Below are positions 1 to 64,000 of a stretch of 64,000 nt of DNA, one piece after another. The position numbers and the translations under genes were made by a program. The notes beneath the pieces were generated by a model, which worked only from the letters and a program-made list of their open reading frames with translations, was not told the origin of the DNA and made no database searches. The first letter of the stretch is position 1, and each line of letters begins with the position of its first letter. The DNA comes from Psychrobacter sp. FDAARGOS_221 (GTDB lineage: Bacteria > Pseudomonadota > Gammaproteobacteria > Pseudomonadales > Moraxellaceae). Location: contig NZ_NWFK02000001.1 in assembly GCF_002313155.2 (NCBI RefSeq), positions 1,922,001 to 1,986,000 of the forward strand. The letters are read 5' to 3'.

Positions 1-835
1 GGCCTGAGCTGGCAGCTTGTTTTGTTTGAGTGTTGGCTTGAGTGTGGGCTTGACTAGCGCCTTGATACTCAAGGATAACCAGTTTACCTTCACGCGCAGA
101 GCCACGTGACACCGCTAAGAAGCAGTTCATGCCAAGTGATTCCATTTCGCTTTCACCAACCACAGTCACTTTTAATAAGTCTGGGTAGGCTTTTTCTAAT
201 GCTTTGGCTTGATCGGCCATATATTCAGGGAAGCAGACGTTACCTGGCTCATTGGCAACAGTACGTGCCAGTGATTGACCTTGGTTGACTGCGCTGACGT
301 AATCAACGATGGCTGGATCTACTGAGCTAACCAAAGTTACTTGAGATAGGGTAGCTTCTGTGGTTTCTGATTTGTATTTGTCAAAGCGGTAGCTGGCGTT
401 TAATAGGCTAAGCGCAAATTGTTGCACACTATTTTCAGATAGTGCATCGCCAATCACCACAATGAGATCGCTGACACGCTTGTGTGCATTTTTATAAACA
501 GCAGTCGCTACTTTTTGTAGGTTGCTGGCCGATAGTTTGTCAGGGTTACCTACACCAACCAATAACAGTTGTAGCGGTGCTTTTTTAGCATCTGCTGCTA
601 ATGCATAATCTGCTACAGTTTGGCCCACTTTACCTTCAAAGTCAGACGCTTCGATAAGCGCGTCAATACGCTGTTGATAAGCGTCTAGCTCTTTTGATTG
701 GCCCAATACGTTTGAGTTTTCATCAACCAAAACCGTTAGGCACTGAGTTGAGGCATCAAGGCTTTGGCTTTTTTTAAGACGTTTTTTAGTAGTTAACTTA
801 GGTAATTTGTTATTGATAGACAAAGATAAGCTCAT
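1..835 (-). CDS. pepA: Leucyl aminopeptidase, N-terminal part (runs off left edge)
   Basis: Cytosolic M17 metallopeptidase that removes N-terminal residues from peptides. The leftward frame opens with MSLSLSINNK at 835 and stays open to the window edge, about 278 residues. It covers the N-terminal macro-like domain and the start of the catalytic half: the family segment around SLARTVANEPGN is visible, and the frame ends just after a Gln/Ala/Thr-rich stretch that looks like an insertion. The metal-binding residues lie outside the window. A ribosome site (AGGAAT) sits just upstream of the ATG. The gene is divergent from lptF, the same arrangement as pepA/lptFG in Escherichia coli. The family assignment is firm; the length of the whole protein cannot be seen. 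Confidence 0.88.
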   Translation of the reverse strand, partial: MSLSLSINNKLPKLTTKKRLKKSQSLDASTQCLTVLVDENSNVLGQSKELDAYQQRIDALIEASDFEGKVGQTVADYALAADAKKAPLQLLLVGVGNPDKLSASNLQKVATAVYKNAHKRVSDLIVVIGDALSENSVQQFALSLLNASYRFDKYKSETTEATLSQVTLVSSVDPAIVDYVSAVNQGQSLARTVANEPGNVCFPEYMADQAKALEKAYPDLLKVTVVGESEMESLGMNCFLAVSRGSAREGKLVILEYQGASQAHTQANTQTKQAASSG

Positions 836-1352
836 AATTATTCCTATATTTATTATGTTTAACAAGTGAGGTTAAAAAAACCAGGTCTAAAGAATGATAT
901 TCAACAATAGATGTGTTTGTGGCTGCTGTTTTACGTTTAACAGACTGTTTAACAGGCCTTGATTTAAGTCTTAGCAAGGTTCGAATGGTTTGGCAGCCAC
1001 TGTCTTTTATAGGGTGTTTTTATCTTATTAGAAAGGTCTATAGTCTAACATATTGGCAAAAAGTGTGGACAGGCTAAGCCGCAATAGACCCTTATCATCT
1101 CCTTATTGGCTTCATGCCAGCCCCGAAACATGACAACACCAAAACATGCTAGGATAAGACCGTTATCTTACACTGAATATGACTATCATCGCGACAGTGC
1201 TTACGATTATAATACGTGCTGACTGTCAGTCTTGTCTGTCTGATAGATAAACTGTAATAGATTGCTGTATAGTCTTTGTTAAAAAGCACCCAATGATTGC
1301 CTTTTATCTTTATCTTAACTTCATCTAATCAACTTATAATTTGAGTTTGCCT
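836..1352. other. Divergent promoter region between pepA and lptF
   Basis: About 500 bases without a convincing gene. Both flanking genes read outward, so it must hold both promoters. A perfect TATAAT lies at 1208-1213 in the lptF direction, but no good -35 box is found at the usual distance. A short hairpin-capable stretch (GATAA/TTATC) lies near 1154. No repeat or RNA gene was recognised. Confidence 0.5.
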
Positions 1353-2801
1353 GTGATTCTACGCCGATACATGACCCGACAAGTTGCTTCAACTACCGCA
1401 TTGGTATTGGGGTTTTTGGTGATATTACTTTTGGGCGGACGCATGATCCGCTATTTTGGCCTTGCTGCTGAAGGACGCCTTGATGTGGGCTTGTTGTTTA
1501 CCATTATTGGTTACAACCTGCCTTACTTCTTAGAGCTGGTACTGCCTTTATCATTTTTCATTGGCCTAATGCTGGTATTTGGTCGCTTATATGTCGACCA
1601 TGAAATGGCGGTATTAAACAGCAGTGGTATCTCTAGAGGTCGATTGGCTCGCTTAATGACGCCGCTGATTGTGCTGCTATTTATTGTCGAAGCAGGTCTG
1701 TCACTCTATGGTAAGCCTTGGGGTGTCAAAAGTGCGGACGAAATTTGGCAGCAGCAATCGATAAGCAGCGCTTTTGACTTAATTCGCCCTCAGTCCTTTA
1801 TTAGTAGTGATGACTACCATCTATATGTCGGCAGCATGAATGAAGACAGAACTGAGCTGCAAGATGTCATCTTAATTCAGACTGCCAAAGACAAACAAGC
1901 GGTCGATGGCGCGTCTATGCCAGACGACTTACAACCGCCAGAGACACAAGCTGCGGCCGAAGCACCTGCTGCTAATACAGATGGCAATGTTGATAACAAC
2001 ACGGATGCAGTCGATTCAGACTCAGAGCAACTTTCATTAAAAGAAGATAAAGCAGTCACCGCCTTGACTGATCCAGTTGTAACCGCACAAACCGGTAGCT
2101 CAGAAAATCGTTCTGGCAGCCGTGATGTGATTGTGCTTGCGAAGCGCGCGGTGCAAGTGGGTGACCGAATCAATAGTGACAGCACACAGTTGGATCTGTA
2201 TCAAGGTCGTCGTTATGAGGTCGGTGCAGACAGCTTGGTTTACAATCAGATTAGTTTTGAGCGATATCGTATTACTATTAATCAGCCGCCAAATGATGTA
2301 ATTACCGAGGACAATGTGGCGACTTTACCGTTACCTATCTTATGGGAAGCAGCAACTGGTCAAGCGATGCCATTATCAGATATCGAGCAGGGCACACCAG
2401 CATTTGATGAAATGGTGTCACAAAATAAGCAGCAGGTATTGGCGGCAAAAGCTGAGCTTGGTTATCGTCTGTCACTGCCTTGGTTAATCATTATTGCACC
2501 GATGCTTGCTGTGCCGTTGGCGCAGGTGCGTCCAAGACAAGGCCGCTGGTTACGCTTATTGCCAGCGATCATGATATATACCAGCTGTGCGCTAGTGATT
2601 ATTTCATTAAAGAATGCGGTGACCAAAGGCAACATTTCCGTAGCCAGTTATCCCTTAGTGATTATTGGCTTTATGATACTGGCGCTCTATCTAAACTGGG
2701 CCAGCCGTATCCATCACAGAGTAAGATTTAGATTGGGACAAGGTGCGACTCAAACGACGACATCACATGATAATACAACGAACAAAGGAGGTCGGTCATG
2801 A
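1353..2801 (+). CDS. lptF: LPS export ABC transporter permease LptF
   Basis: Inner-membrane permease of the LptB2FG complex, which extracts lipopolysaccharide from the inner membrane and passes it to LptC/LptA. Three N-terminal membrane helices (about residues 10-120), a periplasmic domain and three C-terminal helices (about 375-455) match the LptF/LptG family. The GTG at 1353 gives MILRRYMTRQ, the usual LptF beginning; TTG at 1341 is an alternative, and none of the starts has a clear ribosome site. At about 482 residues it is roughly 115 longer than E. coli LptF (366). The excess is mostly an Ala/Asp/Asn/Ser-rich low-complexity stretch around residues 185-255 of the periplasmic part. It overlaps lptG by 4 bases (ATGA), indicating translational coupling. 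Confidence 0.93.
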   Translation: MILRRYMTRQVASTTALVLGFLVILLLGGRMIRYFGLAAEGRLDVGLLFTIIGYNLPYFLELVLPLSFFIGLMLVFGRLYVDHEMAVLNSSGISRGRLARLMTPLIVLLFIVEAGLSLYGKPWGVKSADEIWQQQSISSAFDLIRPQSFISSDDYHLYVGSMNEDRTELQDVILIQTAKDKQAVDGASMPDDLQPPETQAAAEAPAANTDGNVDNNTDAVDSDSEQLSLKEDKAVTALTDPVVTAQTGSSENRSGSRDVIVLAKRAVQVGDRINSDSTQLDLYQGRRYEVGADSLVYNQISFERYRITINQPPNDVITEDNVATLPLPILWEAATGQAMPLSDIEQGTPAFDEMVSQNKQQVLAAKAELGYRLSLPWLIIIAPMLAVPLAQVRPRQGRWLRLLPAIMIYTSCALVIISLKNAVTKGNISVASYPLVIIGFMILALYLNWASRIHHRVRFRLGQGATQTTTSHDNTTNKGGRS

Positions 2802-4096
2802 AGCACAGTAACTCCGGCCGTACCACTACCTTTAGACAGGTTGATGCTGGCAAAATATTGTCACGCTATGTCAAAAAAAATGCGCTGTTCGCGATGCTGT
2901 TTTCAGTATTGGGGCTTTGGGCATTACAGGTGGTCTTCTCTTATTTAGCTGAGCTAGAAGATATCACCGACAGCTATACTTATTTGGACGCGTTGACCTA
3001 TATTGCCTACCGCTCACCTTACTTCTTAGAGCAGTTCACCCCTACAGGTGCGTTATTGGGCGCAGTGATAGGTTTGGGCTTATTGGCCAATAACTCTGAG
3101 CTGATTATCATGCGTGCGGCAGGGCTGAGTATTTACCGCATTGTTGGCTGGGTATTGCAGCCGGCGATTTTGTTTGTGGTCATGGCATTAGCGATTAACC
3201 AGTATGTACTGCCAGATACCAACTTAAAAGCCAATCAGATTCGTAAGCCAGATACCTCTATGTTGGCTTCGGTCAATGGCTACTGGACCTTACAAGATGC
3301 ATCAGAAGCCGCGGTCAGCGATGACTCAGGCGTTGTCTCTGATCACAATATTATCTTTATCGACTATGCAGATGCCAACGGTAATATTGGTGAAGTGAAG
3401 CGCTGGCATTTGGATGCAGATAACAATTTAACCGCGGTATCAAAAGCATCAGGCGGTATTTATTCAGCCAATGATGCTGAGGCTAGTGGTAACACTGACG
3501 CAGGCGCTAAACCTAGCTTAAGTGCTGATGAAGATCAGGCCAATTATCAATGGCAGCTACAAGATGTCACCACTTTGAAGCTTGCTGAAAGAGCAGTCAG
3601 TGTCGATGACGATCAGGCAGCGAATCAAACAGATGCTTCAGTGGATCTATTACAAAGCAATGAGCCTTTGGTCGCCACTAACACAGAGTCAAGCGATGTG
3701 ATTAGTTTGCCAATTTCACCGAGCTCAGTTTACTTGCTGACGCGCCGCGCTGAGGATTTATCGTTAACTCAGCTGTATGAACACAAGCGCTTTAATGCGT
3801 CACAAGGCACGCGCTCTTTAGAGCACGAAGTTGCCTTCTGGCAAAAGCTGTTGTCACCATTTGCGATTTTATCGTTGGTGATTGTGGCCTGTTCGTTCGT
3901 CTTTGGCTCACTGCGCACCCACAGCTTAGGTCTGCGTATTGTGGTTGCATTAATCTTTGGTCTGTTGTTTAGCTACATCCAAGATTTGACCGGCTATGTG
4001 GCGCTAGCAACCGGCGCATCACCGTTGTTAATGGTACTGCTGCCTATCATCGGTAGTGCGGCTTTAGGGCTGTATTTAATCAAGCGGCAAGGTTAA
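2798..4096 (+). CDS. lptG: LPS export ABC transporter permease LptG
   Basis: Partner permease of LptF in the lipopolysaccharide exporter. Six predicted helices are arranged three plus three around a periplasmic domain; the first helix follows ILSRYVKKNALFAMLFSVLG and the last three fill residues about 345-430. The 432 residues exceed E. coli LptG (360); the extra length is an Asp/Ala/Ser-rich stretch at about 205-300, comparable in style to the insert in LptF. The start is secure: a strong AAAGGAGG ribosome site precedes the ATG, which overlaps the lptF stop. A strong terminator follows 40 bases after the stop, closing a two-gene operon. Confidence 0.94.
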   Translation: MKHSNSGRTTTFRQVDAGKILSRYVKKNALFAMLFSVLGLWALQVVFSYLAELEDITDSYTYLDALTYIAYRSPYFLEQFTPTGALLGAVIGLGLLANNSELIIMRAAGLSIYRIVGWVLQPAILFVVMALAINQYVLPDTNLKANQIRKPDTSMLASVNGYWTLQDASEAAVSDDSGVVSDHNIIFIDYADANGNIGEVKRWHLDADNNLTAVSKASGGIYSANDAEASGNTDAGAKPSLSADEDQANYQWQLQDVTTLKLAERAVSVDDDQAANQTDASVDLLQSNEPLVATNTESSDVISLPISPSSVYLLTRRAEDLSLTQLYEHKRFNASQGTRSLEHEVAFWQKLLSPFAILSLVIVACSFVFGSLRTHSLGLRIVVALIFGLLFSYIQDLTGYVALATGASPLLMVLLPIIGSAALGLYLIKRQG

Positions 4097-4135
4097 AAAA
4101 CAGCTGGCATAATGCAAAACTCCAGTATCAATACC

Positions 4136-4168
4136 AAAAAGCCCCGACTCAATGAGTCGGGGCTTTTT
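4136..4168. terminator. Bidirectional rho-independent terminator
   Basis: A perfect GC-rich stem (GCCCCGACTC pairing with GAGTCGGGGC, loop AAT) flanked by five A on the left and five T on the right. It sits between the converging lptG and methyltransferase genes and can serve both. Confidence 0.93.
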
Positions 4169-4215
4169 ATTATATTTGCTAGAGCAAACTATGTTATCGA
4201 CTGTTGTAGCGAGGT

Positions 4216-4824
4216 TTAGTCTTTAATCGCCATGGTGACAGTGTAGGTTTTGCCCTGTTTTACTTTATCGGCATTACCAAACACTTCGGTACAAGCGCGC
4301 TTCATAAACTGGCGTAGGCCATTGATGGTGACCACATAAAAGCGGCCGCCAGAGCGCAGCTTGCTGTAGGCGTCGAGCAAGTACAGATAGTGCTGCTCTT
4401 TACCGACTTTGGCCGGCAAGTTGGTCATAACCAGGCTGAAGTCTTTGTTTGGGTCAACATGATTAAAGCCGTTTGATAAATGCACATCGACGTTTTTAAG
4501 ACCATTTTTCTCGCAGTTACGGCGGGCATATTCCACCGCCATAAAGTCTTTATCAATCAAAGTGTGCTGACCTTGCGGACATTCACGTGCAGCCGCCATG
4601 CCCAGCACCCCATAACCACAGCCCAAATCGATTGAATCATCATCAGGTTGGAAGTCGATATAGTCGAGTAGCATCAGGCTACCAGCGTCTAGTTTTTCTG
4701 GTGAAAAGATGCCCCACGTGGTGGTGAAGTGCATCGGCTTACCCAGTACGTCTTGGGTAAAGGTGATGTCTTCACGCCAGTGTTTGGCTTTTTCTAATAA
4801 ATCTGCAGGAGGGGTGTGGGTCAT
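4216..4824 (-). CDS. Small-domain class I SAM methyltransferase (RsmC/YbxB-like)
   Basis: Probable S-adenosylmethionine-dependent methyltransferase; members of this family often methylate guanine in 16S or 23S rRNA, but the substrate here is unknown. Of 202 residues, about 60-180 form the Rossmann core: motif I is DLGCGYGVLG (about 68-77) and the acidic end of strand 2 is LIDKD. The motif that is usually NPPF or NPPI reads NLPAK (about 135), so the first Pro is Leu. It looks like the catalytic half of RsmC without the N-terminal duplicate. It lies 79 bases downstream of the phosphatase gene and may be in one transcript with it. Confidence 0.8.
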   Translation of the reverse strand: MTHTPPADLLEKAKHWREDITFTQDVLGKPMHFTTTWGIFSPEKLDAGSLMLLDYIDFQPDDDSIDLGCGYGVLGMAAARECPQGQHTLIDKDFMAVEYARRNCEKNGLKNVDVHLSNGFNHVDPNKDFSLVMTNLPAKVGKEQHYLYLLDAYSKLRSGGRFYVVTINGLRQFMKRACTEVFGNADKVKQGKTYTVTMAIKD

Positions 4825-4903
4825 GAGGTTGCCTTAAAGGTTACAGTGTTGGTTCTATATGAGCGTCAAATCAAGAATGATAAATAAAGAACGTCAAATA
4901 AGA

Positions 4904-5596
4904 TTAGCGATATTGTGACATCACCCAATCAACTAGGCTTTGAAAATCATCAAACGCCATGGTTGGATTTAAGTCGCGAATGTCTTGACCGTAATTATAA
5001 CCGTAAGACAGCCCCAGTGTGTCAATATTGGCATTTTGACCGGCAAAAATATCGTTTTTAGAGTCGCCAATCATTACCGCATGCTCTGGCGCAATATCTA
5101 AGCTGCGACACACGTGGCGCAAAGGCTCAGGATCTGGTTTTTTGACTGGTAAGCTATCACCGCCCAGTACTTCGGTAAATAAATCACTCCAGCCAAAAGA
5201 CTCTAAAATCTTAGGCACAAAGCGGATTGGCTTATTGGTGACCAATGCGAGAGTAAAGCCGGCTTGTTTTAATTGTTTTAAGCCTTGATCGACATTTGGA
5301 TAAGCAACGGTGTTATTGCCACTGACTTTGGCGTAGGCGTCGAAGAAAACCTGTTCGGCATGGTCAGCATCTTCTTTGCTTAACTGGCCGTCAGCGACCT
5401 CTACAGAGCCAACCAGCGCACGTTCTACTAACATACGTGAGCCATTACCAACCCAGTTACGTATGGTGTCGATGGGGTAGGTCGGCTTGCCCAGGGTGCT
5501 TAGCATGTCGTTGGTGGCTTGGGCTAAATCAGGCACGCTATCGATTAAAGTGCCATCGAAATCAAAAATAAGCAGTTCTTTTTTTACAGCAGTCAT
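4904..5596 (-). CDS. gph: Phosphoglycolate phosphatase (HAD family)
   Basis: HAD-superfamily phosphatase that hydrolyses 2-phosphoglycolate, a product of oxidative DNA-end repair, to glycolate. HAD motif I is FDFDGTLIDS (residues 11-20), with the nucleophile Asp and the acid Asp; motif II is the LVTNKP block near 117; motif III Lys lies in PVKKPDPEPL; motif IV is MIGDSKNDI. The 230-residue length is normal for Gph. Other HAD phosphatases of this subgroup, such as pyrophosphatases, cannot be excluded by motif alone. It is in a leftward run with the DUF4385 gene upstream (76-base gap) and the methyltransferase downstream. Confidence 0.85.
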   Translation of the reverse strand: MTAVKKELLIFDFDGTLIDSVPDLAQATNDMLSTLGKPTYPIDTIRNWVGNGSRMLVERALVGSVEVADGQLSKEDADHAEQVFFDAYAKVSGNNTVAYPNVDQGLKQLKQAGFTLALVTNKPIRFVPKILESFGWSDLFTEVLGGDSLPVKKPDPEPLRHVCRSLDIAPEHAVMIGDSKNDIFAGQNANIDTLGLSYGYNYGQDIRDLNPTMAFDDFQSLVDWVMSQYR

Positions 5597-5672
5597 AGTT
5601 ATCTCAGGTTATAAGTAATAAAAATAAGAAATAGGTTAAACGGATGTGTGTTTATAGGGTTTAGAAGATCAT

Positions 5673-6173
5673 TTATTCAACGTCTTTGTATTTTTCGCGG
5701 TGTTCTTTTTTCATTTTTAAATAGGTGTCGTTTTCACGGCATAAGTCCCATTTTTGTTTAAAAATACGAGCTGACTCTGCTTTGACAGGGTCTTCCTCAT
5801 CACGAGGCAACTCCTCTCGGCCATGAGCGCCGCTTTGACCCTTTTTATCATCTGGTACAGGGCCTTTGTATTTTTTGCCGCCTTTGTGATTGGCATAACG
5901 GCGTGCACGGGTATAGCCCATTTGTAAAAACTTACGTGCCATGTCAGCGCCAACAAAATCATTATTGTCCAAATAATCTAAGAACATTTGATAGATTTTG
6001 TCGCTACTCTCAGTGGCAACATCAGGTGTGGCAAAGCGCCAATACGGTAGGATTTCCGATTTGTAAGGCTCAACCAATAGTACACCTTGCTCACCGCGAC
6101 CGACACGGTAGAGTTCTGGATGCTCGCGCAGATTCAGTTTTTTGTAATCTAGGTCGTAATCAAATTCACGCAT
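5673..6173 (-). CDS. DUF4385 family protein
   Basis: A 166-residue soluble protein matching the DUF4385 pattern as I recall it: an N-terminal FDYDLDYKKLNLREHPELYR block, then a segment with YWRFATPDVA, then GADMARKFLQMGYTRARRYANHKGGKKY. The family has no established role. The second half is rich in Lys, Arg and Asp and lacks signal peptide or membrane segments, so it is probably cytoplasmic. It is the first gene of a leftward series with gph. The ATG at 6173 is the first in-frame start. Confidence 0.75.
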   Translation of the reverse strand: MREFDYDLDYKKLNLREHPELYRVGRGEQGVLLVEPYKSEILPYWRFATPDVATESSDKIYQMFLDYLDNNDFVGADMARKFLQMGYTRARRYANHKGGKKYKGPVPDDKKGQSGAHGREELPRDEEDPVKAESARIFKQKWDLCRENDTYLKMKKEHREKYKDVE

Positions 6174-6288
6174 AGGTAAAGGTGTTATTTGAATGTCTAA
6201 TATCAGTATAATGGTTAGTGACGCGCAGTAAATATGGACTCTGTTACATTATGGTTTATCAAGATATTAAATAAAAGGTGCTCACGTA

Positions 6289-6717
6289 ATGGATACATTG
6301 GTTTTTTATTCAAAAATAGACTGGTGGATAGGTGGGTTACTGGTGTTGATGGCTATTATGTTTCTGCTATTTCCCTTATGGGAATGGAAATATAATACAG
6401 AGCGCTCTATTCACAGTAAGATTTTGATTGGTATTTTGATTTGGCCATGGGCGTTGTTGCCACTGTGGTTACTATTGAGTATTGAGTATAGAGTGACAGA
6501 AAGGCAGTTAGTGGTGGAGTCGGGGTTAGGTGAAACTGAAATTAATATAGAAGATATTACTGATATTACACCCACTCACAATACACTCTCAGCACCAGCA
6601 TTGTCTCTGGATCGATTAGAAGTGGTCTATGCGGATAAAAGCATTATTATATCGCCTAAGCACAAACAGGCTTTTTTAGAAGCGATAGAACAACGAAAAC
6701 AACAATTAGATAAATAA
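6289..6717 (+). CDS. Small membrane protein with PH-like domain
   Basis: A 142-residue protein with two predicted membrane helices (about 13-30 and 45-65) followed by a cytoplasmic C-terminal domain beginning YRVTERQLVVESGLGETEINIEDI. That strand-rich segment, followed by a KSIIISPKHKQAFLEAIE-like helix, resembles bacterial PH domains (bPH_4 type). The function is unknown. The start is supported by AAAGGTG upstream of the ATG. It is divergent from the DUF4385 gene and stands alone. Confidence 0.65.
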   Translation: MDTLVFYSKIDWWIGGLLVLMAIMFLLFPLWEWKYNTERSIHSKILIGILIWPWALLPLWLLLSIEYRVTERQLVVESGLGETEINIEDITDITPTHNTLSAPALSLDRLEVVYADKSIIISPKHKQAFLEAIEQRKQQLDK

Positions 6718-6775
6718 GAAGCCTATATCAAAGTAACTTATATTAAAAGTAGCCTATACCCAAGTGATTAGCCAT

Positions 6776-6812
6776 AAAAAAACCCTCAAACTAAATTAGT
6801 CTGAGGGTATTT
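6776..6812 (-). terminator. Terminator of tRNA-Phe
   Basis: A stem of CCCTCA(A)ACT and AGTCTGAGGG with one mismatch. On the minus strand it is followed by a run of seven T, so it fits the tRNA transcript; the plus-strand T tract is weak but may still help the preceding membrane-protein gene. Confidence 0.8.
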
Positions 6813-6842
6813 TATGCTGTTAAGCAGAATTCGGTATAAAGA

Positions 6843-6918
6843 TGGTGGCTCGAGGCAGAATCGAACTGCCGACACAAGGATTTTCAATCCTTTGCTCTAC
6901 CAACTGAGCTATCGAGCC
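6843..6918 (-). tRNA. tRNA-Phe (anticodon GAA)
   Basis: A 76-base cloverleaf on the minus strand: acceptor GGCTCGA pairs with TCGAGCC, the D arm contains AGCTCAGTTGGTAGAGC, the anticodon loop reads TTGAAAA with anticodon GAA, the T arm holds GTTCGATTC, and the terminal CCA is encoded. It stands alone with its own promoter and terminator. No direct repeat marking an integrated element was seen beside it. Confidence 0.97.
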
Positions 6919-6935
6919 GTCTTTATGAGGTCGCT

Positions 6936-6964
6936 ATTAAACTAAATATTCGCAGGTCTGTCAA
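6936..6964 (-). promoter_or_regulatory. Sigma-70 promoter of tRNA-Phe
   Basis: On the minus strand a perfect -35 TTGACA (6959-6964) is followed by a 17-base spacer and the -10 TTTAAT (6936-6941). Transcription would begin around 6929, about ten bases before the tRNA. The bases after the -10 are GC-rich (AGCGACC), as in growth-rate-controlled stable RNA promoters. Confidence 0.85.
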
Positions 6965-7142
6965 CCCTTTTTTGAAAAATAATGCAAAAAAAGTGCAAAA
7001 AAGTGAAAATAATCGCCAAAACAGCGAAAAAACGACTAAAAGCCAAGTTTTATTAAAAAAATACAGCGTATTCACAATGTTAGGGTTAGGGCATGAAATA
7101 TCACGATAAATATCAAAAATGAGCTTCAATCGCTAAAACAAG

Positions 7143-7577
7143 TTACGATTTGACCCGTAATAATTCATACTCCGTCATAATTTGATGAATATTATCATCG
7201 ACCGGCACAAATTGACGAACCCCTTTGCGAACTTCTTGATCATATACCAATTTAATAAATTTGGCATCAATACCACGATTGACGTTTTCTGGATGTATGG
7301 CCAAATATTGTAAGCGTTTTGCATCGGTCTGACCATCATCAAAGCAGCCGACTGCCGCAATTGGCTTATCATTAAACATGCCCACATACATCAGATTGCC
7401 ACGTTTAAAAGCAGCTTCAAACAAAGCCATCACCGCTTCGGCATCAGCTAAGTCACCTTTGTTGGCATCAGGGCTGTCGTACAACTTGGCAATACGATCG
7501 CGCAGCTCATCTTCATGAGTGGTTTCGCGCATTAAGGGCGCATCAAAACGATTAATAGCAACGGCTTCTAGAGGCAT
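7143..7577 (-). CDS. GNAT-fold protein, PanZ-like acetyl-CoA sensor/acetyltransferase
   Basis: A 144-residue protein with a GNAT-like layout: a central strand MYVGMFNDKPIAAVGCF, a following strand KRLQYLAIHPENVNRGIDAKFIKLV in the place of the acetyl-CoA binding segment, and a C-terminal strand-helix. The canonical Q/RxxGxG/A loop is degraded (NRGIDA), as in PanZ/PanM, the acetyl-CoA-sensing regulator that promotes PanD maturation. That identity is a moderate guess; a generic N-acetyltransferase is the alternative. The ATG at 7577 is chosen because AAGG lies 11 bases upstream; an in-frame TTG at 7598 would add seven residues. Confidence 0.6.
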   Translation of the reverse strand: MPLEAVAINRFDAPLMRETTHEDELRDRIAKLYDSPDANKGDLADAEAVMALFEAAFKRGNLMYVGMFNDKPIAAVGCFDDGQTDAKRLQYLAIHPENVNRGIDAKFIKLVYDQEVRKGVRQFVPVDDNIHQIMTEYELLRVKS

Positions 7578-7869
7578 GATTGTTTTAACCTTAATCAATA
7601 GTTTATTTGGGCGTGCTTATTTTACAAATGCGAGTAGCTATAAGTGCAAGTACCAACAAATGCTAATAGCGATAAAAGGTAGTAAAAACAAGAACAACAC
7701 TTATATTTTAACAAACATTGATTCATTACAGGTCATAAAAGTGGCTTGACTATGGTTTAAGTGCAGGGGGTTTGCTATTATCAAGAGCGTGTTCCTTTAT
7801 TTTTTACCTTTTTTTAATCCGCTACTGACCATTATTGGTTTTTTTATCGACTAAGTGAGCCAATTTGTT

Positions 7870-8496
7870 ATGACTACCTCTATTGATGCAAATCCAGCCA
7901 ATCGTCCACAACGTATCGCCAGTGTTGAGCGCAATACCGCAGAAACTCAAGTTAGCGTCACCGTTAACCTTGATGGTACCGGTCAAGGTACTATCGATAC
8001 CGGTGTGCCTTTTTTAGACCATATGCTTGATCAAATCAAACGTCATGGTTTGTTTGATTTAGACGTCAAATGTAATGGTGACACCTATATTGATGATCAT
8101 CACAGCGTAGAAGATACTGGTATTACCATTGGCCAAGCCTTTGCTAAAGCGTTAGGCGACAAAAAAGGCATTCGTCGTTATGGCCACTTTTATGCGCCAC
8201 TTGATGAGTCACTAACCCGTGCGGTAGTTGATATCTCAGGCCGCCCTGGATTACATATGGACATTCCATTTACTCGCTCGCATGTGGGCAGCTTCGATGT
8301 GGATTTGTTTAGTGAATTCTTCTTTGGGTTTGTCAATCATGCGTGGATGACAGTACACCTAGATAACCTAAAAGGTAAAAACAGTCATCACCAAATTGAG
8401 AGTACCTTTAAAGCCTTTGCACGTGCTTTACGTATGGCCTGTGAATACGATGAAAGAGCATTAAACACCTTGCCATCAACCAAAGAAGCGCTGTAA
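7870..8496 (+). CDS. hisB: Imidazoleglycerol-phosphate dehydratase
   Basis: Converts imidazoleglycerol phosphate to imidazole-acetol phosphate in histidine synthesis. The monofunctional form of 208 residues shows all the family landmarks: [18 protein letters not shown], the metal-binding [11 protein letters not shown], the second HxxxE-type block [17 protein letters not shown], and a SRPGLH-like GRPGLHMDI. The ATG at 7870 is preferred; a GTG at 7855 would add five residues, and neither has a clear ribosome site. There is no fused HisN phosphatase domain. hisH follows after 123 bases; hisF lies 23 kb away. Confidence 0.95.
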
Positions 8497-8508
8497 TATG
8501 CATCATAA

Positions 8509-8551
8509 AATCAAAGCGGTAGTCGCTGTGTCCGTAGTTACCGCTTTGATT
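8509..8551. repeat. Perfect 13-bp inverted repeat between hisB and hisH
   Basis: AATCAAAGCGGTA at 8509-8521 pairs exactly with TACCGCTTTGATT at 8539-8551 around a 17-base loop. There is no T run on either side, so it is not a normal intrinsic terminator; it may stabilise the hisB mRNA end or bind a protein. A second small hairpin (AGCATT/AATGCT) follows near 8559-8578. Confidence 0.75.
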
Positions 8552-8619
8552 GTGAATAGCATTGCATGAGTAATGCTAATAGGTTTATATGACTAAAATA
8601 TCAATATAAGACATCCTTT

Positions 8620-9255
8620 ATGACAAAAATTGCACTCCTAGATTACGGCATGGGCAACCTGCATTCTGCCAGTAAAGCATTGGCCACAGTAGGCGCAGAT
8701 GTCTCTATTACCAATGATGCAGCGGTGATTAAAGCGGCTGATAAGATTGTATTCCCAGGGGTCGGTGCCATGCGTGATTGTATGGCGCAGATGCGTGAGC
8801 AGGGTATTGATCAAGCGGTACAACAAGCGGTATTTAATAAGCCAGTGATGGCCATTTGTGTGGGTATGCAGGCGTTATTTACTGAGTCTCTAGAGTTTGA
8901 GCGTACCGCTTGTTTGGATGTCTTACAAGGGCAGGTCAAAAAGTTTGATTCAGCTTGGCAAGATCAGGCTAGCGAAGCCATTAAGATTCCACACATGGGC
9001 TGGAATACCATATCAGAGATGGATTTAAGCCATCCGCTGTGGCAAGGCATTGATGAGCATGCTCACTTCTATTTTGTGCACAGTTACTACTGCGCACCAG
9101 AAGATGAGTCAGTGATTGCGGCTGTGTGTGACTATGGGCAGCCGTTTTGTGCCAGTGTTATCAAAGACAACCTATTTGCCACTCAGTTTCATCCAGAAAA
9201 AAGCCACAATGACGGGCTACAACTGCTAAAAAACTTCGTTGAGTGGAAAATATAA
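8620..9255 (+). CDS. hisH: Imidazole glycerol phosphate synthase, glutaminase subunit HisH
   Basis: Class I glutamine amidotransferase that supplies ammonia to HisF in histidine and purine-intermediate synthesis. The 211 residues begin with the typical [16 protein letters not shown]; the oxyanion/nucleophile region reads [10 protein letters not shown] with the catalytic Cys (about residue 85), and the His-Glu pair is in [10 protein letters not shown] (about 190-199). The length is normal. Its partner hisF is not adjacent but at 31489, so the complex is encoded from two loci. The ATG at 8620 follows the weak AGACATCC. Confidence 0.95.
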
Positions 9256-9539
9256 GCCTGCCAACCCTTTAAAACCTCTATTTTGATGGTCTGTTAATAT
9301 TGCAACCGCTGTTAACAGACCGTTAAGCCATATAGAAAACATCAACAAATCATAACCCATCTTTTTAATCAGTCTCTTATACTATGGCGTTCGTCTAGTA
9401 CGATTGCTTTTGCTTGGCTTTTAATGAGCAAGCTGTTCAAGATGAGCCGTGTCTGTGTGTCGCATCAATCTGTTGCGGCGGTAGGATATTTTAAAAATCT
9501 AAGATAGATATAAAACAATTAAGATGGAAATAAGTTAAC

Positions 9540-9875
9540 GTGGTAGGTTTTCAACAATTTAAAATACAAGTGATTGAGACGACAGGTCTTGAAAGGGATG
9601 CCTTACATATCTATGTGGGTATCAGTGTGTTTTTAATCAGCTTAATGCTGACTAAACCCTTGTTCCGACGCTATCTTACTCGGCTTAATATTGCCCTATT
9701 GATGGCCACTTTCTTTGCCTTATTGGGTGAGTATCTCGACCTAAGCCATAACTATCCGCATATTACTGGCGATCATTTAGAAGCCAGTATTCATGATATT
9801 TTGAACACCTGCTTTTGGCCTTATATGTTATATGCAATCAACCGCTGGACCTCTTTATTCGATAAACAGTCCTAA
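9540..9875 (+). CDS. Small membrane protein, unknown function
   Basis: A 111-residue protein starting at GTG (9540), preceded by a weak GGAA ribosome site; the upstream ATG at 9523 hits a stop at once. Residues 24-40 (IYVGISVFLISLMLTKP) and 52-68 (ALLMATFFALLGEYLDL) are predicted membrane helices, and a third weak one may lie near 88-100 (CFWPYMLYAI). No known domain is recognised. It stands alone between hisH and a strong terminator. Confidence 0.6.
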   Translation: MVGFQQFKIQVIETTGLERDALHIYVGISVFLISLMLTKPLFRRYLTRLNIALLMATFFALLGEYLDLSHNYPHITGDHLEASIHDILNTCFWPYMLYAINRWTSLFDKQS

Positions 9876-9895
9876 CTGGTTGCTGAGTAATAGAG

Positions 9896-9936
9896 AAAAC
9901 CAGAGCCACTTAATAGAAGTGACTCTGGTTTTTTTT
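9896..9936 (+). terminator. Rho-independent terminator
   Basis: Stem AAAACCAGAG(C)CACTT with AAGTGACTCTGGTTTT and loop AATAG, followed by a run of eight T. It ends the transcript of the small membrane protein. Confidence 0.92.
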
Positions 9937-10049
9937 ATGTAGTCTATTTAAACAATGTGCTAAAGTTTGACTTTGATGTCGTCATTAGAGTTTGACGTCG
10001 TTATTTAAGTTTGGTTTATTTTATTTAGTCTACTGTAGAGGAATGAAAT

Positions 10050-10424
10050 GTGAATACAAAACTACTGAAACTGATGCTGGCCACTTCTTTATCTATTACC
10101 GCCCTTCCAGCAATGGCCGACACCTTACTGTGCACTTATACTGCAGAAATTACAGAAGGTGATAAATATAACTCTAGTGGCACACGTTTAAACTCAGTGT
10201 CTGCCATTATTAGACAAGACAGAGCCAATCTATATGCCTTTGATATGGGCGATTATGGTGACGAGTATGATTGCCTATTTAGTAGCAAATCACAACGTGC
10301 ACGTATTCCAAAAATGCTTTCTGCTGGCTACATTTCTCCTCAAACCAAAAAAGCCATTTTATATGGTACGCCATACATTCAAGTGAGAGTGTACAAAAAT
10401 AGCATCCGTGTTGATCGCTATTAA
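10050..10424 (+). CDS. Secreted 124-residue protein, unknown function
   Basis: Starts at GTG (10050) with GAGGAATG just upstream. The first 23 residues form a clear Sec signal peptide (two Lys, hydrophobic core, cleavage after AMA), so the mature protein of about 100 residues is periplasmic or exported. The mature part has two Cys (LLCTY and DCLF) able to form a disulfide, and is otherwise mixed strand-like. I do not recognise a family. It is a single-gene unit closed by a terminator 20 bases after the stop. Confidence 0.65.
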   Translation: MNTKLLKLMLATSLSITALPAMADTLLCTYTAEITEGDKYNSSGTRLNSVSAIIRQDRANLYAFDMGDYGDEYDCLFSSKSQRARIPKMLSAGYISPQTKKAILYGTPYIQVRVYKNSIRVDRY

Positions 10425-10444
10425 TAGCTAAGCAATAAACAGCT

Positions 10445-10479
10445 AAAAAAATGCCCGACCAATTGGCCGGGCATTTTTT
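10445..10479. terminator. Bidirectional terminator
   Basis: Stem AAAAATGCCCG(A)CCAATTGG(C)CGGGCATTTTT between the converging secreted-protein gene and acnA, with A run on the left and T run on the right. Confidence 0.92.
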
Positions 10480-10540
10480 ATTATTAATGGTTTACTAAAC
10501 CGCCTAACTGATCACTAAGATCAGAGATCATTAAGATCTA

Positions 10541-13321
10541 TTAGGCTTGGTTTTCAGCGGCAAGTTGACGTAACACATAGTGTAATACGCCGCCATGACG
10601 CACATATTCACGCTCTTTTGGTGTTTGTAGCATGACATTCACTTCAAAGCTCTCAGTGCTACCATCGGCACGAGTAGCGGTGACAGTGGCGGTCTTGCTT
10701 TCACCATTTTCTAGACCTGTGATGCTCAATACTTCTGAACCATCTAGGTTGTAAGTGTCTGCATTTTCACCCTCTTTAAAGGTCAATGGCAACACACCCA
10801 TACCCACTAGGTTAGAGCGGTGAATACGCTCAAATGAGCTGGTCAATACCGCTTTCACGCCCAATAAGATGGTACCTTTTGCTGCCCAGTCACGGCTTGA
10901 ACCTGAACCGTACTGCTCACCGCCTAATACTACCAATGGACGGTTGTCTTGCTTGTACTTCATCGCTGCGTCATAGATGGCCATTTCTTCACCATCTTGT
11001 AACGTCGCTTTGTCGCCGCTGAAGTAGTAAGTATAACCACCTTCTTTACCACCCATCATTTGGTTCTTGATACGGATGTTGGCGAATGTACCACGCGTCA
11101 TAATTGCATCGTTACCACGACGTGAACCATAGCTGTTAAAGTCTTCTTCTAACACGCCACGCTCTTGCAAGTATTTACCAGCAGGTGAATCTGGATTGAT
11201 CTTACCGGCAGGTGAGATGTGGTCAGTAGTGATAGAGTCACCGAATAGACCTAAAATACGAGCATTTTCGATGTCTTTAATACCTTCTGGTTCCATCGTC
11301 ATGCCATCGAAGAACGGTGGGTTCTTGATGTAAGTAGATGCTTCATCCCATGGGTACAGCTGACTGTCTGCTGAGCTGATGGCGTTCCACGCTGAGCTAC
11401 CATCGAATACTTCGCCATAGTTCTTACGGAACATATCAGCGTCAATGTTGTTAGCGATTAGCTCATTAATCTCTTGCGAGGTTGGCCAGATATCTTTTAA
11501 GAATACATCGTTACCGTCTTGGTCTTGGCCAATTGGGTCTTTAGTCAGGTCAATATTAACCGTACCCGCTAGCGCATACGCAACAACCAGTGGTGGCGAT
11601 GCTAAGTAGCTGGCTTTCACGTGTGAGTGAATACGACCTTCAAAGTTACGGTTACCTGATAGAACAGCAGAAGCAACCAGATCGTTTTCTTCAATACCTT
11701 GTTCGATAGACTCTAATAATGGACCTGAGTTACCGATACAAGTGGTACAACCATAACCGACCAGATAGAAGCCTGTTTTTTCAAGCGCATCCATTAGGTT
11801 GGTTTTTTCAAGATAGTCTGTAACCACTTTAGAGCCTGGTGCTAATGACGTTTTAACCCATGGCTTGGCTTTTAGCCCTTTCTCAGCTGCTTTTTTCGCA
11901 ACCAGACCGGCACCTAGCATTACTGCTGGGTTTGAAGTGTTGGTACAAGATGTAATCGCAGCAATTACAACTGAACCATCACGTAGCTCATGGCTTTCGT
12001 CTTCGATATCTACCGTTGAGAATACATCTGGCTTAGCAGATAAATGCTCAGCTTGTTCTTGCTCACCGCCTTCTTCGTCAAAGCGCTCTTTACCTGCGAT
12101 TTCTGATTTACGGTCTTTAGTCATTACTTGTAGCGTTTCATTAAACTTCTGATGCATATCAGATAAGTTAATACGCTGCTGTGGCAAGTTTGGACCAGCT
12201 AGAGCAGGCTGTACGGTTGATAGATCTAAGTGTAGATTGCTTGAGTAAGTGGCTGCTGGCGTGTTTTCGTCATGCCATAGGCCTTGGGCTTTAGCATACT
12301 TCTCAACCAGTTCAATTTGTGCTTCTTCACGACCTGATAGACGTAAATAGTCGATTGCCATTTGGTCAACTGGGAAGATACCACAGGTAGCACCATATTC
12401 TGGTGACATGTTAGCGATAGTGGCACGGTCAGCCAGAGGCATGCTGTGTAAGCCTTCGCCATAGAATTCAACGAACTTACCAACCACGCCGTGTTCACGT
12501 AGCATTTCTACCACACGCAGTACTAAGTCAGTTGCGGTAACACCTTCTTGTAGCTTACCGGTCATTTCAAAGCCGACCACTTGTGGGATAAGCATCGATG
12601 ATGGCTGACCTAACATCGCAGCTTCTGCTTCAATACCGCCAACACCCCAACCTAAAACACCGATACCATTAATCATGGTGGTGTGGCTGTCGGTGCCGAA
12701 TACAGTATCTGGATAAGCGGTTAGCTCACCATTTTGCTCACTGGCCATCACAACACGGGCTAAGTACTCTAAGTTCACTTGGTGAACAATACCGGTTGCA
12801 GGTGGTACGACCACGAAGTTTTCAAACGCGCTCTTACCCCAGTGTAAAAACTCATAACGTTCGTTGTTGCGTTTAAACTCGATCTTCTCGTTTAGATCCA
12901 GCGCATCTGCACGGCCATAAGTATCGACTTGTACAGAGTGGTCAACGACCAACTCACTTGGAATAAATGGGTTAATTTGCTCTGCATCACCGCCAAGCTT
13001 AACCACCGCATCACGCATCGCTGCTAAGTCAACAACAGAAGGTACACCGGTGAAATCCTGTAGAACCACACGTGCTGGCATAAAGGCAATTTCTTTAGAG
13101 GCTTCAGCAGCAGCGTCCCAGTTGGCAACGGCTTCAATGTGCTTTTCGCCAACAGACTGACCACCGTCTTCGTTACGTAATAGGTTCTCTAGTACGATTT
13201 TCATGCTGTATGGCAGACGATTAATATTGGGGTATTTTTCAGCAAGCTTTGGCAGACTGTAATAGGCATACTCTTTGCCATCAACAGTCAGACTGTCTTT
13301 AACATTAAAAATATCGCTCAT
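10541..13321 (-). CDS. acnA: Aconitate hydratase A
   Basis: Iron-sulfur enzyme of the citric acid cycle that interconverts citrate and isocitrate through cis-aconitate. The 926 residues follow the AcnA/IRP type: start SLPKLAEKYPNINRLPYSMKIVLENLLRN, then FGTDSHTTMINGIGVLGWGVGGIEAEA, the first cluster Cys in ITSCTNTSNP (about 460) and the other two in GYGCTTCIGNSGPL (about 525), and the swivel domain with LGGEQYGSGSSRDWAAKG. It is slightly longer than E. coli AcnA (891), with an acidic linker around residues 400-440. An AAAGGA site precedes the ATG. Monocistronic, in a leftward orientation. Confidence 0.97.
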   Translation of the reverse strand: MSDIFNVKDSLTVDGKEYAYYSLPKLAEKYPNINRLPYSMKIVLENLLRNEDGGQSVGEKHIEAVANWDAAAEASKEIAFMPARVVLQDFTGVPSVVDLAAMRDAVVKLGGDAEQINPFIPSELVVDHSVQVDTYGRADALDLNEKIEFKRNNERYEFLHWGKSAFENFVVVPPATGIVHQVNLEYLARVVMASEQNGELTAYPDTVFGTDSHTTMINGIGVLGWGVGGIEAEAAMLGQPSSMLIPQVVGFEMTGKLQEGVTATDLVLRVVEMLREHGVVGKFVEFYGEGLHSMPLADRATIANMSPEYGATCGIFPVDQMAIDYLRLSGREEAQIELVEKYAKAQGLWHDENTPAATYSSNLHLDLSTVQPALAGPNLPQQRINLSDMHQKFNETLQVMTKDRKSEIAGKERFDEEGGEQEQAEHLSAKPDVFSTVDIEDESHELRDGSVVIAAITSCTNTSNPAVMLGAGLVAKKAAEKGLKAKPWVKTSLAPGSKVVTDYLEKTNLMDALEKTGFYLVGYGCTTCIGNSGPLLESIEQGIEENDLVASAVLSGNRNFEGRIHSHVKASYLASPPLVVAYALAGTVNIDLTKDPIGQDQDGNDVFLKDIWPTSQEINELIANNIDADMFRKNYGEVFDGSSAWNAISSADSQLYPWDEASTYIKNPPFFDGMTMEPEGIKDIENARILGLFGDSITTDHISPAGKINPDSPAGKYLQERGVLEEDFNSYGSRRGNDAIMTRGTFANIRIKNQMMGGKEGGYTYYFSGDKATLQDGEEMAIYDAAMKYKQDNRPLVVLGGEQYGSGSSRDWAAKGTILLGVKAVLTSSFERIHRSNLVGMGVLPLTFKEGENADTYNLDGSEVLSITGLENGESKTATVTATRADGSTESFEVNVMLQTPKEREYVRHGGVLHYVLRQLAAENQA

Positions 13322-13816
13322 AGTGGCTTCCTTTTCTATTTATTAACTTATGTTTTTTTGAAGTTAGTATTAATTGAGGTGGCTGACAATGTATTCGTAA
13401 TTATTAAAGACTCCTCAACAAGAGGCTTTATGTGTTAGTCGAATAACGTGAGCTTTTCCTTGAAGAGACATCCTCCCATCGCTTTTTGCGACAATGGCTA
13501 GGAGAATATGACAAATATAGATGGTGACATTTGCCATTACTAATAACATAACAAATATCGAGCAGATTATTAAGGGCATCTCGTGGTCACATCGTGGTGA
13601 TATCGTAACAATTGGCCTTAAGTGGTGCTTAATTTTGGCCATAGACTCAGCTTGTGGTTTTATTAACTGGTTTAACTCAAATAGCAGTTGGTGAGGGTAG
13701 GCATGATGAGACCACAATATAAAATGACTGAATATAACGTTATCGTTATAAAACTCTTAATGGCTATAAAATCTAAATAGCCATTAAAAACTATATGGCC
13801 ATTAATGAGCAGACAC
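13322..13816. other. Gap upstream of acnA with two perfect hairpins
   Basis: About 500 bases with no convincing gene. It must contain the acnA promoter. Two perfect stem-loops lie near its right end: TATAACG/CGTTATA at 13733-13750, and an 11-bp stem TTAATGGCTAT/ATAGCCATTAA at 13757-13787; a third partial copy of the second motif (TGGCCATTAAT) follows at 13796. Immediately after comes a strong terminator. A small RNA here is possible. Confidence 0.45.
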
Positions 13817-13850
13817 AAAAAAACTGGGCTAATGAATAGCCCAGTTTTTT
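13817..13850. terminator. Terminator downstream of amidohydrolase gene
   Basis: Stem AACTGGGCTA with TAGCCCAGTT (loop ATGAA), with A-rich left flank and six T on the right, so it can act on both strands. On the minus strand it ends the amidohydrolase transcript about 120 bases after the stop. Confidence 0.88.
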
Positions 13851-13973
13851 ATTGATAATGTTCGATAGCTTTTATGAACAGCCCATTTTATGAGCAAATC
13901 ACTAGCAAATAAGTATTCGCAAGTTAGTGTCAGTAATAAGCCATCGAACCACCATTAGCTTCTAAATAAAATA

Positions 13974-15818
13974 CTAGCGTGCGGCTGGTTTTTCAGGGTT
14001 ATGATAACCACCATAGTATTTCACTGGAGACCAGCTAGGAGAGATAGGTGGTAGTTGAGGGTCTAGCTTGCTGTATTCGCCAGCACCATATACCACGTCG
14101 CCGCCAAGTACGGTTAATACCGACTCGATGGTTTTGATTTTCTCTTCTGGAACGGTGAAGTAGTCGTCAGATAATAGAACGAAGTCAGCATACTTACCTG
14201 GCTCTAGCGTTCCTTTAACGTTTTCTTCACTTGAGAACCATGCACTACCGCTGGTATATACTTCTAGCGCATCTTCTCTTGATAAGATGTTGTCTTTATC
14301 ATAAAGCTGAGTGCCGCCAACTGTTTTACCAGTCGTCATCCAGTATAAAGAAATCCAAGGGTTATAACTGGCAACACGTGTACCGTCGGTACCTGAGCCT
14401 AGTGGGATACCCATATCAAAGATTTTCTTGAATGGTGGAGACGTTTTGGCTGCTTCTGCGCCGTATCTTTCAACGAAGTATTCACCGGCATAGGCCATAC
14501 GATCCTGTACTGAGATACCGCCATTTAAGCGCTTGATTTCACGTAATGTTTCATCAGTCACTGTTTCAGCGTGGTCAATTGCCCAGCGCATTTCATTACG
14601 GATTTTACCGTTATTTTCACGGTCAATCTCATCAACAAGGTCAACGATTAGCTTGGTGTTTTGACCATAAGTTGAATGCTGTCTAAACGGCCAACCTTCA
14701 TCAACGTGCATTTGGATAACTTTTTTGGTGTCTTCACGCCAGCCTTCGTTGTCTTCAATAGATGGCTTATCGGCTAAGAAGTTTTCAAAGTCACCTGCCG
14801 CCCAAGTCATGTACTCTCCGCCACCTTTAAGCTCGTAACCGTGCTCTAGTGAAGGATCTTCGTTAACAGAAGCGGTGTTGTTTGCCATCCACTGTTCAAA
14901 GGCAGAAATCTCTTTACCGGCTTCTTGTGGGAACAAGTAGTAAGAGATGCGCATTGATAAGTCGCCACTGGTGGCAAGCGCTTTAGAGGCTTCATAGTTT
15001 TCTGGGAAGTGGTGACCGCCGCCGCCAGCATCAATCGCACTGGTTAAACCAAAGCGGTTTAATTCATGGTAGAAGTGCTTGGTTGAGTTAATCATGTCTT
15101 CTTCTGATAACGCAGGCAGTTTACCGATTACTTGGTATAAAATCATTGCGTTTGGTTCAGCTAGAAGTACACCCGTTAACTTACCGTTTTCATCTTTTTC
15201 ATAACGGCTGTCATCATTTGGTGGTGGCGTATTTTCATCAATACCCAGTGCTTCAAGACCGGCTTGGTTTAACCAACCACGGCTGTATAGATATAATACG
15301 AATGCTGGTGTATCACCAGTGGCTTCGTTAATTTCTTCAACCGTTGGCATACGCTTTTCTTCGAACTGATAAGGTGACCAACCGCCGATAACACGTACCC
15401 ACTGACCTTCAGGCGTTCTGTCCGCTTGCTCTTTTAGCATGCGTAACGCTTCTTTTAGTGAGGTCACACCGTCCCAGCGTAGCTCAGTATTGTAGAAGCG
15501 ACCGCCGCGAGTGATGTGTAAGTGAGAGTCGTTTAGGCCAGGAATAATAGTGCGGCCATTAGCGTCAATCACACGTGTCATCTTACCTTGAAGATTTAAG
15601 ATGTCTTCATTGCTACCGGTGCGCAATACCTTACCGTTTTTAACGGCAATGGCTTCGGCTACGGTTCTTTTATCGTCCATCACCGCTACTTTGGCGTTGG
15701 TCACGATCATATCAGCGACTAAGTTCTTAGGTGTGCTCACTGAGCTTGGTGGATTCTGTACCGCACAAGCCGTTAACACACTGACTGAGCCGGCAAGCAT
15801 AAGGAAGTTTTTTATCAT
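13974..15818 (-). CDS. Amidohydrolase family 3 lipoprotein (YtcJ-like)
   Basis: Predicted metal-dependent amidohydrolase exported as a lipoprotein. The N terminus MIKNFLMLAGSVSVLTAC ends in a lipobox (LTAC, Cys18). After a small N-terminal strand domain (DMIVTNAKVAVMDDKRTVAEAIAV) comes the metal-binding NDSHLH (about 98-103), and the later residues fit the amidohydrolase_3/YtcJ group: DHAET (about 417), SGTDGTRVASYNPWISLYW near 480, and LEPGKYADFVLL near the end. The substrate is unknown; homologues act on amides, imides or carbamates. An AGGAC ribosome site precedes the ATG. It stands in its own unit. Confidence 0.85.
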   Translation of the reverse strand: MIKNFLMLAGSVSVLTACAVQNPPSSVSTPKNLVADMIVTNAKVAVMDDKRTVAEAIAVKNGKVLRTGSNEDILNLQGKMTRVIDANGRTIIPGLNDSHLHITRGGRFYNTELRWDGVTSLKEALRMLKEQADRTPEGQWVRVIGGWSPYQFEEKRMPTVEEINEATGDTPAFVLYLYSRGWLNQAGLEALGIDENTPPPNDDSRYEKDENGKLTGVLLAEPNAMILYQVIGKLPALSEEDMINSTKHFYHELNRFGLTSAIDAGGGGHHFPENYEASKALATSGDLSMRISYYLFPQEAGKEISAFEQWMANNTASVNEDPSLEHGYELKGGGEYMTWAAGDFENFLADKPSIEDNEGWREDTKKVIQMHVDEGWPFRQHSTYGQNTKLIVDLVDEIDRENNGKIRNEMRWAIDHAETVTDETLREIKRLNGGISVQDRMAYAGEYFVERYGAEAAKTSPPFKKIFDMGIPLGSGTDGTRVASYNPWISLYWMTTGKTVGGTQLYDKDNILSREDALEVYTSGSAWFSSEENVKGTLEPGKYADFVLLSDDYFTVPEEKIKTIESVLTVLGGDVVYGAGEYSKLDPQLPPISPSWSPVKYYGGYHNPEKPAAR

Positions 15819-16084
15819 AATAATGTCCTATTAACCGTTAAAAATGAAAAGGATGCTTTAATTTTGCCTCTAATTTTCACAATTTAGTAATTTGTTAATG
15901 TCGACTAAATCTAAGAATGTTAATTTAACATATAAACTTAACAGTGGCAGCCTATTGTAAAATTTAATAAACAAGAAATACAAATTGATACAATTTTTAC
16001 GTTTCAGAAACGATGTTTCTACAGCATAAAAAAAGGTAGGGGCTTTATAACCTATGCGGCATATAGAGCACAAAAGGAGGCATA
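15819..16084. other. AT-rich gap upstream of amidohydrolase gene
   Basis: About 270 AT-rich bases that should contain the leftward promoter of the amidohydrolase gene. A frame across it (15870-16100) has biased, Cys- and Phe-rich composition, no ribosome site and no recognisable domain, so it is not called as a gene. Confidence 0.4.
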
Positions 16085-16115
16085 AAAAAGGGGCAGTCAA
16101 TTGATTGACTACCCC
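16085..16115 (-). terminator. Terminator of the Cj0069-like gene
   Basis: On the minus strand the stem AGGGG-AGTCAAT with ATTGACT-CCCCT is followed by a run of T. It lies 64 bases past the stop of the ATP-grasp-like gene. Confidence 0.9.
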
Positions 16116-16178
16116 TGATTGGTTTTCGAATATGGCTTATCGTTTCAAATAAGGCTAATCGGATACAGCGGATTGCTA

Positions 16179-17249
16179 TTAGATTCTAAACGCTGGGAAG
16201 CGGCTATTAATCACGCTTTCGGCTTCGATTAAATTCATAATCTCATCGGCGATATTCTCTGACAAGCCTAAGTGAGTGGTAAAGCCAACACAAGAAGAGT
16301 TAATTTCACCCAGCACGTAGATGTCATTGCCTTTGTCATCGGTGTCCAAAATAAAGTCGGCCGTCCACAATAAAGGCAACGCATAACCACCTAAGCGTGC
16401 TTGTAGCATAGGAATGCTGGCCTCAACTTCATCGACCATCTGTTGCCACTGCTCAGGCTCATCATAGCGATAAGTGGCCCCTGAGAATAAGGTAGCAGAG
16501 AAGGCATCAGCAGAGTCGTCCGGCTTTTTGTGTACCACAGACACGGCTTTGTCACGAAGCATTAGGACACGAATTTCGCCTTCTTTAATACGTGGCAAAA
16601 ATGGCATATCCAAGATTAAGCCGCTATCACCTTCTAAGTACTGATAACAAAACTCGATAAACTCACCCAAGGTTTTTTCTTCGGTGTGGTTGTCACGCGC
16701 TTCGGTCAGTTTCAGTACCGCTTCGTCTGGTATTTCAGCGACGTCTTTGTATTTTTTAGGATCTTTTAGCTGAACGCGCCAAATGCCTTCACCGGTTGAG
16801 CCACGGTTTTGTTTTAACACACGTTCGCCTCTGGCTAGGGTGGTTGGGAAGTGTGCTTTCAACTCGTCATATTCATAATAACAATACACATCTTCCGGTA
16901 CTAACGAGGTACCTTTTAGACGTTCAACCACGTTTTTGGCACCATAATTAATCATCACATCTGGATGCGGTAGGCCTTTAACGCCTTGATGTACCAGTTC
17001 GCGTAGCATTTGAAAGTAACCGGTTTCATCTTTTAGATTTCCTGGGTTAATACGGCTCACGTATGCATCGGCTTTATCGATGGTGTAGCGGTAAATTTCA
17101 CCACGATTTTCATCGCTATAAAAAATAACCTCGGCACTCCAGCCACGCTTTTTAAGCGATTCAATAATAGGGTAGGTATCACGGCGATAGCCATATTTAC
17201 TCTTGTCAGAGCCACCGCGGGCTTCAAAAATGACAACGTGTTTTTTCAT
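16179..17249 (-). CDS. Cj0069-like ATP-grasp-fold protein
   Basis: A 356-residue cytoplasmic protein resembling the uncharacterised Cj0069 family. The N terminus (KKHVVIFEARGGSDKSKYGYRRDTYPI) starts a Rossmann-like preATP domain; GERVLKQNRGSTGEGIWRV (about 137-155) looks like the ATP-grasp Lys plus Gly-rich loop; EIRVLMLRDKAVSVVHKKP and DFILDTDDKGNDIYVLGEINSSCVGF (about 298-323) give the acidic and Asn metal-binding residues of the ATP-grasp fold. Such enzymes ligate a carboxylate to an amine or thiol; the substrates are unknown. Single-gene unit with its own terminator. Confidence 0.7.
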   Translation of the reverse strand: MKKHVVIFEARGGSDKSKYGYRRDTYPIIESLKKRGWSAEVIFYSDENRGEIYRYTIDKADAYVSRINPGNLKDETGYFQMLRELVHQGVKGLPHPDVMINYGAKNVVERLKGTSLVPEDVYCYYEYDELKAHFPTTLARGERVLKQNRGSTGEGIWRVQLKDPKKYKDVAEIPDEAVLKLTEARDNHTEEKTLGEFIEFCYQYLEGDSGLILDMPFLPRIKEGEIRVLMLRDKAVSVVHKKPDDSADAFSATLFSGATYRYDEPEQWQQMVDEVEASIPMLQARLGGYALPLLWTADFILDTDDKGNDIYVLGEINSSCVGFTTHLGLSENIADEIMNLIEAESVINSRFPAFRI

Positions 17250-17831
17250 AGTGAACTTCCTTTTTAAGCAATTGTATGTAGCAAATATTGTATGTGGTAG
17301 ATAGCGATTAAATAGATAGCAATTAAATAGATAGATAGTGATTAAGTAATTAGTGGTTAAAGCTTTTGGGTTATTGGGTTTGAGTTTTAAATTGGGTTTA
17401 TAGCGTCTATGTTATATAGCAAGGCTGTAGAGCACGTTTAACTAAAGGTCACTGACAATATGCGCTGTACAGTCTATCTGGCGAATATAAAAAACAGATG
17501 AAACATAAGCACTAAAAATAAAAAAATTGAAATATAAACAGATACTCAATAAGAGGTCGGTGAGGTAGGTTTGATTATACAGACAACACCAGGGTCTATA
17601 AGGTTTACTTGCGAGGGTAAACAAAGAGGGATGAGACAGAGATTAGCGCTCTATTTCAGAGCGCGAAAGTGTATACAAATGTGTGATGAAAAACAATACG
17701 TAAACTAACTTTTTTTACTACCTTAAAAGCAGCCATTGATGGCTTAGTAAAGCTACTAACTTAAAAGGGGTTAGCTAGACACTAGATATCCGTTAGCACA
17801 ACAGCCAGTGACAAGGTAAAAATTAAAGCAG
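17250..17831. other. 580-base gap with degenerate tandem repeats
   Basis: The part next to the ATP-grasp-like gene (17277-17360) is a degenerate tandem array built on GATTAAATAGATAG-like units: three or four copies of 16-19 bases with drift. The rest is AT-rich and shows no convincing gene; a 60-residue frame at 17442-17624 has no ribosome site or family. The hydrolase gene ends at the right border, so the promoter in this gap is for the ATP-grasp-like gene. Confidence 0.5.
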
Positions 17832-18773
17832 CTAAACTTGCTGAGTGTTTAAATACTGGATAACCAAGCGGTTAAATGACTCTGCTTTGCCAATGTGCGG
17901 CCAATGACCACAACCATTAAACACGTGCGCTTCAGCGTCAGGTATCGCTTGTAATAGCTGCAAGGTATAGTCTAACGGCACTACCTTATCATCGGCACCA
18001 TGTATTAATAACACCGGTAACGACAATTGAGCCAAGGCCGATTTATCGAGTGGAAGTTGCTCCCGATCTCTATCACGTGCAGCCAATAGGATAGGACGTA
18101 ATCCGAATTGAACTTCTTTTTGAGCGGCTTGAAGACGCAGTGACACCAAGGTATCACTAATGATGGCATCATTGCGAATATTCTTTTGTAAGTCTTGCTC
18201 TATCACTGCAGCGCTTAATGGCGGCTTCGCTGGTTTGGTTGACTTAGTGGCTGTGAGCGACTTATCCGCCTTTGTATCGCTTGCTGCCAGTAGAGCCTTG
18301 GTAACAGAGGGCTTGCGTGGCGCACCGCCGGTACCAATAGAGATAACACCCAAAATACGCTCTGGATAATCGAGTGCAAGCTGTAGTCCTACCCAACCGC
18401 CAAGCGAGCTACCCATCACCCACGCCTTTTCGATACCTAACGCATCCATTAAACGCAGTGTGTGTGCGCCCCAAGCTCGGATGCCATACTGACTCTCTGG
18501 TTGCGACTGTTCATCAGCTACTATCCCGGTTTTCGTTTTGCCATAACCGATAAAGTCAAACGCAATACAGCGCATGGCTTGGCTCAGCGTAGGGATGTTT
18601 AACCACCAAGTCACTGCTGCAGATGTGCCAATACCTGAGCCATGTAATAATAAAACAGGCACGCCATCACCCTGTTCATAGTAATGGGTCACTTCATTTG
18701 CTGAGGTGTTAATCCACTGATCTTTTAGATTAAAAAAGGGGTCAGTTTGATAGTCTGGAGCGGTAGCAGTCAT
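17832..18773 (-). CDS. Alpha/beta hydrolase (MhpC/BphD-like)
   Basis: A 313-residue hydrolase of the alpha/beta fold. The oxyanion block VLLLHGSGIGTSAAVTW (about 40-56), the nucleophile elbow GSSLGGWVGLQLA (Ser about 122), the acid Asp in LIHGADDKVVPLD (about 257) and the catalytic His in GCGHWPHIGKAE (about 287) are all present. The HGSGxG and GSSLGG motifs resemble C-C bond hydrolases of meta-cleavage pathways, but no such pathway is nearby, so the substrate is open. The lid holds a Lys/Thr/Ala-rich insertion (about residues 163-188) that looks disordered. Confidence 0.85.
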   Translation of the reverse strand: MTATAPDYQTDPFFNLKDQWINTSANEVTHYYEQGDGVPVLLLHGSGIGTSAAVTWWLNIPTLSQAMRCIAFDFIGYGKTKTGIVADEQSQPESQYGIRAWGAHTLRLMDALGIEKAWVMGSSLGGWVGLQLALDYPERILGVISIGTGGAPRKPSVTKALLAASDTKADKSLTATKSTKPAKPPLSAAVIEQDLQKNIRNDAIISDTLVSLRLQAAQKEVQFGLRPILLAARDRDREQLPLDKSALAQLSLPVLLIHGADDKVVPLDYTLQLLQAIPDAEAHVFNGCGHWPHIGKAESFNRLVIQYLNTQQV

Positions 18774-18940
18774 AGGGTACTCATAATGAGATATTAAGTA
18801 AAAAGAGATTAGCTAAAGGCAGTGGTTCAATCAGCAGTGGTTTAATAAATAACGATAAGATAAACCAATGTCCGATAAATAATTATCAAATAGGGCTGCC
18901 AGCGTGATGGTTAATTTTTGGTTAGATGATTAATTTTGGG

Positions 18941-19672
18941 TTATTTGTTGATATCAACCATATCTATCTGAAAGGGGAAAGTAATGATATCAAAGGCTAG
19001 GGTCAAAGGTATTAGGGCTTGCATGCCTCTTCTGGCGACAATGCCGTTGTGTTCATCATAGCGATAAAACTTGATGGGCATCGGCTGTTTTAACCTATGT
19101 TGTAGTTGCTGCTGATTGGCAACAGGGGTGGTGATGGTGAATTTGAGGTTTTGAAGCATATTACGGTAGTAAGTAACGCCTTCTATCTCATACAAGTGGC
19201 TAAACTTCAGCTCTCTGAGCACCGCTTTTTCTTGATCCGTCAGCAATGCGGTTGGTTTTTTGAAGGTCAGCGTCATGTCGCTACAGCCATGCGAGGCAAC
19301 GCAGTTATGCTTTTCTTCACCCATTTGTACTTGAATAAAGTTGACCTTTTGACGACCGATGCTGTCTGGCTTAATAGATAAGTAATTGAGGTCTAGTTTT
19401 TCAAAGATAGCAATCAGATTATCATTTTTGCTGTCGGTAGGCTGTATTAAATAGCTGTTTTTATTACCAGCCAATATCAAGGCATCCTCATAGCCAGCAA
19501 TCGGCTGACTGGGTTTACCAATGGCAATAATCGTATCGTTTAGCGCCTCGTCTGCAACCCAACGTTTTGCAGTATTATCTTCAATTTTATCAGTGATATA
19601 AGAGGTAGTAATGCAGCCTGATAAGCTCAAGGTTGATAGTAACAGCAGCATGGAAATCTTTGATAGTGTCAT
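18941..19672 (-). CDS. Lipoprotein of unknown function
   Basis: A 243-residue predicted lipoprotein: signal MTLSKISMLLLLSTLSLSGC with lipobox LSGC (Cys20) and Ile at +2, which favours the outer membrane. The mature part has no recognised domain; a short Cys pair (NCVASHGC, about 120-127) could form a disulfide. The C-terminal ALIPLTLAFDIITFPFQ resembles the closing motif of small YceK/YidQ-type lipoproteins, but the rest is not alignable by eye. It is divergent from the GMC oxidoreductase gene, whose start is 150 bases away. Confidence 0.65.
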   Translation of the reverse strand: MTLSKISMLLLLSTLSLSGCITTSYITDKIEDNTAKRWVADEALNDTIIAIGKPSQPIAGYEDALILAGNKNSYLIQPTDSKNDNLIAIFEKLDLNYLSIKPDSIGRQKVNFIQVQMGEEKHNCVASHGCSDMTLTFKKPTALLTDQEKAVLRELKFSHLYEIEGVTYYRNMLQNLKFTITTPVANQQQLQHRLKQPMPIKFYRYDEHNGIVARRGMQALIPLTLAFDIITFPFQIDMVDINK

Positions 19673-19822
19673 AGTAAACTCTCAATGTTCAGCAGTAATA
19701 CGCTCGACATACAGGCTAGTAATGATTTAAATGTTATTGTAAATTTGGGGGGTGCAAAAAGCCAGATTATTTTTAATATTGCTCATATAAAACCAATCTA
19801 TTCACCGCACATAGGAGCTGTT

Positions 19823-21439
19823 ATGACCATTAAGCCAATGAAACGACGTCAATTTATCAAGATCATGGGGCTAAGCTTAGGCGCAGTGGGTGCCTCAGCC
19901 ACTGTTACTGGCTGCCAGACCATTAGTGGCATGATGAGTAAGCCCCTACCAGAAACGACGCAAGAGATGGGTCACTTTAGCAATATTATCGTTGGCAGTG
20001 GTTATGGTGGTGCAGTCGCAGCACGTCGTTTGACTGAGAAAGGTCATGAAGTGTTGATTTTAGAAATGGGTATGCGCTGGGACAGAACCCCTGAGAATGA
20101 CACCTTTTGTAAGATGATCAATCCTGATGAGCGCTCGAGCTGGTTTAGCAATTTGCCGCATGCGCCCATTACCATTCCAAAGCCGATTAAAAAATACCCA
20201 GGCGTGTTGGATTTGGTCGAATACGATGAAATCAGCGTATTCACCGGGCGCGCTTATGGCGGCGGCTCTATCGTCAATGGTGCGATTGCCATTCCGCCAA
20301 GACGTGAGCATTTTGAAAATGTATTCCCATGGATTGATGCCGATGAGATGTACGACACCTATTTTCCATTGGCAATGAAAGAGTTAAAGGTCAGTCAAAT
20401 TCCAGAAGACTTCTTTAATAACTCAAAATTCTATCAATTTACCCGCGCTGCAGAAGAGCAGGCAGAAAAAGCAGGTCTTAAAACTGAATTCTTCGCTAAC
20501 AGCTATGACTTTGACTACATGCAACAAGAAGATAAAGGCGAAGTGTATCGCTCAGGCTTGGGCGGTGAAGTCATCTATGGCAACAATGCCGGCAAGTACT
20601 CACTGGATTTGACCTACCTAAAAGATGCAGAAGACACTGGTAAAGTGACCTTAAAAACCTTGCGTCAAGTGGTGTCTATCGAGGCGCTAGATGATGATAA
20701 ATTGGCATTAGAAGTGCATGTCATTGGCAAGCGTGGCCACGTTGAAGCCATTGAGCGTTACACCTGCGATAAGCTGTTCTTAAACGCAGGCAGTATGGGC
20801 ACCTCGGAGCTGTTGGTCAAAAGCGAAGCTGAGGGCAAATTAAAAAACTTAAACGAGCACATCGGCAAATACTGGGGCCCTAACGGCAATATCATGACCG
20901 GCCGCAACTTTGTTAACTCTGCCGGCTCAGACCAATCGACCATTCCAGTGAAAGGCATCAATATGTGGGATGATCAGCCCGAGTCTGAGGTCAAAATCTT
21001 TGCTGAAATTGCACCGCTACCACTGGGCATTGAAACATGGTCGACCTTATTCTTAGCCATTACTGACAACCCAGAGCGTGGTAATTACTACTACGATGAA
21101 GATTCAAAAACGGTGAAACTAAACTGGAAACGCTCGCAAAATGAGTATTCAGTCAACGGCGCTAAAAAGCTGTTAGACAAGTTAGAAGTCTCTAATGATG
21201 GCACCAAAGCAGGTTTGCTGTTTAATAACGGCTTTGGTGATGATTTTTGCTATCACCCGCTAGGCGGTTGTGTATTAGGTAAAGCCACTGACGAATTTGG
21301 ACGCGTCAAAGGTCACAGTAATATTTACGTGCAAGACAGCTCGCTGATTCCAGGCAGTGCTGGCGTCAATCCATATGTGTTTATCACTGGCCTTGCCGAG
21401 CGTAATATGGCGACCATTGTGAAAGAAGATTTCTCGTAA
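19823..21439 (+). CDS. GMC-family FAD oxidoreductase, Tat-exported lipoprotein
   Basis: Flavoprotein of the glucose-methanol-choline family, closest in feel to cholesterol-oxidase-type members. The ATG at 19823 has AGGAG upstream and gives MTIKPMKRRQFIKIMGL, a twin-arginine signal, ending in VTGC, a lipobox; an upstream in-frame start at 19685 would bury this signal, so it is rejected. The FAD loop is IIVGSGYGGAVAARRL (about 57-72), followed by GRAYGGGSIVNGAI, and the C-terminal block has HPLGGCVLGK and NPYVFITGLAERN. The 538-residue protein is probably folded with FAD in the cytosol and then anchored outside. The substrate is unknown. A terminator follows. Confidence 0.85.
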   Translation: MTIKPMKRRQFIKIMGLSLGAVGASATVTGCQTISGMMSKPLPETTQEMGHFSNIIVGSGYGGAVAARRLTEKGHEVLILEMGMRWDRTPENDTFCKMINPDERSSWFSNLPHAPITIPKPIKKYPGVLDLVEYDEISVFTGRAYGGGSIVNGAIAIPPRREHFENVFPWIDADEMYDTYFPLAMKELKVSQIPEDFFNNSKFYQFTRAAEEQAEKAGLKTEFFANSYDFDYMQQEDKGEVYRSGLGGEVIYGNNAGKYSLDLTYLKDAEDTGKVTLKTLRQVVSIEALDDDKLALEVHVIGKRGHVEAIERYTCDKLFLNAGSMGTSELLVKSEAEGKLKNLNEHIGKYWGPNGNIMTGRNFVNSAGSDQSTIPVKGINMWDDQPESEVKIFAEIAPLPLGIETWSTLFLAITDNPERGNYYYDEDSKTVKLNWKRSQNEYSVNGAKKLLDKLEVSNDGTKAGLLFNNGFGDDFCYHPLGGCVLGKATDEFGRVKGHSNIYVQDSSLIPGSAGVNPYVFITGLAERNMATIVKEDFS

Positions 21440-21490
21440 GCCATTTTTTATAGTCAGAGAACTATTAATAGACTAATTTTAGATTAATAC

Positions 21491-21524
21491 AAAAAAACGC
21501 CCTGATTGGGCGTTTTTGTTTTTT
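21491..21524 (+). terminator. Terminator of the GMC oxidoreductase gene
   Basis: Stem AAAAACGCCC with GGGCGTTTTT (loop TGATT), followed by GTTTTTT, 50 bases after the stop. Confidence 0.9.
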
Positions 21525-21614
21525 ATTACACAACTAATGAACCCTTTTTAAAGCCACGCAATATAAGCCATTATCACAACCACTAAAGGTTTGCTCGGCT
21601 TGTTATTAACTGAG

Positions 21615-21993
21615 TTAATCCACATCATATATAACGGATATGGCAAAATCAGCTGAGCCGTTACCGTCTTCTGTAAAGGTAATCGCAAAATAAGCAGGGG
21701 AGTGGTCAGGCGAGGTCACCCACAGCTCACGCCATGTTTTTTTGGCCGGTAGGACCGGTTGGTTGATCAATAATAAACGGCATAATGTTATCTAATGGTT
21801 TGATATATCCTTTCTCAACCAGTGCAGCGGCAGTATCTTGGCGTAATATTTGATTGGCATAAGAGCCGGCTATCAGCTCAGGCTCGGGTTTAGAAGTGGT
21901 TGCTGATGATGAGGGCGATTGAGCCGATGCAGGGACAATGCCTGCCAATAACAGGCCAGTCAAAATGAATACGGGTGAGACAAGAGGCTTCAT
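21615..21993 (-). pseudogene. Small secreted protein gene with a frameshift in an A7 run
   Basis: The frame from 21993 gives a Sec signal peptide (MKPLVSPVFILTGLLLAGIVPASA) and a mature start, then stops after 88 residues at 21727. The break falls just after a run of seven A (minus strand; plus T at 21737-21743). If one A is removed the frame continues as QKTWRELWVTSPDHSP, then AYFAITFTEDGNGSADFAIS and ends VIYDVD at 21615, giving about 125 residues. The continuation reads like ordinary protein with beta-strand pattern. This is either a true frameshift mutation, a sequencing error in the homopolymer, or slippage-dependent expression. No family is recognised. Confidence 0.75.
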
Positions 21994-22225
21994 GAATAAT
22001 CCTAAAGGTTGATTGGGTTTATCAGCAGACTGCTATAAAGTGGATATTCATCTGATAAAAAAATAACCTATTCTAATTAAATAATATCTTTTTAATTAAA
22101 CAAGATTGCACTGATAAAAACAATGTCAGTTATAAAAAATGAAAACTCTAAAACAAGCTATAAAAACAACCCATACCTATACTCATACCTATAAAAGCAT
22201 TAAAAAAGTATAAAAGGAATCGATA

Positions 22226-23230
22226 ATGAAACTACGTATTCTAAAATCTGCAGTGACCAACCCTTGGTTTAATCTGGCTACCGAAGACTGGATATTTCAG
22301 GAGTTAGACCCAGGCTCACATACTTTATTTTTATGGCGCAATAGCGAGACCGTGGTGATTGGGCGCACTCAAAACCCGTGGGTAGAGTGCAAAATTAATA
22401 AGATGGAAGAGGACGGGATATATCTGGCACGTCGTCAAAGTGGCGGCGGGGCGGTGTTTCACGATTTAGGCAACACCAATTTTACTTTTTTATCGCCCAA
22501 AGATGATTATAACCAAGATGCCAACTTTACGATTATCGTTAATGCGCTTAAAAAGCTCGGCATCGATGCGACGCAATCAGGGCGTAATGACATGCACGTG
22601 GGTGAGCGTAAGATTTCTGGCAGCGCCTTTAAACATGCCTCTGACCGCAGCTTTCATCATGGCACGCTGTTGGTAAATGCCAATATGCAAAAGCTTGGTG
22701 ATTATCTTAACCCGCATCCGCTTAAGCTCAAGGCCAAAGGCATTAAGTCGGTACGCTCACGTGTCGCTAACTTAATTGAGTTTAATCCGGATATTAATCA
22801 TGAGATGTTGTCCGATGCCATTATCGAGGCGTTTTGTGAGTATTACGGACAGCAGGTCGAGGTCGAGGAGCTGGATGAAGCCAGTTTGTCGAAACAGCCG
22901 CATTTAAATAAATACTATCAGCAAATGGCCGATTGGGATTGGCGCTTTGGTAAGACGCCGCAGTTTAGCCATCACATCGAGACTCGTTTTGATTGGGGCA
23001 TTATTGATCTTCATTTAGATGTACAGCAAGCGATTATTAAGGACGTGGTTATCTTCTCAGATGCATTGAATGTTGAGCTGATTGATGCGCTTAAGCAGAC
23101 ATTAACTGATACCAAATATACCATCGATGAGGTCAAAGCTAAGCTAGAAGCTTTAAAAAATAACCAGCCTGACATGGCCAATCAAATAGATGATTTTGAG
23201 AAGTGGTTAATCGGTGAGATGACAACCTAA
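22226..23230 (+). CDS. lplA: Lipoate-protein ligase A
   Basis: Attaches free lipoate to the E2 subunits of 2-oxoacid dehydrogenases and to GcvH, through lipoyl-AMP. The 334 residues fit bacterial LplA: NPWFNLATEDWIFQ near the start, VVIGRTQNPWVECKI, the lipoate/AMP-binding ARRQSGGGAVFHDLGNTNFTF (about 69-88), the catalytic Lys in GERKISGSAFKH (about 130) and the C-terminal accessory domain with ANLIEFNPDIN. AAAAGGAAT precedes the ATG. It appears monocistronic. Confidence 0.93.
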   Translation: MKLRILKSAVTNPWFNLATEDWIFQELDPGSHTLFLWRNSETVVIGRTQNPWVECKINKMEEDGIYLARRQSGGGAVFHDLGNTNFTFLSPKDDYNQDANFTIIVNALKKLGIDATQSGRNDMHVGERKISGSAFKHASDRSFHHGTLLVNANMQKLGDYLNPHPLKLKAKGIKSVRSRVANLIEFNPDINHEMLSDAIIEAFCEYYGQQVEVEELDEASLSKQPHLNKYYQQMADWDWRFGKTPQFSHHIETRFDWGIIDLHLDVQQAIIKDVVIFSDALNVELIDALKQTLTDTKYTIDEVKAKLEALKNNQPDMANQIDDFEKWLIGEMTT

Positions 23231-23371
23231 CCCTCGAAGTGTTTGCCAATTATCAACGTAGCTTTACACTTTATCACTTAATTATCACGCATCCTTCTTA
23301 TAGTATAGATTAATAGCCAGTGACCTATTGAGTGTATTTGAGTCGCTTATTTTCATAATTTAGGAGTAATC

Positions 23372-23761
23372 ATGTTGGATATAAAATCATTATTTAAACA
23401 AGAAGTAGAAAAAGAATTGAGTGATGTTGATGACTTTATCTTTATTCCTGAGCGCATCGAATTAAACATCGATGGTGGTGATTTGATTTGCGTGCTAAAT
23501 ACCGATGGTAGCGTTGATATTTTCTATATTAAACAAGGCGTTACTGAGGCGAGAGTGGCTGCGCGTAAGCATCCATTAACTGCTTTTGAAACCGAGCTAC
23601 ATCACGGTATTTATGATGACGTGATTGAAGATTTAATCAAAAGCGTCAATGAAACCCTAGAGGGCAAATCTAAGTATTTCGTTGATATCGTATTGCCATC
23701 AACAGCATCATTGAATGCGCCACAGCCAGAGTCTATCACTCCATCAAACACTCTGGATTAA
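23372..23761 (+). CDS. Hypothetical protein, 129 residues
   Basis: A soluble, acidic protein (many Asp/Glu, pI likely low) with TAGGAG upstream of the ATG. Helical N and central parts (SLFKQEVEKELSDVDDF; DDVIEDLIKSVNETLEG) flank a strand segment (DLICVLNTDGSVDIFYI). There is no signal peptide, membrane helix or known domain. Its stop is directly followed by an 8-base tandem repeat and then a terminator. Confidence 0.65.
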   Translation: MLDIKSLFKQEVEKELSDVDDFIFIPERIELNIDGGDLICVLNTDGSVDIFYIKQGVTEARVAARKHPLTAFETELHHGIYDDVIEDLIKSVNETLEGKSKYFVDIVLPSTASLNAPQPESITPSNTLD

Positions 23762-23792
23762 AACAGCTAAACAGCTAAACAGCTAAACAGCT
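23761..23792. repeat. Four exact tandem copies of AAACAGCT
   Basis: The 8-base unit AAACAGCT occurs four times in a row, beginning inside the stop codon of the preceding gene. It is a likely slippage hot spot; it does not alter any coding frame except possibly the stop. Confidence 0.9.
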
Positions 23793-23847
23793 ATATATAC
23801 TGATATAAACAATGATGACAGTCTAATTCAGGCCAATCTTTGTTAAT

Positions 23848-23882
23848 AAAAAGCCGAGTATCATTAAGATACTCGGTTTTTT
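23848..23882. terminator. Bidirectional terminator
   Basis: Stem AAAGCCGAGTATC with GATACTCGGTTTT (loop ATTAA), A run before and T run after, between the converging hypothetical gene and the ceramidase-like gene. Confidence 0.92.
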
Positions 23883-23944
23883 ATTTTATTAATTTGCTAG
23901 CTTTATTAATTTACTAGTTCTATTCATTTGCCAGATAAGTCCCG

Positions 23945-26161
23945 CTAGTTTATAGGATTAACCGTAAATGAGCGTGAAGCGCCGCGATACGCAGTGATGC
24001 TTTGGTCGGCGCCATTTTTCCAGTCGCCTTGATGTACGATGCGATAAGTGCCAGCTGGGGTATCCGCACCAATGCGCCAGTCGATAGTAACCTTGCTATA
24101 GCTAATGCCTTCACGCTGCCAGCTATAGGTCGTATCAAAGTCGGCATCGCTGAGGTAATCGACCCATTGACCATCAATCTGACGTTGGATGATTAAAAAG
24201 CTGTCTTCACTGCGTAAGTTATTCTTAGGATGGGCCCCACGGAATACAGCAGTGGCGGTATCACCCGTGTTATAGCTACTATTGGGCTGAGTAAGCACTT
24301 GCCCCCAGTGCTGGCTTGGTGGTGTATCATCAAAGCTGACACCTGGACGCTCAGCAAATGAGTAATCCGACAGCTGTGGTGTTGGCGCCCTATTGTCGCT
24401 ATTACTAACAGCAGTATTGTCTCGCATGGCTTGTGCTAATTGCGTGTATTCTTGCAGATAAGCATTGCTCTGATAGGGGCCGTAAGCGGTAGAGGCGCCT
24501 TCATAATGCTGTAAGGCGTATTCTTCGCGCGTTGTCACGTAGCCGCTATAGTTGTTGGCCAAGCCGTTAACGATAACCGTATCGACGCCTGTGTCTTGCA
24601 GCTGGGTTAATACGGCCTGGCGTAATCGACGACCAACCATGGTTGTGGGCTCACCCGGGATGGCAACGATGGCCAAGTTACCAATGCGCATTAACTGCAC
24701 AGGCTGTTGGCTATCGACCCAGCCCAACTTGCCCGTAGGCAGCAGGACTTTCTTTTCAGCTTGGCAATCATCTTGACTAACCGCTGACACCAGTGAAAAG
24801 GCACCGCGAGTGATGCTGCCAAGCAGTGTGGCAGGTGGCGGTTTTGGTTGAGAGTCGCTACGCTCACGGGTCATGCCTTCATAGATACCAGGAATGTTAG
24901 ATGGGCCATTTTCGGCACCAGCAGCGAACGAGTAGCCTCGAGCGGCTTGGCATAAGCGCTGAGCACCGGCGCCTTGGGTATATTTGCCGTCTACTTGATA
25001 GCCTTGCAATTCAACCCAGCGTGCACGGGTCGCGATAGGACCAGATACGGTTTGTCCTTGTGACCACAGCTGTTTTGCTTTGTTCAGTTGCAATGAGCCA
25101 TCGCGAATGACGTTTTCCCATTCATTGTCACTGCCTTCATAGCCAGCAGCAGAGTAGGCATTACCGCCAGCCGCGACCACATCGCCTGAGTCCGCATTGG
25201 CAAAGGCGGCGACAAAAGGTTTGCCGGTTTGGTTACTGATATAATCAGCGAAGCCAAGCTGTGCATAGCCTTTGTTGTCAGCACTTAGGTATTTGAATTG
25301 GCTACTAAAGCTGGTTGGATGTATCGCAAACCAGTTGATTAGACCCAAAGGGGTGCCGTCTGCGCTATCAAAGCGTAATTGAGTCATGCGCTCATTGACG
25401 TTGCTGGTGTATTTGTCAGCGTCTGCGTTGTTGTTATACGCCGGCTCAGAGCGATTGCGGGTAGCGCCTGATAAGTTGTCTTGTGCCAGTGATAATTGCC
25501 CTGGAGCGAGGGTATCGTGAGCACGCTCAATAGCTCGGACGATACCGTCAACAATGGCATTAAAGTTTTGACGGCTATAACCGGCTTGGGTGTCATCCAT
25601 ACTGGCAACTTGATACAGGCGTTGATGCGAGTAGCCAGCATTACCCACGTGGGTGTGGGTAGCGGTAAGCATCACATTGGTGTCATTATATAAGTCGCCA
25701 TATTTGGCATGCAGCTTGTCGAGTACCGCCAATTTGACAGCGGTAAACATGGCGCCCATATCCGCTGAGACATACACTATACGGTCGTTAGCATTATTGA
25801 TGCCCGTGTTAGCATCAGCATGAGTGTCAGTGCTAGTATTATCAGCGGTTGCGACAATATAGGCGTGCGCATACAGTCGATCGTTTAGGCCTTCGACCAC
25901 TTGTTTGGCAGCATAACCAAACATGCCAGTTTCTGCTGCCGCACCTGTGATATCGGCTTGTCCCACACCCAGTAAATAGTCGCTGGCGTGTTGAGAGTTG
26001 GTTAATTCATGAGCTGGCGGGTTAGACTTTGATTCTGCTGCCAGTGCTGCGTTACTGACGGTCAGACTTAAGATACTAAGCAGTGTTGAGGCAGATAGGG
26101 TTAGCAGCGGCTTAATCAGTGTCTGATAGGCTTGATGATGAGAGGAATTGATGGTCGACAT
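23945..26161 (-). CDS. Neutral/alkaline ceramidase-like secreted hydrolase
   Basis: Exported member of the neutral ceramidase family (N-acylsphingosine amidohydrolases). A long signal peptide ends at ALA (about residue 42). Family landmarks: GVGQADITGAAAETGMFGY, VSADMGAMF, TATHTHVGNAGYS (about 166-178), NWFAIHPTSFS (about 277), SADNKGYA, and the C-terminal beta domain. The zinc ligands known for the Pseudomonas aeruginosa enzyme seem kept (two His, a Glu in PGEPTT and a Tyr in NNYSGY). The conserved hexapeptide GDVSPN, which carries the serine essential in human neutral ceramidase, reads GDVVAA here (about 322-328). Activity on ceramide is therefore uncertain. At 738 residues it is slightly longer than usual. 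Confidence 0.87.
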   Translation of the reverse strand: MSTINSSHHQAYQTLIKPLLTLSASTLLSILSLTVSNAALAAESKSNPPAHELTNSQHASDYLLGVGQADITGAAAETGMFGYAAKQVVEGLNDRLYAHAYIVATADNTSTDTHADANTGINNANDRIVYVSADMGAMFTAVKLAVLDKLHAKYGDLYNDTNVMLTATHTHVGNAGYSHQRLYQVASMDDTQAGYSRQNFNAIVDGIVRAIERAHDTLAPGQLSLAQDNLSGATRNRSEPAYNNNADADKYTSNVNERMTQLRFDSADGTPLGLINWFAIHPTSFSSQFKYLSADNKGYAQLGFADYISNQTGKPFVAAFANADSGDVVAAGGNAYSAAGYEGSDNEWENVIRDGSLQLNKAKQLWSQGQTVSGPIATRARWVELQGYQVDGKYTQGAGAQRLCQAARGYSFAAGAENGPSNIPGIYEGMTRERSDSQPKPPPATLLGSITRGAFSLVSAVSQDDCQAEKKVLLPTGKLGWVDSQQPVQLMRIGNLAIVAIPGEPTTMVGRRLRQAVLTQLQDTGVDTVIVNGLANNYSGYVTTREEYALQHYEGASTAYGPYQSNAYLQEYTQLAQAMRDNTAVSNSDNRAPTPQLSDYSFAERPGVSFDDTPPSQHWGQVLTQPNSSYNTGDTATAVFRGAHPKNNLRSEDSFLIIQRQIDGQWVDYLSDADFDTTYSWQREGISYSKVTIDWRIGADTPAGTYRIVHQGDWKNGADQSITAYRGASRSFTVNPIN

Positions 26162-26245
26162 GAGCGGTTCCTTTGCTTGATACGCAATATATTCTTATAA
26201 TTTTTTAGACGGCGATGCCTATACTTTTTATATTGGAGGTTTCAC

Positions 26246-26791
26246 ATGACATCCGCATCTGTTTGCCCCTGCCGCATCCAACCGGCTATTAGCCCTGTTT
26301 TAAATGATACTGATCAACCGCAGTTGCAGCAGCAACAGAATCTGGCTTATGCCGACTGCTGTCAGCCTTTGCACCAAGGTACCGCGTATGCGAAAACCGC
26401 TGAGCAATTAATGCGCTCTCGTTATAGTGCTTTTGTGATGTGCTTAACTGACTATATCGTAGACACCACGGTGCCGGCGCAGCAAGCCTCACTTGATAAA
26501 TCCAGCATTGAGCGCTGGGCAAAAGAGACGCAGTGGGCAGGTCTACAAATTTTACAACATCGTCCGAAGTTGGGTAAGCGACATGCGCAAGTTGAGTTCA
26601 ACGCTTATTTTCATCATTTAGATCAAGGAACACTGGCATTAGATGCGCATCATGAGCTGTCAGGCTTTGTATTAATTGACAATAAGTGGTACTTCCTAGA
26701 TCCCACTGTCACTATGCCCGTTACTCAAAAGCAGCCTTGTATTTGTGGGTCAGGTGAGAAGTTTAAGCGTTGCTGCGGACCATTTATTTAG
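26246..26791 (+). CDS. YchJ-type SEC-C motif protein
   Basis: A 181-residue protein of the YchJ/UPF0225 family. The central block CCQPLHQGTAYAKTAEQLMRSRYSAFV (about 46-72) is diagnostic, and the C terminus ends in the SEC-C zinc motif CICGSGEKFKRCC. The N-terminal CPC segment is less regular than usual (CPCRIQPA). The function is unknown; the SEC-C motif suggests zinc and protein or nucleic-acid binding. GGAGG lies 8 bases before the ATG. Divergent from the ceramidase-like gene. Confidence 0.85.
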   Translation: MTSASVCPCRIQPAISPVLNDTDQPQLQQQQNLAYADCCQPLHQGTAYAKTAEQLMRSRYSAFVMCLTDYIVDTTVPAQQASLDKSSIERWAKETQWAGLQILQHRPKLGKRHAQVEFNAYFHHLDQGTLALDAHHELSGFVLIDNKWYFLDPTVTMPVTQKQPCICGSGEKFKRCCGPFI

Positions 26792-26902
26792 ACACAGTTA
26801 TTTAAGCTCTTGTATTTAGATACTGTGGTTTAACCTAGTTTGTTTAACGTTGCTTCTAGGCTCTGCTTTTATTAAGTCTTGCTGCTTTTATAAATCTAGT
26901 TA

Positions 26903-27835
26903 CTAAATACTGGCACCGACTTCTCGAGCGATGGCAATCCCTTCTTCAACGGTTAAGTATTTGCGCAGGCTAGGGGTGTCTTGAAAGATGATATCGCCAT
27001 CTTGGAATACCAAGCATTCATTCACCGCCAGTTGTTGCCAGTCTTCGTTATTGGTTAATGGAACAGTGACTAAGATAGTGACTTTATCATTTTCAGTGGT
27101 GACATCACTAAAGTTAATCGATAAGTCATCATCTGCCAGCTTCGCTTCACCAAATGGCGCTTTACGGGTCAGATAAAACAGCAACGAGTTGGCATATGCC
27201 AATTGCCAATCGCCATTTGATAATAGGCAGTTGAATAAACCATTGGCGGCTAAGTAGCGACATTGAGTGGTCAAAAATCGGAACAGCTCTTGGTCGGACG
27301 GACGCTCTTTGTAGGTCGACTTTAAGCGATTGATTAAATAACAAAACGCCGCTTCGGAGTCGGTTGTACCGACCGGACGACAGTGCTCGCTGTTGCCATT
27401 TTTTTGTAGGCGCTGACAACGTTGGATAAAGCTTTCATTCATCTGACCGTTGTGGGCAAATACCCACTGCTCACCCCAGACTTCACGGACGAACGGATGG
27501 GTATTGGCCAAACAGTTGGTACCTTGCGTGGCCTTGCGAATATGAGCAACCACATTGAGCGCTTTGATGGGGTAGTTTTTGACCAGCTCAGCAACCGGTG
27601 ATTGAGAGCTTGGCTTGTCGTCATGAAACAGTCTTAGCCCACGCGCACGATTGCGGGCTAGGGTTTGTTGTTGAGTCAGTGCTGGATCATTGATGTCGCA
27701 AGCGTTAGGTTCAAAAAATGCAATACCAAAGCCATCGTTATGATGGTCTGTCTTGCCACCACGGTTATGAAATCCAGTAAAGCTAAAGCCAATATCGGTT
27801 GGGGTATTGGCGTTCATCCCTAATAATTGACACAT
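26903..27835 (-). CDS. Class II glutamine amidotransferase (YafJ-like)
   Basis: A 310-residue Ntn-type amidotransferase of the YafJ/EgtC group. The catalytic Cys2 is exposed after Met removal (MCQLLGMNANTPTDI), and the sheet segments FHNRGGKTDHHNDGFGIAFFE, VVAHIRKATQGTNCLANTHPF and WVFAHNGQMNESF (about 120-135) match the glutaminase fold. The acceptor reaction is unknown, as for YafJ. It follows the DUF2007 gene by 27 bases, likely one transcript. Confidence 0.87.
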   Translation of the reverse strand: MCQLLGMNANTPTDIGFSFTGFHNRGGKTDHHNDGFGIAFFEPNACDINDPALTQQQTLARNRARGLRLFHDDKPSSQSPVAELVKNYPIKALNVVAHIRKATQGTNCLANTHPFVREVWGEQWVFAHNGQMNESFIQRCQRLQKNGNSEHCRPVGTTDSEAAFCYLINRLKSTYKERPSDQELFRFLTTQCRYLAANGLFNCLLSNGDWQLAYANSLLFYLTRKAPFGEAKLADDDLSINFSDVTTENDKVTILVTVPLTNNEDWQQLAVNECLVFQDGDIIFQDTPSLRKYLTVEEGIAIAREVGASI

Positions 27836-27862
27836 CTATTGTTTACCACCTATTTATGTTCA

Positions 27863-28117
27863 TTACTTATTGATGCCATTACTGGTTGTATCAGCATCAT
27901 CAGAACCAGAGTCAATGTTATTTAAAATCTGCTTGGCTTTGTCAAGGTCTTCAGCACGCACCCATAGCGTCGCACCAGAATTCATACCTGGAATAGCACT
28001 GAGTGCTTGTACAGACACATTTATATCGTTATTTTTCAATAAGTTAGCATGAATCTCACCTTGTATGTTGGTGTCGTAGCTGGCCAGTCTGTGCCAATCA
28101 TCAACCTGATTGCTCAT
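27863..28117 (-). CDS. DUF2007-type small protein
   Basis: An 84-residue soluble protein resembling the DUF2007 'putative signal transducing protein' family: an N-terminal strand-helix (WHRLASYDTNIQGEIHANLLKNNDI) like a GlnB-type half fold, then ALSAIPGMNSGATLWVRAEDLDKAKQIL. It has an acidic C-terminal tail. Its promoter region contains a perfect parS site 16 bases upstream of the start. GGAGT precedes the ATG. Confidence 0.75.
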   Translation of the reverse strand: MSNQVDDWHRLASYDTNIQGEIHANLLKNNDINVSVQALSAIPGMNSGATLWVRAEDLDKAKQILNNIDSGSDDADTTSNGINK

Positions 28118-28132
28118 GTTTATACTCCTTAA

Positions 28133-28148
28133 TGTTTCACGTGAAACA
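28133..28148. promoter_or_regulatory. parS centromere-like site
   Basis: TGTTTCACGTGAAACA, a perfect 16-bp palindrome identical to the canonical chromosomal parS bound by ParB (Spo0J). It lies between the DUF2007 gene and the homoserine kinase gene, outside coding sequence. No parA/parB is in the window, so it would be served by ParB from elsewhere. Confidence 0.9.
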
Positions 28149-28228
28149 GCATGCTAAACCGCTAAGCAATAAGCTGTAGATTATTGGGTAGCCGTTTATT
28201 GAACGGCCACTTATGAAACAGGCATTTA

Positions 28229-29242
28229 TTAAATAGCCGTCGCTGTCACTTGGCTCCAATGGTAAGCTGCCAGACGCTTCATCAAGTCTGGGTTTTTGAC
28301 CATAATATTGTCACCAGTACGGCCTTGCTCACGGTTGTAATGAATGACGTTAAGACGCAATAACCAGAAGGTGACCGCTGCCATGGCTAACATAATAGGG
28401 AGCGCTTTTTGCTCAGCAGCAGTCAATGGACGAACCGCTTGATATCCTTCCACAAACGCCTGCATCTTTTGACGGTCAAATTCGACCAACTCGCCATTGC
28501 TTGCAGTGCCCCAAATGGTACAGAAATCATTGATAGTAATGGCAATATCCATCACATAATGCTCGACACTGACTTCGGTGAAGTCCAACAGGCCGGTTAG
28601 CGTTTCTTTGCCATCGGTTAAGTCCCATAGCGTATTGTCAGCGAACATATCTAAGTGACATAAGCCTTTTGGCAACTCATCTAGTGGTAAGGTTTCATAG
28701 CTTTGCCAGATATCTTGCATCAGCTTAGCTTCATCGGCTGGCATGTATTGAATCTCACGATCGCGCACTTGGTCCCAAGGATATAACGGCACGCCGTATT
28801 TTTCAGCAGGGGTCAGGCTTTGAAGCTCATTGTGTAAGGTAGCCAACGCTTGACCCATACTGCGACACATCGCCGCGCTGATCTGCTGCGGATGACCACC
28901 AGATAAGCAGGGCACAAGGGTAATGGCTTTGTCTTCGTACTGAATTAGATAATCCGGTGAGCCATCAGCTTTTGGCGTGCTTTTAGCCAGTGGCGCTGCT
29001 ACCGGCAAGGTGCCTTTGAGACGGTTTAAAATGGCGGCCATTTTGGCAATATCTTCTGGTGGGCGCTCTTCAAATAAGGTGAATACGTAGGAGTAGCTGC
29101 CCTCTGCATCCTCAGTGGTTTGGATAAACCAGTTAGAGTTTTTGATGCCCTGAGTAATGGGAATGGCCTTGGCAAATGAAACGCCAAAGGCATGGCAAAA
29201 AGCGGCAAATTGGTCATCTGATAAGTGGGTATAAACAGACAT
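28229..29242 (-). CDS. thrB: Homoserine kinase (aminoglycoside phosphotransferase-fold type)
   Basis: Phosphorylates homoserine on the way to threonine. This is the APH-fold type used by Pseudomonas and relatives, not the GHMP-type ThrB of E. coli. The 337 residues begin MSVYTHLSDDQFAAFCHAFGV and show QGIKNSNWFIQT, the catalytic loop CHLDMFADNTLW (about 195-206) and the metal-binding DFTEV (about 217-221). No threonine synthesis partner is adjacent. The start is the first ATG, with GAGAG before it. Confidence 0.9.
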   Translation of the reverse strand: MSVYTHLSDDQFAAFCHAFGVSFAKAIPITQGIKNSNWFIQTTEDAEGSYSYVFTLFEERPPEDIAKMAAILNRLKGTLPVAAPLAKSTPKADGSPDYLIQYEDKAITLVPCLSGGHPQQISAAMCRSMGQALATLHNELQSLTPAEKYGVPLYPWDQVRDREIQYMPADEAKLMQDIWQSYETLPLDELPKGLCHLDMFADNTLWDLTDGKETLTGLLDFTEVSVEHYVMDIAITINDFCTIWGTASNGELVEFDRQKMQAFVEGYQAVRPLTAAEQKALPIMLAMAAVTFWLLRLNVIHYNREQGRTGDNIMVKNPDLMKRLAAYHWSQVTATAI

Positions 29243-29340
29243 AGGGCTCTCTTGATTTGAGGGTTACAGGTTAATTAGTTTATGACATTTATTGTTTATT
29301 ATACCTAAAATTAGTGATCTGTCGCCTATGCTGATTTTGA

Positions 29341-31242
29341 TTAAGGCTGTTGGCTATGTTGATCCTCTAATGCGTCAGGTGTTGCCTCTTGTTGAGACTG
29401 TTTTGATTTTTTTGACGATTTTTTCTTCTTTTTCTTTTTAGATTGGCTTTTTTTGTCTTGTGGTGTCGCTAAGCTAATTAAAATCTCTGATAAGCCACTG
29501 CTGATACGACGCACATAGTTCATATCGTTAATCAGCGATGAGGCTTGCAGCTTGTCTAGCCCCTCGGCTCTAAGCTTTTCTAGTACCTGTGCGTGTAGCG
29601 GTGAGGTATATTCACTTTGCTCAATAAAGCGGTCGATATCCGACTGCTGCTCTGAGTTGTCATTTATTTCACTGCGGATCTGATTGAAGCTTAATAACAT
29701 CTCAAACAAGCTTTGACGCAGCTGCATATAGTCTTGATATACCTGAGCCTCAGGATGACTTAAGAAGTGCTGCATATTTTTCTGTAAGTGTTTGCTTTGT
29801 TTGACAATTTCGACCACGTGAAACGCTGCTATGTGAGCATCGGTCAGCTTTTTTTGCAGCTTTTTATTGTCTTGAATATCAATCTTACTGGTAAAGCTTA
29901 ATATGTCGCTATATAACGGCTTAATTTGCCATTCATACAGGCTTTGTACGTCCAGTTGTAATGGCGTTTTAGGGACAGGCAGTCTGTCGCTGGGGTGATA
30001 TAACTCTGCATTAGGAATATAAATGGCATGACAGACCACTTCTAGTCCGAGTATCGCAAGATGCTGCACTTCTTGAGTAACCGCATAAATAGCGGTGTCT
30101 GTCGACTTCAACATGTTGCTATGCAAGTGGCGCGGTAGGACTGCTTCAGAGTCATCAGGCAGACGTTTTTTCGGTTTTTTGTCAGGCAATATCTTAACCA
30201 GCACCTGCACCAGTTTGTTTTGCAATCCCCAAAATACTGACAGACCTAAGACGTTAAATAGGGTGTGAAACAGTGCCAGCTGCAATAAGGGCGATGGCAT
30301 GCGCGCCTGAATGGCAATCCAAGACACCAAGTAAGTCAAAGGCAACCACAGTATCAATGACAGTAACGCGGTGACCCAGTTAAATATTAGGTGAGCCAGC
30401 GCCAATCGTTGTCCATTGCGATCACTACTGAGCATACCAACCAACGCGGTGGTAAAGCTACTGCCTAAGTTTGAACCCAGTGCAATGGCAAAGCCTTGAG
30501 GCAGTGTAATTTGCTGTGCGGATAGCGCCGCTAAAATCAAAATCAAGGTGGCGTGTGAGGATTGCAAAACACAAGTTAGGATAAAGCCAATAAAGGTAAA
30601 CAGCAGCACTTGTGAGACACCGCTGGCCTCAATGCCACTGAGCTCAATGGTATTAAAGGCACCAAAGCCATCTTTAATAGAGTCAATACCTAAGAAGATT
30701 AGCGCAATCCCGATTAGCGCTTGTCCAAGTGCTTTTAGACGACTGTCCAAAAAGCCAAGCAGTACGCCGACCACTAACATAGGGATAGCGGCAGGGCTTA
30801 AGCTGATACTTTGACCCGCTAACGCCAGTAGCCACGCACCACTCGACGCCCCTAAGTTGGTGCCTAAGATTACCGCCAAACCACCGGCCAAGGTAATCAT
30901 ACCGGTACTTAAAAAAGCAATGGTCAATAACGAAACTAGGGTAGTGGACTGCAATAAAAAAGTAGAGCCGATACCAAATAAAAAGCCTTTGACCGGTGTC
31001 TCGGTACTTTTTGCCATTAATCGCTCTAATGTACCGCCTGCTGCATTGTGCAGCCCACTTTCAATACACTGCATACCAAACAAAAATAGCGCCAGACCAT
31101 AGCACAGGACCAGCCAAGCAGAGCTCATTAAAAATGAGTACACCAACGCCGCAATAAGTAGCGTCAAGCCTAAGTATTTAAGCTTTGAGATGTGCCTTAA
31201 AACAAAAACGGGCACCATGCTGTTGAGGTAGCGGTTTTTCAT
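29341..31242 (-). CDS. Na/Pi cotransporter family protein with PhoU-like C terminus
   Basis: Inner-membrane protein of the NptA/YjbB (PNaS) family, predicted to move phosphate with sodium. About residues 20-345 hold many hydrophobic helices and two inverted repeats with the QSS signature (LQSTTLVSLLTIAFLSTGMI and LQSSHATLILILAALSA). The C-terminal half (about 370-590) is helical and PhoU-like. The end is a Lys/Ser run (about 600-620) with an unusual block of consecutive Lys, then a Gln-rich tail. The presence of pstSCAB-phoU 20 kb away gives the cell two phosphate routes. The export direction is possible, as proposed for YjbB. Confidence 0.87.
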   Translation of the reverse strand: MKNRYLNSMVPVFVLRHISKLKYLGLTLLIAALVYSFLMSSAWLVLCYGLALFLFGMQCIESGLHNAAGGTLERLMAKSTETPVKGFLFGIGSTFLLQSTTLVSLLTIAFLSTGMITLAGGLAVILGTNLGASSGAWLLALAGQSISLSPAAIPMLVVGVLLGFLDSRLKALGQALIGIALIFLGIDSIKDGFGAFNTIELSGIEASGVSQVLLFTFIGFILTCVLQSSHATLILILAALSAQQITLPQGFAIALGSNLGSSFTTALVGMLSSDRNGQRLALAHLIFNWVTALLSLILWLPLTYLVSWIAIQARMPSPLLQLALFHTLFNVLGLSVFWGLQNKLVQVLVKILPDKKPKKRLPDDSEAVLPRHLHSNMLKSTDTAIYAVTQEVQHLAILGLEVVCHAIYIPNAELYHPSDRLPVPKTPLQLDVQSLYEWQIKPLYSDILSFTSKIDIQDNKKLQKKLTDAHIAAFHVVEIVKQSKHLQKNMQHFLSHPEAQVYQDYMQLRQSLFEMLLSFNQIRSEINDNSEQQSDIDRFIEQSEYTSPLHAQVLEKLRAEGLDKLQASSLINDMNYVRRISSGLSEILISLATPQDKKSQSKKKKKKKSSKKSKQSQQEATPDALEDQHSQQP

Positions 31243-31488
31243 AGAGTGGCTGCTATCGGTTGCTGCAGAATAATATTAAATGATAACTCATGGTCTATTA
31301 GGTAAAACTAAGAGCTTAGTAGAGGTTAGGATCTAAAAGTCGTGGGCCAGAAGAGATGTTTGTTCATGCACTTAGATTATAGCGCAAACCTGAATGGGTT
31401 TTTTTGTTAAAATGCGATATAGTCAAAGTTGTATCATAAAACCATATTATCAGTCATATCAAACCATGACACTATTGTAGGAACAGTG

Positions 31489-32259
31489 ATGTTAGCTAAA
31501 CGAATTATTCCATGTTTGGATGTGGATAATGGCCGTGTGGTCAAAGGGGTTAAGTTTGTTGATATTAAAGATGCCGGCGACCCTGTTGAAGTGGCCAAGC
31601 GCTATAACGAACAAGGTGCTGACGAGATTACCTTTTTGGATATTACCGCCACTCACCATGGGCGTGATACTACCTATGAGATGGTTGAGCGCATCGCAGA
31701 AGCGGTATTTGTGCCATTAACCGTCGGCGGTGGGGTGCGTAAAATTGAAGACATACGCAACTTACTTAATGCCGGCGCTGATAAAGTGGCGATTAACTCA
31801 GCAGCGGTATTCACGCCTGAGTTTGTCGGTGAGGCAGCAGAGAAGTTTGGCAGCCAGTGTATCGTTGTCGCCATTGATGCCAAGCGTGTGGATGATGTCG
31901 ATGGCGCACTAAGATGGGAGATATTCACTCATGGCGGTCGTAAGCCAACCGGTATTGATGCCGTCGCTTGGGCAGAAAGAATGGCCGACTTAGGTGCCGG
32001 CGAGCTACTAGTCACTTCTATGGATGGCGATGGTACCAAGCAAGGCTATGATTTGGCATTGATGAAAGCCATTACCAGCCGCGTCAATGTACCCGTGATT
32101 GCCTCTGGCGGCGTCGGTAATTTGCAGCATTTGGCCGATGGTGTGCTACAAGGCGGCGCAGATGCAGTATTGGCCGCCAGTATTTTCCACTTTGGCGAAT
32201 ACACCGTGGCAGAAGCGAAGCAGTTTATGCAGCAGCAGGGTATTGAAGTACGCCTGTAA
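31489..32259 (+). CDS. hisF: Imidazole glycerol phosphate synthase, cyclase subunit HisF
   Basis: TIM-barrel subunit that closes the imidazole ring using ammonia from HisH. The ATG at 31489 has TAGGAA upstream and gives the standard [20 protein letters not shown]; an upstream in-frame start at 31429 is rejected because it adds 20 atypical residues. Catalytic Asp residues are in PCLDVD (11) and [15 protein letters not shown] (about 130), and phosphate-binding loops in [11 protein letters not shown] and IASGGVGN. At 256 residues the length is standard. Its partner hisH lies at 8620; hisA is not in the window. Confidence 0.97.
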
Positions 32260-32445
32260 CAGCACCCATTAAGCGCAAATAAGCGACTTATTGGTATTGC
32301 CTTATTCGTGCAACGCTACTTGCTCAAACGAGCAACCAATCAACTCAAAACAGTCACATAAAAAATGCTATTATAGCGGTAATTTTTGATGGCGACTTTT
32401 TTGGACGCTAATTCTCACTTAAACATATATTATTAGGATGCTGTT

Positions 32446-32970
32446 ATGCAAGATTTACAACAACAACGCGACGACATTACCCATATTGAAGGTAACTTAT
32501 ATCAAAACACAGAAGCCCGTATTGGTATCGTGGTCGGTCGTTTCAACGCTTTCGTCGTTGAGTCCCTAGTCGATGGTGCAATTGACGCTTTATTACGTCA
32601 TGGTGTTTCAGGTAGCAATATCAGCGTAATCCGCGTACCAGGTGCATTTGAGTTGCCTTTGGCCGCTCAGCGTGCTGCAGAGTCAGATCGTTTTGACGCC
32701 ATTGTTGCCTTAGGCGCAGTGATTCGTGGTAGCACGCCACACTTTGACTATGTCGCAGGCAGCTCAGCCAATGGTTTGGCCAGTGTGTCTATGGACTACA
32801 ATATCCCAGTGATTAACGGCATCTTGACCACGGATTCGATTGAGCAAGCCATTGAGCGCTCAGGCACTAAAGCGGGCAACAAAGGCGCAGAAGCGGCGAT
32901 GGTTGCATTAGAAATGATTGCTGTTTTATCACAGCTTGATGTTGATTATGACTACGAAGACGAAGACTAA
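32446..32970 (+). CDS. ribH: 6,7-dimethyl-8-ribityllumazine synthase
   Basis: Condenses the pyrimidine intermediate with 3,4-dihydroxybutanone phosphate in riboflavin synthesis. The 174 residues show [57 protein letters not shown] (catalytic His) and [28 protein letters not shown], all typical. It has a short N-terminal extension and an acidic tail ending [14 protein letters not shown] precedes the ATG. nusB follows after 84 bases, the usual ribH-nusB order. Confidence 0.96.
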
Positions 32971-33054
32971 TCAACACATAACACCAGCTATTTAACGCGT
33001 AATAATCCATAGTAAATGTCAAAGCGCTTTCTTTGATGATAGGTATTTATATAC

Positions 33055-33777
33055 ATGAGCAACCAAAATCCGGCACAAACTGAAGAAAACAATCAGTTCG
33101 ATATCAACGAATCCAGTTATAAGACCAGCCATGCTGCCGTCCGCAAGGCACGTCGTTTTGCGCTACAAGGGCTATACGAGTGGTTGATGACAGATCATCG
33201 CTTTGAGCAAATGGGTGAAGCCCAATGGAAGGCCAATCCGCCACATGATATCGCAGCGCGTACCCGTGCTACTAATGCGATGCATACGGTACATCTGGGC
33301 TATTACCATACATTGATGCGTGATATTCCTCAGCAAATCGATGAGCTAGAAGCCTTGATTAAGCCTTATCTGGATCGTGAAATCAGCAAGATTGATATGG
33401 TTGAGCATGCCGTACTGCTAATCGGTGCTTATGAGCTGCAGCATAGCCTGCATATCCCTTATAAGGTAGTGCTTGATGAAGCGATGAAGCTAAATACCCA
33501 CTTTGGGGCAACCGATGCGCATAAACTGATTAATGCGGTGATGGATAAGCTAGCGGCTCAGCTGCGTGAGGTTGAAGTTCAAGCTGATATCGGCGGCGGC
33601 TATAAGCAAAAGCAAAAGCAAGCATCAGCTTCTAAAGCGCAAGACGCTGCGGATGCGGCTGAAGCAAGCACTGACAGTGTAGATGTGGATAAAGTGACGG
33701 CAGACAATGCTCAAGATGGCGAGCAAAAAGCGCAAGCTAAGCCAAGACTGAGCCTTAAGTCGAAAAAAGACGCTTAA
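33055..33777 (+). CDS. nusB: Transcription antitermination factor NusB, long form
   Basis: RNA-binding factor that works with NusE (S10) at boxA in rRNA operons. The core (about 25-180) is clear: [37 protein letters not shown], and [32 protein letters not shown]. At 240 residues it is far longer than E. coli NusB (139). A polar 25-residue start and a C-terminal tail of about 55 residues, rich in Ala, Asp, Lys and Gln and likely disordered, account for the excess. It sits in ribH-nusB-thiL-pgpA. Confidence 0.94.
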
Positions 33778-33850
33778 TAGCGGTTAACTCAATACAAGAG
33801 TAATCAGTAGAAGTGTCAGCAGCAGGAAACCAGCGTTAGGATGCACAGTA

Positions 33851-34903
33851 ATGACTGAATTTGAGCTCATTTATGATTATTTTAAGCAGCAAATGCAGTC
33901 ATTTGTTGCCACCGAAGCTCTGCAACAAGCCCTGGTCGTAAAAAGCCTAGGTGATGATGCTGCAGTGGTAGAGTTGGCAGCGAACGCTAAATGGGTGACC
34001 TGTGTCGATACCTTGGTACAAGGTCGTCATTTTAGTACAGAATGGGACCAGATTGAGCAGTTGGCCTTTGCCATCGGTTATAAATCGGTGGTGGTCAATG
34101 TGTCCGATTTGGCAGCGATGGGTGCCCAGCCACACAGCATCCTATTGGCACTGGCACTGCCGCAGCGCTTGGCAACAGCAGATTGGTTACAAGCTTTTGC
34201 CAAAGGATTATTCCATGCTTGTACGCAGTATGGAGTGCGCCTAATTGGCGGTGATACCACCCGTCATGACAATCTGGTGATTAGTGTCACAGCCAATGGG
34301 GTAATGGCCGATCAGGCGTTGCCTATTTATCGTCATGGTGCACAAGTTGGCGATAAGGTTTATGTCTCTGGAACGCTCGGTGATGCCAACTATGCGTTGC
34401 AGCATGCAGATACTGAGATTGGTCAACAGTTGGCGCATCGCCTGCATATGCCGACGCCAAGAGTGACCTTGGGTACAGCGTTGGCTGCTCAAGGCTTGGC
34501 AACGGCTATGATCGATGTATCTGATGGATTGGTTCAGGATTTAGGTCATATCTGTCAGCAAAGTGGGGTAGCGATGCAGCTGGAGTTAACACAGCTGCCG
34601 GCCAGCTCTGGATTACAGCAAGTAGCATTGCCAGTCAGAGCGTTGTGTCAGCTGACCGGAGGCGACGACTATGAGTTAGCGTTTACCTTGCCGGCGACGG
34701 CCAGTGTACCTCAGTCTTATCTTGATGCGGGCCACAAGGTGACTTGTATCGGCGAGGTAGTGGCAATGTCTGCTACTGACCAGCAGCACCCGAATACAGC
34801 GATTACTTTGCTTTATCAAGGTCAGCCGCTGAGTGCGCAGCAGCCATATCCATTTTCACAGCTACCAGATTTAGGTGGTTATCAGCATTTCAGCAAGGAG
34901 TAG
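33851..34903 (+). CDS. thiL: Thiamine-monophosphate kinase
   Basis: Phosphorylates thiamine phosphate to the active diphosphate. The 350 residues show the PurM-like fold motifs: GDDAAVVEL (about 34-42), VVNVSDLAAMGAQPHSILLALALP (about 79-102), LIGGDTTRHDNLVISVTANG, IDVSDGLVQDLGHI and TGGDDYELAFTLP. TTAGG precedes the ATG by 10 bases. pgpA starts two bases after the stop, with its ribosome site (AAGGAG) inside the thiL end, so the two are probably coupled. Confidence 0.95.
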   Translation: MTEFELIYDYFKQQMQSFVATEALQQALVVKSLGDDAAVVELAANAKWVTCVDTLVQGRHFSTEWDQIEQLAFAIGYKSVVVNVSDLAAMGAQPHSILLALALPQRLATADWLQAFAKGLFHACTQYGVRLIGGDTTRHDNLVISVTANGVMADQALPIYRHGAQVGDKVYVSGTLGDANYALQHADTEIGQQLAHRLHMPTPRVTLGTALAAQGLATAMIDVSDGLVQDLGHICQQSGVAMQLELTQLPASSGLQQVALPVRALCQLTGGDDYELAFTLPATASVPQSYLDAGHKVTCIGEVVAMSATDQQHPNTAITLLYQGQPLSAQQPYPFSQLPDLGGYQHFSKE

Positions 34904-34905
34904 CG

Positions 34906-35523
34906 ATGTCATCTAATCGGTCATCAGACCCGTCCTCCTCTCATTCAGCTAAGCCTGACATTCGTCAATCCAACGCTTGCCCTCCATTACCTACCGATGC
35001 AACCTTATTTGATAAAGTAGTCTATGGGTTAGGCATAGGCTTAGGCAGCGGTCTGCCTAAGCGTGCGCCAGGTACTTGGGGTACGCTTGGTGGGGTCATT
35101 GTGGCATTGCCGCTAATGCAGCTTGGCTTTATTGCTTTTTTCTCAATTACCTTGGTGTCCAGTGTAATTGGTATAGCCATTTGTGAACGCACTTCAAATT
35201 TGATGCAGGTGCATGACGACCCGCATATTGTGTGGGACGAGTGGGCAGGGATATGGATCAGCTTGTTGCCAGTGGCATTTTTGTTGACCTACGCACCAGA
35301 GTATTTGTCTCAGGCCAGTTATTGGTTTTCGATTGTGTTGGCGTTTGTTTTATTCCGCCTATTTGATATTGCCAAACCAAGCCCCATTAAATGGGCAGAT
35401 GAAAAGCTGTCTGGTGGCCTTGGTATCATGTTAGATGATATTCTAGCAGGTATCATGGCATTGGTAGCTTGGCTGATGATCGTGGCCAGTATCCTGATGT
35501 TTTATCCTAATTCTGGTTATTAA
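34906..35523 (+). CDS. pgpA: Phosphatidylglycerophosphatase A
   Basis: Membrane phosphatase that makes phosphatidylglycerol from its phosphate. The 205 residues carry a polar N-terminal extension (about 35 residues) and then the PgpA core: YGLGIGLGSGLPKRAPGTWGTLGGV, the metal-binding DPHIVWDEWAGIW (about 105), FRLFDIAKPSPIKWADEKLSGGLGIMLDDILAG (about 145-177). Three or four membrane helices are predicted. It is the last gene of the rightward cluster. Confidence 0.94.
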   Translation: MSSNRSSDPSSSHSAKPDIRQSNACPPLPTDATLFDKVVYGLGIGLGSGLPKRAPGTWGTLGGVIVALPLMQLGFIAFFSITLVSSVIGIAICERTSNLMQVHDDPHIVWDEWAGIWISLLPVAFLLTYAPEYLSQASYWFSIVLAFVLFRLFDIAKPSPIKWADEKLSGGLGIMLDDILAGIMALVAWLMIVASILMFYPNSGY

Positions 35524-35807
35524 TTATTTTAGTTATTAATTTTCTCGGCTATTAGGTATTCCAGTTATTAAGCCACATTAAGTTTGATTTCGAAGACAGG
35601 TTGTTGATTGTTAATGGCCAGTGCTAGAGCAGTTATTTGCTAGACTATGCTTTGTTAATTTATAATTCACAATTCATATTTTTTTAATACACAACGGTTT
35701 AAATAGCTGTTTTTTTAAATTAAACACATACTAGGAAGCTACGCTAGCAATAGCGACCATAAATATAAAATTTATCGATTCACCCCAATAAACAATAGTG
35801 ATTTCTT
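35524..35807. other. Gap between pgpA and glmU
   Basis: About 280 AT-rich bases. The first 60 are a degenerate array of TTATTAATT/GGCTATTAGG-like units. No terminator hairpin was recognised. The promoter of glmU should be here; no clear ribosome site precedes the glmU ATG. Confidence 0.4.
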
Positions 35808-37172
35808 ATGAACGATACGCTTACCACCATTATTCTTGCTGCCGGTAAAGGTACCCGCATGCAATCGTCTAAACCTAAGGTATTACAAACATTGGCGCAC
35901 AAGCCATTGTTGGCACACGTGCTCGATACCTGTCAAACTATTCAGGTGGACAAAACCATCGTGGTTTATGGTTTTGGTGGTGATCAAGTTCAAGCAGAAA
36001 TGACAGATTATAGTGTCAGTTGGGTTGAGCAAACAGAACAGCTTGGCACAGGTCATGCGGTAAAAGTCACTTTAGATGAGCTACCGCAAACCGGCAAAAG
36101 CCTTATCTTATACGGCGATGTGCCTTTAGTCAGTGCAGAGACTCTGACTCGACTTAAGCAGGCCAATGTCGATGGCATGTCGATGCTAACATTGACTGTG
36201 GATAATCCTTTTGGTCTTGGCCGTATTAAGCGTGATGACCAAGGCAATATCGTGGCTATTGTTGAGCAAAAAGATGCCAATGAACAAGAGCAAGCCATTC
36301 GTGAAATTAACAGCGGCATTTATTGTGTTGATAATGCATTGCTGCATAAATATCTGCCTAACCTGTCCAATGACAATGCGCAGCAGGAATACTATTTAAC
36401 CGATATCGTAAAAATGGCGGTTGCTGATGGTATCGCCATTACTGCCATTGAGCCTGAACATGAGTTTGAGATTGAAGGGGTTAATAACCGTCAACAGCTT
36501 GCGCAACTAGAACGTCGCTGGCAAGCCAAGCTGGTAGAAGATTTACAAGTTAAAGGCGTTCAGTTCGCTGATCCGACACGCGTTGATATTCGTGGGCAGG
36601 TCAATGTTGGCCAAGATGTTTATGTCGATATCAATGTGGTATTTGAAGGACAGGTGACACTGGGTGATAATGTCACTATTGAAGCCGGCTGTGTTATCAA
36701 AGACACTGAGATCGGTGATCACGTACATCTAAAACCTTATTGTGTTTGTGATCAAGCGCAAATCGGCGATCATGCCAGCATTGGACCTTTTGCGCATTTA
36801 CGCCCGCAGACGCAACTGGGTAAACACACCAAGCTGGGTAACTTCGTTGAGATTAAAAAATCAACAATCGGTGATGGTAGTAAAGTAAACCATTTAAGTT
36901 ATGTTGGCGATGCGCAAATTGGTGCAAACGTTAATTTTGGCGCCGGTGCTATTACCTGTAACTATGATGGGGTTAACAAACATCAAACTGTTATCGGTGA
37001 TCAAGCGTTTATTGGTACCAATACCTGTTTAGTAGCGCCTGTAACTATTGGGCGTACTGCTACTATTGGTGCGGGTTCAGTGATTACCAAGAATGTTGAA
37101 GACAATGCTTTGGCCATTGGTCGTGGTCGTCAGGTTCAAAAAGACAATTACCAACGTCCAGTTAAAAAGTAG
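35808..37172 (+). CDS. glmU: Bifunctional UDP-GlcNAc pyrophosphorylase / GlcN-1-P acetyltransferase
   Basis: Carries out the last two steps of UDP-N-acetylglucosamine synthesis, supplying peptidoglycan and lipopolysaccharide. The N-terminal uridylyltransferase has LAAGKGTRMQSSKPKVLQ (about 11-28), YGDVPLVSAETL and EINSGIYCVD. The C-terminal left-handed beta-helix shows hexapeptide repeats (about 250-430) with the acetyltransferase signature NFVEIKKSTIGDGSKVNHLSYVGD and NFGAGAITCNYDG. The 454 residues are standard. glmS follows 250 bases downstream with its own ribosome site. Confidence 0.97.
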   Translation: MNDTLTTIILAAGKGTRMQSSKPKVLQTLAHKPLLAHVLDTCQTIQVDKTIVVYGFGGDQVQAEMTDYSVSWVEQTEQLGTGHAVKVTLDELPQTGKSLILYGDVPLVSAETLTRLKQANVDGMSMLTLTVDNPFGLGRIKRDDQGNIVAIVEQKDANEQEQAIREINSGIYCVDNALLHKYLPNLSNDNAQQEYYLTDIVKMAVADGIAITAIEPEHEFEIEGVNNRQQLAQLERRWQAKLVEDLQVKGVQFADPTRVDIRGQVNVGQDVYVDINVVFEGQVTLGDNVTIEAGCVIKDTEIGDHVHLKPYCVCDQAQIGDHASIGPFAHLRPQTQLGKHTKLGNFVEIKKSTIGDGSKVNHLSYVGDAQIGANVNFGAGAITCNYDGVNKHQTVIGDQAFIGTNTCLVAPVTIGRTATIGAGSVITKNVEDNALAIGRGRQVQKDNYQRPVKK

Positions 37173-37423
37173 CTTGTTGATCAGCACTGGAAGTTAGTAT
37201 TGAAAACAAACAAACATTAGAAAACGATAAAGTTTTGCTTTGATAACAGGGTGTGGTTAACCATAAATAACCCATTAGCTGTGAATCTAACTATGTCACT
37301 CTAAACTACTTATGTCATTCTAAAACAGGCAAACGTTAACCAGTGGGATGACTAATAGCGTGATAAATAGCGCAATGAGAAAACAGTTACCCCTGTTATC
37401 AGTCATGAAAATAAGGATAAATT

Positions 37424-39271
37424 ATGTGTGGAATCGTCGGTGCAATCGCTGAGCGTAATATCTCAAATGTTTTGCTTGAGGGCTTAAAGCGTCTAGAATA
37501 CCGTGGCTATGACTCAGCTGGATTGACCGTTATCCGCGATGGTCAGCTACACCGTGAGCGTCAAGTGGGTAAGGTACAAGCCTTGGTTGATGCGGTTAAT
37601 GACGATGCCACAAGCTTTAAAGGCAAAATTGGTATTGCCCATACCCGCTGGGCAACGCATGGTGAGCCAGCTCAGCATAACGCACACCCACACATTTCAG
37701 GTAAAGTGGCGGTAGTACATAACGGTATTGTCGAAAACTATGGCCCTTTAAAACAAGAAATGATTGAAAAAGGCTATACCTTTACCTCACAGACAGATAC
37801 TGAAGTGGTTGCCCACTTAGTGGCTGATGCTTATGAGCAAACCCAAGATCTTCTAAAAGCCGTTGAAAAAGTAGTGCCACGTTTGCACGGTGCTTTTGCA
37901 TTGGGTGTGGTGCACGTTGATAATCCAGATGAATTAATCACCGTGCGTTTAGGCTCTCCATTGGTAATCGGTGTGGGTATTGGTGAGAATTTTATAGCCT
38001 CAGATCAATTGGCACTATTGCCAGTGACTAACCGTTTTATGTACCTAGAAGAGGGTGATATTGCGGTTATTAGACGTGATGGTATTCAGGTATTCGCAGA
38101 CGGTAAACCAGTACAACGTGCCATTACTGAGCTTGATGCTAAGCATCATAATGCCGACAAAGGTGAGTTTAAGCACTACATGCTTAAAGAAATCTACGAG
38201 CAGCCAGATGCCGTTGCACGTACTTTGGCAATGGGTATCGATGCCACTGATTTAAAAGCAGACTTTTTACAATCTCACGAAGCGCAGCTGGCAAAAGTTA
38301 AACACATTCAGGTGTTGGCTTGTGGTACCAGTTATCATGCGGGTATGGTAGCCAAGTATTGGTTCGAGAATCTAACGCGTCTGCCATGTTCAGTAGAAGT
38401 TGCCAGTGAGTTCCGCTATCGTAACCCAGTGGTCATCGATGACACCTTAGTGGTGTGCTTATCGCAGTCAGGCGAAACTGCTGATACGCTATCTGCACTG
38501 CGAGAAACTCAGCGCAGAGCCAAAGCAGGTGAAATTAATAACTTGGTGAGCTTAAGTATTTGTAACGTGGCGACCTCATCACTGGTTCGTGAAACTGATA
38601 TTTTTGTTCCGACATTGGCTGGCGTGGAGATTGGTGTGGCTTCAACTAAAGCCTTTACCACTCAATTGGCCGCTTTGATGTTATTAGTGTTGAAAGTGGG
38701 TAAGGTGCAACAGCGCATTGATGCCAATGAGCTTAAAACTATTGTTACCGAGATGCACAACCTAAAAGGTCAGCTGGATAAGAGCTTAACGCTGGATCAG
38801 TCGATTGAGAAGATGAGTGAGAAGTTCGAAGACAAGAAGAGTACTTTATTCTTAGGCCGCGGTGTGCAGTATCCTATCGCATTAGAGGGTGCATTAAAGC
38901 TTAAAGAAATCTCTTATATTCATGCTGAAGGCTATGCAGCCGGCGAGCTCAAGCATGGTCCATTGGCATTAGTTGATAAAGACATGCCGATTGTGGTGCT
39001 TGCGCCAAAAGACAGCATGCTTGATAAATTAAAAGCCAATATGCAAGAAGTGCATGCGCGCCACGGAGAGTTGTTTGTGTTTGCGAGTGATTCAAGCGAG
39101 CTTGTGAGCGATGACAGACTGCATGTGATTAATGTACCGGATGTTAATGAGCACTTAGCACCGATTGTTTATAGCATCCCAGTGCAGTTCCTGTCATATC
39201 ACGTGGCAGTCATGCGTGGTACCGATGTCGATCAGCCACGTAACCTTGCTAAGAGTGTGACAGTAGAGTAA
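37424..39271 (+). CDS. glmS: Glutamine-fructose-6-phosphate transaminase (isomerizing)
   Basis: Makes glucosamine-6-phosphate from fructose-6-phosphate and glutamine, the entry step of the hexosamine pathway. Catalytic Cys2 begins MCGIVGAIAERN; the glutaminase domain has RWATHGEPAQHNAHPH and HNGIVENY; two SIS domains carry ACGTSYHAG, SQSGETADT and the C-terminal PRNLAKSVTVE. The length of 615 is near E. coli (609). AAGGA precedes the ATG. The 250-base leader after glmU holds no recognisable glmS ribozyme. Confidence 0.98.
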   Translation: MCGIVGAIAERNISNVLLEGLKRLEYRGYDSAGLTVIRDGQLHRERQVGKVQALVDAVNDDATSFKGKIGIAHTRWATHGEPAQHNAHPHISGKVAVVHNGIVENYGPLKQEMIEKGYTFTSQTDTEVVAHLVADAYEQTQDLLKAVEKVVPRLHGAFALGVVHVDNPDELITVRLGSPLVIGVGIGENFIASDQLALLPVTNRFMYLEEGDIAVIRRDGIQVFADGKPVQRAITELDAKHHNADKGEFKHYMLKEIYEQPDAVARTLAMGIDATDLKADFLQSHEAQLAKVKHIQVLACGTSYHAGMVAKYWFENLTRLPCSVEVASEFRYRNPVVIDDTLVVCLSQSGETADTLSALRETQRRAKAGEINNLVSLSICNVATSSLVRETDIFVPTLAGVEIGVASTKAFTTQLAALMLLVLKVGKVQQRIDANELKTIVTEMHNLKGQLDKSLTLDQSIEKMSEKFEDKKSTLFLGRGVQYPIALEGALKLKEISYIHAEGYAAGELKHGPLALVDKDMPIVVLAPKDSMLDKLKANMQEVHARHGELFVFASDSSELVSDDRLHVINVPDVNEHLAPIVYSIPVQFLSYHVAVMRGTDVDQPRNLAKSVTVE

Positions 39272-39296
39272 TAGGCTGTTAAAAACGAGCTATCAG

Positions 39297-39330
39297 AAAG
39301 CCCCTGCTGAAATCCAGCAGGGGCTTTTTT
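39297..39330. terminator. Terminator downstream of glmS
   Basis: Stem AAAGCCCCTGCTG with CAGCAGGGGCTTT (loop AAATC) followed by T6, between converging glmS and the TauE/SafE gene. It can act in both directions. Confidence 0.93.
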
Positions 39331-39364
39331 AGTCTAACTGACGTTGCTCAAAGCAATCAATTCA

Positions 39365-40222
39365 CTAGATTAAATCTTTAAGCAAAAAGTAAAAGCCAAT
39401 GAGGGTTAATAATATCGCAAAGCATCTTTTTAATAGGGCTGGCGATAAGATATGAGCCACTTTTGCGCCGAGCTTGGCGGTAATGAAGCTCATGCTACTA
39501 ATACCTAAAAATGCGTAAATATGAACAAAGCCAATAGTGTTAGGAACATCCAACTGTTGCTGCATACCAAATATCATAAAGCCCAATGCGCCAAATATAG
39601 CAATCGGTAAACCGCAAGCAGCAGAGGTGCCGACCGCCTTTTGCATCACCACACCATAGTGAGTTAGGTAAGGCACGGTTAAGCTACCGCCGCCGATACC
39701 AAAAATAGCAGACGCAATACCAATCACCCCGCCAGCAGCCAATTGCTTTGGTGTTGATGGTAAGACAACAGCCGCTGGATCAGTGTCGTTTAACGCAGTA
39801 GTACTGGTACTGGTCGCTTGCGCATTGGCAACAGGTGCTGACTTTTTGCTTTTACGAAACATACGAAAAGCGACCCACAGCAAGAATATACCAACGATCA
39901 GCTGCAGATGCTCGCCAGATATTTTGCCGGCGACTCCAGCACCAAAGAAGCAACCAAGCGCCATGCCCGGTGCTAAGTGTTTAAACACAGGCCATATTAC
40001 CGAGCCTTTTTTATTGTGAGCCATTAACGAGCTAATAGAGGTCACAATAATGGTCGCCAATGACGTACCCAACGCCAAATGCATAATTGAATCAGCTGGA
40101 TAACCCATTTGGGTAAAGACGATAAACAGTAGGGGTACGATGATGGTTCCGCCGCCCACGCCAAAAAGACCAGCAGCAAATCCTGCTAGTGCACCGATTA
40201 TAAAAAATATGATTAGTTCCAC
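39365..40222 (-). CDS. TauE/SafE family membrane permease
   Basis: A 285-residue inner-membrane protein with about eight helices in two repeated halves. Each half starts with the family signature: FAAGLFGVGGGTIIVPLL (about 14-31) and IASAIFGIGGGSLTVPYL (about 173-190). Members export sulfite, sulfoacetate or other organosulfur compounds or import them; the substrate here is unknown. The hydrophilic central linker (about 125-155) is longer than usual. It lies 55 bases downstream of the flavin reductase gene and probably shares its transcript, which places a possible sulfur-compound carrier beside a methionine synthase. Confidence 0.88.
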   Translation of the reverse strand: MELIIFFIIGALAGFAAGLFGVGGGTIIVPLLFIVFTQMGYPADSIMHLALGTSLATIIVTSISSLMAHNKKGSVIWPVFKHLAPGMALGCFFGAGVAGKISGEHLQLIVGIFLLWVAFRMFRKSKKSAPVANAQATSTSTTALNDTDPAAVVLPSTPKQLAAGGVIGIASAIFGIGGGSLTVPYLTHYGVVMQKAVGTSAACGLPIAIFGALGFMIFGMQQQLDVPNTIGFVHIYAFLGISSMSFITAKLGAKVAHILSPALLKRCFAILLTLIGFYFLLKDLI

Positions 40223-40277
40223 GGGATAGTTGCTTCTCAGTTAATGGGGTTGTCAGTCTGGGCCAGTATAGTTGCTA

Positions 40278-40808
40278 TTAGCCCACGTGATGATACGCTC
40301 GATTAAAGTAAATCAAACTTTGTATGTCCACGTTTGATGGCTGTAACGACTCAAGCGGTTTTGGTTTTGGTGTGCTGGGCGCATTTTCTTGTTTGATAGC
40401 GACCACTCGGCACATAAATACACTATGGGTGCCTACCGTTTGAGTACTTTCTATTTCACAATCAAAGCTAACCAACGCCTCTTCTAATATGGGCGATCCG
40501 GTTTCAAGCTTAGTCCAGCTGCCATGTTCGAAGCGCTGCTCTGAGTCTAGCGGAGAGGCAAAAGCATTGGATATATGCTCTTGATGTGCGCCCAGTACAT
40601 TGACGCTCAATGTCTTATTCTCTACAAAGTTGGCATGCGAGCGCGTGGCCTGATTCATACACACCAGTAAAGTGGGCGGCGTGTCAGTCACACTGCACAC
40701 AGCAGATGCGGTAAACCCATAACGACCAGCGGCACCTTCGGTGGTTACCACATTGACGGCTGTGGCCAGCAAAGACATTCCGTTTCTAAAGTCGGTTGCT
40801 TCAATCAT
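40278..40808 (-). CDS. Flavin reductase domain protein (HpaC/RutF-like)
   Basis: A 176-residue FMN-binding protein of the flavin reductase-like family, which uses NAD(P)H to make reduced flavin for partner oxygenases. Signatures: FRNGMSLLATAVNVVTTEG, RYGFTASAVCSVTDTPPTLLVCMNQATRSHANF, FENKTLSVNVL-like ENKTLSVNVLGAHQEHISNAF and the end LIYFNRAYHHVG. There is a short Pro/Lys-rich insertion (about 145-155) before the last strands. No ordinary two-component monooxygenase is beside it; the neighbours are the core methionine synthase and DUF1852 genes, a partnership that seems plausible because that system needs oxygen (inference). Confidence 0.85.
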   Translation of the reverse strand: MIEATDFRNGMSLLATAVNVVTTEGAAGRYGFTASAVCSVTDTPPTLLVCMNQATRSHANFVENKTLSVNVLGAHQEHISNAFASPLDSEQRFEHGSWTKLETGSPILEEALVSFDCEIESTQTVGTHSVFMCRVVAIKQENAPSTPKPKPLESLQPSNVDIQSLIYFNRAYHHVG

Positions 40809-41111
40809 GACATATATCCTAAATTTTAAATCTCTAAGTACTGCTATAGTTTAACTCATTGCCACAGTTTATAAATGCAATAAGCCCTAACTTATTAATG
40901 ATAGGCTCTACCATAATAGGGTGTTAGGGCCTAATACTATAGTAGTTTGGTATGAGGTCAACTGTTATAGTCAGCAACGTCTAAATTGGATGCGGCATTG
41001 TGCCTGCTATTTTGCCAATGACAGCGCTTAATCCCTGACTGGCTGACTATAATTAGATTGGTTTAAAACAGCTCAAATTTAAGTATAAAACCATCCATAC
41101 CAATATTAGAG
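40809..41111. other. Gap with two nested inverted repeats between mesD and flavin reductase
   Basis: About 300 bases without a gene. Two inverted repeats are seen: TTATAGTCAGC (40965-40975) with GCTGACTATAA (41042-41052), an exact 11-bp match 66 bases apart; and GCCCTAAC (40884-40891) with GTTAGGGC (40923-40930), extendable to 11 bp with one mismatch. Neither has a T run typical of an intrinsic terminator. The region should hold a promoter for the flavin reductase gene. Confidence 0.6.
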
Positions 41112-42140
41112 TTAGGCGCTTAGCTCATCACGAATGATTTTGGATCCTGCGCTCAATGCTTGAAGCTTATTACGGGCAACCTCACGTGATAAAGGCGTCA
41201 TGCCACAGTTGGTTGATGGATACAGCTTATCAGCATCAACAAATTGCAATGCTTTGCGCAGTACATCGGCCACTTGTTCAGGAGTTTCGATGGTATTGGT
41301 TGCCACATCAATAGCACCAACCATCACTTTTTTGCCGCGAATCAGTTCGATTAAATCCATTGGCACACGTGAGTTAATGCATTCAAGTGAGACAATATCA
41401 ATTTGTGACTGTTGTAGCTTTGGGAACACCTCTTCGTATTGACGCCACTCTGAGCCCAACGTCTTTTTCCAATCGGTATTGGCTTTGATACCATAACCAT
41501 AGCAAATATGTACCGCAGTTTCACAGGTCAATCCTTCGATGGCACGTTCTAAAGCCGCAATACCCCAGTCATTGACTTCGTCAAAGAACACATTAAACGC
41601 CGGTTCGTCAAACTGAATAATATCAACACCTGCGGCTTGTAGGTCTTTGGCCTCTTGATTTAATATTTTGGCAAATTCCCAAGCCAGTTTTTCACGGCTC
41701 TTATAATGGCCATCATAGAGGGTATCGACCATGGTCATCGGGCCGGGTAGTGCCCACTTGATAGGCTGATCGGTTTGCGAGCGCAAAAAGGTAGCATCAT
41801 CAACGAATACTGGCTTTTGACGACTAACAGCGCCAACAACAGACGGGACACTGGCTTCGTAACGATCACGAATCTTAACGGTCTCACGCTTTTCAAAGTC
41901 GACGCCTTCTAAGTGTTCAATAAAGGTGGTCACAAAGTGCTGGCGGGTCTGTTCGCCATCGCTAACAATATCAATGCCAGCGTTAATTTGTTCTTGCAGC
42001 GACACACGTAGCGCATCTTGCTTGGCTTCAGTTAATTGCTCACCTTCAAGCTTCCAAGGTGACCAAAGTTTTTCTGGCTCTGCCAACCAACTCGGTTTCG
42101 GTAAGCTGCCTGCAGTCGATGTGGGTAATAATAAGCTCAT
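41112..42140 (-). CDS. mesD: Core (folate-independent) methionine synthase, MesD-like
   Basis: A 342-residue protein equal to the catalytic C-terminal half of MetE, without the N-terminal folate-binding duplicate. It shows TAGSLPKPSWL, IVSDGEQTRQHFVTTFIEHLEGVDF, the conserved IIQFDEPAFNVF, HICYGYG (zinc ligands His and Cys, about 209-211) and PSTNCGMTPLSREVA with the last Cys ligand. Together with the adjacent DUF1852 gene this matches the MesD family described from aerobic bacteria, where homocysteine is methylated without 5-methyl-tetrahydrofolate or cobalamin and with a need for oxygen and DUF1852 (established for Acinetobacter and relatives). The gene symbol rests on that context. Confidence 0.85.
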   Translation of the reverse strand: MSLLLPTSTAGSLPKPSWLAEPEKLWSPWKLEGEQLTEAKQDALRVSLQEQINAGIDIVSDGEQTRQHFVTTFIEHLEGVDFEKRETVKIRDRYEASVPSVVGAVSRQKPVFVDDATFLRSQTDQPIKWALPGPMTMVDTLYDGHYKSREKLAWEFAKILNQEAKDLQAAGVDIIQFDEPAFNVFFDEVNDWGIAALERAIEGLTCETAVHICYGYGIKANTDWKKTLGSEWRQYEEVFPKLQQSQIDIVSLECINSRVPMDLIELIRGKKVMVGAIDVATNTIETPEQVADVLRKALQFVDADKLYPSTNCGMTPLSREVARNKLQALSAGSKIIRDELSA

Positions 42141-42228
42141 GCTGATGCTCTTCTCTTATTGTTATGTGAATAATTAATGCTATGAATAATTTTCCTGTTT
42201 AGACGACTTTTTCTTAGGCGGCTCTTTT

Positions 42229-43263
42229 TTAAGCGACTTTCTTATTGGTCGTTTCAGTTTTATTGCCTTTATCAGTAGTCACAGTGACGGGCTCAATGGT
42301 CGCTGCCCAGTCGTTTAGGGTTTGCTGATATGGCTCAATAAAGGTCTGTTGCGTAAATTTACCTTGTTTCACTGCCAATTGACTGCGCTCTTCACGGTCA
42401 TACACCACTTGAGTCAGCGAGTAATCTTGGTATTTCAAGCTTGGCTGATAGACTTCAGCAGCAGCTGAGTTGGCATTATAGATTTCAGGGCGATAAATCT
42501 TCTGGAAGGTCTCCATGGTACTGATGGCACTGATTAGCTCCAAGTCACTGTAGTCAGCCAATAGGTCGCCGGCGAAATAAAACGCCAACGGGGCAACACT
42601 GCCTTCAGGCATAAAGTAACGCACGGTTAAGCCCATTTTGTGGAAGTAATCATCAGTTAGTGAGTACTCATCCTGCTTGTACTCAACACCTAATATTGGA
42701 TGGCGGTTGGCAGTACGGTAATAGGTCTTACTGGTTGACACACTCAAGCAAATCACCGGTTGCTTATTGAAATTAGCTTTATAAGCGTCAGAGTTTAATA
42801 AGTGCTGAAACAGCTTGCCATGCAACACACCGAAGCTTGCTGGCGGCGGCGTATTTGGATTTTTTTCAAAATGCTCCAATAGCACCACACTAAAGTCATA
42901 GTCACGGACATAAGATGAAAAGCTATTGCCGATGATACCGTCAAGACGCTCATTGGTTTTGTGGTCGACAATGGTGGTTTGTAGCATCTCAATGGCGGGG
43001 AAGGGGTCACCGTTGCCTTCAACATCTAAGTTGGCAGAAATAATGTCCACTTCGACCGAATAGCGGTCTGCCTTTGGGTTGTCCCAGTGCGCCAACGCAT
43101 TAAAGCGGTTATTAATCATGGTTAACGCTCTGCGTAAGTTATCCTCACGGCTTTCACCACGGGCTAAATTGGCAAAGTTAGTGGTCAGACGTGTGCTGTC
43201 TGCTGGCTTATAATTTTCATCAAAACGAATCTTTGAAATAGAATAATTAAATGGCTTGCTCAT
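42229..43263 (-). CDS. mesX: DUF1852 protein, MesX-like partner of MesD
   Basis: A 344-residue soluble protein starting MSKPFNYSISKIRFDENYKPADSTRLTTNFANLARG, the typical DUF1852 opening, with later blocks NRFNALAHWDNPKADRYSVEVDI and TVRYFMPEGSVAPLAFYFAGDLL. Members of this family are required for MesD-dependent methionine synthesis; the chemistry they perform, possibly generating or delivering the methyl group, is not known to me. It precedes mesD by 88 bases, likely the same transcript. GAGGG precedes the ATG. A MetR-type palindrome lies about 175 bases upstream. Confidence 0.85.
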   Translation of the reverse strand: MSKPFNYSISKIRFDENYKPADSTRLTTNFANLARGESREDNLRRALTMINNRFNALAHWDNPKADRYSVEVDIISANLDVEGNGDPFPAIEMLQTTIVDHKTNERLDGIIGNSFSSYVRDYDFSVVLLEHFEKNPNTPPPASFGVLHGKLFQHLLNSDAYKANFNKQPVICLSVSTSKTYYRTANRHPILGVEYKQDEYSLTDDYFHKMGLTVRYFMPEGSVAPLAFYFAGDLLADYSDLELISAISTMETFQKIYRPEIYNANSAAAEVYQPSLKYQDYSLTQVVYDREERSQLAVKQGKFTQQTFIEPYQQTLNDWAATIEPVTVTTDKGNKTETTNKKVA

Positions 43264-43796
43264 GATAACCCTCTGCTTTAATAGTAAAAATCTGCTGTTC
43301 GATTTAATGTAAGTTTGAATTTAATAAATGGTCTGATTGAGTAGCGTGTTTGGTTTAACAGTCAGTGCACTGTTGGTATGCAGCAAATCATACCCAAAGC
43401 ACGACATGAATAAAAACGATATAAACTTGAAAAAAGATGAATTTAATTCATGTAAAGGGTCGTGTAGAATATTAAGCAGTGTTTAAATGCTAATCAAAGA
43501 CAAGGCGGCAGGGCGGTTATTGAATAATGAATTAAATCAAATAATTAATGGCAATAGCATGAAGGGCAACACTTTGAGAGAAAGGCTAAATTGCTAAAAA
43601 TCGGCTATAGCAGAGGATAAAAGAGCGGAATACGGTAGGCAAAATAGTTAACAACAGATACGGTTATAACCACACCATTTTTACTGTAAATCTAATGCAA
43701 ATGAGATGGGCTCATCTTGATATTAAAAAAAATCAGCATATATAAAGGTTATATATGCTGATAAGTAGAATTTTAAAACGATAGCTAACTGTTTGA
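43264..43796. other. Regulatory gap upstream of the mesX-mesD unit
   Basis: About 530 bases with no gene in it. It holds the leftward promoter of mesX, including the palindrome at 43437-43451, and, at its right side, the end of the META-domain gene. The right half (43500-43780) has only AT-rich sequence, with no terminator that I can support. Confidence 0.5.
43437..43451. promoter_or_regulatory. MetR-like operator (TGAA-N5-TTCA)
   Basis: ATGAATTTAATTCAT is a perfect 15-base palindrome containing TGAA-N5-TTCA (43438-43450), the consensus bound by the LysR-type regulator MetR, which uses homocysteine as co-inducer. It lies about 175 bases upstream of the DUF1852 start and no other gene begins leftward here, so control of methionine synthesis genes is the natural reading. 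Confidence 0.65.
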
Positions 43797-44303
43797 TTAT
43801 TGCGCTTTTGGTACCGCTTGGAAGTGAGACACTTGATTGTCATTGGTAATTACTAACATAGGCACTTTATTGGTGCTTTGGCTTAGAGTGTATTTACCAA
43901 CTACTGCTTTCATGGCGGCTGCGTCAAACTGAGCTTCTGGATCAGGACACGCCATCATGGTGCTCATCACATTGCCTAATGTTACGCTGTCATTTTCGAT
44001 GCGATAGTTGGCAGACATGTTATTACAGGTATTCATAAAGCTAACCATATTATTGCCATCGGCTTGCATAAAGTTAAGGGTCAATGGCTTGGCAGGATCG
44101 ATAAATAGGGCATTTACTTTTTCGCCACTGTTCATCTTGGCATCTACTAATTGCCAGTTATAAGCTTGAAGGACGGTGTTATCCATTGGATAAGTGGTAA
44201 TTTTTGGGTGTGATACTGAGGTAGTTGTGGTGGTTTGACAACCTGCTGCAAGTGCCGCTACAGTAAGGGTTGCGGTTAACATTAATGGATTAAGAATTTT
44301 CAT
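43797..44303 (-). CDS. META-domain lipoprotein (HslJ-like)
   Basis: A 168-residue predicted lipoprotein: signal MKILNPLMLTATLTVAALAAGC with lipobox LAAGC (Cys22) and Gln at +2, favouring the outer membrane. After a Thr-rich linker, about residues 48-160 form a META domain: YNWQLVDAK, LTLNFMQADGNNMVSFMNTCNNMSANYRIENDSVTLG and the MMACPD motif. HslJ relatives are linked to heat shock and novobiocin resistance, but the molecular function is unknown. It stands alone. Confidence 0.82.
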   Translation of the reverse strand: MKILNPLMLTATLTVAALAAGCQTTTTTSVSHPKITTYPMDNTVLQAYNWQLVDAKMNSGEKVNALFIDPAKPLTLNFMQADGNNMVSFMNTCNNMSANYRIENDSVTLGNVMSTMMACPDPEAQFDAAAMKAVVGKYTLSQSTNKVPMLVITNDNQVSHFQAVPKAQ

Positions 44304-44766
44304 GACATCTCCTAATAAGGTAAAAAGGGAATTAAAAATATATTTTATAATATAGTATTATATCAGCCCGTATCGCTAAAATCGTACCAACTTTCTGATA
44401 ATAGAAAGCTGAATGTGGGTACCAATAGCCTAATACCGGCATAGAAAGCTTAATATGGGATTATTTTTGTTGCTCAGTAGCGTATAATAGCGCCATATGT
44501 CTTTTAGTATATGACGATGGTCGAATAAGTCTATGGCCTAATTGACGTTAAAATATTGTCCAAATGTAAAAATTTAGGTTTAAAATACCGTCCATTTAAA
44601 AAACAGTCCCTTTAAAACCGGCCATTTTGAAATACGAACACGCTAAAATATCAACCAAATTTATAGTCTAAGTTTGTCAATGTTATGTTTGTCGGCGTTA
44701 TAGCGATGACAAATATTTGTTTACTTTATTTTTTCATTCATCCCTTCAATTGAAATAGGAAATACT
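44304..44766. other. Gap upstream of aldolase gene, with degenerate repeats
   Basis: About 460 AT-rich bases between divergent genes. A perfect TATAAT at 44483-44488 may be the -10 of the aldolase promoter, but no good -35 is seen. From about 44545 to 44630 the sequence is a degenerate array of AAAATACCGTCCATTT-like units of about 18-20 bases. Confidence 0.45.
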
Positions 44767-45657
44767 ATGAGCTATCAACAGCAGTTACAACGCATCAAAA
44801 ATGACATCGGCTTTATCGCAGCTTTAGACCAAAGTGGCGGCAGTACACCAAAAGCATTGCGCATGTATGGTGTAGAGGAAAGCGAGTATTCAAACGATGA
44901 CGAAATGTTTGCCAAAGTTCATGAAATGCGCACGCGTATCATGACTTGCGACACATTTGATAGTGGCCGTGTACTAGGCGCTATTTTGTTTGAGGATACT
45001 ATGGACCGTGAAGTGAACGGTAAGCCAACCGCTAACTATCTTTGGGAAGATAAAAACATCGTTCCATTCTTAAAAGTTGATAAAGGCTTAGCTGATCAGG
45101 TAGATGGCGTTCAGATGATGAAGCCTATGCCAGGTTTAGCGGCACTACTTGAGAAAGCGAAAAACTATCCAATCTTTGGTACTAAAATGCGCTCAGTCAT
45201 TCATGAAGCGAGCCAAAGCGGTATCGAAGCTGTCGTACAACAGCAGTTCGATGTGGCTAAGCAGATTTTGTCAGAAGGCTTTATGCCAATCGTTGAGCCT
45301 GAAGTAAACATCGAAAGCAAAGACAAGCTTGAGTGCGAAGTACTACTAAAAGAAGAGCTTCTACGTAACTTGGACAGCTTAGATGACGATCATCAAGTGA
45401 TGTTAAAGCTAACATTGCCTGAAGAACAAGGCTTCTACAAAGAAGTAATCGAGCATCCACGTGTGCTTAAAGTAGTTGCTCTATCAGGCGGTTACAGCCG
45501 TGAAGAGTCATGTGAGCGTCTAAAACAGAACCCAGGTATTATTGCTAGCTTCTCGCGCGCATTCACTGAAGGTCTGTCTAAGAGCCAAACTGATGAAGAG
45601 TTCTCAGCGACCATCGATGCGTCAATTGATAAAATCTACACAGCCTCTAAAGTATAA
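44767..45657 (+). CDS. fda: Class I fructose-bisphosphate aldolase
   Basis: Cleaves fructose-1,6-bisphosphate to the triose phosphates by a Schiff-base mechanism, without metal. The 296 residues resemble the Staphylococcus type: KNDIGFIAALDQSGGSTPKALRMYG, DEMFAKVHEMRTRIMT, GAILFEDTMDREV, PFLKVDKGL, GTKMRSVI, PIVEPEVNI, VMLKLTLPEE (Schiff-base Lys, about residue 214) and VALSGGYSREESCERL. GAAATAGGAAA precedes the ATG. Monocistronic with a terminator. Confidence 0.95.
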   Translation: MSYQQQLQRIKNDIGFIAALDQSGGSTPKALRMYGVEESEYSNDDEMFAKVHEMRTRIMTCDTFDSGRVLGAILFEDTMDREVNGKPTANYLWEDKNIVPFLKVDKGLADQVDGVQMMKPMPGLAALLEKAKNYPIFGTKMRSVIHEASQSGIEAVVQQQFDVAKQILSEGFMPIVEPEVNIESKDKLECEVLLKEELLRNLDSLDDDHQVMLKLTLPEEQGFYKEVIEHPRVLKVVALSGGYSREESCERLKQNPGIIASFSRAFTEGLSKSQTDEEFSATIDASIDKIYTASKV

Positions 45658-45708
45658 GCCAGTTATCTAGTTAGGTTTATATTAGCCTAACTAAATATCA
45701 GGTCTAAC

Positions 45709-45746
45709 AAAAAAGCTTGAACCCCTAGGGATTCAAGCTTTTTTTA
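45709..45746. terminator. Terminator between aldolase and autotransporter genes
   Basis: Stem AAAAAGCTTGAA with TTCAAGCTTTTT around a short CCCCTAGGGA loop region, followed by T7. A second inverted repeat, AGTTAGG/CCTAACT, lies just before it (45669-45692). It separates converging genes. Confidence 0.88.
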
Positions 45747-45770
45747 TTGGTTACAATTAGGCTGGGCTAA

Positions 45771-48700
45771 TTAAAACTTAGTTTCAAACACAATAGCCGC
45801 ACCTTGGTCGTCATAGTTATCACGCCACTCACCACGGTAATTGGCCGAAATAGTGGTATTAGTGGTCGGCTTAAATGCCAAACCAATACCTGCAATACCA
45901 ATGGCTTCTTTGCTCTTTTGACCTTGAGTCATAAACTTATTAGAGCCCACTTCAACGAAGCTTGCCGTAATGTCTGAGTAGCGATCGCCATTTTCAATCG
46001 CACCAGCCAGCTGACCAGTCACAGAGAAGGTCGGCGTTAACGCTTGATCAAAGCGAACACCAGCGGTCCAACGTACTGAGTCATAAGTGTTAGAATCAAC
46101 CGCTAGGTTATATGCCCCGGCACCTGTCTCACGATAGCTGTCACTCTTAGCACGTGCATAGTTAACGCTCGCAAAAGGAGAGACATTGCGGTCAGCGCTG
46201 CCAATTCTATGCGCCACACCCAAGCCTGCTTGCAAGGTATCGACATCATAATCAGACTTAGCAACGGCTGAGGTAATGCTTGAGATATGACGCTCACCTT
46301 TGACATTAGACTGACCAGCACCGGCATGGAAGTTAACTGAAGTGGCATCACTTGCCGCATAGTTACCATAACCTAATACCTGCCAGTTTTTCGCTTTCAG
46401 TTCATGCTTTAGGGCATGACCGTCGGTATCAGCGTCACTTTCGATGTAAGAGACAGCTAGGCCAAGGTTCAAATCAGGGTTTACTGACGTATCCAAACCA
46501 ACGATGGCACCGTAGTTTTCTGAATTATAACCAGTGACATAACCATCAGCATCGTGAGTCATATCACTACCAATAGCTTTGGCCCATAAGTTATGCTCAG
46601 GGGTAGTTTGGCTATGCTCTTCAATCGCACGACTGGTCGCATAGTTGGTATCTGTGATTAAGCGGTTAGCACCACCCATAAATAGCGGTTGTAGCTGTGC
46701 AGTAGCAGCAGCGACCTGTGCTTGGTCTAAACCATCCATATCTGAGATAAGCTGCTTCGCCAGTGGGTTCGCTGATGTTGTTGTATCTAACTGATCATCA
46801 ATAGCCTGGTCTAAAACAGTTGCTAAGCCAAAAGCAGAATAATTATTTATAGAACTTACAGCATCATACACAATCGTGTAATCGCTACCTGGTTCTGGCG
46901 TTGGCTTAGGAGTTGGTTCTGGCGTTGGCTTAGGAGTTGGTTCTGGCGTTGGCTTAGGAGTTGGTTCTGGCGTTGGCTTAGGAGTTGGTTCTGGCGTTGG
47001 CTTAGGAGTTGGTTCTGGCGTAGGCACAGGAGTTGGCTCTGGCGTAGGCTCAGGGGTTGGCTCTGGCATAGGCTCAGGGGTTGGTTCTGGCATAGGCTCA
47101 GGGGTTGGCTCTGGCGTAGGCTCAGGGGTTGGCTCTGGCGTAGGCTCAGGGGTTGGCTCTGGCATAGGCTCAGGGGTTGGTTCTGGCATAGGCTCAGGGG
47201 TTGGCTCTGGCATAGGCTCAGGGGTTGGTTCTGGCGTAGGCTCAGGGGTTGGCTCTGGCATAGGCTCAGGGGTTGGTTCTGGCGTAGGCTCAGGGATTGG
47301 TTCTGGTGTCGGCTCAGGAGTTGGTTCTGGCGTAGGCACAGGAGTTGGCTCAGGTGTAGGCTCCGGAGTCGGCGCTACCATACGTAAATGAACTGCATTA
47401 GCATCGCTATAATCCGCTTCAAAATCTACCAGTAGATTATTATCCGTTACTGATGCAAACTCACCGTTTAGTTTGGTTGCTGAAACAACATTTTTATATT
47501 CAGAATTTGTGGTGACTTCCTCTAAATAGCTGTACGCAAAGACTTTAAGGTTACCTTTAGTAATATCAAGATTGCCATTTACTTGTATTTGACCATATTC
47601 ATTACTATCTACATGGCCGTCTTCATTAACATCGAGTAGACCAATAACTAAGCTTTCACCTTCTGGTACAGAGTAGTTACCATTTAGCTTTAAAACGCCT
47701 CCTATTGAACCCCAGTCTCCTACCCATTGTTTGTTATCAGTAGTTAGTTCTAGGCTTCCTACACCAGTCTTGATAAACCCACCAATATCATAGTCATCTG
47801 TAAGATTAAGATCGAAGCTACCAGCATTGCCGGTAATAACTGCCTTGGGGTCTACTACAACTGAGATGGGCTTCGCAGCAGCATCACTGTATCGCGGTAT
47901 CTCAGTGGCGATAAAAGCGCCTTTAGTACCAATATTAATTATATTTTTATTAGTGAAGTTATCGAATAGAAACTCTTTATCAGACTGTATATCTATTCCA
48001 CCACCGTTGATATAGATTTCAGATTTAATTGAGTCAGGGTTACGTCCAAGATATTTTGTTTCTAACTCGCCAACGTCATTTACATGTAATACGCCCGAGC
48101 CTGTATTTCCAACTATCATCTTGGGAGTAACAAAAGTGCTATCTGATAATGTGAACTCACCTTTTGCCTCAGCACTATCAAGACCATACCCACCAATATA
48201 GGTAGCATAACGAGCTTGAGTCAAACCGCCATGGTAGGGCGTATTCTCAACAACTATATTGCCTTCACCCTGTTTGCCAACTATCAAGTTATCAGTTTCA
48301 ATATATCTATGACCAGAGACGGTTATATTACCGACGCCTGATTTTTTGTTACCCAGTATCGTATCGTTTATAACGTATAGCCCATGATACGGACGCTGCT
48401 GATCAGGGTCTTCAATTTGAATCATTGAGAGACTACCATTGCTAGTATCTCCAATGATGACATTGTTTTGGGCACTAACACCACTGGTAGTATCGTCAAG
48501 AAGAATAACCTGACTATTATTATCAATAATCAAATCATTTGATGACATTAAACTCTCACCGTCACCTAGCTTAATAACTTCGCCTTGATTGATTACTAAA
48601 TCATCAGGCGTTGTCGCCGCAACTGCCATAGTTGAAGCGACAACACTGAGCATAGCAATAGATAGAGTTGTTAAGTGTAAATGAGGCTTCTTAGTAGAGG

Positions 48701-48803
48701 TCGCTGACTTGCCTGAAGACTTGCCACGAGATTTAGCAATCTCGGACACACATTGATAAACGCCTAAAGCGCGATTGAAAACAACACGGTATACATGGTT
48801 CAT
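45771..48803 (-). CDS. Autotransporter with ESPR signal and long Pro-Glu-Pro-Thr repeat
   Basis: Type Va secreted outer-membrane protein of 1010 residues. The N terminus [28 protein letters not shown] is an extended signal peptide region (ESPR), followed by a hydrophobic core ending near AVA (62). The passenger (about 63-475) has beta-helix-like repeats with INIG and [10 protein letters not shown] patterns. Residues about 478-640 are about forty xPEP-type tetrapeptides ([12 protein letters not shown]). The C-terminal barrel (about 734-1010) begins [12 protein letters not shown] and ends in FETKF, the Phe-terminal barrel signal. The function may be adhesion; no protease triad was seen. The repeats could expand or contract in frame. 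Confidence 0.9.
46890..47365 (-). repeat. In-frame tandem repeat array of the autotransporter
   Basis: About 475 bases made of 12- and 24-base units coding for four- and eight-residue steps. On the plus strand five consecutive near-identical 24-base units (GGCGTTGGCTTAGGAGTT core) at 46902-47020 give TPKPTPEP, and the rest uses variant units with GGCATAGGCTCAGGGG (TPEPMPEP). All units are multiples of three, so copy-number change alters length and not frame. Confidence 0.92.
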
Positions 48804-49150
48804 AAGGTAGGACTCGAATAAATATCGTTAAAGTCATTAAACGGTTACAGTGTCAAATTCGTTAAGCCTACCTCGGTAGTCATTGTATTTGATTGCCACG
48901 TAACAGCCGTAAAGCACTTTAATCGTAGTTTAAATTAAAATGAAGTAAATAAAAAAAGTCTAACTCCATATAGAACTTAGTGGATTGATAAATAATACGT
49001 TAAAAAATTTATATTGAATAGAGTGTTAATTAGATTTATTTAATCCATAAACAAGCAGTTGTTGAATAGTTATCACTTTAAAACAGTAGCTAGTTTGCCA
49101 TTAATAGTGGCTCAAGGCTTAAAGTTTTAGCAGGGTAGGCCATACTTATA
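48804..49150. other. Upstream region of the autotransporter gene
   Basis: About 350 AT-rich bases with no convincing gene. It must hold the leftward promoter of the autotransporter gene; no clear operator, tandem repeat or second structure was recognised. Confidence 0.4.
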
Positions 49151-49187
49151 AAAGAAGGTCAGACACTGATGAGTATCTGACCTCTGT
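49151..49187 (-). terminator. Terminator of thiC
   Basis: On the minus strand AGGTCAGA pairs with TCTGACCT around ten to twelve loop bases, followed by TCTTTTATA. It lies 55 bases past the thiC stop. Confidence 0.8.
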
Positions 49188-49239
49188 ATAATATGTTTGA
49201 TGTTTAGTTTGACGTCATATCGATTGCTCGCAGACGCTA

Positions 49240-51533
<2,294 letters not shown>

Positions 51534-51645
51534 TTTCCTACGGCGGTATTAACCGCATCAGGTTCAACGGGTGATGTCTCAGCAAACGCTTTGTTAAATA
51601 ATAGCAGTGACACTACTGGCTAACAGATGGTCTGCACCCCGAGTC
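51534..51645 (-). ncRNA. TPP riboswitch (THI element)
   Basis: On the minus strand the conserved parts are clear: ACTCGGGGTGC at the 5' side, CTGAGA, then ACCCGTTGAACCTGATGCGG and AATACCGCCGTAGGAAA at the 3' side. They form the two helical arms that bind the pyrimidine and the diphosphate of TPP. An extended P3 arm of about 45 bases separates GGGTGC from CTGAGA. It senses thiamine diphosphate and represses thiC. Confidence 0.93.
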
Positions 51646-51813
51646 TTAGTAATTTTTATTTTAAAAGCTTTGGTGGTTATGCTTTTAATAATATCGATAT
51701 CTTATCAAACTTTGAGTTTAATAACAGTCTTGCTTTGCATTTAAATGTTTAATGCGCTGTTTTTATCTTGTTCATGTCATTTTTAATTTTGCATATAGCC
51801 AGCTTTAACGCAT

Positions 51814-51849
51814 AAAAAACGCCAATGGAATCTCCATTGGCGTTTTTTT
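51814..51849 (-). terminator. Terminator of rlpA-like gene
   Basis: Stem CGCCAATGGA with TCCATTGGCG (loop ATC), A6 on the left and T7 on the right. On the minus strand it lies just after the RlpA-like gene stop. Confidence 0.92.
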
Positions 51850-51871
51850 GAATCAGCTTGTCACTTAAGGC

Positions 51872-52234
51872 TTATTGCTTACGGTATTTACCATCGCCTT
51901 TGCTTAACACTTCAACCGTCACTTTACATAGGTTGCAGTTGATCATTTGGTTGGCTTTTTTCGATAAATCGATAACACGACCCGGTGTAAATGGTCCGCG
52001 GTCGTTAATTTTAACAACCACTGACTTTTTGTTATTCAAATTGGTTACTTTTACTTTAGAACCAAACGGCAGTGATTTGTGAGCCGCTGTCAAAGCGTAC
52101 ATGTTGTAAATCGCGCCAGAAGCCGTTCTTTTACCATGAAACCCTGGACCGTACCAAGAGGCCATACCTGCATTGGCAGGTACCGTCAACATAAGGGCTG
52201 ACAGAAGTGTAAATGGCATAAAAAGTTTTTTCAT
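51872..52234 (-). CDS. RlpA-like double-psi beta-barrel protein
   Basis: A 120-residue exported protein: signal peptide [22 protein letters not shown], then the RlpA domain with [58 protein letters not shown], including the conserved His and the Asp of NDRGP that are catalytic in RlpA lytic transglycosylases. It has no SPOR domain and no lipobox, so it is a short, soluble periplasmic form rather than the septal-ring RlpA. Two Cys (NCNLC) near the end are unusual. Divergent from pstS. Confidence 0.87.
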
Positions 52235-52309
52235 AGGGGATACCTGTAATTTAATAAATGGTTGGGACAGGGAGCTCCATAAGATTTCGTGGTTGCTGGC
52301 TGGTGTTAG

Positions 52310-52326
52310 GTGTTAACCGTTAACAC
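52310..52326. promoter_or_regulatory. 17-base palindrome, possible operator
   Basis: GTGTTAACCGTTAACAC is two exact 8-base inverted halves around one C, 76 bases upstream of the RlpA-like gene start. A dimeric repressor site is the simplest reading; the cognate regulator is not recognised. Confidence 0.5.
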
Positions 52327-52577
52327 AGCTAATGTGGTTGAACACAGCTAAGCTGCTTGCCGCAAAATCAAATGGTCTGTACCAAATCATCGAAGCGGTA
52401 GTCTACAGGCGCTAAGTTTAGAGTATCTTTCTAATAGGTAAGCGAAATGTAAAGAATACTTAATCTGCAAATAGATTGTATCTGCCAATAACGGTCGCTT
52501 GAGTCATCTGTAAAGTTAGTTAATAAACGACTTACTAAAGTTACTTATTTCTTACAAAAAAAGTTTATTTCATCAAA

Positions 52578-52597
52578 CTGTCATATTTAAACGTCAA
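52578..52597 (+). promoter_or_regulatory. Probable degenerate Pho box of pstS
   Basis: CTGTCATATTTAAACGTCAA holds one exact PhoB half (CTGTCAT) and a weaker second half (ACGTCA) displaced by about 13 instead of 11 bases. It lies about 140 bases upstream of the pstS start, where a PhoB-controlled promoter is expected. Confidence 0.5.
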
Positions 52598-52718
52598 AAT
52601 GGCGACATTCCAATAGAGGGGTAGGTCATCCAACGATGTCTAGGCATAAGCCTGATGTTGAGCCTACATCCTCTCTTTTATATAGATAATTAAAGTTAAT
52701 AACTCTTTAGGAGAGACC

Positions 52719-53882
52719 ATGCGTTATTCATTACTAGCTGTTGCAGTTGCCGCCATACTGGGTTTGACTGCCTGTGATAATAAGACAGATGATACCGCCG
52801 CAACTGAAGGCACAACAGAAGATACAGCAGTAACGACCACAGCTGGCGAATCAGCAGCGGGTAACTCAGAACAGTACACCAATATTGATGGTGTAGAAAT
52901 GAACATCAGTGGTGCTGGCGCATCATTCCCAGCTCCTATTTACCAAAAATGGTCAGCTGACTTCCAAGGCGCAACCAAGGGTCAAGTTAACTATAACTCT
53001 ATCGGTTCTTCTGGCGGCGTAAAGCAGATCAAAGCAAACACAGTTGACTTTGGTGCATCAGATAAGCCACTTAAGCCTGAAGAGCTACAAGAAGCTGGTC
53101 TTATCCAGTTCCCAACCGTTATCGGCGGCGTTGTACCTATCGTTAACATCGAAGGTATCAAGCCAGGTCAATTGGTATTAAGCGGTGAAGTATTGGCTGA
53201 TATCTACCTAGGTAAAATTACCAAGTGGAATGACCCAGCAATCACCGCATTAAACGAAGGCGTTGAGCTTCCTGATGCCAACATCACTACCGTTCACCGT
53301 TCAGACGGTTCTGGTACCACGTTTAACTTCACTTATTATCTAAATGAAGTATCAAGCGACTGGGCTAACATCGGCGTTGACAAAAGTGTTGAATGGCCAA
53401 CTGACCAAACCGGTACAGGTATTGGCGGTAAAGGTAACGAAGGCGTTGCTGGTATGGTAACTCAAGCACCTAACTCAATCGGTTATGTTGAATATGCTTA
53501 CGCTAAGCAAAACAACATGTCGCATACGTCTATGATCAACGCTGCGGGCAACCGTGTTGAGCCATCTGCTGAATCATTCGCAGCTTCTGGTAACGTTGAC
53601 TGGTCAAGCGCTGAAGGCTTCTACAAAGTTATCGCTAACTCAGACACTGCTGAAGCATGGCCAATCGCTGCAGCAACTTTCATCTTAGTGCACAAGCAGC
53701 CTAAGAACCCTGAGAAAGTAGCTGGCGTATTAAACTTCTTTAACTGGGCATACAACGAAGGTGATCAAGCAGCATTAGACCTTGACTATGTTCCATTCCC
53801 AGACGAAGCGGTTGCTTTATTCAAAGAAGAGTGGAAGCAAGTGGTTGGTTCTGACGGTCAACCAGTATATACCCCTAAATAA
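52719..53882 (+). CDS. pstS: Phosphate ABC transporter substrate-binding lipoprotein
   Basis: Periplasmic phosphate-binding protein of the Pst transporter. The 387 residues start with a lipobox signal (ILGLTAC, Cys19), then a Thr/Glu/Ala-rich linker of about 40 residues, then ISGAGASFPAPIYQKW, GASDKPLKPEEL, TVHRSDGSGTTFNFTYYL and VPFPDEAV. The phosphate-contacting Ser/Asp/Arg positions in HRSDGSGTT are present. TTAGGAGAGACC precedes the ATG. It heads pstS-pstC-pstA-pstB-phoU, under likely PhoB control. Confidence 0.95.
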   Translation: MRYSLLAVAVAAILGLTACDNKTDDTAATEGTTEDTAVTTTAGESAAGNSEQYTNIDGVEMNISGAGASFPAPIYQKWSADFQGATKGQVNYNSIGSSGGVKQIKANTVDFGASDKPLKPEELQEAGLIQFPTVIGGVVPIVNIEGIKPGQLVLSGEVLADIYLGKITKWNDPAITALNEGVELPDANITTVHRSDGSGTTFNFTYYLNEVSSDWANIGVDKSVEWPTDQTGTGIGGKGNEGVAGMVTQAPNSIGYVEYAYAKQNNMSHTSMINAAGNRVEPSAESFAASGNVDWSSAEGFYKVIANSDTAEAWPIAAATFILVHKQPKNPEKVAGVLNFFNWAYNEGDQAALDLDYVPFPDEAVALFKEEWKQVVGSDGQPVYTPK

Positions 53883-53924
53883 TAGTCATTAACTTGTCAC
53901 TGTTAATGAACGTTAAAACAAATG

Positions 53925-53957
53925 GCAAGTAAATGACATCTCATTTACTTGCTTTTT
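53925..53957 (+). terminator. Hairpin with T run between pstS and pstC
   Basis: Perfect 12-bp stem GCAAGTAAATGA/TCATTTACTTGC with a CATC loop, followed by TTTTT. It sits 43 bases after the pstS stop, inside the operon. It probably terminates part of the transcripts or protects the pstS end, so that PstS is made in excess over the membrane components. Confidence 0.87.
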
Positions 53958-54020
53958 ACTACTTAAATTTCGATTTATAAATTTTAAGAAAGTTAAATTT
54001 TAAATTATGTTGGGGTTACC

Positions 54021-54971
54021 ATGTCTGACTTACACGCTCAGCTAGCAAAGCAGCGAAGAAATGACGTCTTATTTGTTAATTTGACCAAGTTCTTTGCCTT
54101 ATTAGTTCTGGTTTCTTTAGGCGGAATCATGCTGTCGCTAATCATCGGAGCATGGCCAAGCATTAAAGAATTTGGTTTTGGTTTTTATACCAGTTCAAAT
54201 TGGAGTACCGTCAATGATGAATACGGTGCTTTAGCCCCGATTTACGGCACCATTGTGACGTCTGTTATCGCTATTTTAATTGCAGTGCCGGTGAGTTTCG
54301 GTATTGCCATTTTCTTGACCGAGCTTTGTCCTAAGGCATTGCGTCGTCCATTGGGTATGGCGATTGAATTATTGGCCGGTATTCCTTCTATTATTTATGG
54401 CATGTGGGGCTTTTTCGTACTGGCGCCATTATTTGCTAAATATGTTCAACCTTTCATCATTGATACCTTTGGACCTATTCCTGTTATCGGTAGCTTTTTT
54501 GGCGGACCGCCACTGGGTATTGGTGTTTTCACAGCCTCATTAATTCTAGCCATCATGATTATTCCCTTTATTGCCGCAACCATGCGCGATGTGTTCTCAG
54601 TGGTTCCAGAGCTGTTAAAAGAATCCGCTTATGGCGCAGGGGCAACCACTTGGGAAGTGATGTACAAAATTATCCTACCTTATACCAAAGCAGGTGTTGT
54701 TGGCGGCATTATCCTTGGTTTAGGCCGTGCATTGGGTGAAACCATGGCGGTGACCTTCTTAGTCGGTAATACTTATAACATCAACTCTAACTTATTCGGC
54801 TCAGGGGTAACCATTACCTCATCGATCGCCAATGAGTTTGCTGAAGCGTCTAGTGAAATGCATGTCGCTACGTTGTTACATTTAGGCTTAATTCTATTTG
54901 TTATTACCTTTGTGGTTTTATCAATCTCTAAGATTATGTTGTCACGCATTGATAAAAAAGCAGGTAACTAG
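54021..54971 (+). CDS. pstC: Phosphate ABC transporter permease PstC
   Basis: Inner-membrane permease of the Pst importer. The 316 residues contain six helices; family blocks are [15 protein letters not shown] [73 protein letters not shown] and the ABC-contacting loop [25 protein letters not shown] [16 protein letters not shown], with [18 protein letters not shown] near the end. TGGGGTTACC precedes the ATG. Confidence 0.95.
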
Positions 54972-55066
54972 TTTTAGCGCACTTAGCCGTTAACTTAAGC
55001 AGAATAAAAGCAGCTGCATATAACTAGCAGACAAATAGATATTCAGGATATTTGGCAGGAAACATT

Positions 55067-55972
55067 ATGACAATCAATTCAAGTGCAACACCCGTAGCAA
55101 GCACCAGTAACTCAGTAAGATTTGAGCAGCGCATGAATAAGTCGTTGTACTCAAAGCGCAAGTTTTACAACGTGCTGGGCCTTATCTTTGCCGTTTTAGC
55201 CATGGGTTTTGGTTTAGTGTGGTTGGGTTGGATTTTATTTGATCTACTGCGTAAAGGGATGGAAGCCATGCTAACCATGCCTATCTTTACCGTAGATACG
55301 CCGCCGCCAAATACCATGGGTGGTTTACGAAATGCGATTGTGGGTTCAATTATGATTGCCGGTACCGGTCTATTTATCGGTGCGCCAATTGGTTTGATGG
55401 CAGGTGTGTATCTGGCTGAGTTCTCACAAGGCTCATGGTTGGGTAAAGCAACACGTTTCCTTAACGATATCTTGCTGTCTGCACCGTCGATTGTTATTGG
55501 TCTGTTCGTGTTCACATTGATGGTTAATAACCGCAGCTTCTCAGGTTGGGCAGGCGCTATTGCACTGGCACTGATTATTATTCCTGTTGTGGTGCGTAGT
55601 ACCGAAACCATGTTGAATCTAGTGCCTAACCAATTACGCGAAGCATCTTATGCACTAGGCGCGCCGAAGTGGAAAGTAGTGACGTCAGTGACCATGAGCG
55701 CGGCCAAATCTGGTTTGATTACCGGTGTTCTTCTAGGCTTTGCCCGTATCACAGGTGAGACTGCACCATTACTATTCACGGCACTAAATAACCGATTCTT
55801 TAGCTGGGACATGGGCAGTGCCATGGCCAACTTACCAATGACCATTTATCAGTTTGCTGCTGCGCCAGATGATACTCAAAATATGATTGCATGGGGCGGT
55901 GCACTGTTAATTACCTTCTCTGTATTAGGTCTTAACATCATTGCACGTATTGTTGGACGCGAGAAAAAATAA
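55067..55972 (+). CDS. pstA: Phosphate ABC transporter permease PstA
   Basis: Second inner-membrane permease of the Pst importer. The ATG at 55067 has AGGAAA upstream; an in-frame TTG at 55052 would add five residues and is rejected. Of 301 residues, helices fill about 40-295, with TPPPNTMGGLRNAIVGSIM, AEFSQGSWLG, FLNDILLSAPSIVIGLFVFTLM and the EAA loop REASYALGAPKWKVVTSVTM, then GFARITGETAPLLFTALNN. It follows pstC by 95 bases. Confidence 0.95.
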   Translation: MTINSSATPVASTSNSVRFEQRMNKSLYSKRKFYNVLGLIFAVLAMGFGLVWLGWILFDLLRKGMEAMLTMPIFTVDTPPPNTMGGLRNAIVGSIMIAGTGLFIGAPIGLMAGVYLAEFSQGSWLGKATRFLNDILLSAPSIVIGLFVFTLMVNNRSFSGWAGAIALALIIIPVVVRSTETMLNLVPNQLREASYALGAPKWKVVTSVTMSAAKSGLITGVLLGFARITGETAPLLFTALNNRFFSWDMGSAMANLPMTIYQFAAAPDDTQNMIAWGGALLITFSVLGLNIIARIVGREKK

Positions 55973-56082
55973 CGCCAGTCCATCAGGTAATACAGATTGT
56001 ATTCACACCACAATCAGTCATTTATTAATCATATTTAAGTCATTAAACACATTTAGTTCTTCAAGTTATAAAGGGTACTGAC

Positions 56083-56991
56083 ATGAGCGATACACTAGTG
56101 AAAAAAGTTCAAACACCAAGAGCGGAAGCAAATACCAATATGCTAGAGCAACCGATGCAAACAGGCACTCAGCAACAGCAGCCTGATACGGCAAGCTTTA
56201 CCAAACAAACCATCTCTGATCTGCCGGACAACATGCCAGCAGCGAAGCTACAAATTCGCAATCTAGATTTCTTCTATGGTGATTTTAAAGCCCTAAAAGA
56301 CATTAATATTGATATCCCTGAGAATAAAGTGACTGCATTTATCGGTCCATCCGGTTGTGGTAAGTCGACTTTATTACGTACCTTTAACCGTATGTATGAC
56401 CTATATCCAGGCATGCATGCTGAAGGTAAAATTATCCTAGACGGCAAGAACATCTTAGATAAAGATGTCGATGTAAACTTGCTACGTGCTCGCGTTGGTA
56501 TGGTCTTCCAAAAGCCAACCCCGTTCCCAATGTCTATCTATGACAACGTGGCATTTGGTGTGCGCCTGTACGAAAAGCTAAGCAAAGCCGATCTTGATGA
56601 GCGTGTTGAATGGGCGCTTAAAAAGTCAGCGTTATGGCCAGAAGTAAAAGACAAGCTAAAAGCATCAGGCCTGTCATTATCAGGTGGTCAGCAGCAGCGT
56701 CTATGTATCGCTCGCGGCGTGGCAACCAAGCCTGAAGTTCTATTACTAGATGAGCCAACTTCTGCACTTGACCCTATTTCAACCGGTGCGATTGAAGACC
56801 TTATCGAAGATTTAAAACACGATTACACCATCGCCATTGTGACCCACAACATGCAACAGGCGGCTCGTGTTTCTGACTATACCTGCTACATGTATCTTGG
56901 CGATATGGTTGAGATGGGTGAAACTAATCAGGTATTCACTAACCCTGCACAAAAAGCCACTGAAGACTATATCACTGGTCGCTACGGCTAG
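56083..56991 (+). CDS. pstB: Phosphate ABC transporter ATP-binding protein PstB
   Basis: ATPase of the Pst importer. Walker A is GPSGCGKST (about 88-96), the Q loop [21 protein letters not shown], the signature [14 protein letters not shown] and Walker [12 protein letters not shown]. The 302 residues exceed the usual 250-260 because of a polar, Gln/Thr-rich N-terminal extension of about 50 residues; no good internal start replaces the first ATG, which is preceded by AAAGGGTACTGAC. Confidence 0.96.
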
Positions 56992-57052
56992 ACTGTTTGA
57001 TGTTATGACGTGCTAAGTGGTTAGCATCATCGAATAGACAATCGTAAGTTGT

Positions 57053-57083
57053 GTCGCTTAGTGCTGACTTAGTGCTAAGCGAC
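57053..57083 (+). repeat. Perfect 9-bp hairpin between pstB and phoU
   Basis: GTCGCTTAG (57053-57061) pairs with CTAAGCGAC (57075-57083). No T run follows, so it is more likely an mRNA processing or stability element than a terminator. Confidence 0.6.
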
Positions 57084-57173
57084 AGCGAGTCAATAAAAAA
57101 AGAATCAACATAATAATAACCAGACCAACCTGAACTTGCTTTTGCAGGGAATAAAACAATTTAGGATTTTGTG

Positions 57174-57917
57174 ATGCCAACAACTGAAAAGCATATTTCA
57201 AAAAGTTTTGATGAAGACTTACAACAGAGTAAGGATCTTTTTTTGACCATGGGCCGAATGGCAGCGGAGCAGGTCACTCTTGCGACACATGCCTTGGTTG
57301 ATGGTAATGTCGAAAGAGCAACACAAGTTATCGAAGATGACGAACAGATCAATCAGATGGAAATTAAAATTGATGAAAAAGTCATCTTGTTGGTTGCCAA
57401 GCGTCAGCCAGCGGCCAATGATTTACGTCTGGTCATCGCCTTAAGTAAGGGTGTGGTTGATCTAGAGCGTGTTGGTGATGAGGCCAGCAAAATTGCGCGT
57501 ATGGCGTGTCGATTGCATAAAGAGGGCGCTTCACCACGCGGTTATTCAGAAGTTCAGAACCTATCAAATCAAGTTAGAGTAATGTTGCTTGATGCTTTGG
57601 ATGCCTTTAATCGCATGGATCCAGAGCAGGCGTTCGGCGTATTGCAAAGTGATGAGACCGTCAATGAAGAGTATCAATCGGCGAGTCGCTCACTGATGAC
57701 TTATGTGATGGAAGACAGCCGTCATGTGTCTAAGGTGATTAATATCTTATGGGTATTGCGTGCTTTAGAAAGGGTTGGCGATCATGCGCGTAACATCGCT
57801 GAGCTGGTGATTTATTGCACCAGTGGTAAGGACGTGCGTCACACTGACTTTGTTACCGTAGAGCAAGCAGTGCAAGAAGCGTCTAATAATATTGCTATGC
57901 GCAATGGTAATTTATAA
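57174..57917 (+). CDS. phoU: Phosphate signaling complex protein PhoU
   Basis: Links the Pst transporter to the PhoR/PhoB sensor and keeps the Pho regulon off when phosphate is plentiful. The 247 residues form two three-helix bundles: first half HISKSFDEDLQQSKDLFLTMG, QINQMEIKIDEKVILLVAKRQPAANDLRLVIALSKGVVDLERVGDEASKIA; second half ESRHVSKVINILWVLRALERVGDHARNIAELVIY-like. The metal-binding ERVGDEA and ERVGDHA motifs are both present. The ATG at 57174 is chosen (AGGA 8 bases away) over the overlapping GTG at 57171. Confidence 0.96.
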   Translation: MPTTEKHISKSFDEDLQQSKDLFLTMGRMAAEQVTLATHALVDGNVERATQVIEDDEQINQMEIKIDEKVILLVAKRQPAANDLRLVIALSKGVVDLERVGDEASKIARMACRLHKEGASPRGYSEVQNLSNQVRVMLLDALDAFNRMDPEQAFGVLQSDETVNEEYQSASRSLMTYVMEDSRHVSKVINILWVLRALERVGDHARNIAELVIYCTSGKDVRHTDFVTVEQAVQEASNNIAMRNGNL

Positions 57918-57971
57918 CGGATAATTTATAACCAAGTCGTTAATGACTGATATAAAAATAATGACTAATAT

Positions 57972-58007
57972 AAAAAAGGAGTGGCCCAATAGGTCGCTCC
58001 TTTTTTA
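57972..58007 (+). terminator. Terminator of the pst-phoU operon
   Basis: Stem AAAAAAGGAGTGGCC with GGTCGCTCCTTTTTT (two wobble positions), loop CAATA, followed by ATT. It closes the phosphate operon 55 bases after phoU. Confidence 0.88.
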
Positions 58008-58140
58008 TTGGTGGTTTGGTTTTGAATTTTATATCAAATGAGTATTTGAAAAGTGTTAAGGTAAATCAGGTGTTTTAAATGATAAAAATAGAAGATTTAA
58101 TGTAGAGTACGACCTATCGTTATATTAAGGTGCAATACGA

Positions 58141-59313
58141 TTGATTTCTAATAAGAAAATAGCCGATACGCTGACAGCAACTACCGTTCTACGTTGGCTG
58201 TTAGGTGCGGTGATAAGCCTGTTGTGCACTATCACTCACGCCAATATGGCGTCACCTGAGACCTACGGAACACACGCTGAAACTGCATTTTTTAGCCAAG
58301 ATATTGATGTCGTAGCAGAAGATATTGAAATTGTTATTAAAGATAACTTCAATACCGCTGACTACCATATCCGTTATAGTGTTTATAGCGATAAAGACCG
58401 TGCTTCTATTCCTCTGGTATTTGATGTGGTGGATGAGGTAGATGACTTTTCTGTCATGCTAGACAATACGGATGTGGCGGTTAGGTCTGTAAAGCGTGTT
58501 TCAGAGCTTGGCTCATTGAGTTCGAGGTATGATAGCCAGTCGCGCGCATACTATAACCGTGGCAATGATGATATTGATCAAATCAGCTTTGGCGCAGAGG
58601 CAAAGTACTTTGTCATTGAACTTAGCCCAGGACCACACGAGATTACGGTTAATTATAGTGCTCGCCCTAATGAGAATAGAATTGATTGGACGAAACGTTA
58701 TGAGTATACCTATTCATTAGCACCCGCCAAACTATGGAAGAGTTTTCAAGATTTAACGGTGCGGCTTAGCCTTGATGCTTCGATAGATCCAAAATATGTC
58801 AGTACGAATTTAAATCCAGATGCGGTGGTCAGCCAACAGATGCAGTGGCATTTTGACAGCTTACCGCAAGACACGATTAGCATCGACTATCAGCAGCAGC
58901 CAACTGGGTTAGCCGCTTTTTTAATCAAGATAGATCCAAGGTTATGGCTATTACTGTTGTTGGCTATCTTTGGATTCATTCATTGCTATCTCATCTATCA
59001 ACACTACGAAAAGTCAGGCGCTACTACGGTTATAGCTGGCCAAGCTAAAAGCAGACAAACAGCTAACATAAGACGATTGGTATGGGGCGGTATTTTACTG
59101 GTACCCCTGATGGCATTAATACCCTTAGTGTGGCTTCCTGATTTAATAGATGGCTTGATAGGCGAGCAGGCCAGTCGCTATCATGGCTACCCATTTCTCA
59201 TTCCTATTTTCGCTTATCCGCCAGTATTGGTCCTGTATTTAGGGGTAGTGCTGTTGTTCAATTGGTATTTAAAACATAAAAGTTTCAAACATAAAAAAAG
59301 GAGCGGTCATTAA
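58141..59313 (+). CDS. Membrane protein of unknown function with large external domain
   Basis: A 390-residue protein starting at TTG (58141), supported by AAGGTG nine bases upstream. An N-terminal hydrophobic segment (about 18-34) ends at THA, like a signal peptide; residues 36-255 form an extracytoplasmic, strand-rich domain with an IEIVIKDNFNTADYHIRYSVYSD pattern; three helices follow (about 265-288, 316-338 and 350-378), ending in a Lys/His-rich tail. I do not recognise a family. It is not linked to the pst operon, which has a terminator in front. Confidence 0.65.
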   Translation: MISNKKIADTLTATTVLRWLLGAVISLLCTITHANMASPETYGTHAETAFFSQDIDVVAEDIEIVIKDNFNTADYHIRYSVYSDKDRASIPLVFDVVDEVDDFSVMLDNTDVAVRSVKRVSELGSLSSRYDSQSRAYYNRGNDDIDQISFGAEAKYFVIELSPGPHEITVNYSARPNENRIDWTKRYEYTYSLAPAKLWKSFQDLTVRLSLDASIDPKYVSTNLNPDAVVSQQMQWHFDSLPQDTISIDYQQQPTGLAAFLIKIDPRLWLLLLLAIFGFIHCYLIYQHYEKSGATTVIAGQAKSRQTANIRRLVWGGILLVPLMALIPLVWLPDLIDGLIGEQASRYHGYPFLIPIFAYPPVLVLYLGVVLLFNWYLKHKSFKHKKRSGH

Positions 59314-59328
59314 GACCACTCCCTTTTG
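59293..59328 (+). terminator. Terminator overlapping the unknown gene's stop
   Basis: Stem AAGGAGCGGTC with GACCACTCCCTT (one mismatch), loop ATTAA, with A and T flanks. The stop codon TAA lies inside the loop, so termination begins within the last codons. Confidence 0.8.
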
Positions 59329-59360
59329 TTATTAACTTAATTTAATTGGTTAAACAGCCG

Positions 59361-59660
59361 TTACTTGCTGTCAGACTCAGGCGTATATCCTGATGGACGC
59401 TCGTAGTCCTCATTGTCTAAGAACTTCTCGCGCTGTTCACTTAAGAACTTTTTAGCCTCAGGGTCAATCACGCTTAAGTGATTTTCGTTAATCAGCATGG
59501 TTTGTAATTCTAGCCACTCATCCCATGCTTTTTTAGATACTGTGTTTTGCAGCTCTTCGCCCTTTGGATTAGGAAAAGGCGGTTTTGGCATTTTTGGTAA
59601 CTCTTGCTTATATTTGCGGCAAAACACCATATTGGCTTTCGGATCAAAAGTAGCTGTCAT
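59361..59660 (-). CDS. yggX: Oxidative damage protection protein YggX
   Basis: Small iron-trafficking protein that protects Fe-S clusters from superoxide. The 99 residues show the family's [25 protein letters not shown] with its conserved Cys, then [59 protein letters not shown] precedes the ATG. It follows argH by 24 bases on the same strand and is probably co-transcribed with it. Confidence 0.95.
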
Positions 59661-59684
59661 TATCTTATCCTATCTGTCAAAGGT

Positions 59685-61148
59685 TTATTGAGTATCGATA
59701 TTGTATTTTGCTATGCGTTGACGACCACGGGCCACGGCTTGTGTCACTTGATTTGGTGCAGTACCGCCTAAGTGATCACGCGCCGCAAGTGATCCTTCTA
59801 AAGTCAGATAATCGAACACATCATCACCAATGGCGTCACTGAACTGCTGCAACTGCTCAAGCTGTAGCTCACTTAAGTCGACACCTTCATTTATTGCCAA
59901 TGCAACCGCGTTACCGACCACTTCATGAGCGTCACGGAAGGCAACACCACGGCGTACCAAGTAATCTGCCAAGTCTGTGGCAGTTGCATAGCCCTTCATT
60001 GTCGCTGCACGCATATTTTTTTTGTTAGGTATTATATTAGGCAACATGTCGACAAATGCAAGTAGCGAGCCGGTCAAGGTGTCAACGCAATCGAATAAAG
60101 GCTCTTTGTCTTCTTGGTTGTCTTTGTTATAGGCCAGCGGTTGGTTTTTCATTAAGGTTAATAATGTGGTTAATTGACCGAACACACGGGCCGCTTTACC
60201 ACGGACTAACTCGGGTACATCTGGGTTTTTCTTCTGAGGCATGATTGATGAGCCAGTACAGAAGCGATCTGGAATCTGCACAAAACCAAACTGCGCTGAC
60301 ATCCATAAGATAATCTCTTCACTCATGCGTGATAAATGCATCATCAAAATAGAAGCAGCAGCGGTAAACTCAATGGCGAAGTCACGATCTGACACCGCAT
60401 CTAGCGAGTTTTCGCAGATACCTTCGAAGTCTAATAGTTCAGCGGTAATAGTACGGTCAATTGGGAACGTAGTGCCCGCAAGCGCTGCACTACCAAGAGG
60501 CATCTGATTGATACGGCGACGCGCATCAATTAAGCGCTCAGTATCACGATTTAACATCTCAAACCATGCCATCACATGATGACCGAAGCTCACAGGTTGT
60601 GCAGTTTGTAGATGCGTAAAGCCAGGCATAATAGTATCGGTGTGCTGTTCTGCTAGGTTCAATAGACCCGCTTGTAGCTTGACTAATAGCGCCACAATAT
60701 TATCGACCTCTTCACGTAACCAAAGACGGATGTCGGTGGCCACTTGGTCGTTACGGCTACGACCAGTGTGTAGCTTTTTACCCACAGTACCGATTAGATC
60801 GGTTAAGCGAGATTCGACGTTCATATGCACGTCTTCTAATGCGATCGACCAGTTAAATTCACCGGCGTCAATCTCTTGTTGTACTTGATGCAGACCATCA
60901 ATAATGGTGTCTACTTCATCTTGAGTCAAAATGCCACATTTGCCAAGCATAGTCGCATGAGCGATAGAGCCTTGAATGTCATGTCTGGCAAAGCGTTGGT
61001 CAAAGCCTACCGATGCAGTAAAGGCAGCAACAAAGCTGTCAGTCGCTTCGCTAAAGCGGCCGCCCCACATTTGTTGGCCTTGGCCACTTGTTTTGGCTGG
61101 GGTAGAGATAGTGTCGTTCGATGAATTATTTGTGGTGTTTGCAGTCAT
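59685..61148 (-). CDS. argH: Argininosuccinate lyase
   Basis: Splits argininosuccinate to arginine and fumarate. The fumarase-superfamily signature [12 protein letters not shown] (about 279-290), [35 protein letters not shown] and [15 protein letters not shown] are present. The ATG at 61148 gives [17 protein letters not shown], a short polar leader before MWGGRFSE; an in-frame upstream start at 61193 would add 15 Trp/Tyr-rich residues and is rejected. At 487 residues it is slightly longer than E. coli ArgH (457). The divergent hemC arrangement is known from Pseudomonas and relatives. Confidence 0.95.
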
Positions 61149-61476
61149 ATCAGTCCAAATCCAGTAAAAAGCACAGAGTTTCCAGTATAGCAAAGGTTAA
61201 GCCACCCATGCTAGCACGTGTGCCAATTGCTAAGCGCTGTCATTGTTGGCTTTCGTTGATTACTTAATGGTGATTGTTTAATGATGATTGCTCAATGAAG
61301 CAAAGTCAGGCGCAGAGTAAGCATATCGGCTATGGTCAAGCTGACAAACAGTTTGGTATTACTTTGATGTCAATGGCTTGCCTTATAGTCAGTAGTCAGT
61401 ACAATAAACGCATTCATTCAATATTATCAACACAACTCACTATTAACAGCAACCATTATCAACACATAAGAGTATT
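61149..61476. other. Divergent promoter region of argH and hemC
   Basis: About 330 bases without a convincing gene, holding the outward promoters of argH and hemC. The hemC promoter is given as a separate entry. A frame at 61274-61480 overlaps the hemC start and is not supported. Confidence 0.45.
61378..61405 (+). promoter_or_regulatory. Probable hemC promoter
   Basis: TTGCCT (61378-61383) and TACAAT (61400-61405) with a 16-base spacer give a reasonable sigma-70 promoter. Transcription would start near 61412, about 65 bases before the hemC ATG. Confidence 0.5.
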
Positions 61477-62484
61477 ATGAGTAAATCAGCGCACAGCACA
61501 TCATTAAAAGCATTAAATATTGCCACTCGCAAAAGCCCACTAGCCATGTGGCAAGCCGAGCACATTCAGGCACGCTTACAGTCTTTATATCCTGACTTAG
61601 AAGTGAACCTGGTGACTATGGTGACCAAGGGCGACAAAATCTTGGACACACCACTGGCTAAGATTGGCGGCAAAGGCTTGTTTGTCAAAGAGCTTGAGCA
61701 AGCGCTATATGATGGCCGTGCCGACATTGCCGTGCATTCGTTAAAAGATGTACCGATGCAGCTACCAGAAGGGTTGATACTGGGTGCCTATTGCAAGCGC
61801 GAAACTCCGACCGATGCGTTTGTTTCAAATACTTACTCGAGCCTTGATGAGTTGCCACAAGGCGCTGTAGTCGGTACCGCAAGCCTACGCCGTCAATGTC
61901 AGATTAAGGCGTATCGTCCTGATCTACAGATTAAGTCGTTGCGCGGTAATGTGCAGACTCGCTTGAGCAAACTAGATGCCGGTGAATATGATGCGATTAT
62001 TCTGGCTACCAGTGGTCTGATGCGTGTAGAGCTAAGCGACCGTATTCGTGAAGAGATTGATATTGATATCAGTTTACCTGCGGTGGGTCAGGGCGCATTG
62101 GCTATTGAGTGTCGTGATGGTGATGAGGCAGTATTGAGCCTGCTTAAACCATTAAATGATGGTCAAGCCCGTATCCGCTTGATTGCTGAGCGTGCCTTGA
62201 ATCGTCGCTTAGAAGGTGGCTGTCAGGTGCCGATTGCTGCATTTGCGGTGATTGAAAAGCAGTCAGAAAACAGCCATGACAAGAGCCTATGGTTGCGTGG
62301 ACGTGTAGGTACAGAAGATGGTCAGACATTATTAAAAGCGGACAAGCGCATTGCTTTATCAGGCAATCAAGCCGAGCGTGAAGCGCAAGCTGAACAGTTG
62401 GGTATTGATGTCGCCGATCAGTTATTGTCACTGGGCGCCGATGGCATCTTAGCGGATATTTATAATAATAAAGATGGTGAATAA
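61477..62484 (+). CDS. hemC: Hydroxymethylbilane synthase (porphobilinogen deaminase)
   Basis: Polymerises four porphobilinogens to hydroxymethylbilane in haem synthesis. The 335 residues show [104 protein letters not shown] and [11 protein letters not shown] with the Cys that holds the dipyrromethane cofactor (about 250). It is a little longer than E. coli HemC (313). hemD follows after 78 bases. Confidence 0.96.
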
Positions 62485-62562
62485 GCATTTATAGATACAC
62501 TCTGTTTAATTAAATGAGTCATCATCTGTCACCCAAAAGCCTCTAACTCAAAAGCTGCTGCT

Positions 62563-63342
62563 ATGATTTTTGTGAATACCCGTCCTACCAGTCGTGCCAC
62601 ACCGTTAACGCAAGCCATGCAAGCTAAAGGGCTGACGGTGTTATCCATGCCACTGCTTGAGCTGGTAACGATAGATATTAGTGAGCGTGAGCAGCAGTAT
62701 CAGCAGGCTTTTTGTCAGCAGCCCGATAAATATCAAGCATTGGTGGTGGTCAGTCCTACCGCAGCACGTCAGGGGTTGGCTGCCTGTCCGAAAGGCTTTA
62801 TTCCCAGTCCTAATTGTGCGGTGATTGCGGTGGGTCATGCCACCGCAGAGGTCTTGCGACAAGCAGGCTGGCAGGTTCAATGCCCCGATGAATATAGCAA
62901 TGAGGGTATGATGCGTATGCCCGAAATCTCACGCTTGCAGCAAGGCAATCATCTTCTGGTATGGCGCGGGCGTGGTGGGCGACGTGTGCTGGTTAACTTC
63001 TTGCAAGACAATGGGGTGAATGTCGATGCCATTGCTTGGTATCAGCGTCAGTGTCCTGCACAAGCAGCGGAGCTGTTTTCACAGATGCAGCAACAGCTTA
63101 AGCAGCTGGCATCAAGCGCTAAACCGGTCGTGTTGATAAGTAGTGGTGAGGCCTTTAGCAATTGGCGACAGTTGATGGCTGATAGCACTCAGTATGAGTT
63201 AGAAGATTTTGATTATTTGGCATTTGGTAAGCGTTTGACTCAGATAATCACTGATTTGCAGCTACCTTGTGTGCGCCTTGAGCATTTAGACAATGATGAG
63301 GTGTGGCGAGGGGTGCAAGCGGTTAATAATAAGTCCGACTAG
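62563..63342 (+). CDS. hemD: Uroporphyrinogen-III synthase
   Basis: Closes hydroxymethylbilane to uroporphyrinogen III with inversion of ring D. The 259 residues are weakly conserved, as always for this family: VNTRPTSRATPLTQAMQAKGLTVLSMPLLEL at the start, ALVVVSPTAARQGLAAC, AVGHATAEVLRQAGW, HLLVWRGRGGRRVLVNFL and VVLISSGEAFSNW. Position directly after hemC supports the call. The usual downstream hemX/hemY are not present; a thioesterase gene follows instead. Confidence 0.9.
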   Translation: MIFVNTRPTSRATPLTQAMQAKGLTVLSMPLLELVTIDISEREQQYQQAFCQQPDKYQALVVVSPTAARQGLAACPKGFIPSPNCAVIAVGHATAEVLRQAGWQVQCPDEYSNEGMMRMPEISRLQQGNHLLVWRGRGGRRVLVNFLQDNGVNVDAIAWYQRQCPAQAAELFSQMQQQLKQLASSAKPVVLISSGEAFSNWRQLMADSTQYELEDFDYLAFGKRLTQIITDLQLPCVRLEHLDNDEVWRGVQAVNNKSD

Positions 63343-63526
63343 CCAATAACATACTAAGCCAACAACATGCTAACCGGCAATAAAGTAGTTATTAATAAAA
63401 TAGGCATCAATAAAATAGCCATTAATAAAACAGTGACTTATAAAATCAACACGATTAACACGTAATGCATCAATACCTATTAATACGCATTAATGTAATG
63501 ACAATAAACCATCAGGATCAGTAATA
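63343..63526. repeat. Degenerate tandem repeats between hemD and thioesterase gene
   Basis: Between about 63380 and 63440 three or four units of ATTAATAAAATAGGC-type sequence (about 15-16 bases) follow one another with drift. The pattern resembles other intergenic arrays in this window (near 17300, 35530 and 44560). Confidence 0.6.
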
Positions 63527-64000
63527 ATGAGCAGCAGCCAGAACACCATGAATACCGCTAACGACTTTGATACCCCAGAAGCACTACAGCACTTTCCCAG
63601 TATCTACGTGCAGCCCGTCATTTGGAATGATATGGATGCGTTTAATCACGTTAATAACGTGGTGTATTATCGTTACGCTGAGTCTGCTCGTATCAACTAT
63701 TTGTTTAATATCAATGCCTTTTCTGATGAGGTGACTACAGTGCTGGCCCAATCTAGCTGTACCTATTTAAGACCGGTTACCTTCCCAGATACATTATTAA
63801 TCGGCGTGCGTACCAAAAAGCTAGGCAATAGCAGTATTGTGATGGAATATTGCTACTATAGTACTGCTCAACAGGCGGTGGTGGCGACCGGTGACTCAGC
63901 CTTGGTTCGCTTGAACCAAGATGCCACTGCCAAAGTGACTTGGAGTGAGACTGAACGTAACGATATCCTAGCGTTTGAACAAAGCGTTGGGCATACGCCA
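63527..64000 (+). CDS. Acyl-CoA thioesterase, hotdog fold (runs off right edge)
   Basis: At least 158 residues of a 4-hydroxybenzoyl-CoA-thioesterase/YbgC-type hotdog protein. The ATG at 63527 has CAGGA upstream. The family signature VQPVIWNDMDAFNHVNNVVYYRYAESARINYLF (about 28-60) includes the catalytic-type Asp in NDMDAFNHVNN. Then come SSCTYLRPVTFPDTLLIGVRTKKLGNSSIVMEYCYYS and GDSALVRLNQD. The C terminus is outside the window. The likely role is hydrolysis of acyl-CoA; the substrate is not known. Confidence 0.85.
   Translation, partial: MSSSQNTMNTANDFDTPEALQHFPSIYVQPVIWNDMDAFNHVNNVVYYRYAESARINYLFNINAFSDEVTTVLAQSSCTYLRPVTFPDTLLIGVRTKKLGNSSIVMEYCYYSTAQQAVVATGDSALVRLNQDATAKVTWSETERNDILAFEQSVGHTP

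Follow-up and report, generated by a model that had tools for sequence, protein, structure and literature searches.

The window, the whole 64,000-nt stretch of the Psychrobacter sp. FDAARGOS_221 genome analyzed here, carries four genes on its minus strand in the order mesX, mesD, flavin reductase and TauE/SafE permease, as defined by ORF calls and Pfam searches, with a MetR-like palindrome upstream of mesX:

43438-43450, no strand assigned: MetR-like palindrome TGAATTTAATTCA, upstream of mesX (pattern match)
42229-43263, minus strand: mesX, DUF1852 (PF08908, "Putative oxygenase MesX"); 344 aa, PF08908 577 bits (cut-off 25)
41112-42140, minus strand: mesD, core methionine synthase lacking the N-terminal folate domain of MetE; 342 aa, PF01717 132 bits (cut-off 21)
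40278-40808, minus strand: RutF-like flavin reductase of family PF01613, proposed to supply reduced FMN; 176 aa, PF01613 132.5 bits (cut-off 27)
39365-40222, minus strand: TauE/SafE-family permease, optional accessory gene; 285 aa, PF01925 179 bits (cut-off 32.6)

This layout agrees with the initial annotation, which had placed the reductase and the permease downstream of adjacent mesX and mesD genes on the minus strand. The permease gene and the palindrome fall outside the originally flagged range, 40278-43263. From the ORF coordinates, mesX and mesD are 88 nt apart. The gap between mesD and the reductase gene is 303 nt, longer than in all 56 related loci, where it ranges from about 26 to 226 nt with a median of 134, and the earlier caution that a gap of some 300 bases weakens the case for an operon is thus borne out. 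Promoter-like sites in this gap are weak, and the region has fewer of them than its shuffled versions. Given the long gap and the weak sites, co-transcription of the reductase gene with mesXD can be regarded as a candidate only.

The mesD product is the catalytic Meth_synt_2 domain without the N-terminal domain of MetE, as PF01717 passes its cut-off and PF08267 reaches only 20.1 bits (cut-off 27) in the Pfam search. It passes NCBIfam NF006589 (694.8 bits for a cut-off of 392) and has a solved relative, 3rpd (650 bits). Residues H211, C213, E253 and C312 sit at zinc-ligand motifs, the latter two being confirmed also in an alignment to MetE, whose ligands we take to be placed as in 1t7l. The zinc ligands of Escherichia coli MetE served as the reference for this His, Cys, Glu and Cys set (PMC7857596). 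MesD shares with MetE and MetH the end reaction on homocysteine and is related to the catalytic domain of MetE, but it has no folate domain and uses no B12 (PMC7857596). According to Price et al. 2021, its synthesis of methionine from homocysteine requires MesX and oxygen but not MetF (PMC7857596), in keeping with the earlier statement that MesD depends on DUF1852 and oxygen and not on cobalamin.

The MesD and MesX proteins of Acinetobacter baylyi (ACIAD3523/3524, with reductase ACIAD3522), the species of the genetic work on these genes (PMC7857596), and those of Sphingomonas koreensis belong to the same families as the window's. The A. baylyi locus (L048) has the same mesX-mesD-reductase order, with identities to the window's proteins of 69%, 87% and 63%, respectively; the value for MesD lies above the published threshold of about 72% identity to A. 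baylyi MesD (PMC7857596). By comparison, the window, known from its genes alone, adds the permease after the reductase and has a longer mesD-reductase gap. The window's set is a further example of the already published MesXD system, and the flavin idea has been in print since 2021, when nearby flavin reductases were noted and flavin was predicted (PMC7857596).

By its profile score, the reductase is RutF-like and not RutF: it scores 194.9 bits against TIGR03615 (RutF), below the equivalog cut-off of 254.75. Among 119 Moraxellaceae genomes, mesX is present in 77 and a homologue of the reductase in 80. The reductase gene lies downstream of mesX on the same strand in 77/77 mesX-carrying genomes, which does not amount to 77 independent events. 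The distance from mesX is 1.12-1.49 kb in 76 genomes and 2.75 kb in one, and mesD was placed by this distance, which fits mesD between the two genes, not by a mesD search. The homologue is absent from 39 of the 42 mesX-negative genomes; the remaining three are two incomplete assemblies, with homologues at 89% and 63%, and one genome whose 53% homologue was judged to be a paralogue. The slot is filled by the window's type of reductase in 76 of the 77 genomes, the exception (G733) having an HsaB-like reductase there instead (25% to the window's, 84% to a seed of the type found at loci L117 and L154). At least 13 mesX-carrying Moraxellaceae genomes have neither MetH nor MetE, a lower bound because 20 of 24 MetH-negative genomes are covered, with a MetE count that omits 3 of 34 rows (G706, G779 and G810, weak or short). 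All 13 carry the reductase, and MesXD is probably their sole methionine synthase. Two Moraxellaceae mesX genes of other phylogenetic origin (L058 and L177) still adjoin a Moraxellaceae-type reductase. As only 2 of the 30 inner branches of the reductase tree are well supported, retention of a resident reductase with exchange of mesX is a lead only. In Moraxellaceae, the reductase gene is part of the mesXD cassette.

Outside this family, a reductase gene adjoins mesXD in at least 5 of 43 sampled mesX-carrying genomes, where 0.23 is expected by chance; for all 45 sampled genomes the figures are at least 7 and 0.24. Thirty-eight of the 43 have no adjacent PF01613 or PF03358 reductase among the matches listed. 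A PF03358 gene 3.1 kb off on the other strand (G375) and a reductase 4 kb off (L118) were not counted as adjacent. The PF03358 adjacency count is at least 4, its MsuE part having been rechecked by tblastn, and the PF01613 count of G539 was entered as 0 in the chance calculation, the locus of that genome (L170) showing no reductase. PF03358 occurs somewhere in all 45 mesX-carrying genomes, and profile searches found PF01613 nowhere in two genomes (G228 and G342).

Three kinds of reductase stand beside mesXD, namely, RutF-like PF01613 proteins, HsaB-like PF01613 proteins and MsuE, which belongs to the unrelated family PF03358. At loci of Acidovorax, Comamonas, Janthinobacterium and Burkholderia paludis, the MsuE gene is located upstream of mesX. 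It has that position in 6/6 mesX-carrying genomes of one order sampled as well, and at locus L135 it separates mesX from mesD; all five PF03358 proteins tested exceeded the NCBIfam cut-off for MsuE. HsaB-like genes follow at L117, L154 and L171. A classification of 145 loci, a set with overlaps (L115 and L134 being one and the same stretch) in which Psychrobacter and Acinetobacter are over-represented, gave 68 with no reductase, 61 RutF-like, 11 MsuE, 3 HsaB-like and 2 contig ends. The reductase label changes 14 times on the MesX tree. A single origin of the link was rejected by the AU test, both as one clade of all reductase-linked MesX (p 3.4e-6) and as one clade of the 30 Moraxellaceae RutF-linked rows (p 4e-4), values that are somewhat optimistic because the groups were fixed after the labels and the tree had been seen. 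Unrelated flavin reductases have thus been recruited beside mesXD in other lineages, which supports a need for reduced flavin.

These distributions bear on whether the reductase is a mere passenger that became attached to mesXD a single time, in the ancestry of the Moraxellaceae cassette, and has since been inherited and lost by linkage while serving general flavin chemistry. Such a history would fit the lack of a reductase at most other sampled mesXD loci and the commonness of both families, each found in 13/14 control genomes; moreover, mesD and mesX of S. koreensis suffice in E. coli (PMC7857596). However, the linkage of three reductase kinds from two families in different lineages, at a frequency far above the chance expectation, argues against it, as do the foreign reductase in the G733 slot, the scatter of reductase-linked MesX over more than one clade and, within the weakly resolved reductase tree, the L058 and L177 loci. 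We consider the passenger explanation unlikely. The lack of an adjacent reductase at most sampled loci outside Moraxellaceae and the function of the pair alone in E. coli indicate that a host with other flavin reductases can do without a dedicated one; in E. coli, the host's own reductases would have to take this part. The neighboring reductase is, judging from these gene comparisons, very probably a working partner of MesXD. The partnership put forward by the initial annotation is therefore upheld by the complete linkage in Moraxellaceae and the recruitment of three kinds, but it is not new and does not extend to most loci elsewhere. The suggested survey of co-occurrence across genomes likewise gave a divided answer, near-complete in Moraxellaceae and, outside, rare as adjacency but above chance.

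MesX matches PF08908 over the whole profile (1-323 of 323) and is 56-87% identical to 62 other MesX proteins, a comparison in which H148, H188, E194, D121 and C172 are invariant. Its AF2 model is confident (pLDDT 88.5, pTM 0.87), and comparison with solved structures (Foldseek, VIA) returned noise-level rows only. MHC-like proteins, protein tyrosine phosphatases, SMC heads and GNAT proteins, which appeared in those rows, were rejected as relatives, as was 2grk, the sole row (E 0.051) from the MesX profile against PDB sequences. Noise-level rows for a predicted model are not proof of a new fold. Since the model matches no solved flavoprotein or oxygenase fold, the structure lends flavin use no support.

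Several flavin-dependent monooxygenases are two-component systems in which the reductase is a separate protein, among them HpaB/HpaC, RutA/RutF, MsuD/MsuE and HsaA/HsaB. At mesXD loci, as in these systems, a free-standing NAD(P)H:FMN reductase (PF01613 or PF03358) is encoded next to the presumed oxygenase; unlike their oxygenases, MesX matches no solved protein significantly in sequence or fold. The missing flavoprotein fold would also suit a non-flavin, possibly iron-dependent MesX oxygenase, with the reductase reducing something else needed in air, such as iron for a metal-dependent MesX, or damaged MesX or MesD. Reduced flavins do reduce iron, and the five invariant residues could be metal ligands. 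Yet no known metal-site motif was recognized among these residues, considered along the sequence and not placed in space, and the known partners of RutF-, HsaB- and MsuE-type reductases are flavin-dependent monooxygenases, which points to flavin as a substrate. This makes a non-flavin MesX distinctly unlikely in our judgment.

The permease gene lies on the same strand within 5 kb of mesX in 32 of the 77 mesX-carrying Moraxellaceae genomes, and 23 of them, among which are 11 of the 13 listed genomes without MetH and MetE, have no close TauE homologue (E <= 1e-60). Across the 45 sampled genomes, TauE stands next to mesXD in at least 11 (0.29 expected), in three arrangements; these permeases fall into three or more clades of a TauE tree that took 40 of the 211 TauE matches and so sampled paralogues in part. 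The putative permease has been repeatedly recruited beside mesXD yet is dispensable; the link to it made in the initial annotation holds as a real recurrent association. Its recurrence and diverse origins would fit a scheme in which a small organosulfur compound is the methyl donor for MesX and the permease exports the sulfur by-product, for example sulfite. The Burkholderiales reductase is of the MsuE type, named for methanesulfonate utilization, which points the same way. We nevertheless regard an organosulfur donor as very improbable, given the genomes without a close TauE homologue and the function of MesXD in E. coli grown in minimal medium with glucose and no added organosulfur donor (PMC7857596).

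Our preferred reading, to which we assign a probability of roughly 70%, is that the set constitutes an aerobic, folate- and cobalamin-independent MesX/MesD methionine synthase with a dedicated flavin reductase. The reductase would make FMNH2 with NAD(P)H, and FMNH2 would reach MesX by diffusion. MesX would then use FMNH2 and O2 to oxidize a metabolite, making a methyl group transferable, and MesD would pass this group to zinc-bound homocysteine. As the MetE N-terminal domain was not found in the window's genome, MesXD would provide a B12-free route there beside MetH. Because FMN reductases of two distinct families have been recruited recurrently, reduced flavin stands first in line for the question of the methyl source of MesD. 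More tentatively, and with considerable doubt on our part, MesX may be a new kind of FMNH2/O2-dependent enzyme of unmatched fold that creates a methyl donor by oxidizing a central metabolite, the reductase supplying FMNH2 and TauE exporting the oxidized by-product. If true, methionine synthesis would have a third source of methyl groups, an oxidative one, besides reduced folate and corrinoid proteins; such a source would open a new entry into one-carbon metabolism and explain how many aerobes manage without B12 and MetE.

The palindrome at 43438-43450 is called MetR-like on the basis of TGAA-N5-TTCA, which we take to be the MetR consensus. Within 400 nt upstream of mesX, this pattern occurs in 48 of the 137 loci with at least 200 nt of upstream sequence (0.025 expected per locus), that is, in 25 of 31 Psychrobacter loci and 23 of 106 others. 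The arrangement resembles the PF08908-metE2 operon of the MetR regulon, a mesX-mesD pair under a MetR-type site, described by Leyn et al. 2014 (PMC4239095), the main text of which does not include Psychrobacter. No Rfam family came near its gathering score in 37000-46000, and a whole-window scan likewise gave no riboswitch there, so that B12 control, if present, does not operate through an Rfam-detectable riboswitch family. In Acinetobacter baumannii AB5075, B12 lowers mesX expression by 8.3 log2 and that of the reductase by 2.5 log2 (PMC12892962), and this much weaker response of the reductase suggests partly separate control.

The four genes proposed in the initial annotation were all recovered on the minus strand by gene calls and Pfam matches well above the Pfam cut-offs:

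42229-43263, minus strand, mesX (DUF1852, PF08908)
41112-42140, minus strand, mesD (core methionine synthase)
40278-40808, minus strand, flavin reductase
39365-40222, minus strand, TauE/SafE permease

The Psychrobacter-like genome (3.16 Mb, one contig) has a single mesX gene, whose product best matches that of P. lutiphocae (91% identity); Pfam now titles family PF08908 'Putative oxygenase MesX'. MesD is related to the solved structure 3rpd (650 bits) and contains the zinc-ligand motif residues H211, C213, E253 and C312. According to Price et al. 2021 (PMC7857596), MesD requires MesX and oxygen but neither MetF nor B12, and mesD with mesX rescued E. coli metE and metF mutants only in air. As this genome encodes MetH (PF02965 match) and a search for the MetE N-terminal domain (PF08267) gave no match, MesXD would represent its B12-free route.

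The reductase would supply FMNH2 to MesX, which may use it with O2 to make the methyl donor for MesD. The same paper predicted flavin use by MesX and reported a putative flavin reductase often near the gene pair, so the central idea of the initial annotation was already in print. We found no later work on MesX chemistry among the matches listed, most subscription journals and bioRxiv lying outside the coverage. What our analysis shows is a dedicated reductase in the window's family and repeated recruitment of different reductases elsewhere.

With the family taken as Moraxellaceae, mesX was found in 77 of 119 genomes. The window's reductase as query gave a homologue in 80, comprising all 77 mesX-positive genomes and three others: two are incomplete assemblies, and the match in the third (53%) was regarded as a paralogue. 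The reductase lies downstream of mesX on the same strand in 77/77; the distance is 1.12 to 1.49 kb in 76 genomes and 2.75 kb in the remaining one. This spacing fits an intervening mesD, which was seen in the named loci. Fisher's exact test for mesX and reductase gave 3e-28, a descriptive value rather than a probability, as the genomes are related. MetE showed the opposite distribution, occurring in 5/77 mesX-positive versus 26/42 mesX-negative genomes. Among the mesX-positive genomes, at least 13 have neither MetH nor MetE, and each of these 13 carries the reductase. A dedicated reductase accompanies mesXD in this family. In genome G733, the slot holds a reductase of the HsaB-like kind, which shares 25% identity with the window's protein and 84% with a seed of the type found in Burkholderia arboris and genome G316. 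G718, of the same genus as the window, has two mesX copies, on contigs 5 (locus L173) and 1; a stop-free reductase match lies downstream of one, and next to the other copy the reductase reading is interrupted by several stops and adjoins a stop-free TauE match.

Co-occurrence of the reductase with mesX held in the family; outside it, adjacency is the exception. In the phylum, 44 of 398 genomes have mesX; another class yielded 3/337, two of them already known, for a total of 45. An adjacent same-strand reductase was found in seven (0.24 expected), of type PF01613 in G000, G074 (both of the window's genus) and G316, and PF03358 in G082, G094, G302 and G393. Without the window's genus, the count is 5/43 (0.23 expected), three of the five being one genus. 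None of 13 named Enterobacterales loci had an adjacent reductase. In one further order, mesX occurred in 6/200 genomes (three counted before), with MsuE upstream in 6/6.

Three kinds of reductase adjoin mesXD. RutF-like PF01613 proteins occur in the window, Acinetobacter and Wohlfahrtiimonas, with a 45% relative in Rhizobium. HsaB-like PF01613 proteins occur at loci L117, L154 and L171; for the first two, HsaB was the best NCBIfam model, with scores under its cut-off. PF03358 MsuE occurs at L079, L116, L120, L135 and L136, exceeding the TIGR03566 cut-off in 5/5, and at L135 its gene sits between mesX and mesD. Reductase labels on the MesX tree (97 rows) required 14 changes (minimum possible, 3; shuffled mean, 36.8). 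A single clade of all reductase-linked MesX was rejected (AU p 3.4e-6). Different reductases were recruited repeatedly next to mesXD in other lineages, and the joining of two protein families of the same activity to one gene pair is stronger evidence of a need for flavin than the adjacency of one gene.

At least 11/45 genomes have a TauE gene within about 3 kb of mesXD (0.29 expected). In the window's genus it follows mesXD in the same direction, in five f16-family genomes it is divergent on the upstream side, and in families f9 and f31 it is convergent on the downstream side. In a tree of 40 TauE proteins, the mesXD-adjacent ones fell into at least three separate groups, indicating that TauE too was recruited repeatedly. 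As TauE is adjacent in only 32 of the 77 mesX-positive family genomes, and 23 lack any close homologue (E <= 1e-60), the permease is accessory. The words TauE, permease and MsuE are absent from the main text of Price et al. 2021 (PMC7857596), and no paper joining TauE, methionine synthase and flavin reductase was found in the literature searched, which excluded most subscription journals and bioRxiv.

A MetR-type palindrome is present at 43438-43450, upstream of mesX. On its own the pattern is not rare, with 3 occurrences in the window versus 1.5 expected, but 48/137 related loci have it within the 400 nt preceding mesX (0.025 expected per locus), i.e., 25/31 Psychrobacter loci and 23/106 others. 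PF08908-metE2 was assigned to the MetR regulon by Leyn et al. 2014 (PMC4239095). In A. baumannii AB5075, B12 was reported to lower mesX by 8.3 log2, compared with 2.5 log2 for the reductase ABUW_3196 (PMC12892962), a pattern consistent with co-regulation under partly separate control. Upstream of mesX on the opposite strand, 12 loci (L071, L075, L079, L081, L116, L117, L120, L136, L146, L153, L154 and L167) have a LysR regulator. These proteins, from distant genera, share 73 to 83% identity with the L120 or L121 regulator; the LysR protein is probably the methionine regulator of the gene set.

Matches to mesX were present in 209 plasmid records of many genera (e.g., L114, L115, L119 and L120, which have transposase or integrase genes within a few kb), indicating that the cassette is mobile. 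A divergent MesD subgroup paired with mesX (L116, L120, L135, L142 and L146) shares 56 to 58% identity with whichever of two MesD seeds is closer, below the 72% level used in print; other loci reach 79 to 91%. The one member tested, from L120, passed NF006589 with 580 bits. At L050, an Acinetobacter mesX without adjacent mesD has an opposite-strand neighbor resembling the luciferase-like monooxygenase of L118; that strain also carries mesX, mesD and reductase at L046. Elsewhere in the window, the product of an autotransporter gene (45771-48803, minus strand) combines an ESPR signal with a long, proline-rich stalk of PTPEP repeats and a beta-barrel domain (PF03797, PF13018), and a TPP riboswitch (51518-51651, minus strand; 64.8 bits) lies upstream of thiC (49240-51240).
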